Shown here piece by piece: positions 1-60,539 of a stretch of DNA of 60,539 nt; positions within the stretch are counted from its first letter, which is position 1, and every line of letters begins with the position of its first letter. The notes beneath the pieces are model-generated. The model did not search any database and was not told the DNA's origin. It saw only the letters and a list, made by a program, of their open reading frames with translations. This DNA is from Anaerolineae bacterium (GTDB lineage Bacteria > Chloroflexota > Anaerolineae > UBA4142 > SHND01), in the NCBI GenBank assembly GCA_021463195.1, contig JAJTXZ010000023.1, positions 1 through 60,539 on the forward strand. Direction: 5' to 3'. Both the position numbers and the translations under genes were made by a program.

Positions 1-97
1 TCATTTCGAATGCAATGAGAAATCTCGTTTGACGCGCAAGGTCGAGATTTCTCGCCTCCGCTCGAAATGACAGTTTGCGCGACTTTGTGCCAGCCCT
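1..97. repeat. Hairpin repeat, right part of a MITE-like element
   Basis: Two nested inverted repeats are visible: TCATTTCGA (1-9) with TCGAAATGA (62-70), and GAGAAATCTCG (17-27) with CGAGATTTCTC (43-53). The stretch after it (71-97) resembles the right end of the element at 12381-12510: both read tgaca, then GCGCGACTTTG, then a variant of the terminal AGCCCT/GCGCCCT. The left end would lie outside the window. Its relation to the complete copy is inferred from this partial match. Confidence 0.5.
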
Positions 98-117
98 ACA
101 GTTGCCGCGGGGGCCTA

Positions 118-146
118 TTGCGCGACCATGATAGAATTTATATAAT
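118..146 (+). promoter_or_regulatory. Sigma70-like promoter of the STAS gene
   Basis: TTGCGC at 118-123 and a perfect TATAAT at 141-146 are separated by 17 nt. They lie about 100 nt upstream of the STAS start codon and point at it. Confidence 0.6.
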
Positions 147-248
147 GTTTTTTGCGCGCAGTGTCATTTTAGCGGCAGACACCGCCGGCGCTTTTTGATA
201 TTCAAGGCGCGCTACAGCTTGATTCTATGCCCACAAAAGGAGTTCATT

Positions 249-584
249 ATGCTCGACATTCAATCTTTGCGCCAAGGCGACGTCACCGTCATTACGCTCA
301 AGGGACGCGTTGACGGTTCGAACGCGTCACAACTCGAAGTCGCGCTGCAAAACGCGCTTGTCGCCAAACAATACAAAATTGTCGTTGATTTGTCGGAAAC
401 TTCCTTTGTCTCTAGCGCGGGCATGCGCGCTCTGCTCAAAGCGCGCAGCGAAACGCAAGACAAAAGGAGCGAACTGCGCCTTGCCGCGCTGACGCCCTTT
501 ATTCTGGATTCGTTCAAGCTTGTCGGGCTGGACAAGCTATTCAAACTCTACGATTCGCGTCAAGCCGCGCTTGCCGATTTTTAA
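249..584 (+). CDS. STAS-domain anti-anti-sigma factor
   Basis: This 111-residue protein is a single STAS domain of the SpoIIAA/RsbV type. Such proteins bind an anti-sigma kinase and are switched off when a serine is phosphorylated. The conserved loop reads DLSETSFVSSAGMR, and the second serine of the SSAG pair (about residue 56) is the expected phosphorylation site. The ATG at 249 is chosen because AAAAGGAG (235-242) lies 6 nt upstream; an in-frame start further upstream has no such site. No anti-sigma kinase, sigma factor or phosphatase is adjacent, so its partners are elsewhere. It is a single-gene unit with its own promoter. The family call is secure, the regulated sigma factor is unknown. 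Confidence 0.9.
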   Translation: MLDIQSLRQGDVTVITLKGRVDGSNASQLEVALQNALVAKQYKIVVDLSETSFVSSAGMRALLKARSETQDKRSELRLAALTPFILDSFKLVGLDKLFKLYDSRQAALADF

Positions 585-658
585 GGCGCCGCGTTTGTCT
601 CGCCAAGTCGCTTGGCTAAACGAACGCGAAAATACAAAGAGAATGATAAAATCGGGGC

Positions 659-1288
659 ATGAATGATTTCATTGATAATCTAATTGATTCGAATCGCGAT
701 TCGAATATTTCCGCCGATGAATTGTTTCGCGCGCGCGCGGCATTGTGCATCGCGCTGTTGGCGGCGATTCTGGCAATCGCGGGGCTGATGGGCGATAATG
801 CCGACCAAGACCAGTTGGCGAGCAATGTGCAAGCGGCGAATATGTACGCCTTTTATCAAGCCAAAGCGATTCGCCAAACGGATTATAAATTGGCGTTGGA
901 TGAGCTGAATTGGGAATTGGACAACAATGCCGCGTTGTCCGCCGCGCAGCGCGCGGCGCTCCAAGAACGGCGCGATAAATATCAAGGCACGGTGGACCGT
1001 TATGAGAGCGAACCGGACGCGTCCGACCCGAATAATCCGCTCAAGGGCGAAGGGAAAAAAGAATTATTGCTGCGCGCGCGTCATTATGAAAGCGCGCGCG
1101 AGGAAGCGGCGACGCGCGGCGCCAATTTCGATTACGCGGCGGGTTTATTGCAAATCGCCATCGTGATTGCGTCAGTCGCCATCATTACGTTGTTGCGTCC
1201 GCTCTTGTACGTGGCGCTCGCTTTAGGCGGCGTCGGTCTGCTGTTGGTTCTCAATGGCGCGTTCAGCATCGTGACGCTGCCTTTTTGA
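659..1288 (+). CDS. DUF4337-like membrane protein
   Basis: A 209-residue protein with one hydrophobic segment near the N-terminus (about residues 28-46), a long charged region (about 60-150) rich in Glu, Arg and Ala that should be helical or coiled-coil, and two hydrophobic segments close together at the C-terminus (about 163-202). This layout and the early AALCIALLAAILAI segment match the DUF4337 family, whose function is unknown. It follows the STAS gene by 75 nt on the same strand. No strong ribosome binding site is visible before ATG 659. No catalytic motif is seen. Confidence 0.7.
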   Translation: MNDFIDNLIDSNRDSNISADELFRARAALCIALLAAILAIAGLMGDNADQDQLASNVQAANMYAFYQAKAIRQTDYKLALDELNWELDNNAALSAAQRAALQERRDKYQGTVDRYESEPDASDPNNPLKGEGKKELLLRARHYESAREEAATRGANFDYAAGLLQIAIVIASVAIITLLRPLLYVALALGGVGLLLVLNGAFSIVTLPF

Positions 1289-1353
1289 AAATATCGAAAT
1301 CGTCTTTTCATCAAATTCAACGGCGCTTGCCGCAGCCATTGTTCCGCGCGGCT

Positions 1354-2112
1354 TTACCCTTTGAGAAAATCTTTGGCGCCTTGTTGCATCAACGAATGCG
1401 TCGAGACCATAATAAAATTCGCGCCTTGTTGAATTTGACGCTGCGCCAGCGCGCCCGTCGAAGCCGGCATGCCGACCGCCAAGTTGGCGCCGCGCGCGAG
1501 CGCGATGGCTTCTTTGATTAACGCTTGCGCCGGACGGTGGTTTGCGCCATCGGGATAACCCATTGCCAACGCCAAATCGCGCGGCCCAATGCAAATGCCG
1601 TCCACGCCTTCGATTTGCACGATTTCCGCCAATTCGTCATACATTTCCGGTTCTTCAAATTGCGGCAGCGCCAAGATTTGTTCGTCCGCGAACGCCACAA
1701 ATTCCGCTTGGGTCATTTGACCGATAAAAAAATCGTTCGCGCGCGAGGGCCCCAAACTGCGCGCGCCGCGCGGCGGATAACGCACCGCGCTGACCAATGT
1801 CCGCACTTCCGCCGCGTTTTTCAAGCCGGGCTGCATCACGCCCAACATGCCCATATCGAGATATTGCAAAATCAATTTCGGATCAAAGATGCCGGGTCGA
1901 ATCAACGGCGTGATGTTGGCGCCCTCGCACGCGCGCGCGACATTTTCCGCCTGCGCCAATGTAATCGCGCCGTGTTCGGCGTCGAGCATATAAAAATCAA
2001 AACCGACCAGTCCGCACCATTCCGCGAGCAGCGGATCGGCGCTCAATGAAATCATTCCATATACGGTGTCGCCGCGCCGTAATTTTATTTTGGTCCTATT
2101 TTCGCGAATCAT
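1354..2112 (-). CDS. HpcH/HpaI-family aldolase
   Basis: A 252-residue member of the class II 2-keto-3-deoxy-acid aldolase family (HpcH/HpaI, GarL, YfaU type), which cleaves 2-oxo-hydroxy acids to pyruvate or a related oxo acid plus an aldehyde. Seen: the DAEHG motif with the catalytic His (44-48), the conserved Arg in PLIRPG (about 72), acidic metal ligands near 153, and GVDGICIGPRDL (169-180) carrying the second metal ligand. The start at 2112 is decided by GGAGG five nt upstream; an in-frame extension to 2217 lacks a binding site and adds a non-conserved Arg-rich leader. No pathway neighbours are present, so the substrate cannot be named. Confidence 0.88.
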   Translation of the reverse strand: MIRENRTKIKLRRGDTVYGMISLSADPLLAEWCGLVGFDFYMLDAEHGAITLAQAENVARACEGANITPLIRPGIFDPKLILQYLDMGMLGVMQPGLKNAAEVRTLVSAVRYPPRGARSLGPSRANDFFIGQMTQAEFVAFADEQILALPQFEEPEMYDELAEIVQIEGVDGICIGPRDLALAMGYPDGANHRPAQALIKEAIALARGANLAVGMPASTGALAQRQIQQGANFIMVSTHSLMQQGAKDFLKG

Positions 2113-2200
2113 GCCGCCTCCGAGGCGTTCCTGTCGCGCGCGTCTAGCGCGCGGTTCGAGTCTCAAGAATGCTATGGTCTCATTATCGCAACAACCCGCG

Positions 2201-2220
2201 AAAATGGAAAATTCCATTTT
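2201..2220. repeat. Perfect palindrome around TGGAA-TTCCA
   Basis: AAAATGGAA (2201-2209) and TTCCATTTT (2212-2220) form a perfect 9-bp dyad in the gap between the aldolase and the methyltransferase. Similar TGGAA/TTCCA dyads occur at 13629-13644 and 22012-22024, all intergenic. Confidence 0.5.
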
Positions 2221-2327
2221 TCACTTGCGATTTTTTTTGCGATTTGCGCGCTCAAACACTCTCCGCCTTTTCCAACCGTCTCCGCACCAACTCCACCACC
2301 GCCTCATACACGCCGTCGCGTTCGCGT

Positions 2328-5300
2328 TTAATTCGTTTGCGCGCGCTGTGTAAGCCATTGCGTCAACGCGACGCCTTCAAGTTTGCGCGTGCCATTGCCA
2401 TCGCGAACATATACGCTGCCGTCAAGGTGAATTACTGCATTGCTTTTTCCCACTTCAATCTCGCACACGGTTCCTTCGGGCAGATGATGAAAGTGAATAT
2501 GCACGAGTCCGAGCGGCGCGGGCGCGAATCGCGTATTCAAGAGACTGCGTATCTTTTGTTCCAAGCCATCCGCGTTTTGGTGACGCCCTACCAAACGATA
2601 ATCCTTGTCCAAACCGCGAATTTCCAGCGTGTCCGAGACTCCGATGAGTAATGTTCCGCCGTCGGTGTTTAAATACGCGGCGATGGTTTTGAGCGCGCCG
2701 ACGAGGACGCCCGGATGCGCCGCGCCCGTTCCCGCGTCCGCTTCCAACGTCTCTTTGAATTCCAGATGCTCGCCTTCGCCCTGCGCGATGAGTTTCAAAA
2801 TGGGATGGGATGTCCAGTAATACGGCGGCTTTTTTTGAACGTTCTCTGCCCATTCGAGATAACTCGCGTATTTTTCACGCACCTCTGCCGTGACGCCTTG
2901 CGCGTGCGCGAGTTTGGGATAGCGGCGACAGTACCACAACTCAACTTCGCGAATGTCATTCTCGTCCAAGCCGTACAGTTGATACACGAGCGCGTCAATT
3001 TCTTTTTGTTCGTGGAGATGGTAGGGGTATTTGGGTTCGGATTTTTGTTTACTCACTATGGAGTCGACAAGATTCTTTAGTTTTGCGCCTTCCTCATCGT
3101 TTGGGGTTGGAAACCGAAATTCTTTAATGTCATCGCCGCTTGTATCAACGGTATGTTTAATGAATGACTTGAATTGATAACGAGCGAAGCGAGAAGAGAG
3201 AAACGCAAGCAGTATTTCCAATGCGATATTTTCGCTGAAAATCCCTGAACCCTTTGCTTCAAATAATCCTTCACTATTAAGTCGAAATGTTGGCGCGTAG
3301 ATTCCTGAAATGGAAAATGTCAAACCTTTCTTAAAGAAAAATCGTTCATTTTTCCACGCAAAACCAGGATTCTTCCTCATGTCAGCAAGCGCGCCTCTTG
3401 CCCAATTTACATAGTACTGAGTTGGCACGTGGTAATTTGGTAACCACCCTTCTGATGCGTTACTTTCGCCTCCCTTTTCAAATGGTACAAAACAGCCGCG
3501 TAACGCGCGCCAGTCTTTATCAACGCCCCTAATTTTTTGTGTTGATGATAATTGCTTCATTTCTTCAACGGGCATTTTCATCCAGTCTTCAATTATTTCG
3601 TATCTTCCGTGCGCGCTTTGTTCAGCCCGCACATATTTACGGTTATTTCCAGTTGAGATTCCATGCACAGCATCCGCAACCTCGCCCAATCTTGTGAATC
3701 GTCTATCCGACAAAATTGCATACAGGTGAGGTGAGGCAACAAAAAACGAACAGTTACCGTAACTACTAACAAGACTTTGTGGATACGTATAATGGGCATA
3801 GTTCAGCGTTTGCACATCCGCCCCGTGCGCGGCAACGGCGATGAGATTTTCAGAGAGCGTTTGCCAATCGCCGTTCTCGATGCCGCGCAAATCGCCCGCG
3901 ACGAGTTTGTGGTCAGCCGACGCGGGCGCTTTGGTGAGAGTCAAAATGCAGGTGTTGACGGTGGCGTTGAAAATCCATGAGGGCAAATCGAGGACATGCT
4001 GGACGGTGGTTGTCTCGAGCAAACGCTTGCGCAGAGGACGGTGCGTTTTGATGGTGCGCCATGTGTCCGAAACGATAAAACAAAATTGTCCATCCGCGCG
4101 CAAGAGTTGCAGCGCGCGCGCGATAAAAAGCCCGTAGGTGTCTTTCGATTGTCCTTTTTCGTTTTCATTGCGCGGATTGAAATAATAATCGCGCACCTTG
4201 TCCTCGACACTTGCGCCATACGGCGGATTGGCGACGACGACATCAAAGCCGCCGTTCTCGAACACTTCGGCAAACTCTACCCACCAATCAAATCCTTGAG
4301 TGCGTAAGGCGCCGTGCAGATATTCTTTGATGGCGCCGCGCTGCGCCGCAATTTGCTGTTTCAGATTTTCTTTGTCGGCTTTGGTGTGCGCTTGCAAATA
4401 GGCCGCCTTGAGCGCTTTGAAATGCTCGATTTGCTGATGCCGAATCAAATCGGATTGCAGCGCGCCTGACGGCGCAGGCACGGTCAACGTGTCGCCCGTT
4501 TCGATTTTGAAATCGAGATTCGGCAGCGGCGGTGGAGTCTCCCCTTCAAATTCGATAATGAGCGAGAGCCAAAGGCGCAAGCGCGCGATATTCACGGCAA
4601 AATCATCCAAGTCCACGCCGTAAAGATTGTTTTGGATAATTTTTAGTTTGCGCTTGTAAGCGTCCTGCGCCGTCATTTGCTCGGCGCGAATTTCCAATTT
4701 TTCGGTGAGGTCAAACAATTCGTGCAACATGCCCAAGATGTACGCGCCGCTACCGCACGCGGGGTCAACGACTTGAACCGCGTCGAGTTTTGCCAAGACG
4801 GCGCGCGCTTGCGGCAACGTCAGCGCATCGGCGCGGCGTTCGTCAATCAATTTTTCATAACCGCCAAGATATTTTTTCAACGCCTCGCGGCACATGAATT
4901 GGACGACTGTTTTGGGCGTGTAATAACTGCCCGTGTCGTGGCGTTTGGTAATCAAACGCTCGAACACTTTGCCGAGCATTTCGGGGTCAACGGCAACCTG
5001 AATATCAAGCGGCGTAGATTCCGTGACGGTAAAATTGTAACGGCGCAAGAGTCCGTCGGGTCCGAGGAGTCGCGCAAAAATTTCATCGCTGAAATCAATC
5101 TGCTGTGGCGCGTCCCATTCGTCCATCTGGTCAAAGAGGCCGCCGTTTAAGAATGGGACCTTGCCAATGCGTTCATCGAGGGCGCGTTTGCTCATGCCCG
5201 TCGGCGCAGTTCCTTCGGCATTGTTCAAACCCCAAAAGAGGACAAAGAATAAATAATCATCGTAAAAGTTGCGTCCGATTTCGATGCATTGGTCGTATAA

Positions 5301-6065
5301 ATCATAAAGATAGCGCGGGTTGTCGTTCAACCAGCGTTTCTTTTGCAAGAAACAGAGAAACAACAAACGATTCATCAAGCGTTGTGTGAATTCGTGCCGC
5401 CGTTCGTCCGCCATTTTACGATTGACGCCGCGTTTCACGCGCAATTCTTTTTTAATCCACGCAAACGTTTCTTCGTATTCGCGGAAAAATTCATTCGTGA
5501 CTTTTTCGACATCGAACGCGCCCGACCATTTCGCAATCCATTCGCGCGCGTCGTCTCCGCGATACCATTCCAGCGCGGGCAAATTAAATTCGCGCAAGGT
5601 TCGCAAACCGATTTCTTGTTCATCCCAACCGAATGACGCGAGTTTTGCCGTCGCCGCTTTTTCGCCCTTGAAATGCGCGAACGTGAAACTGTCGTATTGC
5701 GGCGTCACACAGACAAACAAAAGATTTTCGGCGCGCCACGCTTTTTGATTCGGACGCTGCGCGCGCGCGCTCGGCGCGAGGGCGCGCAGAATTTGACGCA
5801 GGTGCGTGGTATAGACGCGCGGCGTGTTCGTCTCGACGAGAAAGATGCCCCACGGCTGTTCGTCCACGAATGGCGCGATTTGGCGCACCGTCACTTGCTC
5901 GGCAGTCGTTTTATCGAGATGCAATTCGTCGGCGGTGTAATCGTAGAAAAAATCTTCGGGCGCGAGGTCGTCGCGAATTTCCCAAGATAGTTTGTCGCGC
6001 AAAAAATCGAATAATGTTTCGAGATTGCGAATGTGACGAATGTCGGATTCGGAAAGGGTGGGCAT
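2328..6065 (-). CDS. Eco57I-type N6-adenine DNA methyltransferase with C-terminal AlbA_2 domain
   Basis: A 1245-residue protein. The N-terminal 360 residues have no motif I can name with confidence; the type IIG layout would allow a nuclease-like domain here. The methyltransferase core follows: DPACGSG (434-440) binds AdoMet, and NPPYG (613-617) is the catalytic NPPY of N6-adenine enzymes. A target-recognition region covers roughly 700-1050. Residues 1086-1245 form a Schlafen-type AlbA_2 domain (EFKE near its start, then LNTDGGTLLIGVSD). The ATG at 6065 follows AAGGA, and its first residues MPTLSESDIRHI are repeated in three downstream mini-ORFs. With the PLD helicase it looks like a modification/restriction pair. 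The exact system type is inferred. Confidence 0.85.
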   Translation of the reverse strand: MPTLSESDIRHIRNLETLFDFLRDKLSWEIRDDLAPEDFFYDYTADELHLDKTTAEQVTVRQIAPFVDEQPWGIFLVETNTPRVYTTHLRQILRALAPSARAQRPNQKAWRAENLLFVCVTPQYDSFTFAHFKGEKAATAKLASFGWDEQEIGLRTLREFNLPALEWYRGDDAREWIAKWSGAFDVEKVTNEFFREYEETFAWIKKELRVKRGVNRKMADERRHEFTQRLMNRLLFLCFLQKKRWLNDNPRYLYDLYDQCIEIGRNFYDDYLFFVLFWGLNNAEGTAPTGMSKRALDERIGKVPFLNGGLFDQMDEWDAPQQIDFSDEIFARLLGPDGLLRRYNFTVTESTPLDIQVAVDPEMLGKVFERLITKRHDTGSYYTPKTVVQFMCREALKKYLGGYEKLIDERRADALTLPQARAVLAKLDAVQVVDPACGSGAYILGMLHELFDLTEKLEIRAEQMTAQDAYKRKLKIIQNNLYGVDLDDFAVNIARLRLWLSLIIEFEGETPPPLPNLDFKIETGDTLTVPAPSGALQSDLIRHQQIEHFKALKAAYLQAHTKADKENLKQQIAAQRGAIKEYLHGALRTQGFDWWVEFAEVFENGGFDVVVANPPYGASVEDKVRDYYFNPRNENEKGQSKDTYGLFIARALQLLRADGQFCFIVSDTWRTIKTHRPLRKRLLETTTVQHVLDLPSWIFNATVNTCILTLTKAPASADHKLVAGDLRGIENGDWQTLSENLIAVAAHGADVQTLNYAHYTYPQSLVSSYGNCSFFVASPHLYAILSDRRFTRLGEVADAVHGISTGNNRKYVRAEQSAHGRYEIIEDWMKMPVEEMKQLSSTQKIRGVDKDWRALRGCFVPFEKGGESNASEGWLPNYHVPTQYYVNWARGALADMRKNPGFAWKNERFFFKKGLTFSISGIYAPTFRLNSEGLFEAKGSGIFSENIALEILLAFLSSRFARYQFKSFIKHTVDTSGDDIKEFRFPTPNDEEGAKLKNLVDSIVSKQKSEPKYPYHLHEQKEIDALVYQLYGLDENDIREVELWYCRRYPKLAHAQGVTAEVREKYASYLEWAENVQKKPPYYWTSHPILKLIAQGEGEHLEFKETLEADAGTGAAHPGVLVGALKTIAAYLNTDGGTLLIGVSDTLEIRGLDKDYRLVGRHQNADGLEQKIRSLLNTRFAPAPLGLVHIHFHHLPEGTVCEIEVGKSNAVIHLDGSVYVRDGNGTRKLEGVALTQWLTQRAQTN

Positions 6066-6082
6066 TATTTTTCCTTGAGTGA

Positions 6083-6110
6083 TTGACAGCCGAGAAAATT
6101 GGGTTACACT
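6083..6110 (+). promoter_or_regulatory. Plus-strand promoter without an obvious gene
   Basis: TTGACA (6083-6088), 16 nt, TACACT (6105-6110). It occupies the same position relative to the methyltransferase start as the DUF2283 promoter (8691-8718) does to mini-ORF R3, and the flanking bases are similar. No plus-strand gene follows before the convergent DUF3800 gene; a possible structured RNA does. Confidence 0.45.
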
Positions 6111-6120
6111 AGAAACGTAA

Positions 6121-6136
6121 AAAGCGAACACGCTTT
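6121..6136 (-). terminator. Short terminator-like hairpin after DUF3800
   Basis: AAAGCG, a 4-nt loop and CGCTTT. On the minus strand it is followed by TT, and it lies between the DUF3800 stop and the methyltransferase start. The stem is only 6 bp, so termination may be weak. Confidence 0.3.
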
Positions 6137-6138
6137 CT

Positions 6139-6216
6139 CCCGCCTCGCGAAAAGTCGCCGACTGTGGCGGCCTGCCCCCTCCTGTAAGTGATGGAGGAAC
6201 GGGCTAGCGGGGCGGG
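6139..6216 (+). ncRNA. Candidate structured RNA
   Basis: The segment can fold into a closed multiloop: outer stem CCCGCC (6139-6144) with GGCGGG (6211-6216), hairpin CGCC/GGCG (6156-6169) and hairpin CCTCC/GGAGG (6178-6197). It starts about 22 nt after the expected start site of the promoter at 6083-6110. No known RNA family is recognised, and the folding was judged by eye only, so this is a candidate. Confidence 0.25.
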
Positions 6217-6241
6217 TTTCGTTATTGCGACAATACAGTCT

Positions 6242-6862
6242 TTAGCCCTCGAACTCGTATACGCGTCGAATGCGCTTTTGCAATATCTCGAACGCCTCTG
6301 CGTCGCCATCGGTATCGCGTCGCAATAACGCCCCGGCGACAATATCCGCGATTTGAATCAACGGCTCGCTGTGCGAACGTCGGATTTGAATGCGCTTGAA
6401 ATGGCGCGGCATCGCTCGCGCTTTCATAAAACGATTCAGTTCCGTATAAAGATGAGACGCAGAGCCGAACTCATCCAGAATCAGAGTTGCGCCCTCACGT
6501 GCCTGTGCGGGAATTTTTTGCAGCAGTTCGGTCACAAAAAACAGATACAACTCGTAAGGACGCATCACTCGATACGCATCGGAAAGATTGGTCTTGTCGG
6601 CGACAATTGCCCAACTTGCAAAGGGCGCGCGTGCTAACTCGGAGAGAATTCGTTTCCTCAAACGCGCGGATGACAAGTGATTGAATTTGAATTCAAAATT
6701 CGCTCGCAAATTCGACTCGGCACGCAGCCGCGCGAGCAGGCGCCGTAAATCATCCGGCACGGCAGTGGCAATCACGGCGACGACAAAATATCGCGAGGCG
6801 CCTTTGTCAAACGAAAAACTGACATCGCCTGCTTCATCGCCTGCAAACGTGAGCGTGACCAT
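6242..6862 (-). CDS. DUF3800 protein
   Basis: A 206-residue protein of the DUF3800 family, predicted RNase H-like fold and often found in defence islands and prophages. The acidic positions expected for the fold are visible: FAGDEAG near residue 9, LILDEFG in the middle, and QIADIVAGALLR near the end. It is the only minus-strand gene inside the cassette array between the helicase and the methyltransferase. Its start codon (6860-6862) is 4 nt downstream, in its own direction, of the stop codon of mini-ORF R1, and no ribosome binding site is seen, so translational coupling to R1 is possible. The molecular activity of the family is not established. Confidence 0.78.
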   Translation of the reverse strand: MVTLTFAGDEAGDVSFSFDKGASRYFVVAVIATAVPDDLRRLLARLRAESNLRANFEFKFNHLSSARLRKRILSELARAPFASWAIVADKTNLSDAYRVMRPYELYLFFVTELLQKIPAQAREGATLILDEFGSASHLYTELNRFMKARAMPRHFKRIQIRRSHSEPLIQIADIVAGALLRRDTDGDAEAFEILQKRIRRVYEFEG

Positions 6863-6866
6863 GAAT

Positions 6867-6959
6867 TTAATTCAACTCCATCCACGCAAGGAGCAAGTGA
6901 TCGAACAAGGTTTCGAGATTGTGAATACGGTGAATGTCGTATTCGGAAATGGTGGGCAT
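6867..6959 (-). repeat. Mini-ORF R1: methyltransferase start fused to helicase end (30 codons)
   Basis: An uninterrupted 30-codon frame reads MPTISEYDIHRIHNLETLFD, then HLLL, then AWMELN and stop. The first part matches the N-terminus of the methyltransferase; the last six residues match the C-terminus of the helicase. GAGGA lies about 7 nt before the ATG. Compared with R2 and R3 the middle is deleted, yet the frame is kept. The stop overlaps a TTAA that marks every unit boundary in this array. It may be a recombination scar, a leader peptide, or both. Confidence 0.7.
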
Positions 6960-6978
6960 CAGTTTTCCTCAATTAAGA

Positions 6979-6984
6979 TATAAT
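6979..6984 (+). promoter_or_regulatory. -10 box of antitoxin copy 1
   Basis: A perfect TATAAT, 20 nt before the AAGGAG-ATG of the antitoxin gene. No convincing -35 element is seen at the usual distance. The same box is repeated before copy 2 at 7675-7680. Confidence 0.5.
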
Positions 6985-7004
6985 ACAACAACAAGGAGCG
7001 AGTC

Positions 7005-7313
7005 ATGGCATTGGCACAGAAAAAAAAGAAACGGACGGCGGCAAAACCACGCGCCGCGCAACGCAAATTGCGAATGACCTATCGTCAAGTTTTGGCAAGG
7101 GTCCGCGCCTTGTCGCCCGCTGACCGGGAACGTTTGCGCGCGGAATTGGAAAAGCAGCCGCGCGTGTATATTCTTAAACCAGACCTGTCGCCAGAGGCAG
7201 TGCGCCGCGGGCAACAAATGGCAGCCGAAATTCGCCAAGAGCTGGCAGCCCAAGTGACAGGCACGCTCGAAGAAACCATGATCGAGTTGCGAGGACGTTC
7301 ATGGATGTCATAG
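7005..7313 (+). CDS. Putative antitoxin of PIN toxin, copy 1
   Basis: A 102-residue protein with a Lys/Arg-rich start (MALAQKKKKR) and a charged helical body with the segment LSPADRERLRAELEKQPRVYI. I do not recognise the family. The antitoxin role is inferred from position: the same gene at 7701 overlaps a complete PIN toxin gene, and the Lys-rich start suggests DNA binding. AAGGAG (6993-6998) lies 6 nt upstream. About the first 56 codons are nearly identical to copy 2 at an offset of exactly 696 bp; the C-terminal half has diverged. Its own partner (7301-7432) is truncated, so this copy could act as an orphan antitoxin or cross-neutralise the second toxin. Confidence 0.65.
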   Translation: MALAQKKKKRTAAKPRAAQRKLRMTYRQVLARVRALSPADRERLRAELEKQPRVYILKPDLSPEAVRRGQQMAAEIRQELAAQVTGTLEETMIELRGRSWMS

Positions 7314-7432
7314 ACACCGATGTGTTTTTGATCGAGTTTGCTTACCATAGTTTCGTCACATGGAATGTCAAATATTTCAAAAATAAAACGACGCTGGCGG
7401 TTTATACGCCTCAAGAATATCTCGCGCGTTAA
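7301..7432 (+). pseudogene. PIN toxin copy 1 with in-frame internal deletion
   Basis: A 43-codon frame starting MDVIDTDVFLIEFAYH and continuing directly into SFVTWNVKYFKNKTTL and a C-terminus identical to the complete PIN gene at 7997-8452. Compared with that gene, exactly 324 nt (108 codons) are missing between the 16th codon and the SFVTWN segment, so the frame stays open. The N-terminal aspartates remain but the central acidic active-site residues are gone, so it should be catalytically dead. It overlaps the end of the antitoxin by 13 nt, as in the complete pair. The stop TAA overlaps the convergent stop of R2 in a TTAA. Confidence 0.85.
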
Positions 7433-7655
7433 TTCAACTCCATCCACGCTTTCAAAATCGGTTTCACTCCCGCGGGCGCTTGCGCCGCTTCAAGTACGTC
7501 GCTTTGATGTGCGCTTCCACTTTTTTCCGCAATACGGTCAACGTCTCGTCGCTCAAGGCGCTTTGCATCTTCCCCTCACATTGGGCGCGGAGAAAATCGA
7601 ATAACGTTTCGAGATTGTGAATACGGTGAATGTCGTATTCGGAAATGGTGGGCAT
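7429..7655 (-). pseudogene. Mini-ORF R2: methyltransferase start/helicase end chimera, frameshifted
   Basis: From an ATG at 7655 the frame reads MPTISEYDIHRIHNLETLFD, FLRAQCEG, then LSDETLTVLRKKVEAHIKAT as in the helicase C-terminus. One T is missing near 7490 (gccgcttcaag against gccgctttcaag in the helicase), which shifts the frame so that translation stops at 7464. Without the shift it would end in AWMELN at 7429 like R3. Its 5' part is identical to R1, and it belongs to the same 696-bp duplication as the antitoxin. Confidence 0.7.
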
Positions 7656-7674
7656 CAGTTTTCCTCAATTAAGA

Positions 7675-7680
7675 TATAAT
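7675..7680 (+). promoter_or_regulatory. -10 box of antitoxin copy 2
   Basis: A perfect TATAAT, 20 nt before the ATG at 7701, identical in context to the box before copy 1. The opposite strand carries the R2 start, so the short gap may hold divergent promoters. Confidence 0.5.
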
Positions 7681-7700
7681 ACAACAACAAGGAGCAAATT

Positions 7701-8009
7701 ATGGCATTGGCACAGAAAAAAAAGAAACGGGTAACGGCAAAACCGCGCGCCGCGCAACGCAAATTGCGAATGACTTATCGCCAAGTTTTGGCAAGGGTCC
7801 GCGCCTTGTCGCCCGCTGACCGGGAACGTTTGCGCGCGGAATTGGAAAAGCAGCCGCGCGTGTATATTATGCGCCCGACGGGTTCGCCGGAGGCAATTCG
7901 ACGCGGACGCAAGCTGGCAGAAGAAATCCGCAAAGAAGTATCTGAAAAGCAAACCGGCACATTGGAAGAAACCATGATCGAGCTGCGAGGACTCTCATGG
8001 TCGTCATAG
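7701..8009 (+). CDS. Putative antitoxin of PIN toxin, copy 2
   Basis: A 102-residue paralogue of the protein at 7005-7313, with the same Lys-rich start and the LSPADRERLRAELEKQPRVYI segment; it diverges after that and ends GTLEETMIELRGLSWSS. AAGGAG (7689-7694) is 6 nt before the ATG. It overlaps the PIN toxin start by 13 nt, the usual order and coupling for type II toxin-antitoxin operons. The family is not recognised, and its function as antitoxin is inferred from position, size and charge. Confidence 0.75.
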   Translation: MALAQKKKKRVTAKPRAAQRKLRMTYRQVLARVRALSPADRERLRAELEKQPRVYIMRPTGSPEAIRRGRKLAEEIRKEVSEKQTGTLEETMIELRGLSWSS

Positions 8010-8452
8010 ACACAGATGTTTTCTTGATTCAATTTGCTTTTCACTACGATACACGCCAAGCGGTCAACGCCGAATTTCTGGCGCAAGTGGAGACGGCAGA
8101 ACCTGCCATTACGGTTTATAACTTGATGGAGCTCTTGGGACAATTATCGTTCAACACGGCTCCTTCAAAACTGGATGATTGGCGCGAATGGTTTGTCGAA
8201 GTGTACAACTTGAGCGTTATCGCGCCGGTGAATCTGGACGATGAAATTGCAGCTGTGCCTTTCAAGCGTACCTTATTTGATGAGCCGTATGCCAAGATGC
8301 GCGCGCATCGAATGGGGTACATGGACGCGCTGGCATTAAATCTGGCAGAACAAACTCCCGACGTTACAAGTTTCGTCACATGGAATGCCAAGCATTTCAA
8401 AAATAAAACGACGCTGGCGGTTTATACGCCTCAAGAATATCTCGCGCGTTAA
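7997..8452 (+). CDS. PIN-domain ribonuclease toxin
   Basis: A 151-residue PIN-domain protein (VapC-like fold), a Mg-dependent endoribonuclease in known family members. The N-terminal MVVIDTDVFLI supplies the first aspartates, YNLMELLGQL the conserved glutamate, and GYMDALALNLAEQ with the late WNAKHFKN the C-terminal acidic site and typical T/WN motif. It overlaps the antitoxin by 13 nt, so the two are co-translated. Its stop codon overlaps the stop of the convergent mini-ORF R3 within TTAA (8449-8452). A truncated paralogue lies at 7301-7432. The RNA target is unknown. Confidence 0.88.
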   Translation: MVVIDTDVFLIQFAFHYDTRQAVNAEFLAQVETAEPAITVYNLMELLGQLSFNTAPSKLDDWREWFVEVYNLSVIAPVNLDDEIAAVPFKRTLFDEPYAKMRAHRMGYMDALALNLAEQTPDVTSFVTWNAKHFKNKTTLAVYTPQEYLAR

Positions 8453-8673
8453 TTCAACTCCATCCACGCTTTCAAAACCGATTTCACCCCTGCGGGCGCT
8501 TGCACTGCCTTCAAGTACGTCGCTTTGATGTGCGCTTCCACCTTTTTTCGCAATGCGGTCAACGTCTCGTCGCTCAAGACGCTTGGCATCTCGCCCGCGC
8601 ATTGGGCGCGGAGAAAATCAAGAATGTCGAGATTGTGAATGTGGCGAATGTGGGATTCGGAGCGGGTGGGCAT
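8449..8673 (-). CDS. Mini-ORF R3: 74-residue methyltransferase-start/helicase-end chimera
   Basis: An intact frame with AGGA before the ATG. Residues 1-24 (MPTRSESHIRHIHNLDILDF and on) correspond to the methyltransferase N-terminus with one residue lost in LETLFDF. Residues about 31-74, starting SVLSDETLTALRKKVEAHIK and ending AWMELN, match the last 44 residues of the helicase with few changes. Its open frame suggests either recent origin or retained function. It could be a leftover of a tandem helicase-methyltransferase array or a small protein that binds the partner of either domain. No function is claimed. Confidence 0.5.
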   Translation of the reverse strand: MPTRSESHIRHIHNLDILDFLRAQCAGEMPSVLSDETLTALRKKVEAHIKATYLKAVQAPAGVKSVLKAWMELN

Positions 8674-8690
8674 TATTTTTCCTAGAGTGA

Positions 8691-8718
8691 TTGACAACGA
8701 ATACTTTTCGATTAGAAT
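8691..8718 (+). promoter_or_regulatory. Sigma70-like promoter of the DUF2283 gene
   Basis: TTGACA (8691-8696), 16 nt, TAGAAT (8713-8718), ending 20 nt before the ATG at 8738. Confidence 0.6.
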
Positions 8719-8737
8719 TTCATGCCGACTCGACAAT

Positions 8738-9124
8738 ATGACAGATTCGGAGAAACTGTCCATCCATTCGTACGACCAAGAGACAGATGTTTTGTATATT
8801 TCGTTCGCGCCCGGCGAGCAAGCTAGCGCGGCGGTCGAATTGAACGACAATATCTTGTTGCGTTTTAATCGCGACGAGCAGCGCGCCGTTGGTCTGACGT
8901 TCATGGATTTTTCGGTTCTCGCGCAGTGGACCGTGTTAGGACCCCGCAGTTTTCCCTTGTCGGGTCTCCAGGAATTAGAACCCGAATGGCAAGACGAGGT
9001 GATAAAAATTATTACCTCACCCCCCGTCAATCAAATTTTGCGCGTCTCGGCATATGCGCCCTCTGCGGTGGAATTGATTCCCATCGCCTCTGTCGAGCAT
9101 CCTCAGCAACTCGTTACCGCTTAA
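8738..9124 (+). CDS. DUF2283-domain protein
   Basis: A 128-residue protein. The segment YDQETDVLYISFAPG, followed by a short loop, then NILLRFNRDEQRAVGLTFMDFS, is the DUF2283 pattern. These small proteins often sit beside toxin genes and are commonly suspected to be antitoxin-like, but no activity is established. The ATG at 8738 lies 20 nt after a strong promoter; no clear ribosome binding site is present. It is the third plus-strand cassette in the array, and no toxin follows. Its stop codon overlaps the helicase stop codon in TTAA (9121-9124), exactly as the two PIN genes overlap R2 and R3. Confidence 0.75.
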   Translation: MTDSEKLSIHSYDQETDVLYISFAPGEQASAAVELNDNILLRFNRDEQRAVGLTFMDFSVLAQWTVLGPRSFPLSGLQELEPEWQDEVIKIITSPPVNQILRVSAYAPSAVELIPIASVEHPQQLVTA

Positions 9125-12100
9125 TTCAACTCCATCCACGCTTTCAAAACCGGTTTCACCCCCGCGGGCGCTTGCGCCGCTTTCAAGTACGTCGCCTTGA
9201 TGTGCGCTTCCACTTTTTTCCGCGATGCCGTCAACGTCTCGTCGCTTAACACGCTGCGGCGCGGCGTTTCGGGCGTCGAACGAATCAACGCTTCCATCGC
9301 GAACGCATCCTCTGAAATTTCCTCGCTCGCCACATCGAGCAAATACCACTGCGTCCGTCCGCTTGCGCCGTCCCATTCGTTCGTTTCCAAATTTTTCGCG
9401 GGCAGTTGATACGAAAAAAAGACCGCTTGCTTGCCGGCGTGCGGATGCGCGCGCGCGGAAAAAACGCGCAAGGGAAATTTCGCGAGGCGCGCTTCTAAAT
9501 CGGGATGCGCGGCGAGCAAGTCGCGATAGGCGAGCCGCAATGATTCCTCTTGCGAAGGCAAGCCCTCGTATGCTTCGTTAAATTCCTTGAGCGCGTCGTA
9601 ATCGTCTTGTGGCGTCAAAAGTTTTTTGCCTTCGATGCCAAACGCTTTGGAAATCCGCAGCGTCTTGCGCGCGACGCGTTCGTACAACGACAACAATTCT
9701 TCCAATTCCGTCGGCGGCAAAAAATTCCAATAGTACACCGTGCCGCGTACATTTTTGTAAGCGGGATGGTCGTGTATCATCCGCGCTTCGGTGGCAGAGT
9801 CGAGACGGCGGTCCACGCGCCCGATGCGCTGCATCAAGCGCACCGGATTCCAATGCAAATCGTAATTGATGAGCAGCGTCGCGTCCTGCAAGTTCAAGCC
9901 TTCGGACAAAACATCGGTTGAAATCAAGACGCGCGTTTCCGCGCGCCCCTGCGCGGCGAGTTCGGCGCTGGAGGATTCGTTATAGTACGGCGAAAATTCG
10001 GTAATGATTTCGCCGCGGTCGCGGTGGCTGCCGCTGTCCACCTGAGCGAGCGGCGCGATGCCCGCGTGTTCCAGTTGGCGTTTCAAATAGCGCGCCGTCG
10101 CCATGTATTCGGTAAAAATCAAAACCTTGTGCCGGCTCAACAATGGATGTGTTGTGAGCAGCCCAATCAACGTTTGCAGTTTGTCATCGCGCTCGGGCGA
10201 AAAATCTTGGAGTTCGTTCAAAAAGAGGACGAGTTGATTCAAATCTTCAAAGGTGTCATTCAGAATTTCCTTAATTTTGTATTCGCCGCGCGACAATTCT
10301 TCCGCCGCGTCCAAAAATTCTGTTGGAATAAAATCTTCGTCCGCTTCCTCATCCGTAGCGCCGCTCAAAGCGCTGCGGTGACTGGCGATGGCGCGCAATA
10401 AAGCATCATGTTCCGCTTGCCATGTTTCCAAACGTTCTTGTTCGGCGTCCGTCGCGCTGTTGGCGTTGGCGAACGCCAAGAGCCGCAAAAGCAAATCTTC
10501 GGCGGTGGATTGGAACGCGCGCGCGGAACTTTCAAAACGTTTCAAGAGTTGCACGCGAATCAAACCGACAACTTGGTTCTGGCGATTCGCCGTCCATTTT
10601 TCGTCCGCCGTTTCCAATTCCTTTTTACGATACGCAATGGGGTTGTACATTGCCAACGCGAGCAATGGTTTATGTTTGCGAAAAGCGGAATCAATTTGCT
10701 GGAGCAGCGAACCATACGTGCGCGCCATAGAATAATTGGCGACTTGCGGCGGCTGGCGTTCGGGAAAAATCACGGGCGCGCCGCCGCGCTCCAACGAACT
10801 CGCGCGCGCATACGCGCGGCTGCGCTGCACGACGATTTCACGAAAGAGCGGGTCTTGCTTGAGCAGCTGTTCCGCCTCATCGCTCGTAATCTCGACGACA
10901 TCATCCGCGTCGCCGACGAGCGCGCGCACCGCGTTTTCCAATTTGCGAAAATGTCCGGGCAAGGAATGGATGCCAATGTCCCGAAAATGGTCGCTTTGCC
11001 GCTGCGTAAAGAGTTCGATGAGATGCTGCAAGTCGAGCAAACTGTTGTTGATGGGCGTCGCCGTCAAAAGATACAACGTTTTGCCTTGCGCGAGCTCGAA
11101 CAATTTTTTGTACGTTTTCGCCGCGCGATTGCGAAAATGATGCGCCTCGTCAATTATGATGACATCTTTTTTGGCGATTCGGTTAATCCGTTTGGTATAA
11201 TCACCGCCACGCAACAAATCGGTGTGATTGTAAATCCACAAACCGCTATCATCTTCCAACGCGTCAGGCAAAAAGCGTTCGAGTTTCGCGCGCCAGACGG
11301 GATGATTCGCCGCTCTTGGCGTGAGCAGCACAACCTTTTTTCCTTCGCGCAACAATCGCGCAATCAACATCATCCCGATAAATGTTTTGCCCAAGCCCAC
11401 GCTGTCCGCCAATAGCGCGCCGCGATAGCGCCCGCCGCGTTTGAGCAGCGCGTGATAGCCCTCTTTTTGATAATGGTCGAGCGCGCCGTACATCGCGGAA
11501 TTTTTTTCCCATTCTTCGGGCGTCAACTCGTGTCCTCGAAAATATTCGGACAACGCTTTGACGTACACCTCGAACGGCGAGTATTCGCGCACATGCTTTT
11601 CAATCACCCGCGTAATTTCGGGCGTCACATCCTCGGCGTCATTCCAATATTTTTCGTACCACGCTTGCAAGAGTTCCACTTCGCTCCGCAAGCGCACATT
11701 CAATTCGATATTTTCGGTCAGCCCCGGACGCGTGAAATTGCTCGAGCCGACGAGCGCGGTGGAACCCATCACCTCGAATTTTGAATGAGTGATATACGCT
11801 TTGGCGTGAAACTTGCGCTCGCGGTACACCTTGCAAATAATTTTTCCCGATTGGAGCGCGGCGACGATGGCGGGGACGCCGCGTAAAAAATCATCGCGCT
11901 CTTTTTCGTTTTCCAGACTCGCGTCGAGCTTCATTTCGATTTCGCTCAACGCGCGACGAAAGGCGTCCTGCGTGCGCTTGCTCACTTCATCGCCCATGAG
12001 AATGCGAATGTTTTCCAACTTTTGCCAATGTCCATCGAGCGCGAGCAGCGCGCCGATTTCAAAATAACCGGTGGCAATGTCAAAGGCGCGCGCGATTTCG

Positions 12101-12294
12101 CACCATTCGCGCAAATAGTTTTCGCCTTTCCAATGTTCATCGCTATTGTCAACGATAAATAGTTCGCCGGCGCGCGGTTGTGGTTTGCGAATGGGTTGGG
12201 TTGGGGTATCGGAGCGCGCGCCTTGTATCTCCGGCGGCGCGATATTTGAAAGCGAGGGTTGGGTGGCAGAGGGCTTTGTTTTTTTTCGAGGCAT
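9121..12294 (-). CDS. PLD-nuclease/SNF2-type helicase
   Basis: A 1057-residue protein. Residues about 45-215 form a phospholipase D-like domain with HAK (163-165) and GSSNFT (183-188), the HxK...GSSN half-site used by BfiI-type nucleases. An SNF2/superfamily 2 helicase follows: ADSVGLGKT (296-304, Walker A), DEAH (382-385), TATP (411-414), and in the C-terminal lobe SEGLNLQDA and QRIGRVDR. The last 44 residues (SVLSDETL to AWMELN) are the module copied in R1-R3. It is probably an ATP-dependent DNA-translocating nuclease acting with the downstream methyltransferase. That role is inferred from the domain pairing. Confidence 0.87.
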   Translation of the reverse strand: MPRKKTKPSATQPSLSNIAPPEIQGARSDTPTQPIRKPQPRAGELFIVDNSDEHWKGENYLREWCEIARAFDIATGYFEIGALLALDGHWQKLENIRILMGDEVSKRTQDAFRRALSEIEMKLDASLENEKERDDFLRGVPAIVAALQSGKIICKVYRERKFHAKAYITHSKFEVMGSTALVGSSNFTRPGLTENIELNVRLRSEVELLQAWYEKYWNDAEDVTPEITRVIEKHVREYSPFEVYVKALSEYFRGHELTPEEWEKNSAMYGALDHYQKEGYHALLKRGGRYRGALLADSVGLGKTFIGMMLIARLLREGKKVVLLTPRAANHPVWRAKLERFLPDALEDDSGLWIYNHTDLLRGGDYTKRINRIAKKDVIIIDEAHHFRNRAAKTYKKLFELAQGKTLYLLTATPINNSLLDLQHLIELFTQRQSDHFRDIGIHSLPGHFRKLENAVRALVGDADDVVEITSDEAEQLLKQDPLFREIVVQRSRAYARASSLERGGAPVIFPERQPPQVANYSMARTYGSLLQQIDSAFRKHKPLLALAMYNPIAYRKKELETADEKWTANRQNQVVGLIRVQLLKRFESSARAFQSTAEDLLLRLLAFANANSATDAEQERLETWQAEHDALLRAIASHRSALSGATDEEADEDFIPTEFLDAAEELSRGEYKIKEILNDTFEDLNQLVLFLNELQDFSPERDDKLQTLIGLLTTHPLLSRHKVLIFTEYMATARYLKRQLEHAGIAPLAQVDSGSHRDRGEIITEFSPYYNESSSAELAAQGRAETRVLISTDVLSEGLNLQDATLLINYDLHWNPVRLMQRIGRVDRRLDSATEARMIHDHPAYKNVRGTVYYWNFLPPTELEELLSLYERVARKTLRISKAFGIEGKKLLTPQDDYDALKEFNEAYEGLPSQEESLRLAYRDLLAAHPDLEARLAKFPLRVFSARAHPHAGKQAVFFSYQLPAKNLETNEWDGASGRTQWYLLDVASEEISEDAFAMEALIRSTPETPRRSVLSDETLTASRKKVEAHIKATYLKAAQAPAGVKPVLKAWMELN

Positions 12295-12369
12295 CGGACG
12301 CGTTACTCCAAAATTATTGTAGACGACGAATCAGCGCGCAAATTGTAACATGCGCGTTGACAAAGCGTC

Positions 12370-12380
12370 AATCGTTTTGG
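12370..12380. repeat. Left target-site duplication of MITE
   Basis: AATCGTTTTGG at 12370-12380 is repeated exactly at 12511-12521, directly outside the inverted-repeat element between them. Confidence 0.75.
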
Positions 12381-12510
12381 GAGGGCGCTGTCAAAATCGG
12401 CTGGCGGACAAATGTCATTGTGAGGGACGAAGCAATCTCGCTGGTCGCGTGGGGGATTGCTTTGCAAGTGCGGCTCGCAATGACACGGTGCGCGACTTTG
12501 ACAGCGCCCT
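12381..12510. mobile_element. 130-bp MITE with terminal inverted repeats
   Basis: The ends are AGGGCGCTGTCAAA (12382-12395) and its exact reverse complement (12497-12510), flanked by an 11-bp direct repeat. Inside, GTCATTGTGAG (12414-12424) pairs with CTCGCAATGAC (12474-12484) with one mismatch, and GAAGCAATC pairs with GATTGCTTT, so the whole element can form a cruciform. There is no room for a transposase, so it must be moved in trans. It lies between the helicase start and the gene at 12665. A related partial copy is at the left edge of the window. Confidence 0.8.
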
Positions 12511-12521
12511 AATCGTTTTGG
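12511..12521. repeat. Right target-site duplication of MITE
   Basis: Exact copy of the AATCGTTTTGG that precedes the element. Confidence 0.75.
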
Positions 12522-12664
12522 CGTTAGCGTTATTTTTTAGCGCGCGCGTTTTTTTTAGACGCGGGCAATTTATGCTAAAGTGTGAACGATTGAAACCCAC
12601 GCTTGCGTTTGTCAAAATGGCAGAGCTGAGATGTTTTGACTGGCGCAAGCAAAGCGAGTTGGAA

Positions 12665-13531
12665 ATGAACCAGATACGTTTTGCGCGCGTCGGCGCAGTG
12701 GCGTTTTTATTCGCGCTGACGCTGATGCTCGGATATGTTCTCGGAGTGATGACTCCCAAGCCCGACGCTTTTGCCGCGCAGGCGAGCGCGACAGCTACGC
12801 CGCTGCCGACGCCGACGCGTGTGCCGGATGACCCGATTCCGCTCAAACCTTTGACGGGGTTGACGGGACTTGCCGCGTCAGTCACATTGGATGTGAACGG
12901 CGAAATCAATGCGCAGCGCGCGCAAGGCACGCTGAACGCGACAGTGATGACGAATCTGAACGATCAAAGTAAAATCACGGTGACGGGCCCTTTGCTGGGC
13001 GATATTGTGGCGCAAGTCGGCGGCGCAGCGGTAAGTCTTTTTTCGCCGTCGCAAGTGGATATTTATAAAGTGCCGCAAGGAACTTTTATCGTCGTCAAGA
13101 GTTTTTTGGATGTGTGCGTAAAACCCGCTGACCCGAACGCGACTGCCGCGACGGATAATCTGAGTCCGCAGACGCTGTTGACCATGTTGACCAGTCCGGA
13201 AGTGGCGCGCGGCAAATTCGTGGGCGAGGAAACGCGCAACGGTATTCAGGTGAAACATTATGTGATTAATGGCGCGGCGTTTTTAGCGGCGGCGCAAAAT
13301 AGTCAGGACCCGAATTTGAAAGAGTTTGCGGCGGCGCTGTGGCAAGCCCAAGACGCGCACGTCTATGTCTCGGCGGAAGGATATCCGGTGGCGTTCGAGG
13401 GCAGTTATAGCGGCGAGTTTGAACCGTTGAAATTCAAAGGCAACTTTGACGTGCGGATTGATTTGACGAGCATCAATCAACCCACGCAGATTGATTTGCC
13501 GCGCGCGTGCAATAATCCGATTACGCCGTAA
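12665..13531 (+). CDS. Exported LppX/LolA-like protein
   Basis: A 288-residue protein with an N-terminal membrane anchor or signal segment (about residues 7-31), a Thr/Pro-rich linker (TATPLPTPTRVPDDP) and a body of alternating beta-strand character. The region around NGIQVKHYVINGAAF and DAHVYVSAEGYPVAFEGSYSG resembles the LppX/LprG/LolA-like fold that binds lipids or other hydrophobic ligands. No lipobox cysteine is seen. The ATG at 12665 is preferred because it starts right at the signal segment; in-frame extension upstream would run into the MITE. Two Cys (VCVKP and RACNN) may form a disulfide. The function is uncertain. Confidence 0.6.
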   Translation: MNQIRFARVGAVAFLFALTLMLGYVLGVMTPKPDAFAAQASATATPLPTPTRVPDDPIPLKPLTGLTGLAASVTLDVNGEINAQRAQGTLNATVMTNLNDQSKITVTGPLLGDIVAQVGGAAVSLFSPSQVDIYKVPQGTFIVVKSFLDVCVKPADPNATAATDNLSPQTLLTMLTSPEVARGKFVGEETRNGIQVKHYVINGAAFLAAAQNSQDPNLKEFAAALWQAQDAHVYVSAEGYPVAFEGSYSGEFEPLKFKGNFDVRIDLTSINQPTQIDLPRACNNPITP

Positions 13532-13628
13532 CCGCAGGCACAGAGTACAAGAGTTTGGACGGCGGCATGTGCCATCGCGCAAACTCGCCGGATGAATTCG
13601 CCCTACTCGATTTTTTCATGCGGCATTA

Positions 13629-13644
13629 GGTGGAATTTTCCACC
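13629..13644. repeat. Palindrome upstream of minC
   Basis: GGTGGAA (13629-13635), TT, TTCCACC (13638-13644), a perfect dyad just before a TATAGT box (13654-13659). It could be an operator for the min operon, or one more of the dispersed TGGAA/TTCCA palindromes. Confidence 0.4.
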
Positions 13645-13715
13645 GTGCTATGTTATAGTAAGCAGCGCGAAAATTTGGCGCGTTGCCGTGTCAAATCTTT
13701 TTTCGCAATCGCCCG

Positions 13716-14375
13716 ATGATAACGCTCAAGAGCAGCGGGGACGGGCTGGTCATTACGCTTAGCGCTGGTCCCTGGTCCAAAGTCCTCGCGGAATTAGCCG
13801 CTGAACTGGAACGCCCGCGCGTAGTAGAATTATTTCGCGGGCGGCGGGCGTACATTGAAACGGGCGAACGCGCGCTGACGCCCTTGCAAGTCGAAGAATT
13901 GGCGTGGGTGTTGGAGCTGCACGATATGAAGTTTGAATGGGGCAGCAATGGCACGCAGGCGCATCTACCGGGGCTGGAGCAGGCGCGGCATTCTATCGGC
14001 GCATCTATTCAAAATGTTGCGGTGTGGGATGATGCGGCATTGTGTCCGCGCACGCTGCGCTCGGGCCAAACGATTCGTTACGCGGGGCATGTCGTCGTGA
14101 TTGGCGATGTGAATCCGGGCGCGGAAATTGTGGCGGCGGGCGATGTGGTAATATGGGGTAAATTGCGCGGGTTGGTTCATGCGGGCGCGTCGGGCAATGA
14201 CGCCGCGGTGGTGTACGCGCTCCGCCTCTTGTCCGCGCAACTCCGTATCGGCAATTTTATCGCGCGCGCGCCGGACGAATCGGCGTTGGCGCGACGCGGA
14301 CCGGAAATGGCGCACGTGCGCGATGGGCGCATTGTAATCGCTCTGTGGAATTCGGAAGAACGAAAGGATTTTTGA
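13716..14375 (+). CDS. minC: Septum site-determining protein MinC
   Basis: A 219-residue division inhibitor that blocks FtsZ assembly away from mid-cell when recruited to the membrane by MinD. The C-terminal half carries the MinC beta-helix signature RTLRSGQTIRYAGHVVVIGD, then NPGAEIVAAGDVVIWGKLRG and HAGASGNDAAVVYAL, ending with QLRIGNFIARAPD. The N-terminal FtsZ-binding domain is less conserved, as usual. A TTG further upstream (13683) is possible, but ATG 13716 begins the conserved fold (MITLKSSGDGLVITL). It is followed by minD, minE and rodA on the same strand. Confidence 0.9.
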   Translation: MITLKSSGDGLVITLSAGPWSKVLAELAAELERPRVVELFRGRRAYIETGERALTPLQVEELAWVLELHDMKFEWGSNGTQAHLPGLEQARHSIGASIQNVAVWDDAALCPRTLRSGQTIRYAGHVVVIGDVNPGAEIVAAGDVVIWGKLRGLVHAGASGNDAAVVYALRLLSAQLRIGNFIARAPDESALARRGPEMAHVRDGRIVIALWNSEERKDF

Positions 14376-14387
14376 TTGGCGATTGTT

Positions 14388-14427
14388 GATTTATGCCGAG
14401 CGCGCAAGCGCGGCGCCGCGTAAATCT
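14388..14427. repeat. Inverted repeat between minC and minD
   Basis: GATTTATGC and GCGTAAATC flank a GC-rich core with the hairpin GCGCGCAAGCGCGG. It resembles the inverted repeat between minE and rodA (15649-15704). The rest of the 180-nt gap holds no gene. Confidence 0.35.
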
Positions 14428-14557
14428 ATAGACGGCAAAAAAATGAATGCGAGTCCAAAATTCTGAAATTTCCGCGAGTTTGGGATTTTGGAGCGGCGTT
14501 TTTTGAAAAGCAAACCGTAACGTCTATAAAATCGCGAATCATCAATCGTAAATTCAT

Positions 14558-15373
14558 ATGGCTGGCACAGTCATCACCATCACCTCTGGCAAAGGGGGCG
14601 TCGGAAAAACTACTACGACCGCGAATTTGGGTGTCGCGCTGGCAAAGCGCGGCAAACGCGTGGCGTGTATTGATGCCGACATCGGGCTGCGTAATTTGGA
14701 CGTGGTGCTGGGTCTCGAAAATCGCATTGTCTATGACATTGTGGATGTGGTCGAGGGCCGCGCGCGCATTCGTCAAGCGTTGATTCGGGATAAACGTTTG
14801 CCCGAATTGCAAATGCTGCCCGCCGCGCAGACGCGCGACAAGACGGCGGTGAATCCGCAACAAATGCTTCGCCTCGTCCAAGACCTCAAGGACGAATTTG
14901 ATTTTGTGATCATTGATTCGCCCGCCGGGATCGAACACGGTTTTAGAAATGCGGTCGCGCCCGCTGACCGCGTGCTGATTGTGACAACTCCCGAAATGAG
15001 CGCGGTGCGCGACGCCGACCGCATTATCGGCATGGTCGAGTCAGCGGAAAAACCAAAGCCCATGTTGATTCTCAATCGGCTGCGCCCGGGTATGGTCAAG
15101 CGCGGCGATATGTTGGCGACAGAAGATGTGTTGGAGATTTTGGCGATTGACTTGATTGGCATTATTCCCGAAGACGAAAATATTATCACCTCGACCAATC
15201 GCGGGCAGCCGGTGGCGTTTGAAGCCAAAACGCAAGCGGGTCAAGCATACGGGCGCATTGCGGCGCGCGTGCTCGGTGAAAATGTGCCGTTTGGAGTGTT
15301 TCAAGATTCCACCCCCGTGCTGGCGCGACTGCAAAAATGGTTTCGCAATCCGAATGGAGGAAGCGGCGCATGA
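14558..15373 (+). CDS. minD: Septum site-determining ATPase MinD
   Basis: A 271-residue ParA/MinD ATPase that binds the membrane as an ATP dimer and carries MinC. The deviant Walker A SGKGGVGKTT (10-19), the IDADIGLRNLD switch, the DSPAGIE Walker B region and the long C-terminal tail are all present. The tail segment LARLQKWFRN is the amphipathic membrane-targeting helix. Length matches the family. The stop overlaps the minE start (ATGA), so the two are translationally coupled. Confidence 0.97.
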   Translation: MAGTVITITSGKGGVGKTTTTANLGVALAKRGKRVACIDADIGLRNLDVVLGLENRIVYDIVDVVEGRARIRQALIRDKRLPELQMLPAAQTRDKTAVNPQQMLRLVQDLKDEFDFVIIDSPAGIEHGFRNAVAPADRVLIVTTPEMSAVRDADRIIGMVESAEKPKPMLILNRLRPGMVKRGDMLATEDVLEILAIDLIGIIPEDENIITSTNRGQPVAFEAKTQAGQAYGRIAARVLGENVPFGVFQDSTPVLARLQKWFRNPNGGSGA

Positions 15374-15642
15374 GATGGTTCGATTCTCTCTTCAAGAAAA
15401 ATGATTCCAGCGCCCAGGTCGCCAAATCGCGACTCAAAATCGCCATTCAAATTGACCGCACCAATCTTTCGCCGGAACTTTTGCAAGAGCTGCAAGATGA
15501 TATTGTGCGCGCGGTATCGGAACGGCTCGATATTGACCGCGCCGGCATGAAAATCACGGCGGAACGCGGCGCGGACGGGCAGCGTCTAATTGCGGATATT
15601 CCGATTAAACGTGTGCGCACGACGGCGGCGACAGGAGAATGA
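15370..15642 (+). CDS. minE: Cell division topological specificity factor MinE
   Basis: A 90-residue MinE, which stimulates MinD ATPase and drives pole-to-pole oscillation or gradient formation. It starts MRWFDSLFKK, an N-terminal membrane-binding segment, followed by the MinD-contact helix region SRLKIAIQIDRTNLSPELL and the dimerisation domain ending ADIPIKRVR. The ATG overlaps the minD stop by 4 nt, with GGAGG about 10 nt upstream inside minD. Confidence 0.93.
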   Translation: MRWFDSLFKKNDSSAQVAKSRLKIAIQIDRTNLSPELLQELQDDIVRAVSERLDIDRAGMKITAERGADGQRLIADIPIKRVRTTAATGE

Positions 15643-15648
15643 TTTTCG

Positions 15649-15704
15649 ATTTATGCTTTATGCGGGTTTCGCGCGCGCGCGGGGCTACAGACATAAAGCG
15701 TAAA
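15649..15704. repeat. Inverted repeat between minE and rodA
   Basis: TTTATGCTTTATG (15650-15662) and CATAAAGCGTAAA (15692-15704) pair with one mismatch around a run of alternating GC. The related inverted repeat before minD suggests a family. A role in transcript processing or attenuation is possible but not shown. Confidence 0.4.
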
Positions 15705-15718
15705 GCGTATAGTTTTAC

Positions 15719-16864
15719 GTGATATTACGCGAAAAAGGTCTGTTTCAGAATTTTGACTGGTGGTTGATTGCCGCGGTTGGCTTCCTCGTTCTGCTTGGCA
15801 TTATCCTCATCAACAATACTACGGCAGGGGTCGAAGGTCTCTTTGACACGGCGAACTTGCTCCAAGACTTTACCTTTCGTCAAATCATTTACGCGCTCGT
15901 CGGTTTTGGTTTGCTGTTTGGATTGTCGCGGATTGATTATCGCGTTTTCGCCGGCTTGTCATGGCTCTTTTATGTGATGCTGCTCGCGATGTTGGGCGCC
16001 GTCGCGATTATTGGACGCTTGACACTTGGCGCGCAGCGTTGGATTCCCCTTGGACCTTTTCAACTGCAACCTTCTGAAATCGGCAAACTGTTAATCGTGT
16101 TGGTGTTGGCGAAATTTCTCGCCGACCACAGCAAACAGATGGATAAATGGCGGACGCTGGGTATAGCGGTAGCGATTTTGGCTTTGCCGGTAGTGATGAC
16201 CTACTTGCAGCCCGATCTCGGCACCTCGCTGGTTTTTGTCTTTGCGTGGGGCGTGATGGTGTTGGCGGCGGGCTTGTCATGGAAGCAGTTGCTCATTTCG
16301 GGCGTGTTGCTGCTGGTCCTGTTGCCCTTTGTGTGGTTGACCATGCAGGATTATCAGCGCGCGCGTCTGACTGCCTTTTTAAATCCGGTGTCCGACCCGT
16401 TGGGCGCGGGTTATAATGTGACGCAAGCGCGCATCGCGATTGGTTCAGGCGAAGTGTTTGGGCGCGGCATCGGCGCAGGCACGCAGAGTCAATTACAGTT
16501 TTTGCGTATCCGTCACACCGATTTTATTTTTTCTGTCGTCGGCGAAGAACTGGGTTTTTTTGGCGGCATCTTTTTCTTTGCGTTATATTCATTCGTGCTT
16601 TTGCGAATGCTGCGCGCCGCTCAAGTTTCGCGTTCGATTTTTGGGCGGTTGACCGCCGTTGGATTCGCCGCCGCGCTCTTTTTTCAAGCATTCGTCAATT
16701 TAGGCATGAATGTAGGGATCATGCCTGTGACAGGCATTCCGCTGCCGTTCGTGAGTTCGGGCGGCAGTTCGCTCATCACGTATTTGATGATGATTGGCAT
16801 CATCCAAAGTATTTTGGCGCACGAAAAGTTGTTGGGCTTGCGGACGAAACCGCAGCAGGTTTGA
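15719..16864 (+). CDS. rodA: Rod-shape-determining peptidoglycan polymerase RodA
   Basis: A 381-residue SEDS-family glycosyltransferase that polymerises lipid II into glycan strands during elongation. About ten membrane segments are visible. The conserved periplasmic loop is present as RWIPLGPFQLQPSEIGKL, with QPDLGTSL and, near the end, MPVTGIPLPFVSSGGSSLI. The start is a GTG at 15719 without a clear ribosome binding site; no better start precedes the first membrane segment. RodA is preferred to FtsW because of the length and the single-copy position with min genes. The partner PBP2 is not in the window. A strong hairpin terminator follows. Confidence 0.9.
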   Translation: MILREKGLFQNFDWWLIAAVGFLVLLGIILINNTTAGVEGLFDTANLLQDFTFRQIIYALVGFGLLFGLSRIDYRVFAGLSWLFYVMLLAMLGAVAIIGRLTLGAQRWIPLGPFQLQPSEIGKLLIVLVLAKFLADHSKQMDKWRTLGIAVAILALPVVMTYLQPDLGTSLVFVFAWGVMVLAAGLSWKQLLISGVLLLVLLPFVWLTMQDYQRARLTAFLNPVSDPLGAGYNVTQARIAIGSGEVFGRGIGAGTQSQLQFLRIRHTDFIFSVVGEELGFFGGIFFFALYSFVLLRMLRAAQVSRSIFGRLTAVGFAAALFFQAFVNLGMNVGIMPVTGIPLPFVSSGGSSLITYLMMIGIIQSILAHEKLLGLRTKPQQV

Positions 16865-16872
16865 GCGCCAAT

Positions 16873-16905
16873 AAAAAAAACGCCGCGCGCGCGGCGTTTT
16901 TTTTT
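16873..16905. terminator. Bidirectional terminator after rodA
   Basis: Eight A residues, CGCCGCGC paired with GCGCGGCG, then nine T residues. It serves rodA on the plus strand and the solute-binding-protein operon on the minus strand. Confidence 0.9.
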
Positions 16906-16910
16906 GCGTC

Positions 16911-17756
16911 TTAGAAATTTTCCTTTTGCAGCTCTTCTAGTTTTCCATCGCGTTGTAATTGATCAATTACCGCGTTCAGCTCATTCCGCAACGTTGGCGC
17001 ATCGCGCCGTATCGCAATCACATAATTTTCATTCACCAGCGCTTTGCCCACGATGCGCCACTGTTGCGCGCCGGTGTCCGCCGCGGCGCGTTGAAAATCA
17101 ATCAACGCAATCGGGTCCACAATCGCGGCGCGCGCCGTGTTCATTTGCAGCGCGCGCAGCGCGTCTTGCGCGGTATCGTACTGTCGCAAGCGCAAATTGT
17201 ATCGCTTTTGCCATTTCCGCGCGACGGCGTCGCCGTTCGAACCGAGCTCGACGGCAAGCGTTTGATTCTGCAAACTATCCAAGCCGGTCGTTGTCGTGTC
17301 CTCGCCGCGCACAATCAAAACGGGTCCGCCATTGAAATACGCGTGCGAGAAAAAAACATCTTGCGTTTTGCCGGGATTGTATGGCAGCGCGGACAAAATC
17401 AGATCGAACTGTTTGGCGTTGAGCGCGTCGTACAAACCGTCAAAGCCCGTATACACCCACTGAATTTTTACGCCCCATTGGTTCGCCAATTCATTCGCGA
17501 GCGCGACATCGAATCCTGATAATTTGCCTGTCCCATCGTCCGCGATGAATGGCGGCGAACTCGGGTCTACGCCGATACGCAAAATCTTTTCGGTCTGAAT
17601 GCGCGTCCACGTATCGTCGGGCTTGGGCGGAGACTGCGGCGCGAAAAAAAGAAAAACAAGGTATGCGAGAACAACAAGCGCAATCAACAGCAACGGCAGA
17701 GAGCCAACGCGGAGATTTTTGATTTTGGGTTGTTGATTTCTGGTTGCATCAATCAT
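16911..17756 (-). CDS. Family 3 solute-binding protein, membrane-anchored
   Basis: A 281-residue periplasmic-type binding protein (SBP_bac_3), which captures amino acids or similar polar solutes. An N-terminal membrane anchor (about residues 18-40) precedes the first lobe: LRIGVDPSSPPF, GKLSGFDVALANELANQWG and FDLILSALPYNPGKTQDVFFS are family signatures. The ATG at 17756 overlaps the end of the upstream MazG-like gene by 8 nt. No ABC permease or ATPase is adjacent, so it may serve a distant transporter or act as a sensor. No lipobox cysteine is present. Confidence 0.88.
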   Translation of the reverse strand: MIDATRNQQPKIKNLRVGSLPLLLIALVVLAYLVFLFFAPQSPPKPDDTWTRIQTEKILRIGVDPSSPPFIADDGTGKLSGFDVALANELANQWGVKIQWVYTGFDGLYDALNAKQFDLILSALPYNPGKTQDVFFSHAYFNGGPVLIVRGEDTTTTGLDSLQNQTLAVELGSNGDAVARKWQKRYNLRLRQYDTAQDALRALQMNTARAAIVDPIALIDFQRAAADTGAQQWRIVGKALVNENYVIAIRRDAPTLRNELNAVIDQLQRDGKLEELQKENF

Positions 17757-18069
17757 TTGCGTGTAACCGTTGCGCCAATTCATCCATCGTTCGCGCAAAC
17801 GCGCGTTCCAAATCAATTTCGTGCGCGTCCGCCAACACCATGACAGACCAAAGACAATCGGCGAGTTCGTGTTCCAATTTTTCGCGCGCGTTTTCAATTT
17901 CGCGTTTGCCATTCACCGCCATCACCAATTTCACCAAATCGCCGACGTCGCCCACCAAACCGAGCGCCAACTCCTCATTCGTCCAATTTGCGCCATATTT
18001 TTCTTTTTCAAATTTCGCGTATTGTTTTCGCGCCTGTACCGCGCGTTCCATCATTTCCGAAAACCGCAT
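17749..18069 (-). CDS. MazG-like nucleotide pyrophosphohydrolase
   Basis: A protein of about 106 residues of the all-alpha NTP pyrophosphatase family (MazG-like). The segment ALGLVGDVGDLVKLVMA corresponds to the first metal-binding helix, and HELADCLWSVMVLADAHEID contains the ExxD second site. The first helix has GDVGD where ExxE is usual, so activity may be altered. An in-frame ATG four codons upstream (18081) has AAAGGG immediately adjacent, too close; GGAAGAG suits the ATG at 18069. The gene overlaps the solute-binding protein gene by 8 nt. Confidence 0.8.
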   Translation of the reverse strand: MRFSEMMERAVQARKQYAKFEKEKYGANWTNEELALGLVGDVGDLVKLVMAVNGKREIENAREKLEHELADCLWSVMVLADAHEIDLERAFARTMDELAQRLHAND

Positions 18070-18156
18070 TTTCTCTTCCATCCCTTTCGCGCATCACAAA
18101 TCGCAAATCGAAAAATCTCCAGTCTCTAATCTTCAGTCTCAAGCTCCAACCTCTCC

Positions 18157-19278
18157 TCACTTGCCTCGCGCGTACTTTTGCGTTTCGTAATAAATCGGTT
18201 TGGGGTCAAAGTCTGGTGTTACGAACGAAAAATAATCGTTAAAAGTGTACGTCGGCGCGGGTGTGCGGAAAACCCACAGCGCGCACACTTTAATCCAGCT
18301 CGTTTGCTCGCACCAATCGTACGCGGCGAGCGTGTTTTGAATTCGCTCGGCGGGCGTGACTGCCTTGGTCCAACGCGGATGGTCATTCCAGCCGCCTTCG
18401 GTGAGCATGACGCTTTTCGCGGCATCGCCATATTTTAGCATGAGGTCGCGCAAGAGTTCCGTGCGCCGAAAGTTTACGCGGTCGGGCGATGGCGCTTCGG
18501 CGGCGGGCGCTTTCCAACCGTACGCGTGGACGGCGAGCGCGTCAAAATAATTTTGCGCGCCCGCTTGATACATTTTGTCCAGATATTCCAAATCGTTCAT
18601 CGCGTCAGGCGTGCCGCCGGGCGGCGCCAGATTGGGCGCGAGCGCGCCCGCGAGAACTTGGACCTCGGGATTTTTTTCGTGCGCGCGCGGATAGACCACG
18701 CGCAGCAATTCAGTATACGCCGCCGGGTCGGGCGCCCGCTGTCCCCATTCAAAACTCACGTTCGGCTCGTTCCAAATAACAATATTGTCCACGCGCCCCT
18801 TGTAGCGTTCCACGAACGCCGCGACAAAATCGCCAAACGCAGAATAATTATTTTTGTCCAAATAATTGACCGACGTATTTTCGGGGCGCGCCCATGACGG
18901 CACGAAACCCAAGCGCGCAATCATCGTCAAGCCCTGTTGGCGCGCATGATTAATCATCGTGTCCGCATGATCCCAATCAAATTCGCCTTTTTGATTTTCA
19001 ATGTACGCCCACGGAAAAAATTCCACCACGTATGGCGTGCCCATCTCGCGCGCCATTTCGTAATTCTTTTTTATTTTCCAAGTCTCTACTTCGTCCGTCA
19101 TGCGCGTGTGGATGCCCATTTTGGGATGAAGCGTTTCGACGGTCTGCGGCGCGCCGAGTGTGACGAGAATGGGCGGCGGCGCGGCGAACCACCAAATTAA
19201 CGCCAAAAACGCCGCGACGCCCGCTGCGCGCAGTGTCCAAATGATAATTGGCTGAATTGGATCTTTTGTGGTTGACAA
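18157..19278 (-). CDS. Clan A glycoside hydrolase (GH39-like), membrane-anchored
   Basis: A 373-residue protein with an N-terminal signal anchor (about 11-33) and a TIM-barrel hydrolase domain. The general acid is in IVIWNEPN (Glu 171) and the nucleophile candidate in VMLTEGGWND (Glu 294), the spacing expected of clan A families such as GH39 or GH5. It probably acts on envelope or exogenous polysaccharide outside the membrane. The start appears to be a TTG, with AGGA about 10 nt upstream; the next ATG would remove the anchor. The start region overlaps the plus-strand promoter at 19272-19300. The substrate is not predictable. Confidence 0.8.
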   Translation of the reverse strand: MSTTKDPIQPIIIWTLRAAGVAAFLALIWWFAAPPPILVTLGAPQTVETLHPKMGIHTRMTDEVETWKIKKNYEMAREMGTPYVVEFFPWAYIENQKGEFDWDHADTMINHARQQGLTMIARLGFVPSWARPENTSVNYLDKNNYSAFGDFVAAFVERYKGRVDNIVIWNEPNVSFEWGQRAPDPAAYTELLRVVYPRAHEKNPEVQVLAGALAPNLAPPGGTPDAMNDLEYLDKMYQAGAQNYFDALAVHAYGWKAPAAEAPSPDRVNFRRTELLRDLMLKYGDAAKSVMLTEGGWNDHPRWTKAVTPAERIQNTLAAYDWCEQTSWIKVCALWVFRTPAPTYTFNDYFSFVTPDFDPKPIYYETQKYARGK

Positions 19279-19300
19279 GAGACTGTTATCCTGTTAATAT
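19272..19300 (+). promoter_or_regulatory. Promoter of the NYN gene
   Basis: TTGACA (19272-19277), 17 nt, TAATAT (19295-19300). It faces the NYN gene, about 105 nt before the start at 19411, and overlaps the start codon of the divergent hydrolase gene. Confidence 0.65.
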
Positions 19301-19388
19301 CTTTACGGAATCTTAACCTATTCGGAACCTTTTGCAAACCTTTGCGAATGGCAAGGACAAATCTTTACTAGATGGAGTTTGGTGTACG

Positions 19389-19407
19389 CTCACTCCACTG
19401 GGGTGAG
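19389..19407 (+). promoter_or_regulatory. Hairpin that contains the ribosome binding site of the NYN gene
   Basis: CTCACTCC (19389-19396), loop ACT, GGGGTGAG (19400-19407). The 3' arm is the Shine-Dalgarno-like sequence, 3 nt before ATG 19411. Folding would hide it, so translation may be conditional. Confidence 0.4.
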
Positions 19408-19410
19408 TCT

Positions 19411-20421
19411 ATGCTAATAAATACTATGTCTGAAAGCGGCGAAGTCGCCCTCTTTATTGATTTTGAAAATGTGCGTTACGGGTTGAAAAATACGTTTGGT
19501 CTCGAACCCGAACCGCAGAAATTGATGGAAAAAGCGCGCGCGTACGGACCCGTCGCGCTCGCCAACGCATACGCGGATTTTACGGAACATCCCGAATTTT
19601 ACCGTCGTAAACTCGAAGTCGCAGGCATTTCCCCGCGCGATATTCCCCGCCGCAGCCCCGATGTCCAACACAAAAGTTCATCGGATATGGCGATGCTGTT
19701 GGACATTATTGATTGTCTGCTCGACCGCCCAACCGTGACCACACTCATTCTCATGACCGGCGACAGCGATTTCATTCGCGCGGTCGCGCGCGCGCGCTAT
19801 CGTTTCAACAAGCGCGTGGTGGTGGCAGGCGTGCCGGGTTGTGTGTCCAATGATTTGATTGCGGCAGCGGATCTTAACGATCCGATTTTTGAAGAAGGTT
19901 GGACGCCGATTGCGCGCGAAGCCGGTATGACTGGCAGACCGCCGATCGGTTACGAGGCGACCCCTGTCCCAAATAATCAACAAGCCGAAGTCAAATTACT
20001 CAAACTGATTGAATATCTCGATCGCACTCGCCCATATCTCACCTTTTTGTTTGTCAAAACGCACGCTCTCGCGCCCAGCAATCAAGTCGAATTGACGCCC
20101 ATGCAAGTGGATGTCATTCTTACGGGCTTTAAAGAACGCGGCATTTTGTTGGAAGAGATTCGGGATATGGACGGACGCACGCTGCGGTTATTGCATTTCC
20201 GCCGCGACCATCCCGAAGTCGTCACCGCGCTCGCTATTGCCGCGCAACAGCAGCAGCAAATGGCGCAAGCGGCGGCTGTCAGTCCTGCGCCTGAACCGAC
20301 CAATGGCGCGTCATCCACTCCTGCCGCAGCCGGTTCCAGCTTTGAGTCGTTCAATGACGCGCCGGTTGTCCCGATTGCGGACGCGGCGCCGATAGAACCG
20401 CTGATTGAGCAGGCCGAATAA
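19411..20421 (+). CDS. NYN-domain (LabA/DUF88-like) protein
   Basis: A 336-residue protein. The N-terminal NYN domain belongs to the PIN-like nuclease fold: FIDFENV (about residue 17), SSSDMAMLLDIID and MTGDSDFIRAV carry the acidic residues of the predicted metal site. A second region from about residue 195, QAEVKLLKLIEYLDRTRPYL to the RLLHFRRDHP segment, looks like a winged-helix nucleic-acid-binding module. The tail is low complexity (Gln-Ala-Pro-Ser). A start at 19426 is also possible, but 19411 has the GGGGTGAG site. It is probably an RNA-acting enzyme; no experimental role is claimed. Confidence 0.82.
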   Translation: MLINTMSESGEVALFIDFENVRYGLKNTFGLEPEPQKLMEKARAYGPVALANAYADFTEHPEFYRRKLEVAGISPRDIPRRSPDVQHKSSSDMAMLLDIIDCLLDRPTVTTLILMTGDSDFIRAVARARYRFNKRVVVAGVPGCVSNDLIAAADLNDPIFEEGWTPIAREAGMTGRPPIGYEATPVPNNQQAEVKLLKLIEYLDRTRPYLTFLFVKTHALAPSNQVELTPMQVDVILTGFKERGILLEEIRDMDGRTLRLLHFRRDHPEVVTALAIAAQQQQQMAQAAAVSPAPEPTNGASSTPAAAGSSFESFNDAPVVPIADAAPIEPLIEQAE

Positions 20422-20455
20422 AAAAATGAACCCGTCCATGCGGACGGGTTTTTTT
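20421..20455. terminator. Bidirectional terminator
   Basis: An A-run, AACCCGTCC (20429-20437), loop ATGC, GGACGGGTT (20442-20450), then T-run. It lies between two convergent genes, and its T-run overlaps the stop codon of the oxidoreductase. Confidence 0.9.
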
Positions 20456-21983
20456 ATGCCAGAGTCGGCGCGGACTCGCCCGTGTCGCGTTTGAATGGCG
20501 TTTCAAGCGCGCGCAAATACGCGTCCATCGCGCGCGCGGCATGTCGTCCGGAAGCTACTGCGGTCACCACAAGGTCCGCGCCGCGCACATCGTCGCCACC
20601 CGCGTACAAACCGGGAATATTTGTCGCGCCGGTGAATTCGGTCTCGACTTTAAAGAGCCCTTTCCATCCTTTCTCTAGCGCGGGCAAAGAATCGCCAATC
20701 GTTGGGTCGGGACTGTACCCCAACGCCAATACAATCACATCCGCCGGCACGCGAAAATTGGACCCTTCCACCGGTTGCGGCGAGCGTCTGCCTGACGCGT
20801 CCGGCGCGCCCAATTCCATGCGCTGTAGTTCGAGCTCGCGCACATGCCCGTTTTCGTCGCCGATAAATTGCACCGGCGCGACGAGAAATTCAAAATGGAC
20901 GCCTTCTTGTTTCGCGTGCATCCGTTCTTCGGCGCGCCCCGGCATTTCATTTTCAGTGCGGCGATAGTAATCAGTTACCACGCCGTCCGTCATGCCGGAT
21001 TGTTTTTGCAGGCGCACGGAACTGCGTACGCAATCCATCGAAGTATCGCCGCCGCCAATCACTGCCATATGTTTGGCGATTTCGGGACGCGAACGAATGC
21101 GCTGCGGCAAATCCGCGAGCGGCAGATTCGCGCGCACCAAAAACTCTGTCGCTTGATACACCCCCTTCAAGTTTTCGCCGGGGATGCGCGCTTTATTGCC
21201 GATTGGCGCGCCAATGCCGAGAAAGACCGCGTCGTATTCATCCAACAACCGTTGAATCGAAATATCTTTGCCGATGCGCGTATTGCAAATAAATTTTACG
21301 CCGTAGGTTTCGAGCCACGCCGCTTTTTCCGCCAAAATCTGTTTCGACAGTTTGAAACCGGGAATGCCATATACATTCAAGCCGCCGGGCTTGGGCCATT
21401 CTTCATACACGACGACGGTGTGACCGTCGCGCATCAGCTCTTCGGCGGCGGACATGCCCGCCGGACCGCTGCCGACGATGGCAACGTGACGTCCGGTTGG
21501 CGACGCAAGCTGGTAGGTCGGAAAGCCCTCATGCGTGCGCTGCCAGTCTGTGCAATACGCTTCAAGTTTGCCAATATTGACCGCGCGGTCATAGCCCGCG
21601 ACCGTGCAGGAACCTTCGCACAAAATTTCTTGCGGACAAATGCGACCGCACACTTCGGGCATATTGTGCGTGGCGCGAAAGACCATTGACGCCTCGACAA
21701 AATTGCCTTGCTCAATCAGCAACAACGCCGTCGGAATATCATTATGCACCGGACAGCCCAAGATGCACGGTTCGGGCGATGGACAATGAATACAGCGCAT
21801 CGCTTCGACAATCGCTTGCGTCTCGTCATAGCCGAGAAAAACTTCGTCGAAATTCAGCACGCGTTCGCGCGGATCTTGCTTTGGCGGCGGACCGGGCGGA
21901 ATATGCGCGCGTTTATAGCGCCCTATTTCCAACTGCATGATATCGGGGTCGCGCGCCCCGCGTTTAGGATACAAATCATTCAT
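20454..21983 (-). CDS. Glutamate synthase small-subunit-like FAD/NADPH oxidoreductase
   Basis: A 509-residue protein of the GltD family. It begins with a [4Fe-4S]-binding domain in which Cys-rich motifs RCIHCPSPEPCILGCPVHND and CGRICPQEILCEGSC are complete. The FAD site is VAIVGSGPAGMSAAEEL (from about 168) and the NADPH site MAVIGGGDTSMDCV (about 309). The C-terminal GYSPDPTIGDSLP and GLYAGGDDVRGADLVVTAVASGRHAA are typical. No large subunit (GltB) lies nearby, so it may instead be an NfnB- or PreT-like electron-transfer enzyme. Because the partner decides the reaction, the exact substrate is left open. Confidence 0.9.
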   Translation of the reverse strand: MNDLYPKRGARDPDIMQLEIGRYKRAHIPPGPPPKQDPRERVLNFDEVFLGYDETQAIVEAMRCIHCPSPEPCILGCPVHNDIPTALLLIEQGNFVEASMVFRATHNMPEVCGRICPQEILCEGSCTVAGYDRAVNIGKLEAYCTDWQRTHEGFPTYQLASPTGRHVAIVGSGPAGMSAAEELMRDGHTVVVYEEWPKPGGLNVYGIPGFKLSKQILAEKAAWLETYGVKFICNTRIGKDISIQRLLDEYDAVFLGIGAPIGNKARIPGENLKGVYQATEFLVRANLPLADLPQRIRSRPEIAKHMAVIGGGDTSMDCVRSSVRLQKQSGMTDGVVTDYYRRTENEMPGRAEERMHAKQEGVHFEFLVAPVQFIGDENGHVRELELQRMELGAPDASGRRSPQPVEGSNFRVPADVIVLALGYSPDPTIGDSLPALEKGWKGLFKVETEFTGATNIPGLYAGGDDVRGADLVVTAVASGRHAARAMDAYLRALETPFKRDTGESAPTLA

Positions 21984-22011
21984 AGCGTTATCGGTTTATT
22001 CTGGAACGCCG

Positions 22012-22024
22012 TGGAAATTTTCCA
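22012..22024. repeat. TGGAA/TTCCA palindrome
   Basis: TGGAAA, T, TTTCCA: a perfect dyad upstream of the oxidoreductase gene, similar to those at 2201 and 13629. Confidence 0.4.
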
Positions 22025-22183
22025 TGTCGTATTTCACAGAGCGATATATCATCTTTGCGTTACGTGCCTATTCTGCCGCCGTATAACGTCAGTTAAAAAA
22101 ATGCAATCCTCTGCCGTTCCGGGCATAGCGATTGCAATTGCGTTACTCCATATCGGCAGTGAATCCGCAGCGCGAAATTATTT

Positions 22184-22594
22184 CTAGCGCGCGCCGTGAG
22201 ATAGATCGGATGGCGGCGCCAGCAATCGGTCGGTTTGAGATTCAAGTTCTGACGCTTCCAGTTCTAACGCGTTGGCGCGGCGCAGCTTGCGATATTGGCG
22301 ATACAAGCCAATTCCCAGACCGCCAAAGGTCATCAAATCGCCGACCGTAAAACCCAAGACACGAAATTGTTCCGGCGGAGGCAAATAGACGATATTCATC
22401 GGATTGCCGTCCGCATCATACGCCGCCGGCGAATTTTTTTTGGCTTTGGTCAGGCGGCTGAAGAGAAACATCAACGCGATGCCGCCGATGGCGCCAGCCA
22501 GCCCGCCCACAATCGCCGGAAACGCGGGACTGGTGCGCAAATCATCCCACGCCATTGAGTTTTCGGTTTGATTTTGTATTGGTGTTTCAGCCAT
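22184..22594 (-). CDS. Small membrane protein of unknown function
   Basis: A 136-residue protein with a hydrophobic segment at about residues 28-47 (AIVGGLAGAIGGIALMFLF), a cytoplasmic-looking middle with the YLPPPEQFRVLGF segment, and a weaker hydrophobic stretch near 82-97, ending in a charged helix. The family is not recognised. It starts 1 nt after the stop of the gene at 22596 and is clearly its operon partner. Confidence 0.6.
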   Translation of the reverse strand: MAETPIQNQTENSMAWDDLRTSPAFPAIVGGLAGAIGGIALMFLFSRLTKAKKNSPAAYDADGNPMNIVYLPPPEQFRVLGFTVGDLMTFGGLGIGLYRQYRKLRRANALELEASELESQTDRLLAPPSDLSHGAR

Positions 22595-22595
22595 T

Positions 22596-22901
22596 TCAAT
22601 CCTTGGGCGCGCGCTTGCGACGCGTGAACGTCCGCGCTGTCACTTGAATACGTTCAGCCGTCGCGTACAATGCGATCGGCACATTCGAGATATTATCGCT
22701 GACCTTGGTTGTGATTTGTTGCGCGCGCAGCGCGTAAACCTGTCCCATCAAAAACGGCACAATCAATTTTTTGCGCGCTTGGCGCAAATACCACCAACCG
22801 ATGCCCAGCGCGACCGCCATCAGCACAGTAAAGAGCAGCAGCTGCGCCAAAATAAAAATCGCCGCTACATCCGCCCACAAACTGATTGACTCGGGATTCA
22901 T
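22596..22901 (-). CDS. Small membrane protein of unknown function
   Basis: A 101-residue protein with a strong membrane segment at about residues 13-39 (DVAAIFILAQLLLFTVLMAV onward), then a basic amphipathic tail ending RRKRAPKD. The body VSDNISNVPIALYATAERIQ resembles small proteins predicted to sit as single-pass anchors in operons with a second small membrane protein. ATG 22901 is preferred to a TTG seven codons upstream. The family is not recognised. Confidence 0.6.
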   Translation of the reverse strand: MNPESISLWADVAAIFILAQLLLFTVLMAVALGIGWWYLRQARKKLIVPFLMGQVYALRAQQITTKVSDNISNVPIALYATAERIQVTARTFTRRKRAPKD

Positions 22902-23055
22902 CTTTGCTCGGTTCCATTTCAAACGTACATTATCATTATAGCATAGGTGAAATTTGGCGATTATTTAAAACTCGCGCGTGGAGATAGTTCAGTTCAGCGG
23001 CGGGATGATCACGCCAGTTAGAAATTGGCGACAGCAAGCGCATCTGTGCGACCCA

Positions 23056-23697
23056 TTAGGCGGTCCCGTCGCCCATCAAAGAATAATTGCGCGCGTGCGC
23101 CGAGTCGCGCAGCGCGTCGAGATGTTCCACCTCATCCACCGCCAACAGGCGCGCGTGTTCCGCTTCGATTTGCAAACGCGTAATAGAACAGTTGCCGACC
23201 GTCACGCGCCACCAGTGTTTGCGTTCGCGCGGAAAATACCATGCCAACACGCCTGAAATAACTCCGCCATGCGCGACCACGCCAACGCGCTCGCGCGGAT
23301 GCGCGCGCAAAATTTCTATCAACGCGCGCGCGATGCGTCCGAGCGTCGGATGTCGCAGCGCGCGCCCGGCATGCGCTTCAAAATACGCGTTCAAGATGCC
23401 CGTGCGCGCGAATAATTCGAGCGCCAAGGTCGCAGGCAGTTCGCGATATTCAAGCTCTTGCAAGCCAGCGCGCGTTTGCGGCGTTTGCCCGAGCGGCGCT
23501 CCGATAAGAGCTGCCGTTTCGCGCGCGCGGAGCAGCGGACTGGAATAATAACCGTCGAACGCGATTCCAGCGCGGCGCAAATATTCGCCCGTCGCGGTAG
23601 CTTGCGCGCGCCCCAAAGCGGTCAGCGGCGCGGTGACGTACGATTCACCCTGACGTTTTTTCGCGTTGCCATGTCGAATCAAATACAGTTCGGTCAT
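23056..23697 (-). CDS. Histidine phosphatase (phosphoglycerate mutase-like)
   Basis: A 213-residue member of the histidine phosphatase superfamily. The phosphorylated His lies in LIRHGNA (residues 6-12), followed by SSPLLRARETA with the conserved Arg, the acidic LQELEYRE segment, and VVAHGGVISGVL with the second catalytic His. Members act on sugar phosphates, alpha-ribazole phosphate or proteins, and the sequence does not decide which. The ATG at 23697 begins at the family's usual start; upstream frame sequence is Arg-rich and unlike the family. The next gene on the minus strand begins 1.5 kb upstream, so this may be a separate unit. Confidence 0.88.
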   Translation of the reverse strand: MTELYLIRHGNAKKRQGESYVTAPLTALGRAQATATGEYLRRAGIAFDGYYSSPLLRARETAALIGAPLGQTPQTRAGLQELEYRELPATLALELFARTGILNAYFEAHAGRALRHPTLGRIARALIEILRAHPRERVGVVAHGGVISGVLAWYFPRERKHWWRVTVGNCSITRLQIEAEHARLLAVDEVEHLDALRDSAHARNYSLMGDGTA

Positions 23698-23812
23698 ACT
23701 GTCGTCCGCTGCCGCAAGACGCGTCGCGAGGCGCGGGTCGCGAATCGCAAAGCGAAAGTTTTTCAATCAGCCAAGCGCCGATAACTCCTCAAGCATTCAA
23801 ACGCGCGCGCGT

Positions 23813-25180
23813 TCAATCTTTCAAATCTCCGCGCGCGAGCTCGCTTGCCCGCGCGTACTCGGCGGGCGTATCCACATCCATTGCCGCGCGCGTATCGGCG
23901 ATGGCGATTGTCTCTAGTTCGGCGCGATATTTTTCAAACAACTCTTTGCCGCCTACATCGCCTTGCAGCGCGGCGAGTTCTTGAAAGCGCGCGCGCGCAA
24001 ACAAAACAGGACTGCCAATTTGACCATCAAAAGTCGGCGCCACAATCGGCGCGCGCGTGGACGCGTAACGCGCAATGATTTGATCAATCAAATCGGCGGT
24101 GAGAAAAGGTTGGTCGGCATTGATAAAGATCGCCGCCGCGCAATTTGCGCGCAGCGCCGCAATGCCCGCGCGCACGCTCGACGCGCGTCCGCTCGCCCAA
24201 TCAGGATTGAACACGACGCGCGCGGGCGTGTCGCCCAATGCGCGCGTCACCTCGTCCGCGCGATTGCCGGTCACCACCACAATATCGGCCACTTGCGCGC
24301 GCGCTGTCAGCGCTATCGCGTTTTGCGCCAATGTGCGATCGCCCCATGGCAATAATTGTTTTGTCGCGCCGCCCATGCGCGTAGAACCGCCCGCCGCGAG
24401 AATGATCGCGGCGACACGCGTTTGCAGCATAGAGATTGGCGCTTGAGGATGCTTGACCGCGCCGATGGCTACCGCGCTGATTGCGTCATGGCGCAGCAGC
24501 AGCGCCGCAAGTTGTTTTGCCGCGCGCGTTTGCGCGTCATTCTCGACTTGATTGATTAGCGGAAGCGCGCGCGCGGCGACGGGCAGATTTTTCAAACCGC
24601 CTTGCGGATGCGCGAGGACGCGCGCGATTTGTTCGACCTGCAACGGCGTCTCTAGCGGCATCTCCGCCAAGCGCGCGACCAAATTGGCGCGATGAACATT
24701 TTCCTCGTTCAATGGCTTGCCTAATATGTCAATGCCGACTATAGGGACGAGCAGGGTCGTCGTTTGCGGCACGACAGGTTCGTGTTCCGCGGGCGCTTTG
24801 AAAGAACGCATCCGCGAACCATCCGCTTCGAGCAAAATCACGTCCGCGAGATTCGCCGCGGCGAGCGCGTCAATCCACGCGGGTTCGACGCCGAATGCTT
24901 TGCCGTCTTGATTTGTCGCGCCAATGATCAGTGTATGCGGCATTGCGCGCAGCGCCGCTTGCGTGTCGCGCAGCAGTTGGTCCAACTCGGTCGCGAAAAT
25001 ATGCTGCGGCGCGAGGCGAATTTGCGCGGCGAAAATTCGCGTGGTCGTGGTGGTGATGACGCGATTGCCTTGCGCGACCAATTCGGCGGCAAGCTGAAAC
25101 ATTGCCGTCGTTTTGCCGCCGCCGCCGACGAACGCGACCACATCGCGCGATTGAATCGAAAAGGCCTGTGTTAAACGCAT
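23813..25180 (-). CDS. YqeC-MocA fusion: molybdenum-hydroxylase maturation factor
   Basis: A 455-residue fusion. The N-terminal part (about 1-245) is YqeC-like: FVGGGGKTTAMFQLAAEL is a nucleotide-binding loop, and VILLEADGSRMRSFKAP is the family signature. The C-terminal part (about 256-455) is a MocA/CobY-type nucleotidyltransferase with LAAGGSTRMGGATKQLLPWG and FNPDWASGRASSVRAG, then INADQPFLT. MocA makes molybdopterin cytosine dinucleotide for xanthine-dehydrogenase-type enzymes. The start at ATG 25180 is chosen over a GTG seven codons upstream. YqeB follows upstream in the same operon; no hydroxylase is in the window. Confidence 0.88.
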   Translation of the reverse strand: MRLTQAFSIQSRDVVAFVGGGGKTTAMFQLAAELVAQGNRVITTTTTRIFAAQIRLAPQHIFATELDQLLRDTQAALRAMPHTLIIGATNQDGKAFGVEPAWIDALAAANLADVILLEADGSRMRSFKAPAEHEPVVPQTTTLLVPIVGIDILGKPLNEENVHRANLVARLAEMPLETPLQVEQIARVLAHPQGGLKNLPVAARALPLINQVENDAQTRAAKQLAALLLRHDAISAVAIGAVKHPQAPISMLQTRVAAIILAAGGSTRMGGATKQLLPWGDRTLAQNAIALTARAQVADIVVVTGNRADEVTRALGDTPARVVFNPDWASGRASSVRAGIAALRANCAAAIFINADQPFLTADLIDQIIARYASTRAPIVAPTFDGQIGSPVLFARARFQELAALQGDVGGKELFEKYRAELETIAIADTRAAMDVDTPAEYARASELARGDLKD

Positions 25181-25226
25181 AATGCTTGTTTGCGCTGGCA
25201 CGCGTTGAATGCTGAAACGCGCGCGT

Positions 25227-26039
25227 TCAACGCGGATGGCTTTGCAGCCACTCCAACAGCGCCTCCATCGCCCCCCCCCCCAATGCCAGCGCCTTGTCGC
25301 TCAAGGTGAAACAATGTTCGCGCCGCGCGCGCGGGTCCACATCGCCGATTTTCAACTGCGCCGATACGCGCAAGCCGTCGTGAACCAAGCCGCGCAGCAC
25401 GCCATCAAACGGCGCGTACACAGGCGTTTCTTCCACCGACGCAATCACATCGCCCTGACGCACGCTGTCGCCGATTTGCGCGCGCGCGTGCATGATGCCG
25501 GCGCACGGCGCGCGCAAGACGCGTTCACTGCCTTTGCCGCCGATTTCGCCGGGGATGCCCGTGTTCGGCTCTGCCGCGCGCGTCCACCACACGCGTCCGA
25601 GATTATGCCCGCGCTGCGTCTCGATGACGCAATGGCAATCCACATTCGGCGTGAAACCTGGCCCGAGCGCGACGACGAGCGCCGCGTCATTTTTGCGCGT
25701 GCCGGTATTGCGTTTTGCCATAATCGCGTCAATCAAAAAGCGAGGACGCAATATTTCGCGCGCCTGACAGGCGGGATCAATTAGCACCGGAATCATTTCA
25801 TCGTCCAATAATTGACGCGCCTCTGCAAGCGAATCGGCGCGCCATGCTGTGATGCCTTCCACCGCGATTTCGCCGTCATAGACCGCGCTCGCAAACGCGA
25901 CGGTGCGCCGCACGACCAAGGGCTGCGCCAATTCTGTAATGATGACGGGAAAACCCGCCTTGTGCAAACGCCACGCGACGCCCGTGCCTAAATCGCCGCC
26001 GCCTTTGAGCAGTACCAAATCGTCTGGAAATAAATACAT
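25227..26039 (-). CDS. yqeB: YqeB-family molybdenum-hydroxylase accessory protein
   Basis: A 270-residue protein of the YqeB (EF2563) family, linked by genome context to selenium-dependent molybdenum hydroxylases. LLKGGGDLGTGVAWRLHKAGFPV is a Rossmann-type start (residues 10-32). The family features ALGPGFTPNVDCHCVIETQRGH and GKGSERVLRAP are present, and the biotinyl-like segment VRQGDVIASVEETPVYAP is near the C-terminus. An unusual run of 11 G residues (11 C on the plus strand, 25271-25281) encodes LGGGA about 15 residues from the end, a potential slippage site. The gene lies 46 nt upstream of the YqeC-MocA gene. Confidence 0.9.
   Translation of the reverse strand: MYLFPDDLVLLKGGGDLGTGVAWRLHKAGFPVIITELAQPLVVRRTVAFASAVYDGEIAVEGITAWRADSLAEARQLLDDEMIPVLIDPACQAREILRPRFLIDAIMAKRNTGTRKNDAALVVALGPGFTPNVDCHCVIETQRGHNLGRVWWTRAAEPNTGIPGEIGGKGSERVLRAPCAGIMHARAQIGDSVRQGDVIASVEETPVYAPFDGVLRGLVHDGLRVSAQLKIGDVDPRARREHCFTLSDKALALGGGAMEALLEWLQSHPR
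25271..25281. repeat. Homopolymer of 11 G/C inside yqeB
   Basis: Eleven consecutive C on the plus strand, within the coding frame near the C-terminus of YqeB. Gain or loss of one base would shift the last 15-20 codons and could affect coupling to the downstream gene. Confidence 0.9.
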
Positions 26040-26112
26040 GCGTTTCTCGTGTTCAAAATTTAAAGCTGTCGCAACGAGTATAGCATATTTGCGCGCGCCG
26101 CTAAGTTGACAG

Positions 26113-26131
26113 GACAAATTTCAAATTTGTC
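26113..26131. repeat. AAATTT-type palindrome
   Basis: GACAAATTT, C, AAATTTGTC: a perfect 9+1+9 dyad. The same core, extended to 20-bp arms, occurs at 35126-35166. Confidence 0.55.
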
Positions 26132-26269
26132 GTGCGTTTGGCAAAGTCAAACTATCGCATGGCATAACCTTGTCGAGTTGTTGCATTAACGCAAAGACAG
26201 ATTGCGTATTGTGTCGTATGGTTTGGGCGGCCGATTTTTATTTGTCGCGGCGCGCGTCGTGCGCAGCAC

Positions 26270-27481
26270 GTGAAAAAAATAGTTCCGTTAATGCCTGAAT
26301 CTTTGACCGTTTTTCGCAAAGCATGGTTTGGCGCGCTCGCGTTATTCGCGCTAGCCGGCAGCACGGGCGCGCTCTATCGCGCGGGAATGTTGTTCGGCTT
26401 GCCATTTGGTTTGCAGTTTGGCAATGTTCGTCACGCGCATTCGCATCTGATGTATTTCGGCTGGGCGACAGTGGCGTTGATAGCGCTCATCGTCGCGCGA
26501 CTGCCTGCTTTTACACAACGCTCGCCGAGGCGGCATTGGCGCTGGCTGATTGGCGCCACCCTCGCGTTTGCGCTGCTTGCCTATTTCCCTTTTTTGTTTT
26601 TCGGTTATGAGACGGTGGAGTTGAATGGTTCGCGGCTGCCGCCGGGCGTCATTGGGGCGTCGCTCAATATCTTGATGTGGTACGTGTTTGCATGGTTGTA
26701 TTTCACCGAAACGCGCGGCGTCGCGCGCAATGCCGCGCTGCGTTTTTGGGATTGGGCGATTATTTTTTTAATCCTTTCTTCGTTTGGCGCGTGGGGGCGC
26801 GCGCTATTGGTTGCGCTGCATGTGACCGACCCATTTATGACTGCGGCGACAGTGGACCTTTTTCTCGATCTTTTTTCCGATGGCTGGTTCGTCCTCGCGG
26901 TCTTGGGTTTGGCGCTCGTCGAATTTCCTCAAGCGGATGACGCGCAGTTGCGGCGCGGGCAGCGCTTTATTCTAATTGGCTTGCCCGTCACATTTTTACT
27001 CGGCGTGCAAGTTGAGCTTGTGCCAAGCGCGCTGCGCCTTGTCGCCGGCGTGGGCGGCATTTTGGTCGGCGGCGGCTTGCTTTTCGTCATTCGCGCATTG
27101 TGGCGCGTCATGCCGCGCGCGAGTGTGTGGAAAATCCCGCTCGTGTTTTTGGCGCTCAAAGCTCTGGCGGAATTGGGTTTGAGTGTGCCGCCGCTGGCGG
27201 TATGGGGTGAAAGCGCGGGTTTGCGTATCTTGTATCTCCATATTTTGCTGCTCGGTTTCGTTTCGCTCGGCTTGGTCGCGGCGGCGGAATTCACTTGGGG
27301 CGCGGCAAGCGCGCGTGGGCGTGTATGGCTAACGTTTGCGGTTATTGCGCTCATTGTCACTCTGATTCCGCTGACGGCTCTTTTGCCAACGGCATTGAAT
27401 GGACGCTGGGCGTTGGAAATGGCAGCGCTTGCCGCGCTTGGTCCGCCCGTCGTTGCGCTTGGGATGCTGTTGCGACGATGA
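26270..27481 (+). CDS. Polytopic membrane protein with HAHSH motif
   Basis: A 403-residue protein with about twelve membrane segments. Near the end of the first segment it has NVRHAHSHLMYFGW, three closely spaced histidines that could bind heme or metal as in heme-copper oxidase or NnrS-like proteins. The later segments carry few polar residues apart from an H at residue ~190 (LHVTDPF) and an internal YLHILLLGF. The start is a GTG at 26270 without a clear ribosome binding site; ATG 26291 is an alternative. I cannot name the family. Neighbours (YqeB upstream divergent, SufT/Mrp downstream) hint at a redox or metal context, but that is weak evidence. Confidence 0.7.
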   Translation: MKKIVPLMPESLTVFRKAWFGALALFALAGSTGALYRAGMLFGLPFGLQFGNVRHAHSHLMYFGWATVALIALIVARLPAFTQRSPRRHWRWLIGATLAFALLAYFPFLFFGYETVELNGSRLPPGVIGASLNILMWYVFAWLYFTETRGVARNAALRFWDWAIIFLILSSFGAWGRALLVALHVTDPFMTAATVDLFLDLFSDGWFVLAVLGLALVEFPQADDAQLRRGQRFILIGLPVTFLLGVQVELVPSALRLVAGVGGILVGGGLLFVIRALWRVMPRASVWKIPLVFLALKALAELGLSVPPLAVWGESAGLRILYLHILLLGFVSLGLVAAAEFTWGAASARGRVWLTFAVIALIVTLIPLTALLPTALNGRWALEMAALAALGPPVVALGMLLRR

Positions 27482-27600
27482 TGCGCGACGGCTTGGAAAT
27501 TCATTAAAATTTCCGCAAATTTATTTTTGAACGTGACTTGTTTGTGATATTACAAAGACAATGGAGTGTTTTCAAGGCATACTGAACGCGAGGAAGTGAA

Positions 27601-27909
27601 ATGGAAGCGGCGCAAGTATGGCAAGCATTACGACAGGTGATTGATCCCGAATTGGGTATCAATATCGTTGACTTGGGTTTGGTGTACGACGTTCAAGTGA
27701 ACGATGGTCAAGTTCGCGTGGCGATGACCATGACGACGCCCGCGTGTCCGCTGCATACGTACCTGACGAGTATGGCGGAATCGGCAATCTGGCAAAATGG
27801 CGCGGATGTCAAAGCGGTCGAGGTCCAAGTGGTGTGGACGCCGCTGTGGAATCCGATGATGATGACCGACGCGGCAAAACAACAACTCGGTTGGGAGATG
27901 GCGAAATGA
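27601..27909 (+). CDS. SufT/MIP18-family iron-sulfur assembly factor (DUF59)
   Basis: A 102-residue DUF59 protein of the type that helps deliver Fe-S clusters. The family core VIDPELGINIVDLGLVYDVQV (residues 12-32) is followed by MTMTTPACPLHTYL, which carries the conserved cysteine, and by VVWTPLWNPMMMTDAA. AGGAAG precedes the ATG. Its stop overlaps the start of the Mrp gene (ATGA), so the two are coupled. Confidence 0.93.
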   Translation: MEAAQVWQALRQVIDPELGINIVDLGLVYDVQVNDGQVRVAMTMTTPACPLHTYLTSMAESAIWQNGADVKAVEVQVVWTPLWNPMMMTDAAKQQLGWEMAK

Positions 27910-28991
27910 CACCCAAAGATCAAATCTGGCAAGCTCTCAAAACTATTTCGTATCCCGGTTATTCGCGCGATATCGTATCGTTTGGCTTGGTGCAGCGCGT
28001 TGCCGAGTGCGATGGCGCGGCGACTGTTTCGCTCGCCATTGGACAGCTCGCGCCGGAAATTCAATCGCAGATTGTCGGGGCGGTGCGCGCGGAATTGGCA
28101 AAGCATCGCGAGATTCGAGATTTAAGAATTGAAGTGGGAGAGCTTGCGACGGTTGGCGCGCAAGGCGGACACGCGCCTACGCAAATCGGGCGCGGCGCTT
28201 TTCGGCGCGTAATCGCGATTGGCAGCGGCAAGGGCGGCGTTGGCAAATCCACTGTCGCGGTGAATCTCGCCGTCGCGCTCGCGCGCAATGGCTTGCGCGT
28301 GGGTTTGATGGACGCGGACGCGTATGGCCCCAATGTGCCGCGCATGTTTGGCGTGCAAGAATTGCCGCCCGCGCGCGATGGAAAAATTGTGCCGGCGCAA
28401 GCGCACGGCGTCAAGTTGGTCTCGATTGGTTTGATGGTGGACCCCAGTCAGCCGCTCATCTGGCGCGGCCCAATGACGGACAAATTGATTCGTCAATTTT
28501 TGACCGATGTGGATTGGGGCGAATTGGACGCGCTGGTGGTTGACCTGCCGCCGGGGACGGGCGATATTGCCTTGTCGCTCATCCAACATGCGCAGCCCGA
28601 TGGCGCGGTGGTCGTTGTTACGCCGCAACAAGTCGCGGTGGATGACGCGCGCAAAGCGGTCGGCATGTTTCGCAAATTGAATGTGGATGTGCTGGGCGTC
28701 GTCGAGAATATGAGTTATTTCGTGTGCGATGAATGCGCCAAACGGCACGAGCTTTTTGGTAGTGGCGGTGGCGAGCGGTTTGCCAAAGAGGTGGGGATTC
28801 CGTTATTGGGGCAGGTGCCATTACAGCCCTTTGTCAGCCAAGGCGGCGACCAGGGGCGCCCTGTCGCGCTGGATGATCGCTCGCTAGCCGGCGCGGAATT
28901 GCGCCAAGTCGCGGCGCAAGTTTGGCAGAGGTTGACTCGCGCGCCCGCGGCAGCGCCATTGGAAATTGTCGGCGCAAAAATCGCCGCTTAG
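27906..28991 (+). CDS. mrp: Mrp/NBP35-type Fe-S carrier ATPase
   Basis: A 361-residue Mrp protein. A short DUF59-like N-terminal domain (1-90) precedes the ParA-like NTPase with GSGKGGVGKST (106-116), DADAYGPNVPRMFG, and DLPPGTGDIALSL. The CDEC pair in the YFVCDECAKRHELFG segment is the expected cluster-bridging CxxC at the dimer interface. It probably carries and transfers Fe-S clusters to apoproteins. The ATG at 27906 overlaps the stop of the preceding DUF59 gene, which confirms the start; a longer in-frame extension exists but overlaps that gene. Confidence 0.95.
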   Translation: MTPKDQIWQALKTISYPGYSRDIVSFGLVQRVAECDGAATVSLAIGQLAPEIQSQIVGAVRAELAKHREIRDLRIEVGELATVGAQGGHAPTQIGRGAFRRVIAIGSGKGGVGKSTVAVNLAVALARNGLRVGLMDADAYGPNVPRMFGVQELPPARDGKIVPAQAHGVKLVSIGLMVDPSQPLIWRGPMTDKLIRQFLTDVDWGELDALVVDLPPGTGDIALSLIQHAQPDGAVVVVTPQQVAVDDARKAVGMFRKLNVDVLGVVENMSYFVCDECAKRHELFGSGGGERFAKEVGIPLLGQVPLQPFVSQGGDQGRPVALDDRSLAGAELRQVAAQVWQRLTRAPAAAPLEIVGAKIAA

Positions 28992-29007
28992 CGAATTCCT
29001 AGTTCGT

Positions 29008-29060
29008 TTGTGGGGCAAGACCTTTCGGGTTTTCGGAAACTCGAAAGGTCTACCCACAAA
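29008..29060. terminator. Long inverted repeat after mrp
   Basis: AGACCTTTCG (29018-29027) pairs with CGAAAGGTCT (29042-29051), extended by TGTGGG outside and CCCACA on the other side. No T-run follows. A sister hairpin with the same core is at 32129-32162, so it is either a repeat family or a terminator/processing site. Confidence 0.5.
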
Positions 29061-29105
29061 TCAAAGTGGAATCGGCTCTAAAAAATCGCCCTCAAGGAGA
29101 GAGAG

Positions 29106-30326
29106 ATGACAGCTAATACAATGACCCGATCCAAGATGGATAACGGCTTGCTTGACCGTTATATGCTGCCGCGTGTCGCGTTGGTCACAATCGGCGTGGC
29201 GTCACTCGTCGGCACGTACTTGACGATGACGATTCACGGCGCGCCCGCCGTGTGGGCGATTGTGCGTTGGCTGCATCTGGTCGCGCTGGGCGTGCTGGTG
29301 GGCGGAACAATGTGGTGGGGTTGGTTCGTGCGACGCCCTGACTTGGTAGAAGAGACCGCCGATGTCGCGCGTTTTAGCGTCGCGCAGCAAGCGCGATTTC
29401 GCGCGATTGCGCTGGGCGCGCTAATTGTAGGCGTCTTGACGCTGCCGCATCTACTTTGGTTTGCGGGCTGGGCAAACAATCCATTTGACCAGATGTTGCT
29501 TTTTGCCAATGCCGCCACGTTGGTGGTTGCGTTGGCGCTCGTGGGCTGGCTGGTTACGCATCCACAATCCGAAGAACGCGCGTACGAAAATCATTTTACG
29601 CGCGTGACGTGGGGCGCGCTCGTTCTCGCGGTAGTGTTGACGGCGTTTCTTGACGCGCATCTCACTTTTCCGAATCAACCGTTCGCGTGGTTGCTGCGCT
29701 CATTGCACATGCTCGCCTTTACATCGTGGATTGGCGGCGCGGTGTGGAATATTTTTATTGCCGTGCCGGGCGCGCAAGCAACGCTTTCGATTGGCACAGT
29801 TGTCGCCGCCGCGCAGCAGCTCGAACGGTTTCGTTGGACGGTGCGCTTCATTTTGCCGACGCTTTTTATTACCGGCTTGCTGCAAGCGTATCCCTACATT
29901 GGTCTGAATTTGGACGCGCTGCTCTTTTCATTTTTCGGTCAGTTGATTTTGGTCAAAATCGGCCTCGTCGCCGCGCTCATCGTCATCTTTTTCACCTGTC
30001 CGATGTGGCGCGCGTGTTCGCCCATCAAAGGCATGTGCGATCTCGATGATTTGAACGCGCCCAAAGCGCCCGCGCCTTCGCAGCGTCTCGACAATCGCGG
30101 CAAGGCGTGCGCGGGCTTTGTCAAGATTCAAAAAATGTTGCAAGGAATGCAGCCGGGCGATGTGCTGGAATTGTTGAGCAGCGATCGCATCTCGTGGTGG
30201 GAATTGCCTGCGTGGGTTGAAAAGAATGGTTATCATTTGGTAACCAAAGAAAAGAATGGACGCTGGCTCTGGCAGTGGTATCGTTTTATGATTCAAAAAA
30301 ACGCCGCCGAGTCGGCGCAGCAATGA
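29106..30326 (+). CDS. CopD-like membrane protein fused to a TusA-like domain
   Basis: A 406-residue fusion. Residues about 20-300 have eight membrane segments with paired histidines and Trp-rich motifs: IVRWLHLVALGVLVGGTMWWG and RSLHMLAFTSWIGGAVW, as in CopD/PuuD-type domains. Residues about 322-400 form a TusA-like domain: LDNRGKACAGFVKIQK, then MQPGDVLELLSSD and ENGYHLV-like segments. TusA proteins have CPxP at this point; here the Cys is kept but the prolines are lost (CAGF). AAGGAG is 7 nt before the ATG. Sulfur relay or copper/redox coupling is suggested by the domains, not proven. Confidence 0.75.
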   Translation: MTANTMTRSKMDNGLLDRYMLPRVALVTIGVASLVGTYLTMTIHGAPAVWAIVRWLHLVALGVLVGGTMWWGWFVRRPDLVEETADVARFSVAQQARFRAIALGALIVGVLTLPHLLWFAGWANNPFDQMLLFANAATLVVALALVGWLVTHPQSEERAYENHFTRVTWGALVLAVVLTAFLDAHLTFPNQPFAWLLRSLHMLAFTSWIGGAVWNIFIAVPGAQATLSIGTVVAAAQQLERFRWTVRFILPTLFITGLLQAYPYIGLNLDALLFSFFGQLILVKIGLVAALIVIFFTCPMWRACSPIKGMCDLDDLNAPKAPAPSQRLDNRGKACAGFVKIQKMLQGMQPGDVLELLSSDRISWWELPAWVEKNGYHLVTKEKNGRWLWQWYRFMIQKNAAESAQQ

Positions 30327-30439
30327 CGAACTAACAAATTCGCGACGAACTGAATTTGACGCACGACCAAGCCACCGCGCTAGCGCGGTGATTTGTCATG
30401 CGCGTCAAATTGTTTTGTCGCAGCGCAAAGGAACATTTT

Positions 30440-30901
30440 ATGAAAGCGCGACTTGAATATGGTAAAGTGGCGCCGGGCGCGCTACAAGCGATGAGCGATG
30501 TAGAAGCGTACGTGCATCACAGCGGTTTGGAAGATTCACTGCTTGAATTGGTGAAAACGCGCGCCTCGCAAATCAATGGCTGCGCGTATTGTTTGGATAT
30601 GCACACCAAAGACGCGCGCGCGAATGGCGAAAGCGAACAGCGCCTCTATGCGCTCAGCGCGTGGCGCGAGACGCCGTTCTTTACCGAACGGGAGCGCGCG
30701 GCGCTCGCGTGGACCGAAAGCGTGACGCGCGTGGCGGACACGCACATTCCCGATGCGGCGTACGAAGACGCGCGCAAATATTTTGGCGAAAAAGAGTTGG
30801 TGGATTTGACGTTGGCGATTGTCGCCATCAACGGCTGGAATCGGTTAGCCATCGCGTTCCGATCAGCGCCGGGCAGTTATCAGCCGCGCGCCAAAAAATA
30901 A
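30440..30901 (+). CDS. AhpD-like carboxymuconolactone decarboxylase family protein
   Basis: A 153-residue alkylhydroperoxidase D-like protein. The catalytic centre QINGCAYCLDMH has CxxC (Cys 48 and Cys 51) and the proton-relay His 55, in a helix near the N-terminal third. The family's TRVADTHIPD and AIVAINGWNRLAIAFR segments follow. The ATG at 30440 is preceded by AAAGGAAC. Such proteins reduce peroxides or act in thiol redox relay. A strong terminator hairpin lies 8 nt after the stop. Confidence 0.92.
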   Translation: MKARLEYGKVAPGALQAMSDVEAYVHHSGLEDSLLELVKTRASQINGCAYCLDMHTKDARANGESEQRLYALSAWRETPFFTERERAALAWTESVTRVADTHIPDAAYEDARKYFGEKELVDLTLAIVAINGWNRLAIAFRSAPGSYQPRAKK

Positions 30902-30908
30902 ATCTTTG

Positions 30909-30940
30909 CTGCGCGACGCGAATGTCGCGCAGTTTTTTTT
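30909..30940 (+). terminator. Terminator after the AhpD-like gene
   Basis: CTGCGCGAC, loop GCGAAT, GTCGCGCAG, then eight T residues. Confidence 0.9.
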
Positions 30941-31035
30941 CAAAATTGAAATATGCGTTGGAGGGGCAAGGCGTTTTTGGAGCGAATTGGATTCGTCCGC
31001 AAACTGGCCCCTAAAAATATAAAGAGCGCGTCAAG

Positions 31036-32118
31036 ATGAAAATTTTCGATATTGTCAGCGCTTGGGTTGCGCGCCCATTGTCAGCGCCTGTGCGGGAGCG
31101 CATCCGCGACTTGTCGCCGGCTTATTTTGCGCTCGTCATGGCGACAGGAATTATTTCCATCGCCGCCGATGTAATGGGTTTGCGTCTGATTGCCGTCGGA
31201 CTGCTCGGGCTAAATATTTTTGCCTATGTTGTCTTGTGGATTTTGACGGCGCTGCGCGTAATTTGGTTCCCGCGCCAATTCTTGCAAGATTTGACCGACC
31301 ATCATCGCGGGCCCGATTTTTTGACGACGACGGCGGGAACGTGCGTGTTGGGCAGTCAGTTCATTCGCATCACCGGCGATTACGGCGTCGCCACAATTTT
31401 GTGGACATTCGGAATTCTGTTATGGGCGGGTTTCAATTACGCGGTATTTGCCGCGTTAACGGTAAAAAAAACCAAGCCCTCGTTGGGCGAAGGCATCGCG
31501 GGCGCGTGGTTGATTGGCGTCGTCGCGGCGCAATCCATCGCCGTCTTGAGCGCGCTGTTGGCGTCGCATTGGCCAGAGCCGTATCGGCTTGCGACAAATT
31601 TTTTGGCGTTGTGTATGTGGTTATGGGGCGGAATGCTTTATATCTGGATGATTTCGCTCATTTTTTATCGCTACACTTTTTTTAAATTCGCGCCCGGCGA
31701 TTTGACGCCGCCATATTGGATTGATATGGGCGCGATGGCGATTTCCGCTTTTGCCGGGACGCTGCTCATTGGCAACGCTCCCGACGCGGCGCTTTTGCAA
31801 GCGCTTCTCCCTTTTCTCAAAGGATTCACCATCTTTTATTGGGCAACCGGAACGTGGTGGATTCCGATGCTCGTCATCCTGACCATCTGGCAATACTTGG
31901 TCAAAGAATTTCCGCTCACTTATAATCCGCTTGACTGGGGCGCGGTTTTTCCGCTCGGTATGTACACCGTCGCGACGCTTGGCGTAGCTCAAACGCTGGA
32001 TTTGGAATTTTTGAATTTCATCCCGCATTATTTTATTTACATCGCGTTGCTGGCATGGTTCGCGGCGCTGCTTGGATTGCTTCGTCGTCTACGGCGCCTA
32101 GACCGGTTTCCGATTTGA
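31036..32118 (+). CDS. SLAC1/TDT-family transporter (TehA/Mae1-like)
   Basis: A 360-residue polytopic protein with ten membrane segments of the tellurite-resistance/dicarboxylate transporter family. DLSPAYFALVMATGIISIA near the N-terminus and the spaced GFNYAVFAAL, FLALCMWLWGG and ATGTWWIPMLVILTIWQYL segments match the family. Members export anions such as sulfite, malate or chloride. The precise substrate cannot be told. No strong ribosome binding site is seen before ATG 31036. A hairpin follows the stop. Confidence 0.85.
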   Translation: MKIFDIVSAWVARPLSAPVRERIRDLSPAYFALVMATGIISIAADVMGLRLIAVGLLGLNIFAYVVLWILTALRVIWFPRQFLQDLTDHHRGPDFLTTTAGTCVLGSQFIRITGDYGVATILWTFGILLWAGFNYAVFAALTVKKTKPSLGEGIAGAWLIGVVAAQSIAVLSALLASHWPEPYRLATNFLALCMWLWGGMLYIWMISLIFYRYTFFKFAPGDLTPPYWIDMGAMAISAFAGTLLIGNAPDAALLQALLPFLKGFTIFYWATGTWWIPMLVILTIWQYLVKEFPLTYNPLDWGAVFPLGMYTVATLGVAQTLDLEFLNFIPHYFIYIALLAWFAALLGLLRRLRRLDRFPI

Positions 32119-32128
32119 TTTAGGGGAC

Positions 32129-32162
32129 AGACCCTTTGGGTTTCCGAAAATCCAAAGGGTCT
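32129..32162 (+). terminator. Hairpin after the TDT transporter
   Basis: AGACCCTTTGG and CCAAAGGGTCT with a 12-nt loop, followed by TTTTACC. It is the sister of the 29018-29051 hairpin and is plausible as a weak terminator. Confidence 0.6.
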
Positions 32163-32206
32163 TTTACCTTGGACCAAACAGGAATTCGCTCTAATGGGCG
32201 CGATTG

Positions 32207-32215
32207 TGGTATAAT
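32207..32215 (+). promoter_or_regulatory. Extended -10 promoter of the aconitase gene
   Basis: TGG followed by perfect TATAAT (32210-32215), an extended -10 element. The -35 region is weak (TTCGCT), as often seen when the extended -10 is present. Confidence 0.6.
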
Positions 32216-32224
32216 TTTTTCTTG

Positions 32225-32260
32225 CTGACCTATCCGGTCAGTTCTGACCGCTGTGTGGTC
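32225..32260 (+). promoter_or_regulatory. Two CTGACC dyads in the aconitase leader
   Basis: CTGACC (32225-32230) with GGTCAG (32236-32241), and GACC (32246-32249) with GGTC (32257-32260). They lie just downstream of the transcription start, where a repressor would block elongation. An Fe-S or iron-responsive Rrf2-type regulator is one possibility, not shown. Confidence 0.45.
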
Positions 32261-32306
32261 GGAATATTTTAGAGGGACCCTGTGTGTCCCGAAAGGAAAA
32301 ATTAAC

Positions 32307-34991
32307 ATGCCTCGCATAGACGCATTTGGCGCGCGCGGCGCGTTTGGCGAATACGCCATTTATCGCCTCGATAAACTCGCGCAGCTCGGTTTGGCGCCCA
32401 ATCTCGAACGACTCCCCTTTTCGATAAAAGTTTTGCTCGAAGCGGTTCTGCGCAATGTAGATAATTACATTGTCACCGAACAAGATGTAAAGAATCTCGC
32501 GGCATGGGACGCGCTAAATCCTGCGCCGGTGGAATTGCCGTTTATGCCCGCGCGCGTCGTGATGCAAGATTTTACCGGCGTGCCGTGTATCGTGGATTTG
32601 GCGGCGATGCGCGATGCGATGAAGCAGTTGGGCGGCGACCCGAAAAAAATCAATCCACTCGTTCCCGTTGATTTGGTCATTGACCATTCGGTGCAGGTGG
32701 ATTTTTTTGGCGCCGTGACCGCGCTCATTCGCAACGACCAGTTAGAATTTCAGCGCAATCGCGAACGTTATGAATTTTTAAAATGGGGTTCGCAAGCGTT
32801 TGAAAATTTGCGCGTTGTGCCGCCTTCGACGGGCATTATTCATCAAGTGAATTTGGAATATCTGGCGCAAGGCGTTCTCACGCGTAATGGCGAAGCGTAT
32901 CCCGATTCGCTCGTCGGCACCGATTCGCATACGACGATGATTAATGGTCTCGGCGTGTTGGGCTGGGGCGTCGGCGGCATTGAAGCCGAAGCGGTCATGC
33001 TAGGGCAGCCGTTATACATGGTCATGCCGCAAGTGATTGGTTTTAAAATGACCGGTTCGCTGCGCGATGGCGTCACCGCGACCGATTTGGTTTTGACCGT
33101 CACGCAGATTTTGCGGAAAAAAGGCGTGGTGGATAAATTTGTGGAATTTTATGGCGCGGGGCTTGCCAATATGGCGCTGCCCGATCGCGCGACGATTGGC
33201 AACATGGCGCCCGAATATGGCGCGACCTGCGGCTTTTTTCCCACCGACGCGGAAACTTTGAGATATTTGCGCGCGACGGGGCGCGCGCGCGCCGCGGATT
33301 TGGTCGAACGCTATACCAAAGAACAAGGATTATTCCGCTCGGCGGAGACGCCCGATCCTGTATTTACCGATTCGCTTGAACTCGATCTTGCGACGGTAGA
33401 GCCATCGTTGGCGGGCCCAAAACGCCCGCAAGACCGCGTTGCGATGCGAGATTTGAAAAAAGTTTTTCGCGCGGCGCTCACCGCGCCGGTCAAAGAACGC
33501 GGGTACGGTTTGGACGACATCGCGCTCGCGAAAACGGGAGACGTGCGCGACAATGGTCATTCCGCCACGATTACGCATGGCGCAGTGGTGATTGCCTCAA
33601 TTACGTCATGCACGAATACGAGCAATCCATCGGTATTGATTGGCGCGGGCATCGTCGCGAAAAAAGCGATTGAAAAAGGTCTCGCCGTAAAACCGTATGT
33701 CAAGACTTCGCTCGCGCCCGGTTCAAAAGTCGTCACCGAATATTTGACGAAAGCGGGTTTGCTGTCGTACCTCGAACAACTTGGCTTTGATGTTGTCGCG
33801 TACGGTTGCACGACCTGCATCGGCAATTCGGGCCCGCTGCCTGAACCGGTGACGCAAGCCATCACCGACGGCAATCTTGTCGCATCGGCGGTGATTTCGG
33901 GCAATCGCAATTTTGAAGGGCGCGTGCATCCGTACGTCAAGGCGAACTTTCTCGCGTCGCCGCCGTTGGTCGTCGCATACGCGTTGGCAGGCACGACGGA
34001 CATTGATTTGGCGACCGAGCCGTTGGGCGTCGGCAAAGATGGGCAGCCGGTTTATTTGCGCGATATTTGGCCCACGCAGCAGGAAATTACGCAGACGATT
34101 GCCGCTTCAATTGACGCGCAGATGTTTGAAAAATCGTACGGCAATGTTTTTAACGGCAACGAGATGTGGAACGAGATTCCAACCGCGGGCGGCGAAGCGT
34201 ACACATGGCGCGACGATTCGACTTATATTGCGCATCCGCCCTTTTTTGAACATTTGAAAATGGCGCCCGAACCGCTGCGTGAAATTCACAAGGCGCGCGT
34301 GTTGGGCTTTTTTGGCGATAGCATTACGACGGACCATATTTCGCCCGCGGGCAATATCGCCAAGAACAGTCCCGCTGGCAAATGGCTCGAGGCGCACGGC
34401 GTGCAGCCGTACGATTTTAATCAGTACGGCACGCGGCGCGGCAATCATGAAGTGATGATGCGCGGCACGTTCGCCAATATTCGCATCAAAAATCTTTTGC
34501 TGGGCGGCAAAGAGGGTCCGCTCACGCTGCATCAGCCCGATAACGTCGAACTCTCCTTTTTTGACGCGGCGATGCGATACAAACAAGAAAACGTGCCGCT
34601 TATTATTATCGCGGGCAAAGAATATGGCACCGGCTCGTCGCGTGATTGGGCGGCTAAAGGCACGCTGCTGCTCGGCGTGCAGGCGGTCATCGCCGAATCT
34701 TTCGAGCGCATCCATCGTTCGAATCTCGTCGGCATGGGCATTCTGCCGCTTGTGTTCAAACCCGGGGAAAACGCGGATTCGCTTGGCTTGACGGGACGCG
34801 AGACGTACGACATTCTCGGCGTTAACGATGATATTAAGCCGCGCCAAGTTCTTAAGGTTCTTGCGACAGCGGATGATGGACGACAGACGACGTTTGAAGC
34901 GATTGCGCGTCTCGATACGCCGGTGGATGTGGACTATTACAAAAATGGCGGCATCTTGCAAACGGTGCTGCGCAATTTGGCGAAAGCGTAA
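32307..34991 (+). CDS. acnA: Aconitate hydratase A
   Basis: An 894-residue aconitase (AcnA/IRP1 type) that isomerises citrate to isocitrate in the citric acid cycle. The three cluster cysteines lie in [11 protein letters not shown] and [11 protein letters not shown]. The [22 protein letters not shown] and [10 protein letters not shown] segments are family hallmarks, and the C-terminal swivel domain is complete. The ATG at 32307 has GAAAGGA about 9 nt upstream; an in-frame extension upstream is not conserved. Its leader carries two dyads, and a 13-bp hairpin follows the stop. Single-gene unit. Confidence 0.97.
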
Positions 34992-35048
34992 AAGTTTTTT
35001 CTTGCAAGCCAACAAGCGTTTGCCGCTTTTTTGAAATAACGTTTTTTG

Positions 35049-35085
35049 ACAAGCGTAACAGCGAGATAAATTCTGTTACGCTTGT
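35049..35085 (+). terminator. Hairpin after aconitase
   Basis: ACAAGCGTAACAG (35049-35061) and its exact reverse complement (35073-35085), 13-bp perfect stem. Only a weak T stretch follows, so it may be a terminator or a transcript stabiliser. Confidence 0.55.
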
Positions 35086-35125
35086 TCATTTAACTCACGT
35101 TACGCATATTCGCTAAAAAATAGCG

Positions 35126-35166
35126 CGCGCACGTACGGCAAATTTCAAATTTGTCGTACGTGCGCG
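35126..35166. repeat. Large palindrome with AAATTT core
   Basis: Arms of 20 bp (35126-35145 and 35147-35166) with one mismatch, around a single C. The core CAAATTT-C-AAATTTG is shared with 26113-26131. The rest of the 210-nt gap before the cupin gene holds no gene. Confidence 0.6.
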
Positions 35167-35202
35167 TAACATCGGTTATTTAAATCTCGCAACGGAGGAT
35201 TT

Positions 35203-35652
35203 ATGAGCGCCAAACCCGTTTTTTCCATGTCTGGGCAACGTCCCTCGTTTGAAGAAGATGGCGTGACGGATGTAGAGGTCGTGGTCACCAACGCGCAAAG
35301 CGAAGGTCGTTACAGCATCATGCGTTCCCGTTGGCTATCAACGTTTCAAGTACCGGCGCATTTTCATAAAACGCATTCGGAAACATTTTATGTGTTAGAG
35401 GGCCAAGTCGAATGGACGGTTGACGGCGAGACGCGCGTGCTGCAAGCCGGCGATGCGATTTATATTCCGCCGAACACTGTGCATAGCGTTCGCGTGGTCG
35501 GCGGTCAAGACATGCTTACTTTGATGTTTTACGAACCGGGCGGTTATGAGGAGCAAGCCGATTACAAGATGAACTTCACGCCGGAAGAATTGCAAGACCC
35601 GGAAATCAAAGCGCGGATTCGCAAGATGAACGATTTTAACCCGGTCGAATAA
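35203..35652 (+). CDS. Cupin-domain protein
   Basis: A 149-residue single-domain cupin. The first metal motif is HFHKTHSETFYVLEG (His and Glu ligands), and the second GDAIYIPPNTVHSVRV with a further His. An acidic tail follows. The family includes dioxygenases, isomerases and sugar-binding proteins, so the reaction cannot be named. CGGAGGATTT precedes the ATG. The gene lies between the aconitase operon and the toxin-antitoxin cluster. Confidence 0.88.
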   Translation: MSAKPVFSMSGQRPSFEEDGVTDVEVVVTNAQSEGRYSIMRSRWLSTFQVPAHFHKTHSETFYVLEGQVEWTVDGETRVLQAGDAIYIPPNTVHSVRVVGGQDMLTLMFYEPGGYEEQADYKMNFTPEELQDPEIKARIRKMNDFNPVE

Positions 35653-35710
35653 AGCGCCGTTCTCAAGGTAAAGCGGCGTGTCTGACCTGTCTTGTCATTG
35701 CTTTTGGCAA

Positions 35711-35794
35711 TCACTCCGCCGTCACCGCCAACCCCGTCAGTCGTCCCAACCCATACTCGCTCTCCAACTCTTTGCGGAATTGGCGCGTTTCCAT
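35711..35794 (-). pseudogene. Duplicated 3' end of the ABC exporter gene (27 codons)
   Basis: Reads METRQFRKELESEYGLGRLT, then GLAVTAE and stop on the minus strand. It matches the last 25 residues of the exporter encoded at 37583-39406 almost exactly (only TRQF to the end is shared; the terminal AAE is TAE here). It has its own ATG 7 nt after the HigA stop. It is probably a duplication scar, possibly a tiny protein. Confidence 0.8.
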
Positions 35795-35800
35795 TCGTCC

Positions 35801-36199
35801 TCAAACAAACACCCCCGGCGAAACATGAAAACGTTTCGCTAATGCGCGAATTTGGCGCACATTCAATTCGCGTTTGCCACTCAAAATTTCCGAAATGACG
35901 CCTTGCGAACCCACTTCGGGCAAGTCGGATTGCGTCAAGCCGTGTTCCGCCATAAAAAATTGCAACATCTCGCCGCCATTCGCATCAGGCATCGAAATAT
36001 GTTTTTCTTCGTAGGCATGAATCAGCGTGCCAAGCGTATCGAGCAAGCTGTAGAGCGGATGTTTTTCGTTCGTTCCGATTTCATCCAGCAACAAGTTGAG
36101 GCGCGCAACGGCTTGGTCATATTCGCGCTCGTTGCGAATCGTCAAGATGGGACGCACACCCAACCAGTGAGTTTGCAATTCTTTCGTAATTACACTCAT
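35801..36199 (-). CDS. HigA-family antitoxin
   Basis: A 132-residue antitoxin with a C-terminal HTH domain: MAEHGLTQSDLPEVGSQGVI, followed by SEILSGKRELNVRQIRALAK, is the helix-turn-helix (about residues 82-122). The N-terminal helical part (about 1-70) is the toxin-binding region. ATG 36199 has GGAGGAG upstream and lies just inside the end of the toxin gene (4-nt overlap). It would neutralise HigB and repress the operon by binding the palindrome at 36494-36510. Immediately after its stop, a copied exporter gene end follows. Confidence 0.9.
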   Translation of the reverse strand: MSVITKELQTHWLGVRPILTIRNEREYDQAVARLNLLLDEIGTNEKHPLYSLLDTLGTLIHAYEEKHISMPDANGGEMLQFFMAEHGLTQSDLPEVGSQGVISEILSGKRELNVRQIRALAKRFHVSPGVFV

Positions 36200-36483
36200 C
36201 GTTTCCACTCCTCCCTACTGTATGCCTGATGCGTCAACACATCGCGAATATAGACCTTGCCGCGATTGAAATGAATCGAGGTAATGAGATGATATTTGTT
36301 ACCCCCGATATTGAACACCACCCATTGCTCAACCAAATCCGCGCTGGGAAACGCGGCGCGCAATTCGTCAAAGGACGCAAACTCGGCGTGCGCCATCGCC
36401 TTGTGCCAACGCACCAGCGCCGTTTTGCTGTCGGGATGGCGCGCCCAAAATTGTTTTAATGCCTTGCGCGAGATAACATGCAC
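36196..36483 (-). CDS. HigB-family mRNA interferase toxin
   Basis: A 95-residue RelE-like toxin (HigB_toxin family) that cleaves mRNA, usually at the ribosome. HVISRKALKQFWARHPDSK at the start and GGNKYHLITSIHFNRGKVYI near the end are typical, ending VLTHQAYSREEW. The start is a GTG at 36483; an out-of-frame ATG overlaps it, and the in-frame extension upstream would run through the palindrome and promoter. The gene overlaps higA by 4 nt. Confidence 0.87.
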   Translation of the reverse strand: MHVISRKALKQFWARHPDSKTALVRWHKAMAHAEFASFDELRAAFPSADLVEQWVVFNIGGNKYHLITSIHFNRGKVYIRDVLTHQAYSREEWKR

Positions 36484-36493
36484 GCGGTAAGTA

Positions 36494-36510
36494 TATCTCA
36501 ATTTGAGATA
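36494..36510. promoter_or_regulatory. Palindromic operator of the higBA operon
   Basis: TATCTCAA, T, TTGAGATA: a perfect 8+1+8 dyad, 11 nt before the higB start codon. Its place in the promoter region fits autorepression by HigA. Confidence 0.6.
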
Positions 36511-36517
36511 AATGAAA

Positions 36518-36548
36518 AACCTGACGCGCCATCCCAACGCGTCAGGTT
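36518..36548 (-). terminator. Terminator after the MNT gene, copy of the ABC terminator
   Basis: AACCTGACGCG (36518-36528) and CGCGTCAGGTT (36538-36548), flanked by A and T runs. It closely matches the hairpin at 37508-37538 after the ABC exporter gene, which belongs to the same duplicated segment. Confidence 0.75.
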
Positions 36549-36621
36549 TAATTTTCTTTGAGAGGAGGCGTATCGCCGAAACGTTTCTTTATCACCTCTT
36601 CACCTTGTCGCCTTTGCATCT

Positions 36622-36951
36622 CTATTCCGCCGTCACCACCAACCTTCTCTCATAAAACACCACCCCTACGCGTTCGATATGCGCGCGCACATCGGCGTCA
36701 TTGATGTTTGCGAAAATCGAAAGGTCAATCGTGTAGGGCAAGAGCAGCTCTTCAAGTTTATCCATAATGTTGTAAAGCACGCGCAGAGTGAGATTGGAAT
36801 CGCCCAACAACGTCAAGTCAATGTCCGAGCCATGCTTGTAATTACCCTTGGCGCGCGAACCATAGAGAATCGCTTTTTCGATTTGAGGATATTGGGCAAG
36901 CACATTGGAAATTTTTTCGATTGTAGAATCAGTCAAGCCAAAGCGCATCAT
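36622..36951 (-). CDS. MNT-family nucleotidyltransferase antitoxin (MntA-like)
   Basis: A 109-residue minimal nucleotidyltransferase. The signature GSRAKGNYKHGSDIDLTLLG (about 32-51) is complete with both aspartates. Family members neutralise HEPN toxins by attaching AMP to them. The ATG overlaps the HEPN stop (ATGA). The last residues RLVVTAE are the same as the duplicated exporter 3' end (LAVTAE/LAVAAE) in the same frame, so the natural C-terminus seems to have been replaced by copied exporter sequence. Confidence 0.9.
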   Translation of the reverse strand: MMRFGLTDSTIEKISNVLAQYPQIEKAILYGSRAKGNYKHGSDIDLTLLGDSNLTLRVLYNIMDKLEELLLPYTIDLSIFANINDADVRAHIERVGVVFYERRLVVTAE

Positions 36952-37367
36952 TGTGCCTCCTGCGCCAGCGCGCGCAATTTGCGTTGAAGCGCCACAAATT
37001 CCATAAAGTACGAATTTAGGATTGCATTAACGATTTCGGCTGCGGTAGTTTCATCATAAGTGTGGGAGGTCAAGTTGCGGCTTTGAATCATGTTCATCCA
37101 TGCCTCACCATTTTCAATCAAGCCGCGTTTGAACGCCTCGCGTGTTGCATCTCTGGAACCGTACAAACTGCTGACGCCGCGATCCTCCAAAAAATCTTTC
37201 AATGTATTCCATGCCAACTCGTGCGTGAATTCAAATGCCTGAATCAAGCCCTGGTTTTCCAAATTGGAGAGAGGACGTTCGCGTGACAGCTCCACCGCCG
37301 CCTGTAGTTGCGCGAATGCTTGGTTGAAATGCCCAAAGCGTTGTTTCCAGCGAATATCTTGGGACAT
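36948..37367 (-). CDS. HEPN-domain toxin (HepT/HI0074 family)
   Basis: A 139-residue helical protein. QSRNLTSHTYD carries the RX4H motif (R-N-L-T-S-H) of HEPN ribonucleases, and the N-terminal half (RWKQRFGHFNQAFAQLQAAV, then LIQAFEFTHELAWNTLKDFL) matches the nucleotidyltransferase-substrate-binding family. In known pairs the toxin is inactivated by AMP transfer from MntA. It overlaps the antitoxin start by 4 nt. The ATG at 37367 is used; another ATG is directly before it. Confidence 0.9.
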   Translation of the reverse strand: MSQDIRWKQRFGHFNQAFAQLQAAVELSRERPLSNLENQGLIQAFEFTHELAWNTLKDFLEDRGVSSLYGSRDATREAFKRGLIENGEAWMNMIQSRNLTSHTYDETTAAEIVNAILNSYFMEFVALQRKLRALAQEAQ

Positions 37368-37507
37368 CATCGGGTTTTTCTCCTAACACGCTGTTGATAC
37401 GCGCTAAACCGAACAAAATAACTTGGCTTGCATAATCGCTTTAGAGCGCGTACAGTAAAGGCGTTCCGCAGTCATGCTTCCCACTTTGCTTTTTCATTCT
37501 AACATAA

Positions 37508-37538
37508 AACCTGACGCGTCATCTCGACTCGTCAGGTT
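37508..37538 (-). terminator. Terminator after the ABC exporter
   Basis: AACCTGACG (37508-37516) and CGTCAGGTT (37530-37538), flanked by A and T runs. Matching copy at 36518-36548. Confidence 0.75.
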
Positions 37539-37582
37539 TCTTTTGCTCTCTATCTTTCCTTCACTCCATTTCTCCATCGCCA

Positions 37583-39406
37583 CTACTCCGCCGCCACCGC
37601 CAACCCCGTCAACCGTCCCAACCCGTACTCGCTTTCCAACTCTTTGCGGAATTGGCGCGTGTAGAGTTCGTAATAGTGTCCGCGTTTGCGGAGCAGTTCC
37701 GCATGTGTGCCGCTTTCCGAAATGCCGCCATTCTCGATGACGAGGATACGATCCGCGCGTTTGATGGTCGAAAGCCGATGCGCGATCACAAAGGTCGTGC
37801 GCCCCTTCATCAAACGCTCCATCCCGCGTTGAATCAGCGCCTCAGTCAACGTATCTACCGAGCTGGTCGCTTCGTCCATTACGAGAATATCCGGGTCTGC
37901 CAAAACCGCGCGCGCGAGCGAAATCAGTTGCTTTTGTCCTGTTGACAGCAAGTTGCCGCCTTCGCCCACCTGCGCGGCGTACCCCTTGTCGAGCGTGGCG
38001 ATAAAATCGTGCGCGCCCGCGACCTTTGCCGCGCGTTCGACCTCTGCGTCATTCGCTTCAAGTTTGCCATAGCGAATATTTTCCCGAATCGTGCCGCTAA
38101 AGAGATGCGGCGTTTGCAATACGACGCCGATGCGCGCTTGAATGCTGTGCAGCGTCAAGTCCATATAATCTGCGCCGTGAATGCGAATGACGCCGCGTTT
38201 TGGTTCATAAAAGCGACAGACCAAATTCACAATCGTTGATTTGCCCGCGCCCGTTGGCCCGACGAGCGCAATCGTCTCGCCCGCTTGCACCTGAAGATTG
38301 AAATCGCGCAGCACCGGTTTACCGGGCGTGTAATAAAATTCAACATGGTCGAATTCAATCGTGCCGCGTAGCGTATCCGTTTCAAGCGCGTTCGGACGAT
38401 TTACAACTTCGGGTGGCGTATCGAGGAGCGAAAAGGTGCGTTCCGCCGACGCCACCGCTTGCTGCATCGAAGCATAGACGCGCGCCAAATCTTGCACGGG
38501 CCACAACATGAACGTGATATAACCGATAAACGCTTGCAGCGTCCCGACGGTCATAATGCCCCACGCGATTTGCGCGCCGCCGTACCACGCGATAATCGCG
38601 AGCGCGATGGAACTGATGAACTGCACGATGGGCAGAAATAACACTGACAAACGCGCCGCGCGATACGACGCGCTGTACATTTGCCCTGTCAACGCGCTGA
38701 ATTCGTCAAGATTTTTTTCTTCGCGATTCAACGCCTTGATGACACGCACGCCCTGAATATTTTCATTGTACGCGCCCGTGAGCCGCGAATTGGTTTTCCG
38801 CACGATGCGATATTCGCGAATAATGCGTTTTTGAAACCATGACGCGACGATGACCAAAATCGGGATGATGGTCAGTACAACGAGCGCCAAATGCCAATTC
38901 AACCACAACATAAAGAACGCCGCCGTCAAAATGCTCATCACTGCCCACGTCACATCCACCGCGCCCCAAGTAATGAGGTCGGCGATGTGTCCCGAATCGG
39001 AGGTCACACGCGACATAATCCAGCCAACGGCTGTGCGATCAAAGTACGAGAACGAAAGCGTTTGCAGATGATTGAACAATTTTTTGCGCAAATCGTACTG
39101 CACCCGTTCGCCGAGAATGCCCGCGAAATAAATAAATCCGAATACGGCGCCCGCCTGAACCAACGCAATGCCCGCGTAAATGGCGAGCACGCGCGTCAAC
39201 GCGGCAGGGTCATTCGGCGCGATCCCCGCGTCAATAATTTGCTTTTTCAAATAATTGAACACGCCATCCTGCACCGCCGTCAGCGTAATGAGGACGATAA
39301 ACGCGATGAGCCAGCGTTTGTGTGGCAGCGTCAATTTGAACATGCGTTTGAGCGTTTTGCCGCTCAGCTGCGCTTGAAAATCTTCTTCTTCAAATTCGTA
39401 TGACAT
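37583..39406 (-). CDS. ABC exporter half-transporter, subunit with consensus catalytic Glu
   Basis: A 607-residue type IV ABC exporter: six membrane helices (about 30-310) then the nucleotide-binding domain with GPTGAGKST (Walker A), VMDEATSSVD (Walker B with the catalytic Glu) and IAHRLSTI (H-loop). The signature motif is degenerate: LLSTGQKQ instead of LSGGQ. Together with the partner upstream it forms a heterodimer with one degenerate ATP site, as in TM287/288-type exporters. Substrates may be lipids, drugs or peptides. Its 3' end is copied at 35711-35794 and in the tail of the MNT gene. Confidence 0.92.
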   Translation of the reverse strand: MSYEFEEEDFQAQLSGKTLKRMFKLTLPHKRWLIAFIVLITLTAVQDGVFNYLKKQIIDAGIAPNDPAALTRVLAIYAGIALVQAGAVFGFIYFAGILGERVQYDLRKKLFNHLQTLSFSYFDRTAVGWIMSRVTSDSGHIADLITWGAVDVTWAVMSILTAAFFMLWLNWHLALVVLTIIPILVIVASWFQKRIIREYRIVRKTNSRLTGAYNENIQGVRVIKALNREEKNLDEFSALTGQMYSASYRAARLSVLFLPIVQFISSIALAIIAWYGGAQIAWGIMTVGTLQAFIGYITFMLWPVQDLARVYASMQQAVASAERTFSLLDTPPEVVNRPNALETDTLRGTIEFDHVEFYYTPGKPVLRDFNLQVQAGETIALVGPTGAGKSTIVNLVCRFYEPKRGVIRIHGADYMDLTLHSIQARIGVVLQTPHLFSGTIRENIRYGKLEANDAEVERAAKVAGAHDFIATLDKGYAAQVGEGGNLLSTGQKQLISLARAVLADPDILVMDEATSSVDTLTEALIQRGMERLMKGRTTFVIAHRLSTIKRADRILVIENGGISESGTHAELLRKRGHYYELYTRQFRKELESEYGLGRLTGLAVAAE

Positions 39407-39447
39407 GAGTTGAGAGCTCTAAATTGAAAAAATCCCGCGAGACCTTT

Positions 39448-41310
39448 TCAATTCAGAACCGGAGCAAATTCCGTTTCGGGCGCGCGCAACGTTGGCGCGG
39501 CCATTTCGCCGGCGATGGCCGATTCCACTTCCGTTTCGATTTTCGCTTGCAGTTCGTAAATCCGCCGATACAACCCGTCCTGTTCAATCAATTCGCGGTG
39601 CGTGCCGCGCTGCGTAATGCGCCCATGCTCCAACACTAGAATCTGGTCCGCGTTCATCACACTTTGAATCCGATGCGCGATAATAAACGTCGTGCGGTCT
39701 TGCATCAATTCTTTGAGCGCGTCGCGAATCGCTTCTTCCGTCTCGGTATCCACCGACGAAGTGGAATCATCGAGAATCAAGATGCGCGGATTTTTCAAAA
39801 TTGTGCGCGCAATCGTCACGCGCTGCTTTTGCCCGCCTGAAAGCGTGATGCCTTTTTCGCCAACGAGAGTGTTGTACCCTTCCGGAAAACTTGTGATGAC
39901 ATCATGCACGGCGGCCGCTTGCGCCGCCGCGAACACTTCGGCATCCGATACCTCGCGTCCGACGCCGTAGGTGATATTTTCCCGCAGCGTGCGCGAAAAC
40001 AAAAAAGGTTCCTGTTCCACGATGCCGATATGGCGACGCAAATATTCGCGCGGATAAGCGTTCAATTCCACGCCGTCCAGCGCAATGCTCCCGCGTTCAT
40101 ATTCATAAAAACGCGGCAAGAGATTCACGAGCGATGTCTTGCCGGAACCCGTCGGCCCCATCAGCGCAATGACCTCGCCGGGTTTTGCGTGGAACGAAAT
40201 ATCGTGCAGCACGCGACTTGATTTTTCATATTCAAAGCCGACACCGCGAAATACAATCTCGCCGCGCACGCGCTCATCCGCGCGCGGCAGATAGACGCCA
40301 TATTCAATCGGCTCGCGCTGCGTGCGAATAATTTCCGCCAAGCGTCCGAATGAGACGATGCCCATGGACGCTTGCACAATCATGCGACCCAATTCGCGCA
40401 TGGGCCAAATCAACAGCACGACCAGACCCATATACGTCACGTAATCGCCCAGCGTAAGCGTCTGATTCATCACCATCAACGCGCCGAGCGCAAAGCCCGC
40501 GATCATTTGTGTCGCGCACAGCACGTCCGCCGAGGGCCAAAAGAGCGAATGCATGATGAGTAATTTCTTGCCGCGGCGAAATTTTTCGAAATTATCGCGT
40601 TCGAACTTGTCCATCTCGTACTGTTGGCGCGCGAACGCTTTGACCACGCGCACGCCGGTCAAATTTTCTTGCAGTGTCGTTGAAACTACCGCGTCCTGTT
40701 CTTGATAATGCTCGTACGCTTTGGATACGCGGCGAAAAAAGAAAAACGACAAGAGAACGATTATTGGCACGACAATGACCGAGAGCGCCGCCAACTGCGC
40801 GTTGAGAAACAGCAGCGCGATAAAGTTGACCAAAAAGAGCAACACGATGCGCCCGACGCCAATCGCCTGTTCCGCGTAAAACTTGCGCACCGCTTCCACA
40901 TCCGATGTCGCGCGTTGAATCAAATCGCCCGTCGGCATCTTGTCGTGAAACGCGAATGTCAGACGTTGAATATGGTCATAGAGATAGTTGCGAATTTTCA
41001 ACGCGATGCCTTCGGCGGTGCGCGCGGCAAAACGCCCGCTCATAAAGGTGAACGCGCCTTCGGTCAACGCCAGCGCGACAAAGCCGATGGCGACCAAGGG
41101 CAAATCGCGCATCATTTCACTGCTGTTCAACACCTGATCCACCAGATAGCCGATGAGAAAAAAGGTGGAGGTGCGCGCGGCGGTGGAAATAATCAGACTG
41201 CCAATGGCGCCGCCATACATGAGCCGAAAGCCGCGCAAGAGCCCCCACAAACCGCCCAGCGCGGATTGAGAAACAATATTTTCAAACTCTGCGGTATTAG
41301 TTTTTGCCAT
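39448..41310 (-). CDS. ABC exporter half-transporter, subunit with Asp at catalytic position
   Basis: A 620-residue exporter subunit with six membrane helices followed by the nucleotide-binding domain: GPTGSGKTS, LSGGQKQRVTIART (consensus signature), ILDDSTSSVDTETE (Asp replaces the catalytic Glu) and IAHRIQSV. The Asp pairs with the degenerate signature of the downstream subunit, making the expected degenerate ATP site. The two genes are 41 nt apart and co-transcribed. No substrate-binding protein is associated, consistent with export. Confidence 0.92.
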   Translation of the reverse strand: MAKTNTAEFENIVSQSALGGLWGLLRGFRLMYGGAIGSLIISTAARTSTFFLIGYLVDQVLNSSEMMRDLPLVAIGFVALALTEGAFTFMSGRFAARTAEGIALKIRNYLYDHIQRLTFAFHDKMPTGDLIQRATSDVEAVRKFYAEQAIGVGRIVLLFLVNFIALLFLNAQLAALSVIVVPIIVLLSFFFFRRVSKAYEHYQEQDAVVSTTLQENLTGVRVVKAFARQQYEMDKFERDNFEKFRRGKKLLIMHSLFWPSADVLCATQMIAGFALGALMVMNQTLTLGDYVTYMGLVVLLIWPMRELGRMIVQASMGIVSFGRLAEIIRTQREPIEYGVYLPRADERVRGEIVFRGVGFEYEKSSRVLHDISFHAKPGEVIALMGPTGSGKTSLVNLLPRFYEYERGSIALDGVELNAYPREYLRRHIGIVEQEPFLFSRTLRENITYGVGREVSDAEVFAAAQAAAVHDVITSFPEGYNTLVGEKGITLSGGQKQRVTIARTILKNPRILILDDSTSSVDTETEEAIRDALKELMQDRTTFIIAHRIQSVMNADQILVLEHGRITQRGTHRELIEQDGLYRRIYELQAKIETEVESAIAGEMAAPTLRAPETEFAPVLN

Positions 41311-41411
41311 ATTTCTGTCGTTACCCCGCCGTCACAGGTTACGGTGTGGCGGCAAGCGCGAAAAAAAGCGCGCATTCGGAAAAAACGCGCGCGACCCTAC
41401 GGAAATAAAAA

Positions 41412-41445
41412 ACGGTCACAGCGCCAAAGGTGCGACTGTGACCGT
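41412..41445 (-). terminator. Minus-strand terminator
   Basis: ACGGTCACAG (41412-41421) and CTGTGACCGT (41436-41445). Read on the minus strand it is followed by TTTTTTATTT; on the plus strand no T-run follows. It ends transcripts that come from the small ORF at 41471-41728. Confidence 0.8.
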
Positions 41446-41470
41446 CAAAACGACAGCGAAACGAATCAAC

Positions 41471-41728
41471 CTATTCGTCAGCAGGCGCACCCGTACAAGA
41501 CGCGAACACATCGCCACCCAAAACGGTGACGCGATTCGGCGTAAACGTTGAAAGAATGATGCTCATTAACTCATTTAGACTCGGTCCGACAACAGCTGAA
41601 TCATTAATTATTTCGTTATTGTCAAAACGAGCGCATATACCTGCTAACAAAAGCAACAAAAATTCTATCACGGCTTTTGAAAATGTCAAGACCCAAATTT
41701 TTAGATCGCCAAGATTTTTCTGATTCAT
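41471..41728 (-). CDS. Small single-pass membrane protein of unknown function
   Basis: An 85-residue frame. After MNQKNLGDLK a membrane segment follows (about residues 11-34, through VIEFLLLLLAGICA), then an AT-rich outer part with NDSAVVGPSLNELMSIILST and a short tail with one Cys (VFASCTGAPADE). A perfect hairpin with T-run terminates transcription 26 nt beyond its stop, which supports expression. Upstream, TATAAC lies close to the ATG, so the leader would be very short. Base composition is lower in GC than its neighbours. No family is recognised. Confidence 0.45.
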   Translation of the reverse strand: MNQKNLGDLKIWVLTFSKAVIEFLLLLLAGICARFDNNEIINDSAVVGPSLNELMSIILSTFTPNRVTVLGGDVFASCTGAPADE

Positions 41729-41739
41729 TCCAAAACAGT

Positions 41740-41745
41740 TATAAT
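41740..41745 (+). promoter_or_regulatory. -10 box of the glycosyltransferase operon
   Basis: A perfect TATAAT 38 nt before ATG 41784. No good -35 element. Its reverse complement gives a near-consensus box for the divergent small ORF. Confidence 0.4.
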
Positions 41746-41783
41746 GAAACGCCGCGACGCTCCCTGTCGCCAGCTGCAATCGC

Positions 41784-44699
41784 ATGTCATTATTTCGTTC
41801 AATGCCTTTGGGCGCGCTGCGCGCCTTTTTTTCCACCCCGCGCGTTTGGCTCGTCCTCATTTTGTTAATAGCGTGGGGCTTGCGGCTTTATCACCTCGAT
41901 ACGATGAGCTTGTGGTGGGACGAATCGCTATCGTGGGACCGCGCGACCAACTCGCTTGCCAACATTCTCAATAATACGATTTTAATTCAAAACATCGTGA
42001 CGCGCGACCTGCATCCGCCATTATATTTTTTGCTGTTGCATTTTTTCATCCTTGTCGTCGGGACAACCGAATTTGCGCTGCGCTTTCTCTCCGCGTTCGC
42101 GAATGAATTGACGCTGGCGTTGATGTATCCGCTCGCCGCGCGCCTGAGCAAAAATAAATTTGTCGCGTTATTGGCGGTCTTGTTCGCCGCGGTATCGCCA
42201 TTTTATGTGTGGTACGCGCAAGAGGCGCGTCCCTACGCGCTGGTGCTGTTATGGAGCGCTTTGGCGGTGTACGCGCTCTTGCGTTGGCTCGCTACCAGAC
42301 CGCGAACCTGGCGCGCGTTGCGCTCGCGTTGGTTTATCCTCTCGGGCAGCGCGATCATCCTCACGCTGTTCACGCACTATTTATCCTTTGTGCTTTTGCC
42401 GTTTTTTGCCGCCGCGCTTGCGCTCATGGACGAACCCGCGCCGTCATGGCGCGCGCGGCTCGCCTTGCCGTCAACCATTCTAGCTGCCGCGCTGTTGACC
42501 GGTTTTATCGCGATTTTAGTCATGCTGCCGCGCAGCGCCCAAGACTTGGCTTCATGGGACCAAGTGGGCGCGACGTTTGTGCCGTTCTTTATCATGCTGC
42601 GCGATGTGTGGAACTCGTTCGCGGTAGGCGTGACCGCGAATTTGGATACCGTCATCGGACTCGATTTGTTTCTCGTCGCGCTGTGGTGCGTCGGCGTCTT
42701 TTCGACGATTCGGACGCAGCCGCGCAACGTTCGCCTCGCGTTATTTTTAGCGTGTTATTTATTTTTACCCGCCGTCGTCTTGCAGCTCGGTTCGTATCTG
42801 CGCCCGCTCTATCTGAATTCGAGACATCTGATTACGACCAGTCCCGCGTTTTATATCGGTCTCGCGCTCGGCGCGCACGCGTTGGCATATAAAATCGCTC
42901 GCCGCCGCGCGCGCGCCAAGCATACAATGGGGCGCGCATTCGTATACCCCTTTGCGGTGATCGTTTTGAGCTTGCCGGCGCTCGCGGGCGCGTTTTACGC
43001 GCTCAATAATTTGTATTTTGACGCGACATACGCCAAAGACAATCATAAAGCGTGGGCGCAATTTTTACGCGAACGGCTGCGCCCTGATGATTATTTATTG
43101 CTCGTCGCGCCGCAAGCGGAAAAGATTGTGGAATATTACGCGCCGCCAGGATTGCAATGGGAATCGCTGCCGCATCTGGGCCAGACGCAGGATTGGCAAG
43201 TGTTTCTCGACCGCGAAAGCGTCTTGAACGCGTATCGCAATCACAAGCGCGTGTGGTTTCTTGAAATTCATCAGCCGGTGGGCGACCCAAAATTCGCTAT
43301 CAATCAGCTGCTGCATCGTTACGGCGAATCCGTTGACATTGTTTATTTTCCCGCGATTGCGTCGCGCATCATACTGCAGCAATTTGTGTATCACGGCGCA
43401 AGTTTGCCGCAAGACGCGCCTTTGCCCAATCCGTCCGATGTTCAATACGGCGACAGTTTGTGGCTCAAAGGTTATGACGCGCCGCGTCAGATGGAACCGG
43501 GCACGCGCGCGGCGGCGACTTTGTATTGGCGCTTGAGCGAAAAATCGCCGGACGACATTTCAGTTTCGCTGCGCGTCATAGACGCGCAAGGCAAGGTGTG
43601 GGGACAATGGGACGCGCCGCCGATTGGAAATCTGTATCCCGTTTCCAAATGGCAAGCCAAAACAATCTATGTGGACCAACACGATGTGGTCGTGGACCCC
43701 GGCGCGCCGCCCGGTACCTATACGCTTGAAATGCAAGTGTATCGCGAAGCGGGACACGCGCCGCTCGCGGCGCAACTGCGCGCGGGCGCGCCAAGCGAAT
43801 CGTTTACGCTGGGTCAATTACAAGTGACGCGCCCCGCCGCGCCGCGCGACCCCGCGTCGTTGGTCATTGACCAACATCTGAACGCGCCGTTTGGCGCTGC
43901 GGCGCGGCTCGTCGGCTATGATATTGAACCACGCGCGGCACCGGGGAACGCGGCGCCGCTCACGCTCTATTTTCAAGTGACGCGCGCCCCGGAAGAAAAT
44001 GTCGCGGGCGCCGTCGAACTCGCTCCGCCGTGGTGGCAATTTTGGAACCGCGCGCGTTCTGTTACGCCGTTTACGCTCGACCTGACGAATCGGCAAGCGG
44101 GCGATATTGTCCAAGTCAATCTCGGCGCGCGCGTGCCCGGCGACGCGGCGGCTGGCGCGTATGCGCTAACCCTGTCATTGGATGAACCCGCGTCGCAAAA
44201 TTTTTCGCTTTTCGGAAATAAAATTTATCTGACGGACGCGCAGGTGCAAGCGTTAACGCGCTCGACAAATCTGCCTGCCATCCGCCATCCGCTGACAGCG
44301 CAGTTGGGCGACAAGGTGGAATTTCTAGGTTATGATTTGGACGCGCCGCAGAATTTACAAGCCGGCGATATAGTGAAACTGAAATTGTATTGGCGCGCGC
44401 GGCAGCCGATGGATACATCGTACAAAGTGTTTACGCACCTCATTAACGCGCAGAACGAAATTTTTGGACAACAAGACCAGGCACCGCTCGGCGGCGCGCG
44501 GCCGACGACGAGTTGGGCGGCGGGCGAAATTTTTTCCGACAGTTACGAATTTCAGGTCGCGCCGAATATCGGTTCGGGCAGCTACCAACTCGAGATCGGC
44601 ATGTATGACCCAACCACCTTGACGCGTTTGCCGACGTTTGACGCAAATGGCAATTCGCTGGGCGACCGCATTGTATTTGGAGAATTGCGCGTGCCATGA
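41784..44699 (+). CDS. PMT/ArnT-like membrane glycosyltransferase with C-terminal beta domain
   Basis: A 971-residue protein. The N-terminal half has about eleven membrane helices of the GT-C mannosyltransferase type, with the first-loop catalytic region LWWDESLSWDRA and the DLHPPLYFLLLH segment. Such enzymes use polyprenyl-phosphate sugars to glycosylate proteins or lipids at the outer face of the membrane. From about residue 550 a soluble part contains repeated beta-sandwich units with motifs such as GDSLWLKGYD, RLVGYDIEP and VEFLGYDLD, possibly glycan-binding. It overlaps the next gene by 4 nt (ATGA). Acceptor unknown. Confidence 0.85.
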   Translation: MSLFRSMPLGALRAFFSTPRVWLVLILLIAWGLRLYHLDTMSLWWDESLSWDRATNSLANILNNTILIQNIVTRDLHPPLYFLLLHFFILVVGTTEFALRFLSAFANELTLALMYPLAARLSKNKFVALLAVLFAAVSPFYVWYAQEARPYALVLLWSALAVYALLRWLATRPRTWRALRSRWFILSGSAIILTLFTHYLSFVLLPFFAAALALMDEPAPSWRARLALPSTILAAALLTGFIAILVMLPRSAQDLASWDQVGATFVPFFIMLRDVWNSFAVGVTANLDTVIGLDLFLVALWCVGVFSTIRTQPRNVRLALFLACYLFLPAVVLQLGSYLRPLYLNSRHLITTSPAFYIGLALGAHALAYKIARRRARAKHTMGRAFVYPFAVIVLSLPALAGAFYALNNLYFDATYAKDNHKAWAQFLRERLRPDDYLLLVAPQAEKIVEYYAPPGLQWESLPHLGQTQDWQVFLDRESVLNAYRNHKRVWFLEIHQPVGDPKFAINQLLHRYGESVDIVYFPAIASRIILQQFVYHGASLPQDAPLPNPSDVQYGDSLWLKGYDAPRQMEPGTRAAATLYWRLSEKSPDDISVSLRVIDAQGKVWGQWDAPPIGNLYPVSKWQAKTIYVDQHDVVVDPGAPPGTYTLEMQVYREAGHAPLAAQLRAGAPSESFTLGQLQVTRPAAPRDPASLVIDQHLNAPFGAAARLVGYDIEPRAAPGNAAPLTLYFQVTRAPEENVAGAVELAPPWWQFWNRARSVTPFTLDLTNRQAGDIVQVNLGARVPGDAAAGAYALTLSLDEPASQNFSLFGNKIYLTDAQVQALTRSTNLPAIRHPLTAQLGDKVEFLGYDLDAPQNLQAGDIVKLKLYWRARQPMDTSYKVFTHLINAQNEIFGQQDQAPLGGARPTTSWAAGEIFSDSYEFQVAPNIGSGSYQLEIGMYDPTTLTRLPTFDANGNSLGDRIVFGELRVP

Positions 44700-45481
44700 C
44701 CGATTCGCCTACGCATGAAAGCGTTGTCAGTATGGCGATGCTCCCACGCGAGTATCGCGTCATGTTTGAAATCGAAGAAGATTATTGGTGGTATCGCGGC
44801 TTGCGCGTTTTGCTGCAGGGCTTGTTGGCGGCGTATGTAGCCGCCGATGGCAGCGCCAAGATTTTGGACGCGGGCTGCGGCACCGGCAAGAATTTAGAAA
44901 TTCTGGCGCAGCATGGCGACGCGTGGGGCGTGGACATTGCCCAAGAGGCGATTCAATATTGTCGGCTGCGCGGGATTCGCAATGAACGCACGTTAGTCGC
45001 TTCGTTGCTTGAACTGCCGTTTCCCGAAAAATTTTTCGATGTCGCGTTTTCGTTCGATGTGATTTGCAACATTCAACATGATGTCGCGGCGTTCCGCGAA
45101 ATTCGGCGCACATTGAAACCCGACGGTTACATAATAACGCAGCTGCCGGCGTACCGTTTTTTGTGGAGCGCGCACGATGTGGCGGTGGGGCATAAACATC
45201 GCTACATGGCGCGTGACTTGCGCGTTAAACTTGAAAGCGCGGGGTTCCGCGTCAAAAAACTGACGTACCTGAATATGACCTTGTTTCCGCTCATCGCGCT
45301 GTTGCGCTTTGCGCGTCGTCCCGCCGCGACAGGGACGCGCGCGCGTTCAGACCTCGCGCCGCTGCCGCGAACCGTCAACGCGCTGTTGGCGCGTCTCTTT
45401 AGCGCCGAAATGCGCGCGGCGCCGCAGCGGCGCTTTCCCTATGGCATTTCAATGCTAGCGGTGGCGCGTCGAATCGAATGA
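44696..45481 (+). CDS. Class I SAM-dependent methyltransferase
   Basis: A 261-residue methyltransferase. ILDAGCGTGKNLEIL is motif I of the Rossmann fold for AdoMet, followed by DVAFSFDVICNIQHD and LKPDGYIITQLPAYRF. The start overlaps the stop of the preceding glycosyltransferase; its own stop overlaps the next start (both ATGA). Likely a sugar or lipid-linked modification in the same pathway, inferred from operon position only. Confidence 0.88.
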   Translation: MTDSPTHESVVSMAMLPREYRVMFEIEEDYWWYRGLRVLLQGLLAAYVAADGSAKILDAGCGTGKNLEILAQHGDAWGVDIAQEAIQYCRLRGIRNERTLVASLLELPFPEKFFDVAFSFDVICNIQHDVAAFREIRRTLKPDGYIITQLPAYRFLWSAHDVAVGHKHRYMARDLRVKLESAGFRVKKLTYLNMTLFPLIALLRFARRPAATGTRARSDLAPLPRTVNALLARLFSAEMRAAPQRRFPYGISMLAVARRIE

Positions 45482-47385
45482 AAAGCTCACGCGTGTTGCT
45501 TGTTAGTTTGGGCGTCATCCTGCTCGCGTTCGCGCTGCGGCTGTTTCGCCTCGATTTTTTTTCGCTGCGCGGCGATGAAGCGTTCACTGTTTTATTTGTC
45601 CAAAAACCGCTCGCGCAAATGTGGCATGAAACGTTGACCGTCGAGCCGAATCCGCCGTTATTGTATTTCGCGCTGCGCGGCTGGATTGCGCTGACGGGCG
45701 ACGGCGAATTCGCGACGCGTTTTTTTTCCGCGTTCTGGGGGGTCTTGAGCGTGGCGCTGCTGTATCGTTTGGCGCGCGAAATTTTCAAACCTTGGCGCGC
45801 GGCGCGCGTGTACGCGAATGAACAGACCATCGCGCTAGCCGCCGCGTTTTTGATTGCCGTCAATCCGTATCAGATTTGGCATTCGCAAGATGTGCGCAAT
45901 TACACGTTGTGGCCCGCGTTGAGTTTGCTGGCGTTGATATTTTTTTGGCAGTGGTATCGCGGCGGCGCGTCGCCCGCTGGGCGGAACAAACGCGGGATGC
46001 TGCCGCTATTATTTTTTGTTCTCGCTGAACTCGCGGCGTTGTACGCGCATTATTACGAAGCGTTCATTTTATTGGCGTTGAATCTATTTGTGTTTGCGAC
46101 GGCGCGGCGCGACTTGAAAAAACTGGCGCAATGGCTTGGCGCGCAAATTATTTTGGCGCTTTTGTATTTGCCGTATCCGTTGCTTTTATCGAATCGGGTT
46201 TCGGCGTACGGCGAAGGCAGTGGACGTCAAGGGGTCGCGCTGTGGGAGATTGCGCGCGAAACGTTCAGCGCGTTTGTCGTGGGCGAAACGTTCAGCGCGG
46301 AATGGCGCGCGTGGTTGTGGCTTCCGTTTGCGCTGCTGGCGCTGACGAGTTTGATTTATTTATTTGCGCGCGATAAACGCCGCGGTTTGTTTTTTGCGCT
46401 GTACGCGGGGATTCCGACGCTCGCGGTGTTTGCGCTCAACACGGCGCGTCCGTTATATTTGGAGCGGTATTTGAACGGCATCGCGCCCGCGTATTATTTA
46501 TTGTTGGCGTATGGATTCGCGCAAATGCTGCGCGCGCTGGACGCGCGCGTAAAAGCGCCGAATGCGCGTCGCGTTGGCCTCGCGCTCGGCGTCGGCGCGT
46601 TGAGCGCCTTGGCGTTTTTCGGTTTGCGAAATTATTGGAGCGACCCCGCGTTCGCCAAAGCGCCCGATTGGCGTGGCTTGGCGCGTATCATTAACGCGCG
46701 CGCGCAACCGGGCGACTTGATTGCTCAAAATTTTCCTGAAATGTCTTTGTTGTATTATGACCGCAGCCAGCTGCCGCTGGGCGTGTATCCTGAAACATTT
46801 TTGCCGGACGCTAAAACCGCGCAGCAGTTGAACGCGGTAAACGCCAATTTCAAGCGCGTGTGGTTCATTCCCGCCGCGCCCGATTTTTGGGACCCGGAGC
46901 AATATGTGGAACAATGGCTCGACCGTCGCGGCGATTTGTTGAACGAGTGGCGCGTCGGCGCGCTGGATTTACGTTTATATGCGACGGCATCGCAATATTT
47001 GAATGCGATGACCAAAAGCGACGCCGTGTTTGGCGATACTTTGCGCTTGCTCGGCTATCGTATCGCAACGGAACAAAATATTCCGCAGCTCGTCTTGTAT
47101 TGGCGCGTTGTCGGCGCGCCGTCGCGCGATTTGCGTGTCCGCGTGCGCTATCAAGATGGCGCGCAATTTACGCAGGGATTGTATGAACCGAACGCGTCGG
47201 CTTATCCGACGAGTGTTTGGCACAAGAACGAAACGGTGGTCAGTCAAATCGCGTTGGAACCTGACGCGGCGCGCGCGCGCGAATGGCGCGTGAGCGTCTG
47301 CGATGTGAATGGCGAGAATTGTCTGTCGCTGCGAGCGCCGCGAAACGCGCGCGACCAAAATGAATTGCTGATTTCGCTGCCATAA
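45478..47385 (+). CDS. PMT/ArnT-like membrane glycosyltransferase
   Basis: A 635-residue GT-C enzyme. LRGDEAFT (the DE motif in the first outer loop) and EPNPPLLYFALRGW are family signatures, followed by about ten helices with IWHSQDVRNYTLW. The C-terminal part has a beta-rich domain with FGDTLRLLGYRI similar to the first glycosyltransferase. It overlaps both neighbours (4 nt and 1 nt), so the operon is tightly coupled. Donor and acceptor unknown. Confidence 0.85.
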   Translation: MKSSRVLLVSLGVILLAFALRLFRLDFFSLRGDEAFTVLFVQKPLAQMWHETLTVEPNPPLLYFALRGWIALTGDGEFATRFFSAFWGVLSVALLYRLAREIFKPWRAARVYANEQTIALAAAFLIAVNPYQIWHSQDVRNYTLWPALSLLALIFFWQWYRGGASPAGRNKRGMLPLLFFVLAELAALYAHYYEAFILLALNLFVFATARRDLKKLAQWLGAQIILALLYLPYPLLLSNRVSAYGEGSGRQGVALWEIARETFSAFVVGETFSAEWRAWLWLPFALLALTSLIYLFARDKRRGLFFALYAGIPTLAVFALNTARPLYLERYLNGIAPAYYLLLAYGFAQMLRALDARVKAPNARRVGLALGVGALSALAFFGLRNYWSDPAFAKAPDWRGLARIINARAQPGDLIAQNFPEMSLLYYDRSQLPLGVYPETFLPDAKTAQQLNAVNANFKRVWFIPAAPDFWDPEQYVEQWLDRRGDLLNEWRVGALDLRLYATASQYLNAMTKSDAVFGDTLRLLGYRIATEQNIPQLVLYWRVVGAPSRDLRVRVRYQDGAQFTQGLYEPNASAYPTSVWHKNETVVSQIALEPDAARAREWRVSVCDVNGENCLSLRAPRNARDQNELLISLP

Positions 47386-49625
47386 TGTCAAACGCGAATC
47401 TTTTATTCGCATCCGCGCCCAATGTCGCGTCGCTGCGCGCGCGCGCGTTTACGCGCGTGGATGTCGCGCTGCTGCTCGCGCTCGCCGCGCTCGTCGCGCT
47501 TTTCTTTTGGCGCATTCTCACGCCCAATCCGCTTGACCGCGCGCAATTTCCGCCCGGCGATTTCACGGACCAGTTTTACGCGTTTCGTCTGTACGAGGCG
47601 CGCGCGTTGGCGCAAGGACGCATTCCGCTGTGGTCGGAAAATTTCAACAGCGGACATCCGTTTCTCGCCGATATTCAGAGCGCGGTGTTTTATCCTATCG
47701 CGTTGGCGAATACATTGTTGAATGTCGCGCTGTTCAATTCGTTTGCGTTGTTCGCGCTGGAATTGGAAGCGCTGCTGCATTTTTATCTCGCGGGCGCGTT
47801 TATGTATTTGTTCGCGCGGCGCGTGATACAGAATCGCGTCGGCGCGTTTGTGAGCGCAATCGTTTTCGCGTTCGGCGGTTATTTGACTTCGTACCCGTCG
47901 CTGCAACTGGCGATTTTAGAGACGGCGGCGTGGTTGCCATTGGCGTTGTTTTGTATTGACAAGGCGACGGCGGAGGATGAACGTCAAAACAACGCGTTCT
48001 GGAAATGGTTGATTCTGGCGGGAATGACGCTGGGCATCGCGGCGTTGGCGGGGCATCCGCAGACCTTTTTGTTTGTGTTTGCGACGAGCGCGCTTTATTT
48101 TTTATTTCGCGTTTGGCGCGTCGCCAACGTGGAAAGCGGGCAGCGTCAAGCGCGTTTTTTGCTCCGCTTGTGCGGCGCGATTATTTTGCTCGGCGCCATC
48201 GCGTTCGGCGTCGCGGCGCTTCAGCTTGTGCCTGCGCTTGAATATCAACAACTTTCGACGCGCGAAGCGCTATCGTTCGCGGACGCGGCAAAAGGTTTTC
48301 CGACGCTCGAAATTTTGCAATTTATTTTGCCGGGGTATACCAACGCGTTCGCGTCGCCGTTGTATGTGGGCATTCTGCCGCTGTGGCTGGCGCTCTTTGC
48401 GTTACGCGGACCGCAGCGCGCTGACAACCGACAACAGAAAATTTCCGCGCCAATCTTTTGGGGACTCGTTGCGCTCGGCGCGCTGATATTGTCGTTTGGG
48501 TTTTATGTGTTCGCGTATGTGGTGTTGTATTTATTTGCGCCGGGCGCGTCATTGTTTCGGCAGCAGGAGCGGCTCGCGTTTGTCGTCAGTTTCGCGTTGG
48601 CGCTGTTGGCGGGATACGGCAGCGCGGCTTTGTTGGGCGCGTTCGATTTGAAACGCGCGCGCAAATTCTTTGCGCTGCTGCCGGCGGGCGCGGTCATCTT
48701 GCTCGCGTTGCTGTTGACCTTTTTTGTCGCGGGCGCGCAAAATCCGCAGCCGCGTTTCGCTTTTCTCGGCGACCGCGCGGGTTTGCTGTTGCTTCAATTC
48801 GCGCTGGCGAGCTTGCTCGTCGGTTTGTATTTGAGAAAGGTTTTGAACGCGCGTTGGTTCGCGGTCTTGGCGATTGGGCTCATTCTGTTTGATTTGTGGA
48901 GCGTGAACGAGCCGGCGAACAAAGGACGTGTCGAGGAGCGTTTCGCGAACATTCCGTTCGCGGAAATACTGCAAAATGATTCGGAAATTTTCCGCGTCGC
49001 GGCGGATGACCAATTATTGCCGGGCCATTTTGGCATCGCGCTGGGTTTGGAAGAAATCGGCGGGATTTCGCCTTTGCGTCTCGCGCGCTATGATAAATTG
49101 CTGCGCCTGCCGAACGCGTTCGAATGGTTGAATGTCAAATATGTTATCACCAAGCAGCCGCAAAACTTGGCGGGCGAGGTCGTAGCGCGCGATGGGGATA
49201 GCGCGCTGGTGCGCGTGACGCCGCCGAATGTGTACGCGTGGGTGACGCAAGACGCGACGCTGGAACAAGATGACGCGCGCGCGTTCGCTTGGCTCGCCGC
49301 GCGGACGCGCGCGGAAATGCCGAATTCGCAAGTGACGGTGGTCGCGCGACAGCCTGAACGCATCGCGCTCGCTGTGACGGCGCCGACAGCGGGTTATCTT
49401 GTGGTCAGCGAAAATTTTTATCCCGGTTGGCGCGCGACGGTGGATGAGCAGCCGACCGAAATTTTGCGCGCGAACTTGACGCTGCGCGCGCTGCCTGTGC
49501 GCGCGGGAACACAGCGCGTTGAAATGTGGTACGACCCATTCTCATTTAAATTGGGCGCGGCGCTTTCCGCGTTGACGTTGTTGGCGTGCGCTGGCGCGCT
49601 GTGGTATTTTGGGCGTCGCGGCTAA
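47385..49625 (+). CDS. YfhO-like membrane glycosyltransferase
   Basis: A 746-residue protein with about a dozen membrane helices and a C-terminal soluble domain. The loop GDFTDQFYAFRLYEARALAQ and ENFNSGHPFLADIQSAVFYP belong to the YfhO (DUF6044) family, implicated in glycosylation of envelope polymers such as lipoteichoic acid. The start overlaps the previous stop by 1 nt (TAATG). The C-terminal segment from GYLVVSENFYPGWRATVD has the typical beta-sandwich found in these proteins. Confidence 0.85.
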   Translation: MSNANLLFASAPNVASLRARAFTRVDVALLLALAALVALFFWRILTPNPLDRAQFPPGDFTDQFYAFRLYEARALAQGRIPLWSENFNSGHPFLADIQSAVFYPIALANTLLNVALFNSFALFALELEALLHFYLAGAFMYLFARRVIQNRVGAFVSAIVFAFGGYLTSYPSLQLAILETAAWLPLALFCIDKATAEDERQNNAFWKWLILAGMTLGIAALAGHPQTFLFVFATSALYFLFRVWRVANVESGQRQARFLLRLCGAIILLGAIAFGVAALQLVPALEYQQLSTREALSFADAAKGFPTLEILQFILPGYTNAFASPLYVGILPLWLALFALRGPQRADNRQQKISAPIFWGLVALGALILSFGFYVFAYVVLYLFAPGASLFRQQERLAFVVSFALALLAGYGSAALLGAFDLKRARKFFALLPAGAVILLALLLTFFVAGAQNPQPRFAFLGDRAGLLLLQFALASLLVGLYLRKVLNARWFAVLAIGLILFDLWSVNEPANKGRVEERFANIPFAEILQNDSEIFRVAADDQLLPGHFGIALGLEEIGGISPLRLARYDKLLRLPNAFEWLNVKYVITKQPQNLAGEVVARDGDSALVRVTPPNVYAWVTQDATLEQDDARAFAWLAARTRAEMPNSQVTVVARQPERIALAVTAPTAGYLVVSENFYPGWRATVDEQPTEILRANLTLRALPVRAGTQRVEMWYDPFSFKLGAALSALTLLACAGALWYFGRRG

Positions 49626-49674
49626 CGCGACGCGGCTCTTTTGATAGGCGATACGCGATTCACTATCTGCGCTT

Positions 49675-51126
49675 ATGCAATTAAAGTTATCGGAACGAAT
49701 TGCCGCAAATAATTTTCTCGCGCTGCTCGTCACGCTAGGGTTGGGTGTCGCGCTGGCGCTGCTGCTCGCGGCGGCGGTGTCTTTTACTTCGCCTGTCATT
49801 GTCATCGCAGGCGTCGTCGGCATTGCGGCGGGCATTGTCGTCATGACCAACATCGAGTACGGTTTGTACGCGACGCTTGGGGTGGCGATTCTGCTGCCGT
49901 TCGCGTCCATCCCCGTCAATCTCGGTTTCAATCCGACATTTTTGGATTTGGCGCTGCTCGCGCTGTTTACGATGTGGTTCGCGCGTGTTATGACGCGACA
50001 GGATGAAGATTTTCATTTTCAGTTTACGTTTCTCGGCGCGCCGCTCGCGGCGTTCATGACGCTGGCGATTTTTTCGTTTGTCATTGGCATGTCGCACGCG
50101 GGTTTGCAGCAGCAAGTTGCGCGGCAATTCGCGGAAATTTTGCTGGCGATGGCAACATATTTTTTGATTGTGAATGTGGTGCGGACGCGCGAACGTTTGA
50201 CGCGAGTGATGCGTTGGATCATTATCGCGGGCGCGGTGTCGGCGGCGTTGGGCATTCTATTTTATTTCTTGCCGCATGACTTGACGATTCGCGCGTTGTC
50301 GTTGCTGCGTTATGTGAAATATCCTGATGGTCCGGGCGTGCTGCGTTTTATCAACGACGACACCGCCGGCACGCTGCGCGCCGTGTCAACGTCGGTGGAT
50401 CCGAATGTGTTGGGTGGGCTGATGATTTTGATGGCGGGCTTGACCGCGCCCCAAGTTTTTTCCGCGCGCCCCATTTTGCCGCGTTGGTTTATTTTTACGG
50501 CGGTCGGCGCAATGTTTTTGTGTTTGGTGCTTACCTTTTCGCGCGGCGCGTTTTTGGGGTTTGGCGTTTCGCTGGCGCTGATTGCGTTGGCGAAATATCG
50601 TCGCCTCATTCCTATTCTCGCGCTCGGCATGATTATTTTTTGGTTCATGCCCATCACGCAGAATTATATTGCCCATTTGCTCGATGCGTTCGCGGGCGCG
50701 GACCGCGCGACGCAGATGCGTTTGGGCGAATACAAAGACGCGTTGGAATTGATTTCGCGGTACCCGATTTTTGGCGTGGGTTTTCTCGGTTCACCGGATT
50801 TGGACACGTATGTCGGCGTGTCATCGGTATATTTGTTGATGGCGGAACAGATGGGCCTCGTCGGCGTCGCGGCGTTTTTGCTCACGATGGGCATTTTCTT
50901 TTGGAATGCTTTGCAAGCGTGGCTGGATGGTTTGAAAAATGACGCGCTGTTATCGCCGCTGTTGCTTGGCGTGTGCGCGGCGTTGCTTGGGGCAATGATA
51001 GCGGGTATTGTGGACCATTATTTTTTTAATTTGGATTTTCCGCATTCAGTGACGCTGTTTTGGACGTATGTGGGGTTGGGGGTGACGATGATATTACTAG
51101 GGAATGCGGGCGAACGAGAGAGCTAG
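49675..51126 (+). CDS. O-antigen ligase/polymerase-like (Wzy_C) membrane protein
   Basis: A 483-residue protein with about eleven membrane helices. The signature loop TFSRGAFLGFGVSLALI and the following LGEYKDALELISRYPIFGVG belong to the Wzy_C (RfaL) family, which transfers or polymerises lipid-linked glycans. Chloroflexota usually lack LPS, so the acceptor could be a surface protein or other glycan, which is a suggestion only. It lies 49 nt after the YfhO gene, in the same operon. Confidence 0.87.
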   Translation: MQLKLSERIAANNFLALLVTLGLGVALALLLAAAVSFTSPVIVIAGVVGIAAGIVVMTNIEYGLYATLGVAILLPFASIPVNLGFNPTFLDLALLALFTMWFARVMTRQDEDFHFQFTFLGAPLAAFMTLAIFSFVIGMSHAGLQQQVARQFAEILLAMATYFLIVNVVRTRERLTRVMRWIIIAGAVSAALGILFYFLPHDLTIRALSLLRYVKYPDGPGVLRFINDDTAGTLRAVSTSVDPNVLGGLMILMAGLTAPQVFSARPILPRWFIFTAVGAMFLCLVLTFSRGAFLGFGVSLALIALAKYRRLIPILALGMIIFWFMPITQNYIAHLLDAFAGADRATQMRLGEYKDALELISRYPIFGVGFLGSPDLDTYVGVSSVYLLMAEQMGLVGVAAFLLTMGIFFWNALQAWLDGLKNDALLSPLLLGVCAALLGAMIAGIVDHYFFNLDFPHSVTLFWTYVGLGVTMILLGNAGERES

Positions 51127-51247
51127 AGTGCGAGCTGCGAACTTTCAAAAACGCAAAACTCTCGCAAGTTTGCGCATAGCGTCGTGTTTTGCCGTTGAAT
51201 TGAAATCGTTTCGGCTCTGCCGCATCTTGTGCTACCATTCTTGCGCC

Positions 51248-53308
51248 GTGAAACGCGTTTTAAAATTCGCCCCGTATCTAATTTTGTGCGTCGGTTTCGC
51301 GCTGCGCTTATTTCGGCTCGGCGCCAACAGTTTGTGGTACGACGAGACGGTGAGTCTGCTGCTCGCGCGCGCCGACCTCGCTGAATTGATTCGCCACACC
51401 GCTGGCGACATTCACCCCCCCCTCTATTATTTGCTCCTGCATTTCTGGATTCGCCTCGCGGGGTGGTCGGAATTTTCCGCCGCGTTTTTGTCGCTGTGGT
51501 TTGGCGCGCTGCTCGTCGCGCTCGTGTATCGCGCGACGCGCGAATGGTTGGGCGCGCGCGGCATTGCCTGCGTCGCCGCGCTGCTCGTCGCCGTTTCGCC
51601 GTACAATATTTGGTATTCGCAAGAAGTTCGCATGTACACCGTCGGCGCGACGCTCGGTTTGCTGTCGGTATATTTTTTGCGGCGTATGTTGACGCGCGAA
51701 AAAATTTTCACGCGCGATTTTTTCGCCTACGCGCTTTTTACCGCGCTCGGATTTTATACCCTCTACTATTTTGTTTTTTTGATGGTGTTTCAATGGCTGT
51801 GGGTTGCGTATCGCGCAGCGTCAAACGCCAAGCGCCAAGCGTGTAACGCCAGTGGCTTGCCGCGCGCCCATTACCGTTTGCCGCTTGTTTTTTTACTCTC
51901 CCAACTCGCGCTCGTTCTGCTCTATCTCCCCTGGCTTGCCATCGCGTTTCGGCAGGCGCTGGATCCGCCGGTGCCGCCTTGGCGCGAATTTACTCCACTG
52001 TCGCGCGTGCTTTTGGAAACGTTCAGCGCGCTGCTTTGGGGGCAGTCCGTTGACCCCATAACGTTCGCGCCGTTGACGCTGTTGGCGTTGCTGCCAATCG
52101 GCGTGTGGCTGTGGCGCGTAACCCGGTCGGCGAACGATAATCGAAAAGCGGCGTTTGGCTATGCCGTCTCGCCGTGGTTCCTGTTTGCCTACACCTTCAT
52201 TCCGCTTGCGACGCTGTATCTGTTTTCGCTGTGGAAGCCGTTGTATCACGCGCGCTATATCTTTACGTACGCGCCCGCGTTTTATATCCTCGCGGCGGGC
52301 GCGTGGGTTTTCACCGCGTCGAGTTTTATGAAATGGTTCCGCGCGCGCCGCGATAACTTGGCCATCGCGTTGGCGGCGTTGGCGTTGTTGATTGGTCTCG
52401 GCTTTACCGCGCTGACGGGATATTCGTTATACAATTTTTGGTTCAATCCGCAGTACGCGGAGGATGATTTGCGCGGCGCCGTAAATTACATTGCCGAACG
52501 GTGGCGGCCCGGCGATGTGATTTTGGTGAATGCGGGGTATGCGTATCCCGCGCTGGAATATTATTTTCCCGCGCCCATTGAACGCGAACGGCTGTCTGTC
52601 TATCGCGCGCAGGAAACGGACGCGCCGCTGGTTTTGCAAACCGGTTCCATCGGCGGCGCGCAAAATCTTGGCTGGGGCGACCCGCGTTCCGATTTTTACG
52701 CGACAACGGCGGACGAAACGCGCGCGGCGTTGGACCGTGTGTCGCGAAATTATGCGCGCGTGTGGATGTTGCGAATTTATGACACGGTGGTGGACCCGCA
52801 CGGCGTGATACGCGATTATTTTAATACGCGCGCGATCTTGTTTGACGACCAAGCCTTTGGCGGCGAAGCGCAAACGCGCGCGCAAGGATTCATCATGGCG
52901 CCGCCGCGCGCCTTGCCCGAGCGCGCGACGCGCGTGAATCAAAATTTGGACGAACGCGTGGAATTGGTCGGTTACGAAATAGGGGCGCGCGCATTGCGTC
53001 GGGGTGAATTTTTTGATGCGGCGTTATATTGGAAATTAGCGCAAACGGTCAATTACAATTATCAAGTGACGCTGCAACTCTTGAACGCGAACGGCGAAAA
53101 TGTCGCGCAAACCGACGAGCTGCCGCTTGGCCAAGTTTTGCCCATGACGCGCTGGCAAACGAATATTTTGTATCGTGAGCCGCTGCGTTTGAAAATTCCC
53201 GAAACGCTCGCGGCGGGCGCGTATCGCGCGATTGTGAAATTATACGAGCCGCGTTCGGGCGAAATTTTGGGCGAACCAGTCGAATTGGGCGCCGTTCAAA
53301 TTCGTTGA
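51248..53308 (+). CDS. PMT/ArnT-like membrane glycosyltransferase
   Basis: A 686-residue GT-C enzyme with about eleven helices. LWYDETVSLLL (DE motif) and GDIHPPLYYLLLHFW match the family; IWYSQEVRMYTVGATLGL is the second signature region. The C-terminal beta-domain contains RVELVGYEIGARAL, similar to the other two PMT proteins. The in-frame extension to 51104 overlaps the ligase gene and is unlike the family; a GTG at 51248 starts just before the first helix and is chosen. It may use an extended -10 (TGCTACCAT) at 51230-51238. It is the third PMT-type protein in the cluster. Confidence 0.83.
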   Translation: MKRVLKFAPYLILCVGFALRLFRLGANSLWYDETVSLLLARADLAELIRHTAGDIHPPLYYLLLHFWIRLAGWSEFSAAFLSLWFGALLVALVYRATREWLGARGIACVAALLVAVSPYNIWYSQEVRMYTVGATLGLLSVYFLRRMLTREKIFTRDFFAYALFTALGFYTLYYFVFLMVFQWLWVAYRAASNAKRQACNASGLPRAHYRLPLVFLLSQLALVLLYLPWLAIAFRQALDPPVPPWREFTPLSRVLLETFSALLWGQSVDPITFAPLTLLALLPIGVWLWRVTRSANDNRKAAFGYAVSPWFLFAYTFIPLATLYLFSLWKPLYHARYIFTYAPAFYILAAGAWVFTASSFMKWFRARRDNLAIALAALALLIGLGFTALTGYSLYNFWFNPQYAEDDLRGAVNYIAERWRPGDVILVNAGYAYPALEYYFPAPIERERLSVYRAQETDAPLVLQTGSIGGAQNLGWGDPRSDFYATTADETRAALDRVSRNYARVWMLRIYDTVVDPHGVIRDYFNTRAILFDDQAFGGEAQTRAQGFIMAPPRALPERATRVNQNLDERVELVGYEIGARALRRGEFFDAALYWKLAQTVNYNYQVTLQLLNANGENVAQTDELPLGQVLPMTRWQTNILYREPLRLKIPETLAAGAYRAIVKLYEPRSGEILGEPVELGAVQIR

Positions 53309-53331
53309 TTTTTCAAATGCCAAAAGTACGT

Positions 53332-53337
53332 TATAAT
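53332..53337 (+). promoter_or_regulatory. -10 box of the tRNA cluster
   Basis: TATAAT, 16 nt before the first tRNA. The -35 region is poor (TTTTTC at 17-nt spacing). Confidence 0.5.
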
Positions 53338-53352
53338 CGTTGGCGCAATTAA

Positions 53353-53426
53353 CGGGGCGTGGCGCAGTCCGGTAGCGCGCTTGGTTTGGGACCATGAGGC
53401 CGGAGGTTCGAATCCTCTCGCCCCGA
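53353..53426 (+). tRNA. tRNA-Pro (TGG)
   Basis: The acceptor stem CGGGGCG (53353-53359) pairs with CGCCCCG (53419-53425), followed by discriminator A. D-stem GCGC/GCGC; anticodon loop TTTGGGA gives anticodon TGG; T-arm GGAGG-TTCGAAT-CCTCT. The anticodon stem has one T-T mismatch. CCA is not encoded. Confidence 0.95.
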
Positions 53427-53455
53427 CTCGAAATTTTGGATTTTTGATTTGAAAC

Positions 53456-53527
53456 GCGGGAGTAATTCAGTGGCAGAATGTCGCCCTTCCAAGGCGAACG
53501 TCGCCGGTTCGAATCCGGTCTCCCGCT
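53456..53527 (+). tRNA. tRNA-Gly (TCC)
   Basis: GCGGGAG (53456-53462) pairs with CTCCCGC (53520-53526). Anticodon stem TCGCC/GGCGA with loop CTTCCAA gives TCC. T-arm GCCGG-TTCGAAT-CCGGT. No encoded CCA. Confidence 0.96.
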
Positions 53528-53538
53528 CTGCGTTTTGA

Positions 53539-53610
53539 GGGCCTGTAGCTCAACGGTAGAGCAGAGTGCTCATAACGCTTTGGTTGCAGGTTCGAACCCT
53601 GCCGGGCCCA
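53539..53610 (+). tRNA. tRNA-Met (CAT), elongator type or tRNA-Ile2
   Basis: GGGCCTG (53539-53545) pairs with CGGGCCC (53603-53609). Anticodon loop CTCATAA gives CAT. The three G-C pairs of an initiator anticodon stem are absent, so it is an elongator Met or lysidine-modified Ile2. Sequence alone does not decide. Confidence 0.93.
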
Positions 53611-53685
53611 TTGCATAAATTCGCGGCGAGTTTCATTCGCGCTTTTTTAAAACACGCGCCGCCATTCAAACTTTAGTCTCGCTTG

Positions 53686-53723
53686 AAAAAGCGCCGCGCC
53701 GGTCTTGCGCCGGCGCGTTTTTT
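53686..53723 (+). terminator. Terminator of the tRNA cluster
   Basis: A-run, CGCGCCGG, a 7-nt loop, CCGGCGCG, then six T residues. Confidence 0.85.
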
Positions 53724-53750
53724 ATTTTCCACAATGCGCGCGCGTTTCGC

Positions 53751-54152
53751 CTAGCCCCCCTCGCGCGCAAATAACGCGCGCGCAATCAGCGCGAGACCGC
53801 CGACGAGCAAGATAAGCATGCCGAGCGTGACGAATAAAGTCGTGGGCGCAAAATAGATTTGCAGATTTGAAACGACGCCGATGAGCATGCCAAGCAAACT
53901 TGCCGCCGTGAGAATCCAACCGATGAGATTGCGATAATTGAAAAATAAAATCGCGACGCCGATGAGAAAAAACACGAGCGTTAACGCGAACGCCGATACT
54001 TGGCCCAAAAATGGCACATGCCAACCCCAAAAAGTGTTGGTGACGACAATTTGATTCATCAGCATATAACCGCCCGCGAGCGCCATAATGACACCGATGA
54101 TGAATGCGCCAATCCCGCCAGGCGTGCCGCCCGCGCCGCGTTTTATTGCCAT
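53751..54152 (-). CDS. Small membrane protein with four helices
   Basis: A 133-residue protein with four hydrophobic segments and a Gly-rich start (MAIKRGAGGTPGGIGAFIIG). AAAGGAGGAG sits before the ATG at 54152. No motif is recognised. The next genes on the same strand are also small membrane proteins, spaced 99 and 59 nt apart, and each has its own good ribosome binding site. Confidence 0.75.
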   Translation of the reverse strand: MAIKRGAGGTPGGIGAFIIGVIMALAGGYMLMNQIVVTNTFWGWHVPFLGQVSAFALTLVFFLIGVAILFFNYRNLIGWILTAASLLGMLIGVVSNLQIYFAPTTLFVTLGMLILLVGGLALIARALFAREGG

Positions 54153-54251
54153 AGCTCCTCCTTTGCGCGCGTAGGATACGCGGAAAAATTTTTCAAATAA
54201 AAAACAGGACGACGCTTGGCGCATCGTCCCGTCGCGTTTCAGCTTGACGCG

Positions 54252-54476
54252 CTAGAACAATCCGCGCAGCGTTAACGCGAATCCGACAATCATCAGCGGA
54301 ATTCCGATGATGGCGCCCAATACGGTTAACGTTACGAGAACGCCTGCGACCAGCAATACAAAACCCAATATCACCGCCAATAATCGTCCGGTCAAGCCGA
54401 GAATGAACGACACTAGATTCCACAACCATGCCAACGGCGTTAGCAAAAATGGAACTCGGTCTGTGCGCGCTGTCAT
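54252..54476 (-). CDS. Very small membrane protein with two helices
   Basis: A 74-residue protein with two hydrophobic segments (about 12-35 and 36-68) and a short basic start (MTARTDRVPF). GGGAGGAAAATC precedes the ATG. The family is not recognised. Confidence 0.7.
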   Translation of the reverse strand: MTARTDRVPFLLTPLAWLWNLVSFILGLTGRLLAVILGFVLLVAGVLVTLTVLGAIIGIPLMIVGFALTLRGLF

Positions 54477-54535
54477 TTTGATTTTCCTCCCTCGTTACAT
54501 ACGTCAAGCCGCGTCACAAGTTTCAGGCGCGTCGG

Positions 54536-55042
54536 TCAGCGGCGACGCCAAACTTGCGCGAGCAAAATCGCGCCAAGCAGCACGAGCAAGAGGGGCCAAT
54601 ACGGGCCCAAAAATCCAAGCGCGCCTTGCCATGAACTGAAGATTAAAAACGCGGCGGCGCTCAACAAAATCAAACTGCCTCCTCTGGTGATGCCGTCGCG
54701 CAGTTCGCCTTGCATCAAATGCCGCAGCAAAATTCCGATGCCGACCAAACCCGGCAGCAGCGTCCACATGTACGTCCAGCTTGCCCAGTTGCCCGTTATA
54801 TTTTGCCAATACAAAATCGCGCCGACGCCGCCGGCGATCGCCGCGGGAAGCAGCAAGCGCGGCGTCCAGGTCAACACTGCCGCCAATAAAAAAACGCCGC
54901 CGAGGGCGACCACGAGCAGCGGCCAATTCGACGCGTTGAGCGCGTACATACGCAGCGTTGGAAATATTTGAATTGCCAACAAATAAGCGCCGAGTAAAAT
55001 CAAAAATAACGCCACGAAAATGCGCGCGGGCTTGGCTCGCAT
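54536..55042 (-). CDS. DUF5668/LiaI-like membrane protein
   Basis: A 168-residue protein with five or six hydrophobic segments. MRAKPARIFVALFLILLGAY and LNASNWPLLVVALGGVFLL, and near the end GPYWPLLLVLLGAILL, are like the LiaI/LiaF-type transmembrane region (DUF5668), seen in envelope-stress proteins. TAGGAGAG precedes the ATG. The cytoplasmic or C-terminal LiaF domain is missing. Role unknown. Confidence 0.72.
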   Translation of the reverse strand: MRAKPARIFVALFLILLGAYLLAIQIFPTLRMYALNASNWPLLVVALGGVFLLAAVLTWTPRLLLPAAIAGGVGAILYWQNITGNWASWTYMWTLLPGLVGIGILLRHLMQGELRDGITRGGSLILLSAAAFLIFSSWQGALGFLGPYWPLLLVLLGAILLAQVWRRR

Positions 55043-55244
55043 ATAACTCTCCTATCGCAGGGCTTGATGTGTTTCAATTTTCGCATAGAACCGCTGATTT
55101 GCGCCAGTGCCTTTACGATGCGGCGCGCGGACAGCTAACGGTTTTTGTCGGCAGAGTGTTATGAATCGGAATGCGCGCGCCAAGATTGGCGACGCGACTG
55201 TTTTAAATTTGACGCGGCGCGGCGTGGTCAAATAAAATTTTCAT

Positions 55245-56132
55245 TCATTTCGCAAAACCGCCGTTCGCGAACAAAATGCCGCGCCAAGACAATGATTTGT
55301 CCGCGCGCTGCGCGAGAAGGAGCAGCGCTTCATCTTTGCCGCTTTCGCCCAGTCCTTTGACATACACTGTTTTCACCACCTGGATATTCGGGTCCCACAT
55401 GCCGAGCGGATTTACGCCGCCGAGCAATTTTGTCTGATCGGTTTCGTTCGTCACATCCACGAGAATATTGCGCGCGGGCGCGACCCATTTGTTTAATAAC
55501 AACAATGCTTCCGCGCGCGAAACCTGCGTGCCTTCCGAGAGCCAATAGCCGACGGCGAACGGCTCGCTCATCATGTTCTGGAGCGCGTCAAAGTTTTTGC
55601 CTTGCAGCGCGGCTGCTAGCGCGCGCGTAAAAGTTTCGGTATTTACACTAGTGGACGCGGTGACGGTGGGCGCGGCATTGGGCGCGGCGACAGGTTCGGT
55701 CAACGCCGAGTCCGCCGAGACCCAACACTCGCTCACGGAACCGTTCGGACAAAGCACGCGCCACCATGTCGCATCCGCGTTTGTGACGCCCGTGACTTGC
55801 GCGGTTTGCCCCGCATAGATGCCGCCGACAATTTCATATTGCACGCCCGGACCTTGGCGAATGTTAATGTCTTGTTTCGCGCGCACGTATTGCGTAGCGG
55901 TCGGTTTGGTCGGAAACGTCGAGGTGGCGCCGGGCGCGACGGTGATGGGAATGGGCGTGCTGGGCGGCGCGGTGGAATTGATTGAAAGCGTTGGCGGTGT
56001 CGTCGGCGCGTTCAGCCGCGCCGCGTCGGGCGTTGCGGTGACGACAATGATGACGGGCGTTGGCGCGGGCGCTTGCGCCGCGCAGCCGCCGCTGAACATC
56101 AACAAAGTCAGACCCAGAAAAAATTTTTGCAT
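55245..56132 (-). CDS. SH3-domain lipoprotein
   Basis: A 295-residue lipoprotein: signal peptide with lipobox FSGGC (Cys 17), a Thr/Pro-rich linker (about 20-75) and a bacterial SH3 domain (about 82-145, with QDINIRQGPGVQYEIVGGI). SH3 domains of this type bind peptidoglycan or other surface polymers. The C-terminal half (about 160-295, FTRALAAALQGKNFDALQNM, ending NGGFAK) is not recognised, possibly an NTF2-like domain. GAGGAAC lies before the ATG at 56132. Confidence 0.85.
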   Translation of the reverse strand: MQKFFLGLTLLMFSGGCAAQAPAPTPVIIVVTATPDAARLNAPTTPPTLSINSTAPPSTPIPITVAPGATSTFPTKPTATQYVRAKQDINIRQGPGVQYEIVGGIYAGQTAQVTGVTNADATWWRVLCPNGSVSECWVSADSALTEPVAAPNAAPTVTASTSVNTETFTRALAAALQGKNFDALQNMMSEPFAVGYWLSEGTQVSRAEALLLLNKWVAPARNILVDVTNETDQTKLLGGVNPLGMWDPNIQVVKTVYVKGLGESGKDEALLLLAQRADKSLSWRGILFANGGFAK

Positions 56133-56663
56133 CGCGTTCCTCGAAATTTTTTGATGAGCTATATTCCACCGCGCGCAAGACACGAATGAATTGCGCGCGC
56201 ATTCCTCTTCCAGACGCCCGCGCGCGCGAATCGTTCCGCGCGCCGACCAATTCTAAAACGGCAGCGTAAAAGAAGGTTTGGCGTTTTCGAGATTACCTCG
56301 TCCCATTATCAACGCCGCGTAAAACGCGCGCGCAATATCCGTCGGTATTTTTGTGTTATGGCGCGACGTTTGCATTGTACGCTATCCCATTGTCGTCTGC
56401 AACCAATCTCGCCAAAAGGGATGTGCGCCACGATTTTGGGCGAATCGAATTCGCTCGCAACAAATACACGAAACGTCCCTGCGGACGTTCCTACTAGTCT
56501 GCGACGGCAGGCTTGGCGTTCTGGTTGCCGCGATCTTCCAAGCGCTTGTCCAATGCCCCAAAAGTGAACTGCAACTGGCGCGCCATGACCATTTGCCTAT
56601 TCAAAAGAGAAGATGGTTCGTGCTATTCTGTCGGTGGGGGAAAGAAAGCGAGAAGATCTTTGT
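56133..56663. other. Intergenic region of 531 nt
   Basis: No supported gene: the short open frames have no ribosome binding site and no recognisable product. It holds a hairpin AACGTCC-CTGC-GGACGTT (56471-56488) and, close to the next gene, an extended -10 box TGCTATTCT (56621-56629). Confidence 0.7.
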
Positions 56664-58619
56664 ATGCAAACGTCAAAAATATTGTTTGTGCTCGGGGGCT
56701 TGATATTGACGCTAAGTTTGAGCGCGGGAACTTTGCGCGCGTCCAATCAAGCGCCGCGCGCGACGCTTCATCCACTCCTCCAAATCGAGCCGGTTAATAC
56801 CTATATTGTCACCAAGACTGACGATGCCGGGATTAACAGCAAGGGCGCAGCTGGCACGCTGCGTTGGGCGATTAATCAAGCCAATGCTAGCGCGGGCTTT
56901 GATTTGATTCGGTTTGACATCGCTGGCAGCGGTGTGCAGACTATCTCGGTCAAAGATTGGTTGCCCGAATTGACCGACAACGCAGGCACGATGATTGACG
57001 GCACGCAGAGCGATGATCGCATCCAACTTGATATGGGCCAAGCCAATCCCTATCACGATGCTCTTTCCCTTGAAGGCCACTATAACGTCATCAAAGGTTT
57101 GATTATCAATAATAACCCGAGCGGCGTCATTGGCATCAGCACGCGCAACGGCAGCAGCTATAACACGATTATCGGCAATTATCTTGGCACGAACGCGGCA
57201 GGCACCGCAGCCAAAAAGATGATGGAAGGCGTGCATATTCACGCGGGCAGCCATGATAACGTAATCGGCGGTGTCAATGGCGTCACGCCCGGCGGCGCGT
57301 GCACCGGCGACTGCAATCTAATTTCGGGAAATTTTCATCAAGGCATCGTCATTGATCATGCCGACAATAATCGAGTGATTGGCAATTTTATCGGCACCAA
57401 TGCCAGCGGCAACGGCGCGATTTCCAATTCCGACGACGGCGTGCTGATTGCCAATTCCTCTGACAACATTATCGGCGGTCCAACGCCGGAAGAACGCAAT
57501 GTTATTTCGGGCAACACTAATATCAATCTCGAAGTTGGACAGAATGATCGCGCCACGCGTCGAAATCTTGTGCAAGGCAATTATATCGGCACGAATAGCG
57601 CGGGCAATGCGGCAATGTCGAGTCAACGCAACGGCGTCGTGTTGGCAACAAATAGCGCCGAAACAATCTTGGACGGTAATGTGATTTCGGGCAATAACGG
57701 CACTGGCATCTTGATCTTCAAAGGTTCAGCGCGCAATCAAGTGATAAACAACAAGTTGGGCGTCGGCGCGAACGGCGTCACCAAAGTCGTGAATAACGGA
57801 AACGGTATTTTGGTCCAAACTAACAATAATCAAATCACGGACAATATTGTCGCCTATCACCCGTCGCAGGGTATTCGCATCAAAAGCGGCACCGGCAATC
57901 AAATTCGCCGCAATTCAATCTATGGCAATGCCGCGTTCGGCATCAACCTTCAAAAAGCGGGTTTTACGCCCAACGACGCCGGCGACCCGGATGCGGGCGC
58001 CAATATGCTTCAGAACTTTCAGGTTATTAGCAGCGCGGGCGTGAGCAATGGCATAATCACCGTGCAAGGTTCGCTCAACAGCCGACCCAATCAAAGATAC
58101 ATTCTCGAATTTTTCCATAATCCGATTTGCGACAATCTCTATAATCGCAATATCGGACAGGGTAAAACCTATTTGGGCATGACCGAAGTGACGACCAACG
58201 GCAGCGGCAACGCGACGTACACCGCGACGCTTGGCAGTGGTCCCGGAAATGGCATCGTGGTTGGCACCGCAACCGATTCGGCGGGCAACACCTCCGCTTT
58301 TTCGGAATGCGCCAAAATCCAAAGTTTGACGCCGCCGCCCTCAAAACCGGTATTGGTTTCGCCCGGCAATGGCGCGACAGCGACGAGCAATCCGCCTTTG
58401 TTAGATTGGGCGCCGTCGGAAAATGCGGTGCGCTATGTCGTCCTCATCAAAGAATCTTCCACCAAAGGCGCCAAAGTTCACGAGAACAAAAATGTGACGG
58501 GCGACCAATATACGCCGCCTACGCTCGCCGCCGGTAAAACCTATTTCTGGCGTATCAGCGCCTGCAATGCCGATAGCAAATGCGTCAAGTCCAAATGGTT
58601 TTCGTTCCAAGCGCCTTGA
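56664..58619 (+). CDS. Secreted parallel beta-helix protein with fibronectin-like C-terminal domain
   Basis: A 651-residue exported protein: signal peptide (about 1-27), then a right-handed beta-helix with repeated turns such as NVIKGLIINNNPSGVIGIS, YNTIIGNYLGTNAAGT, NRVIGNFIGTNASG and RNLVQGNYIGTNSAG (about 90-430), and a C-terminal Fn3-like domain from PSKPVLVSPGNGATATSNPP on. Such proteins bind or degrade polysaccharides or sit on the cell surface. No catalytic triad is recognised. The ATG at 56664 is chosen because the signal peptide starts there; a start at 56613 has no binding site. Confidence 0.85.
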   Translation: MQTSKILFVLGGLILTLSLSAGTLRASNQAPRATLHPLLQIEPVNTYIVTKTDDAGINSKGAAGTLRWAINQANASAGFDLIRFDIAGSGVQTISVKDWLPELTDNAGTMIDGTQSDDRIQLDMGQANPYHDALSLEGHYNVIKGLIINNNPSGVIGISTRNGSSYNTIIGNYLGTNAAGTAAKKMMEGVHIHAGSHDNVIGGVNGVTPGGACTGDCNLISGNFHQGIVIDHADNNRVIGNFIGTNASGNGAISNSDDGVLIANSSDNIIGGPTPEERNVISGNTNINLEVGQNDRATRRNLVQGNYIGTNSAGNAAMSSQRNGVVLATNSAETILDGNVISGNNGTGILIFKGSARNQVINNKLGVGANGVTKVVNNGNGILVQTNNNQITDNIVAYHPSQGIRIKSGTGNQIRRNSIYGNAAFGINLQKAGFTPNDAGDPDAGANMLQNFQVISSAGVSNGIITVQGSLNSRPNQRYILEFFHNPICDNLYNRNIGQGKTYLGMTEVTTNGSGNATYTATLGSGPGNGIVVGTATDSAGNTSAFSECAKIQSLTPPPSKPVLVSPGNGATATSNPPLLDWAPSENAVRYVVLIKESSTKGAKVHENKNVTGDQYTPPTLAAGKTYFWRISACNADSKCVKSKWFSFQAP

Positions 58620-58650
58620 TGCGATAGCGCTATCCTGACGCGCATAAAAA

Positions 58651-58697
58651 AAGCGGCGAGGAGTTGTTTGGGCCAACCAAACGCTCACTCGCCGCTT
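58651..58697. terminator. Bidirectional terminator
   Basis: AAGCGGCGAG (58651-58660) and CTCGCCGCTT (58688-58697) with an inner GTTTGG/CCAAAC stem, preceded by A-run and followed by T-run. It lies between the convergent beta-helix and glycosyltransferase genes and overlaps the glycosyltransferase stop. Confidence 0.85.
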
Positions 58698-59796
58698 ATT
58701 TTTTCAACATGCGCTTGAATAGCGCCTCATACTCATCCGTCACCGCGTCCCAAGTGAAATGTTGGCGCACGCGTTCTTGCGCGCGACAGCGATATTCTTC
58801 CGCGCGTTCCGGATGGTCAATCAAAGCTTGCAGCGTTTCCGCCAATGCCGGCGCGCCGCGCTTGCCATCGTAGGTCAAGCCCGCGTCGCCGATGGTTTCC
58901 AAATTTTCGCGCGTGTCATTCACGATGATGACATTGCCGAATGCCATCGCTTCAAGCACCGCCGGATGCGTGCCGCCCGCTTCCGATGTTTCCACAAACG
59001 CATAAGCGTGCGAAGATAATTCGTGATATCCGTTGCCGTACAAATATCCTGTGAAAATAACGCGCGGTCCCGCCGCCGCTTTTAATTCCTTGATATAATT
59101 TTCCGCGTACGGCGCATCGCCCACAATCACGCAGCGCATATCGGTCTTGAGTTGATCAAACGCCTTTACCAAATGATGCGCGCAATTTTCCGGCACCAAA
59201 CGCCCGACAAACAAAATATATTTTTGCGGCGTCAAGCCGTACTGTCGCATAAATTCGCCCGGCGGCACGGGTGTCACATCAGCCCCGTACGCAATGTATA
59301 CAGTCTCGGCGTTAAAGCGTTCGCGATAATAGCGCTGCACCTGTCGCGAATCCGTAATCACCAGATTGGGCAATTTTGTCGCCAACCATTCCGCGAACTG
59401 GATATATTTTTTCGCCAAAGGGGGCCATTTGCGCCGCTTCCAATCCAACCCGTCCACATTCAACGCCACTTTTTTTCCGCTTAGGCGCGGCACAAACGAA
59501 ATCGGACTATTGCCCGCGATAAACATCAGCGCCACATCATAATCTTGCGTCAGCGTGTGCGCCACTGCGAGCGCCGTATGCGTAATAGTATCGAGATATT
59601 TATTTGGAATGGTGGGCAAACGCACGAGACGTACGCCGCGATAATACGGTTTGGTGTACGTAACATGATGCGAACGACAATAGACGGTGACCGCGTGCCC
59701 GCGTTCGACGAGCCGCACGCTCAATTCTTCGGCGCAAGTTTCAAAGCCGCTATAATTCGCCGGAATCCCGCGCGTGCCGACCAACGCGATTTTCAC
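58696..59796 (-). CDS. GT4 family glycosyltransferase with DUF1972 N-terminus
   Basis: A 366-residue GT-B glycosyltransferase. The N-terminal part MKIALVGTRGIPANYSGFET is the DUF1972 signature of rhamnosyltransferase-type enzymes; the C-terminal donor-binding domain contains ILFVGRLVPENCAHHLVKAF and FVETSEAGGTHPAVLEAMAFG. It probably transfers a sugar from a nucleotide sugar to a lipid-linked or surface glycan, inside the cell. The start is GTG at 59796, overlapping the methyltransferase stop by 4 nt (GTGA), so the two are coupled. Confidence 0.9.
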   Translation of the reverse strand: MKIALVGTRGIPANYSGFETCAEELSVRLVERGHAVTVYCRSHHVTYTKPYYRGVRLVRLPTIPNKYLDTITHTALAVAHTLTQDYDVALMFIAGNSPISFVPRLSGKKVALNVDGLDWKRRKWPPLAKKYIQFAEWLATKLPNLVITDSRQVQRYYRERFNAETVYIAYGADVTPVPPGEFMRQYGLTPQKYILFVGRLVPENCAHHLVKAFDQLKTDMRCVIVGDAPYAENYIKELKAAAGPRVIFTGYLYGNGYHELSSHAYAFVETSEAGGTHPAVLEAMAFGNVIIVNDTRENLETIGDAGLTYDGKRGAPALAETLQALIDHPERAEEYRCRAQERVRQHFTWDAVTDEYEALFKRMLKK

Positions 59797-60494
59797 GCAT
59801 CCTCCGTGCGAACATGTTCAGCCCAAAGGCGCGGCGCGCTAACGCCGACGCGCGCGTCGGGCAGAGTGACGAGATAAAATGATTTGGTCAATCCCAGCGC
59901 GCGTTCACGAAATAGCTGCGCGTCGGGAAATAAAGCTTGCAATTCTTGCGACGTTAAATAATGAACCGACATGAGTTCGTCCCACTGCGCGCCCGCGAGG
60001 CGACACATGGCGCGCTGCGCGCGCCACGGCATCCGCCAAAAAAAGGGCAGCGGTAAATGCGAATGACTCTCTAACGGAAATGCGCCGTTGGGCGTTTGCA
60101 CAAAAAAACGCTGTCCTGTCCGGCGGATTTCAGCGGCCAACGCGGCGGGGCGCGCTACATGTTCAATGACGGAATTACAAAACACCAAATTGAATTGCTC
60201 ATCTCTAAACGGCAGATGTTCGCCGTCCGCGCGCACGCACAACGCTTGCGGAAAACGGCGCCGCGCGTCCAATAATTCATCTTCGCCAAAATCCATCAAA
60301 ATTACGCGCGGCGCGTTGACTCCCAACGCGCGCAGCTCGTTTAAAAGATAACTGCCGGGCCCGCCGCCCAAGTCCAGCCACCAACGCGTGTCTGTATGCC
60401 GTCCCAAACATTCCCAAAAGAAACGAAAGCGGCGATGACGAAAACCGTCTGTGATTTGATAGCGGCGGCGCGCTAACCATGTTCGAACCTTCAT
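59793..60494 (-). CDS. Class I SAM-dependent methyltransferase
   Basis: A 233-residue methyltransferase with motif I WWLDLGGGPGSYLLNELRAL, an acidic VILMDFGEDEL, and FNLVFCNSVIEHVARP with PNGAFPLESHSHLPLPF downstream. A GlyGlyGly in motif I instead of GCG is unusual but common in such paralogues. It lies upstream of the GT4 gene with a 4-nt overlap, so it probably modifies the same glycan. The gene lies at the right edge and is complete. Confidence 0.88.
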   Translation of the reverse strand: MKVRTWLARRRYQITDGFRHRRFRFFWECLGRHTDTRWWLDLGGGPGSYLLNELRALGVNAPRVILMDFGEDELLDARRRFPQALCVRADGEHLPFRDEQFNLVFCNSVIEHVARPAALAAEIRRTGQRFFVQTPNGAFPLESHSHLPLPFFWRMPWRAQRAMCRLAGAQWDELMSVHYLTSQELQALFPDAQLFRERALGLTKSFYLVTLPDARVGVSAPRLWAEHVRTEDA

Positions 60495-60539
60495 GTGAGG
60501 CAGTCTTGAACGGATATAGCCGCGCGCGCGGTGAACGCG

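Follow-up and report, generated by a model that had tools for sequence, protein, structure and literature searches.

An ISAs1-family MITE whose relatives lie at a fixed distance upstream of predicted σ70-type promoters

The analyses presented here suggested that a 129-bp element at positions 12382-12510 of the window (the whole stretch of DNA that was analysed, 60,539 nucleotides long) is a non-autonomous MITE of the ISAs1 family that was moved in trans, and that ISAs1 insertion selects DNA just upstream of σ70-type promoters. We placed the probability of this joint reading at about 0.85. The family membership, the ends, the target duplications, and a fixed spacing to predicted promoters could be followed directly in the sequences of the element and its relatives. 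The window copy was probably mobilized in trans, and the insertion site would be found through contact with promoter-bound RNA polymerase or through promoter DNA shape rather than through a base motif at the cut site.

The element was flanked on both sides by AATCGTTTTGG, started with AGGGCGCTGTCAAA at position 12382, and finished with TTTGACAGCGCCCT at position 12510 (Table 1). Its arms reached 18 nucleotides with 94% complementarity, and the two flanking copies (12370-12380 and 12511-12521) were identical at 11 of 11 positions, which bore out the original prediction of an intact MITE with inverted ends and a target duplication. In the window, the exact 13-bp end GGGCGCTGTCAAA was present only at the two ends of this element; when up to two mismatches were allowed, it was present at 8 places versus 3.0 expected. 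The left terminal base was G rather than C or T, and the ends were otherwise of the ISAs1 type (YAGGG...). The element was short (131 bp), multicopy, and without a transposase gene. Because of its inner palindrome, the whole element formed a long hairpin; the predicted RNA fold was a single long hairpin with an energy of -68.6 kcal/mol (z -6.0), and 0 of 200 shuffled sequences folded as low. An Rfam search of window positions 12000-13000 matched no family at E ≤ 0.1. TTGACA-like boxes that pointed outward were seen in the ends of the element. A length of 129 bp from AGGG to CCCT was shared by the window element and the MITEs of loci L117, L118, L119, L125, L126, and L128, despite very different cores.

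Table 1. Coordinates of features in the window
Feature	Position	Strand	Details
Cut copy of MITE-A	1..98		right end GACTTTGTGCCAGCCCT 81-97, terminal base A 98; contig ends inside copy
Predicted promoter beside MITE-A	118..146	+	-35 TTGCGC 118-123, 17-bp spacer, -10 TATAAT 141-146
Helicase gene, SNF2/ResIII-type, PLD-like domain, 1057 aa	9121..12294	-	behind predicted promoter 12342..12371
Predicted σ70-like helicase-gene promoter	12342..12371	-	-35 TTGACG 12371-12366, 18-bp spacer, -10 TACAAT 12347-12342
Left copy of putative 10-bp target duplication ATCGTTTTGG	12371..12380		A 12370 matches too
ISAs1-family MITE including terminal bases	12381..12511		131 bp; AGGG...CCCT = 12382-12510, 129 bp
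Left terminal inverted repeat AGGGCGCTGTCAAAATC	12382..12398	+	inverted-repeat comparison
Inner palindromic core TGTCATTGTGAG ... CTCGCAATGACA	12413..12485		arms 12413-12424 and 12474-12485
Right terminal inverted repeat AGGGCGCTGTCAAAGTC	12494..12510	-	sequence as read on - strand
Right copy of putative 10-bp target duplication ATCGTTTTGG	12512..12521		identity to left copy

The element was located between the leftward helicase gene and a rightward gene (12668-13531) that had no match in a Pfam search and was not assigned to a family. A neighboring reading frame ended in a repeat of the C-terminal helicase sequence (SVLSDETLTA.RKKVEAHIKATYLKA.QAPAGVK.VLKAWMELN) (window positions 8449-9030 and 9121-9260, minus strand).

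The assembly that holds the window (G000; 4.72 Mb in 143 contigs) contained one full-length relative of the element (C4:95-224), which was 78% identical and lacked a matching target duplication. Ends of the GCTGT type, to which the window element belongs, were also present in two further genomes (G001 and G018), in agreement with the expectation that other copies exist. A sister element, MITE-A, had ends AGGGCTGGCACAAAGTC and was also 129 bp in length; of the 45 places in this assembly at which the joint end pattern matched exactly, 43 were MITE-A ends. Among the matches listed (30 loci), 22 of 28 MITE-A ends were located at contig ends. The diverged relative noticed at the left edge of the window was identified as a cut copy of this high-copy sister. 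Intact MITE-A copies were found on contigs C13, C24, and C57, and the target duplication was perfect at C24 and C57 and absent at C13. A third MITE type had like ends but a different core (C13:56109-56225 and C83:39610). At locus L042 (G000:C13:55800-56700), two unlike ISAs1-type MITEs adjoined, separated only by a TCCTGAAAATT-like stretch that recurred beyond the second MITE.

An empty site had been proposed as a check on the insertion, and none was found in five same-genus genomes. The helicase had a match in just one of these five genomes (G001), where the alignment stopped at the start codon and the 3.4-kb helicase locus contained neither such an element pair nor the core. The apparent recency of the window insertion rests solely on its perfect duplication.

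The assignment of the window element to the ISAs1 family as a MITE was well supported by sequence comparisons. Because the intact-MITE pattern with exact ends had just 6 matches, spread over 4 of 20 genomes, the ends were searched singly, and 13 of the 14 related genomes included in that search contained ends of the form AGGGC.....CAAAGTC. A same-genus genome carried a 1285-bp IS (G005:C222:16139-17423) with ends identical to those of MITE-A and a gene for a 405-aa protein. This protein matched the ISAs1 transposase model NF033564 at 242 bits (cutoff, 70), as well as Pfam PF13808 and PF01609; a Mutator model had no match to it at E ≤ 0.001, and its matches were ISAs1 and DDE_Tnp_1. The same protein used as a query had matches in 7 of the 14 genomes searched, and ISAs1-like transposase genes adjoined ends of the same type at G004:C1, G008:C91, G019:C18, G010:C50, and, with one change, G015:C57. 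The suggested transposase gene with the same ends was thus found for MITE-A. No such transposase was found in the genomes searched for GCTGT ends, the type of the window element, and the own assembly had 0 transposase matches to the G005 protein. The G005 and G004 IS copies lacked a target duplication, and the G004 gene had a stop. The window element shares [C/T]AGGG ends and 10-bp duplications with the ISAs1 family (NF033564), in which ends of the form CAGGG.....GCAAAG were seen at loci L278, L279, L284, and L356; the family has a DDE transposase, whereas a transposase gene is absent from the window element.

The original prediction gave the target duplication as 11 bp and called that length unusual. 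The identity of 11 of 11 bases stood, and the length was best read as 10 bp plus one terminal, matching base. Specifically, an extra base (G 12381) was present between the left copy of AATCGTTTTGG and AGGG. The base outside CCCT was invariant in the end types TGGCA (A, 53/53), AACTG (G, 16/16), GCGTG (G, 9/9), and GTGTG (G, 8/8), which indicated that it is part of the element in those types. In other types, including the GCTGT type of the window, this base was mixed (for GCTGT, A in 6, G in 3, and C in 1; n = 10). By analogy with the invariant types, A 12511 was read as the last base of the window element, which would leave a 10-bp duplication and one matching base. Identity over 11 to 12 bp was also found in 6 other MITEs. 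Among ISAs1 insertions in other bacteria (set B, described below), a perfect 10-bp duplication was found in 74 of 109 readable cases, and one more had a 9/10 match; this indicated that 10 bp is the ISAs1 family length and, contrary to what had been claimed, usual in the ISAs1 insertions examined. In 26 of the 74 elements with a perfect 10-bp duplication, the base before the left copy was the same as the last base of the element. A plain 11-bp duplication was dropped in favor of 10 bp plus one base, and the surplus of matching 11th bases is partly unexplained. In the same 74 cases, G preceded the left copy in 29 and C followed the right copy in 33; these preferences were the same as the terminal bases of the element and constituted a weak target preference.

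The spacing between elements and promoters was analysed in two samples. Promoters were predictions made with a crude σ70-like matrix, and only those that scored at least 7 and pointed away from the element were counted. Set A started with 193 distinct ends that matched AGGG[CT]N5CAAA[GA]TC (loci L001-L277 and the window), of which 192 were kept after a similarity filter and 190 had flanks of at least 130 bp; likely chance matches inside genes were kept. The -35 box was located 17 to 19 bp outside the element end, counted with the terminal base included, in 71 of the 190 flanks. Random shifts within each flank gave 4.6 such flanks, with a maximum of 15 in 5000 shifts, and chance was rejected as the source of the spacing. 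When distance was counted from CCCT, 73 of 190 flanks had a -35 start at 18 to 21 with a score of at least 7, and the other 4-wide bins from 24 on held 0 to 4 flanks. A minor class of 11 of 190 flanks had the -35 box at 9 to 12 from CCCT; this near position was not clear in set B. No peak was observed in set A for promoters that pointed at the element.

Similar results were obtained when the two boxes were scored alone. Hexamers of the -35 type occurred at 17, 18, and 19 bp in 9, 22, and 26 flanks of set A, respectively, and most other distances had no more than 4 flanks; hexamers of the -10 type occurred at 40, 41, and 42 bp in 10, 36, and 21 flanks. Both boxes were good in 41 of the 190 flanks, only the -35 box in 16, only the -10 box in 35, and neither in 98; the chance counts were 5.7 good -35 boxes and 8.0 good -10 boxes. 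The 98 flanks with neither box were not surprising because half of the flanks should be on the side of the element opposite the promoter. Flank positions 1 to 10 showed almost no base preference (0.001 to 0.036 bits). Since these positions showed so little preference and a whole promoter was located further in, insertion is probably not guided by a motif at the cut site.

Intact MITEs with a duplication of at least 8/10 behaved in the same way. Fifteen of 25 had a promoter with a score of at least 7 and a -35 box at 16 to 20 bp (the mean for other windows was 0.71), and 2 more, one of which was the window element, had a promoter at the near place only. MITE-A faced a promoter with either end (7 of 24 cases for one end and 6 of 20 for the other).

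Set B was assembled from other bacteria. Five ISAs1 proteins were scanned against genome contigs, and the best 80 of 541 confirmed loci were used; 65 of those best 80 had ends that started with [CT]A[GCA]GG. The 150 loci of this set (L278-L427), which included further copies from the same genomes, yielded 117 distinct insertions, the remainder being duplicates or loci without an end pair, and 108 insertions had both flanks of at least 100 bp. A promoter was present at 17 to 19 bp in 31 of the 108 insertions, versus an average of 1.5 and a maximum of 5 in other 3-wide windows. Counted per flank, the result was 33 of 225 (null, 2.9; maximum, 11). The positives included records titled Syntrophobacteraceae, Clostridiales, Methylobacter, Ktedonospora, a cyanobacterium, and Marinilabilia. 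No promoter reached the score at 17 to 19 bp in 77 of the 108 insertions; weak or non-σ70 promoters and a crude matrix may be partly responsible, and the habit need not span all ISAs1 lineages. IS4-type elements from these genomes served as a control. Of 30 loci, 12 insertions (24 flanks) had clear ends and a duplication of 8 bp or more; this small sample showed no peak, with single promoters at 19, 24, and 47 bp.

The two elements of the window appear to represent both distance classes. The predicted helicase promoter scored 12.9 as a consensus match only, and its -35 box started 9 bp from the element end, which puts the reported element at the rarer position; the first T of this box was the last base of the duplication, such that the two abutted. 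On the right side of the element, no promoter was found at the usual distance. The predicted promoter beside the left-edge MITE-A scored 8.6, again as a consensus match only, and its -35 box started 19 bp from the element end. The C4 relative of the window element belonged to the main distance class, at 19 bp from CCCT.

We propose that an ISAs1 transposase supplied from elsewhere in the cell would bind the MITE ends (YAGGGC.....CAAAGTC) and make a 10-bp staggered cut, the center of which would fall about 13 bp upstream of the -35 box and roughly 50 bp upstream of the transcription start. The 10 bp to be duplicated would usually end 7 to 9 bp before the -35 box and would less often abut it, as in the window. 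Contact with RNA polymerase would be the simplest guide for such insertion. The promoter would be left whole and the gene unbroken, which would allow copies to pile up.

The core palindrome of the window element matched DNA in 22 of 40 relatives. Inner palindromes of the form GTCATxyCGAG...Gy'x'ATC (loci L001-L277; e.g., window positions 12413-12485) were of four kinds with matching arms, and half-cores were compensated in 126 of 132 cases versus 55.5 expected under independence. The core GTCATTGCGAG...CTCGCAATGAC lacked the outer ends in 10 of 15 palindromes in 28 loci (L079-L106), which was REP-like. At locus L114 (G001:C141:2300-3200), a GTCATATCGAG-type palindrome was seemingly inserted in a GTCATTGCGAG-type core, all inside AGGGC-type ends. 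A literature search by core sequence returned nothing on bacterial repeats among the matches listed.

Many MITEs are intergenic because selection removes harmful insertions, and the elements studied here were intergenic in the cases examined. Random insertion, with selection purging all copies except harmless ones upstream of promoters, would account for this location. Under such selection any place upstream of the -35 box would do, yet the peak in set A was 2 to 3 bp wide and the peak in set B was equally sharp; selection alone was rejected for this reason, and we considered it improbable. A further alternative was that the transposase reads the DNA of the -35 box, the -10 box, or both, without RNA polymerase. 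The 16 flanks with a good -35 box and no good -10 box fit this idea, but the 35 flanks with the opposite arrangement and the 41 with both boxes are better explained by whole promoters; DNA reading of this kind seemed rather unlikely.

The outward TTGACA-like boxes in the element ends raised the question of whether the element is a domesticated regulatory part, with its spacing held by selection on gene expression. This explanation was judged very improbable because many MITE-A copies with identical ends (43 exact ends) were located beside different genes of one genome, and because complete IS with a transposase shared the same spacing. The least credible alternative was that a Y1 (RAYT) transposase moves the inner REP-like palindrome as the true mobile unit, with the outer ends being incidental. 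The cores that stood without outer ends and the covariation of the core arms are in line with it, and REP/BIME are imperfect palindromes with compensated arms that the window core resembles. Yet the window core was set inside DDE-type ends with target duplications, which REP/BIME moved by RAYT would lack, the duplications abutted the outer ends rather than the core (the ground on which Y1/REP mobility was rejected), and the third type (C13:56109-56225) combined the outer ends with another core.

If the proposed ISAs1 insertion upstream of promoters is correct, this family, which we found in many phyla, would insert predictably beside promoters, and its insertion sites could be used as a promoter map in uncultured bacteria. 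It would also make the guidance of a DDE transposase by RNA polymerase a testable question and would serve as a warning that spacing between an element and a promoter can be made by insertion rather than by regulation. For the whole family, we considered it slightly better than an even chance that ISAs1 is a third, unrelated lineage of promoter-homing DDE transposases that docks onto RNA polymerase at the promoter, on its upstream face, and thereby places the cut some 50 bp ahead of the transcription start. Such docking would allow ISAs1 MITEs to colonise promoters without breaking genes, and the habit would then have arisen more than once.

No statement on promoter-upstream insertion or target choice for ISAs1 was found in the open-access literature searched; the available sections of PMC3606827, PMC3281130, PMC9208149, PMC10433421, and PMC10969869 contained none on its target choice. 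In the available sections of PMC9208149, an IS survey of complete genomes, ISAs1 was one of the families found in excess between convergent genes, and it was not named alongside ISLre2 and ISKra4 with regard to distance from genes. This excess does not suggest promoter homing and argues against it; the measure is gene orientation and not promoter spacing. Bacterial MITEs in general, as described in the available part of a review (PMC10969869) that does not mention ISAs1 or Chloroflexi there, share with the window element a short length, a lack of coding sequence, inverted ends, duplications, and a hairpin.

Among the closest known systems, those that insert upstream of promoters are described in the available sections of Guerillot et al. 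2014 (PMC3942029), in which ISAs1 does not occur. According to those sections, TnGBS, ISLre2 (p-MULT 3), and part of the ISKra4 group (p-MULT 4) insert upstream of σA promoters, with 15 to 17 bp from the element end to the -35 box. Promoter homing is attributed there to two groups of transposases of the Mutator type and is termed unusual, and contact with RNA polymerase was proposed for TnGBS. As far as those sections go, a fixed distance to a downstream promoter is common to these elements and the ISAs1 elements, and both the ISKra4 group and the ISAs1 elements have similar ends, either of which can face the promoter. In contrast, TnGBS, ISLre2, and ISKra4 have transposases of the Mutator superfamily, whereas the elements studied here belong to ISAs1 (DDE_Tnp_1), with a distance of 17 to 19 bp and a 10-bp duplication. 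The window element is a new member of the known ISAs1 family, and its landing rule is new for ISAs1 in the literature searched.
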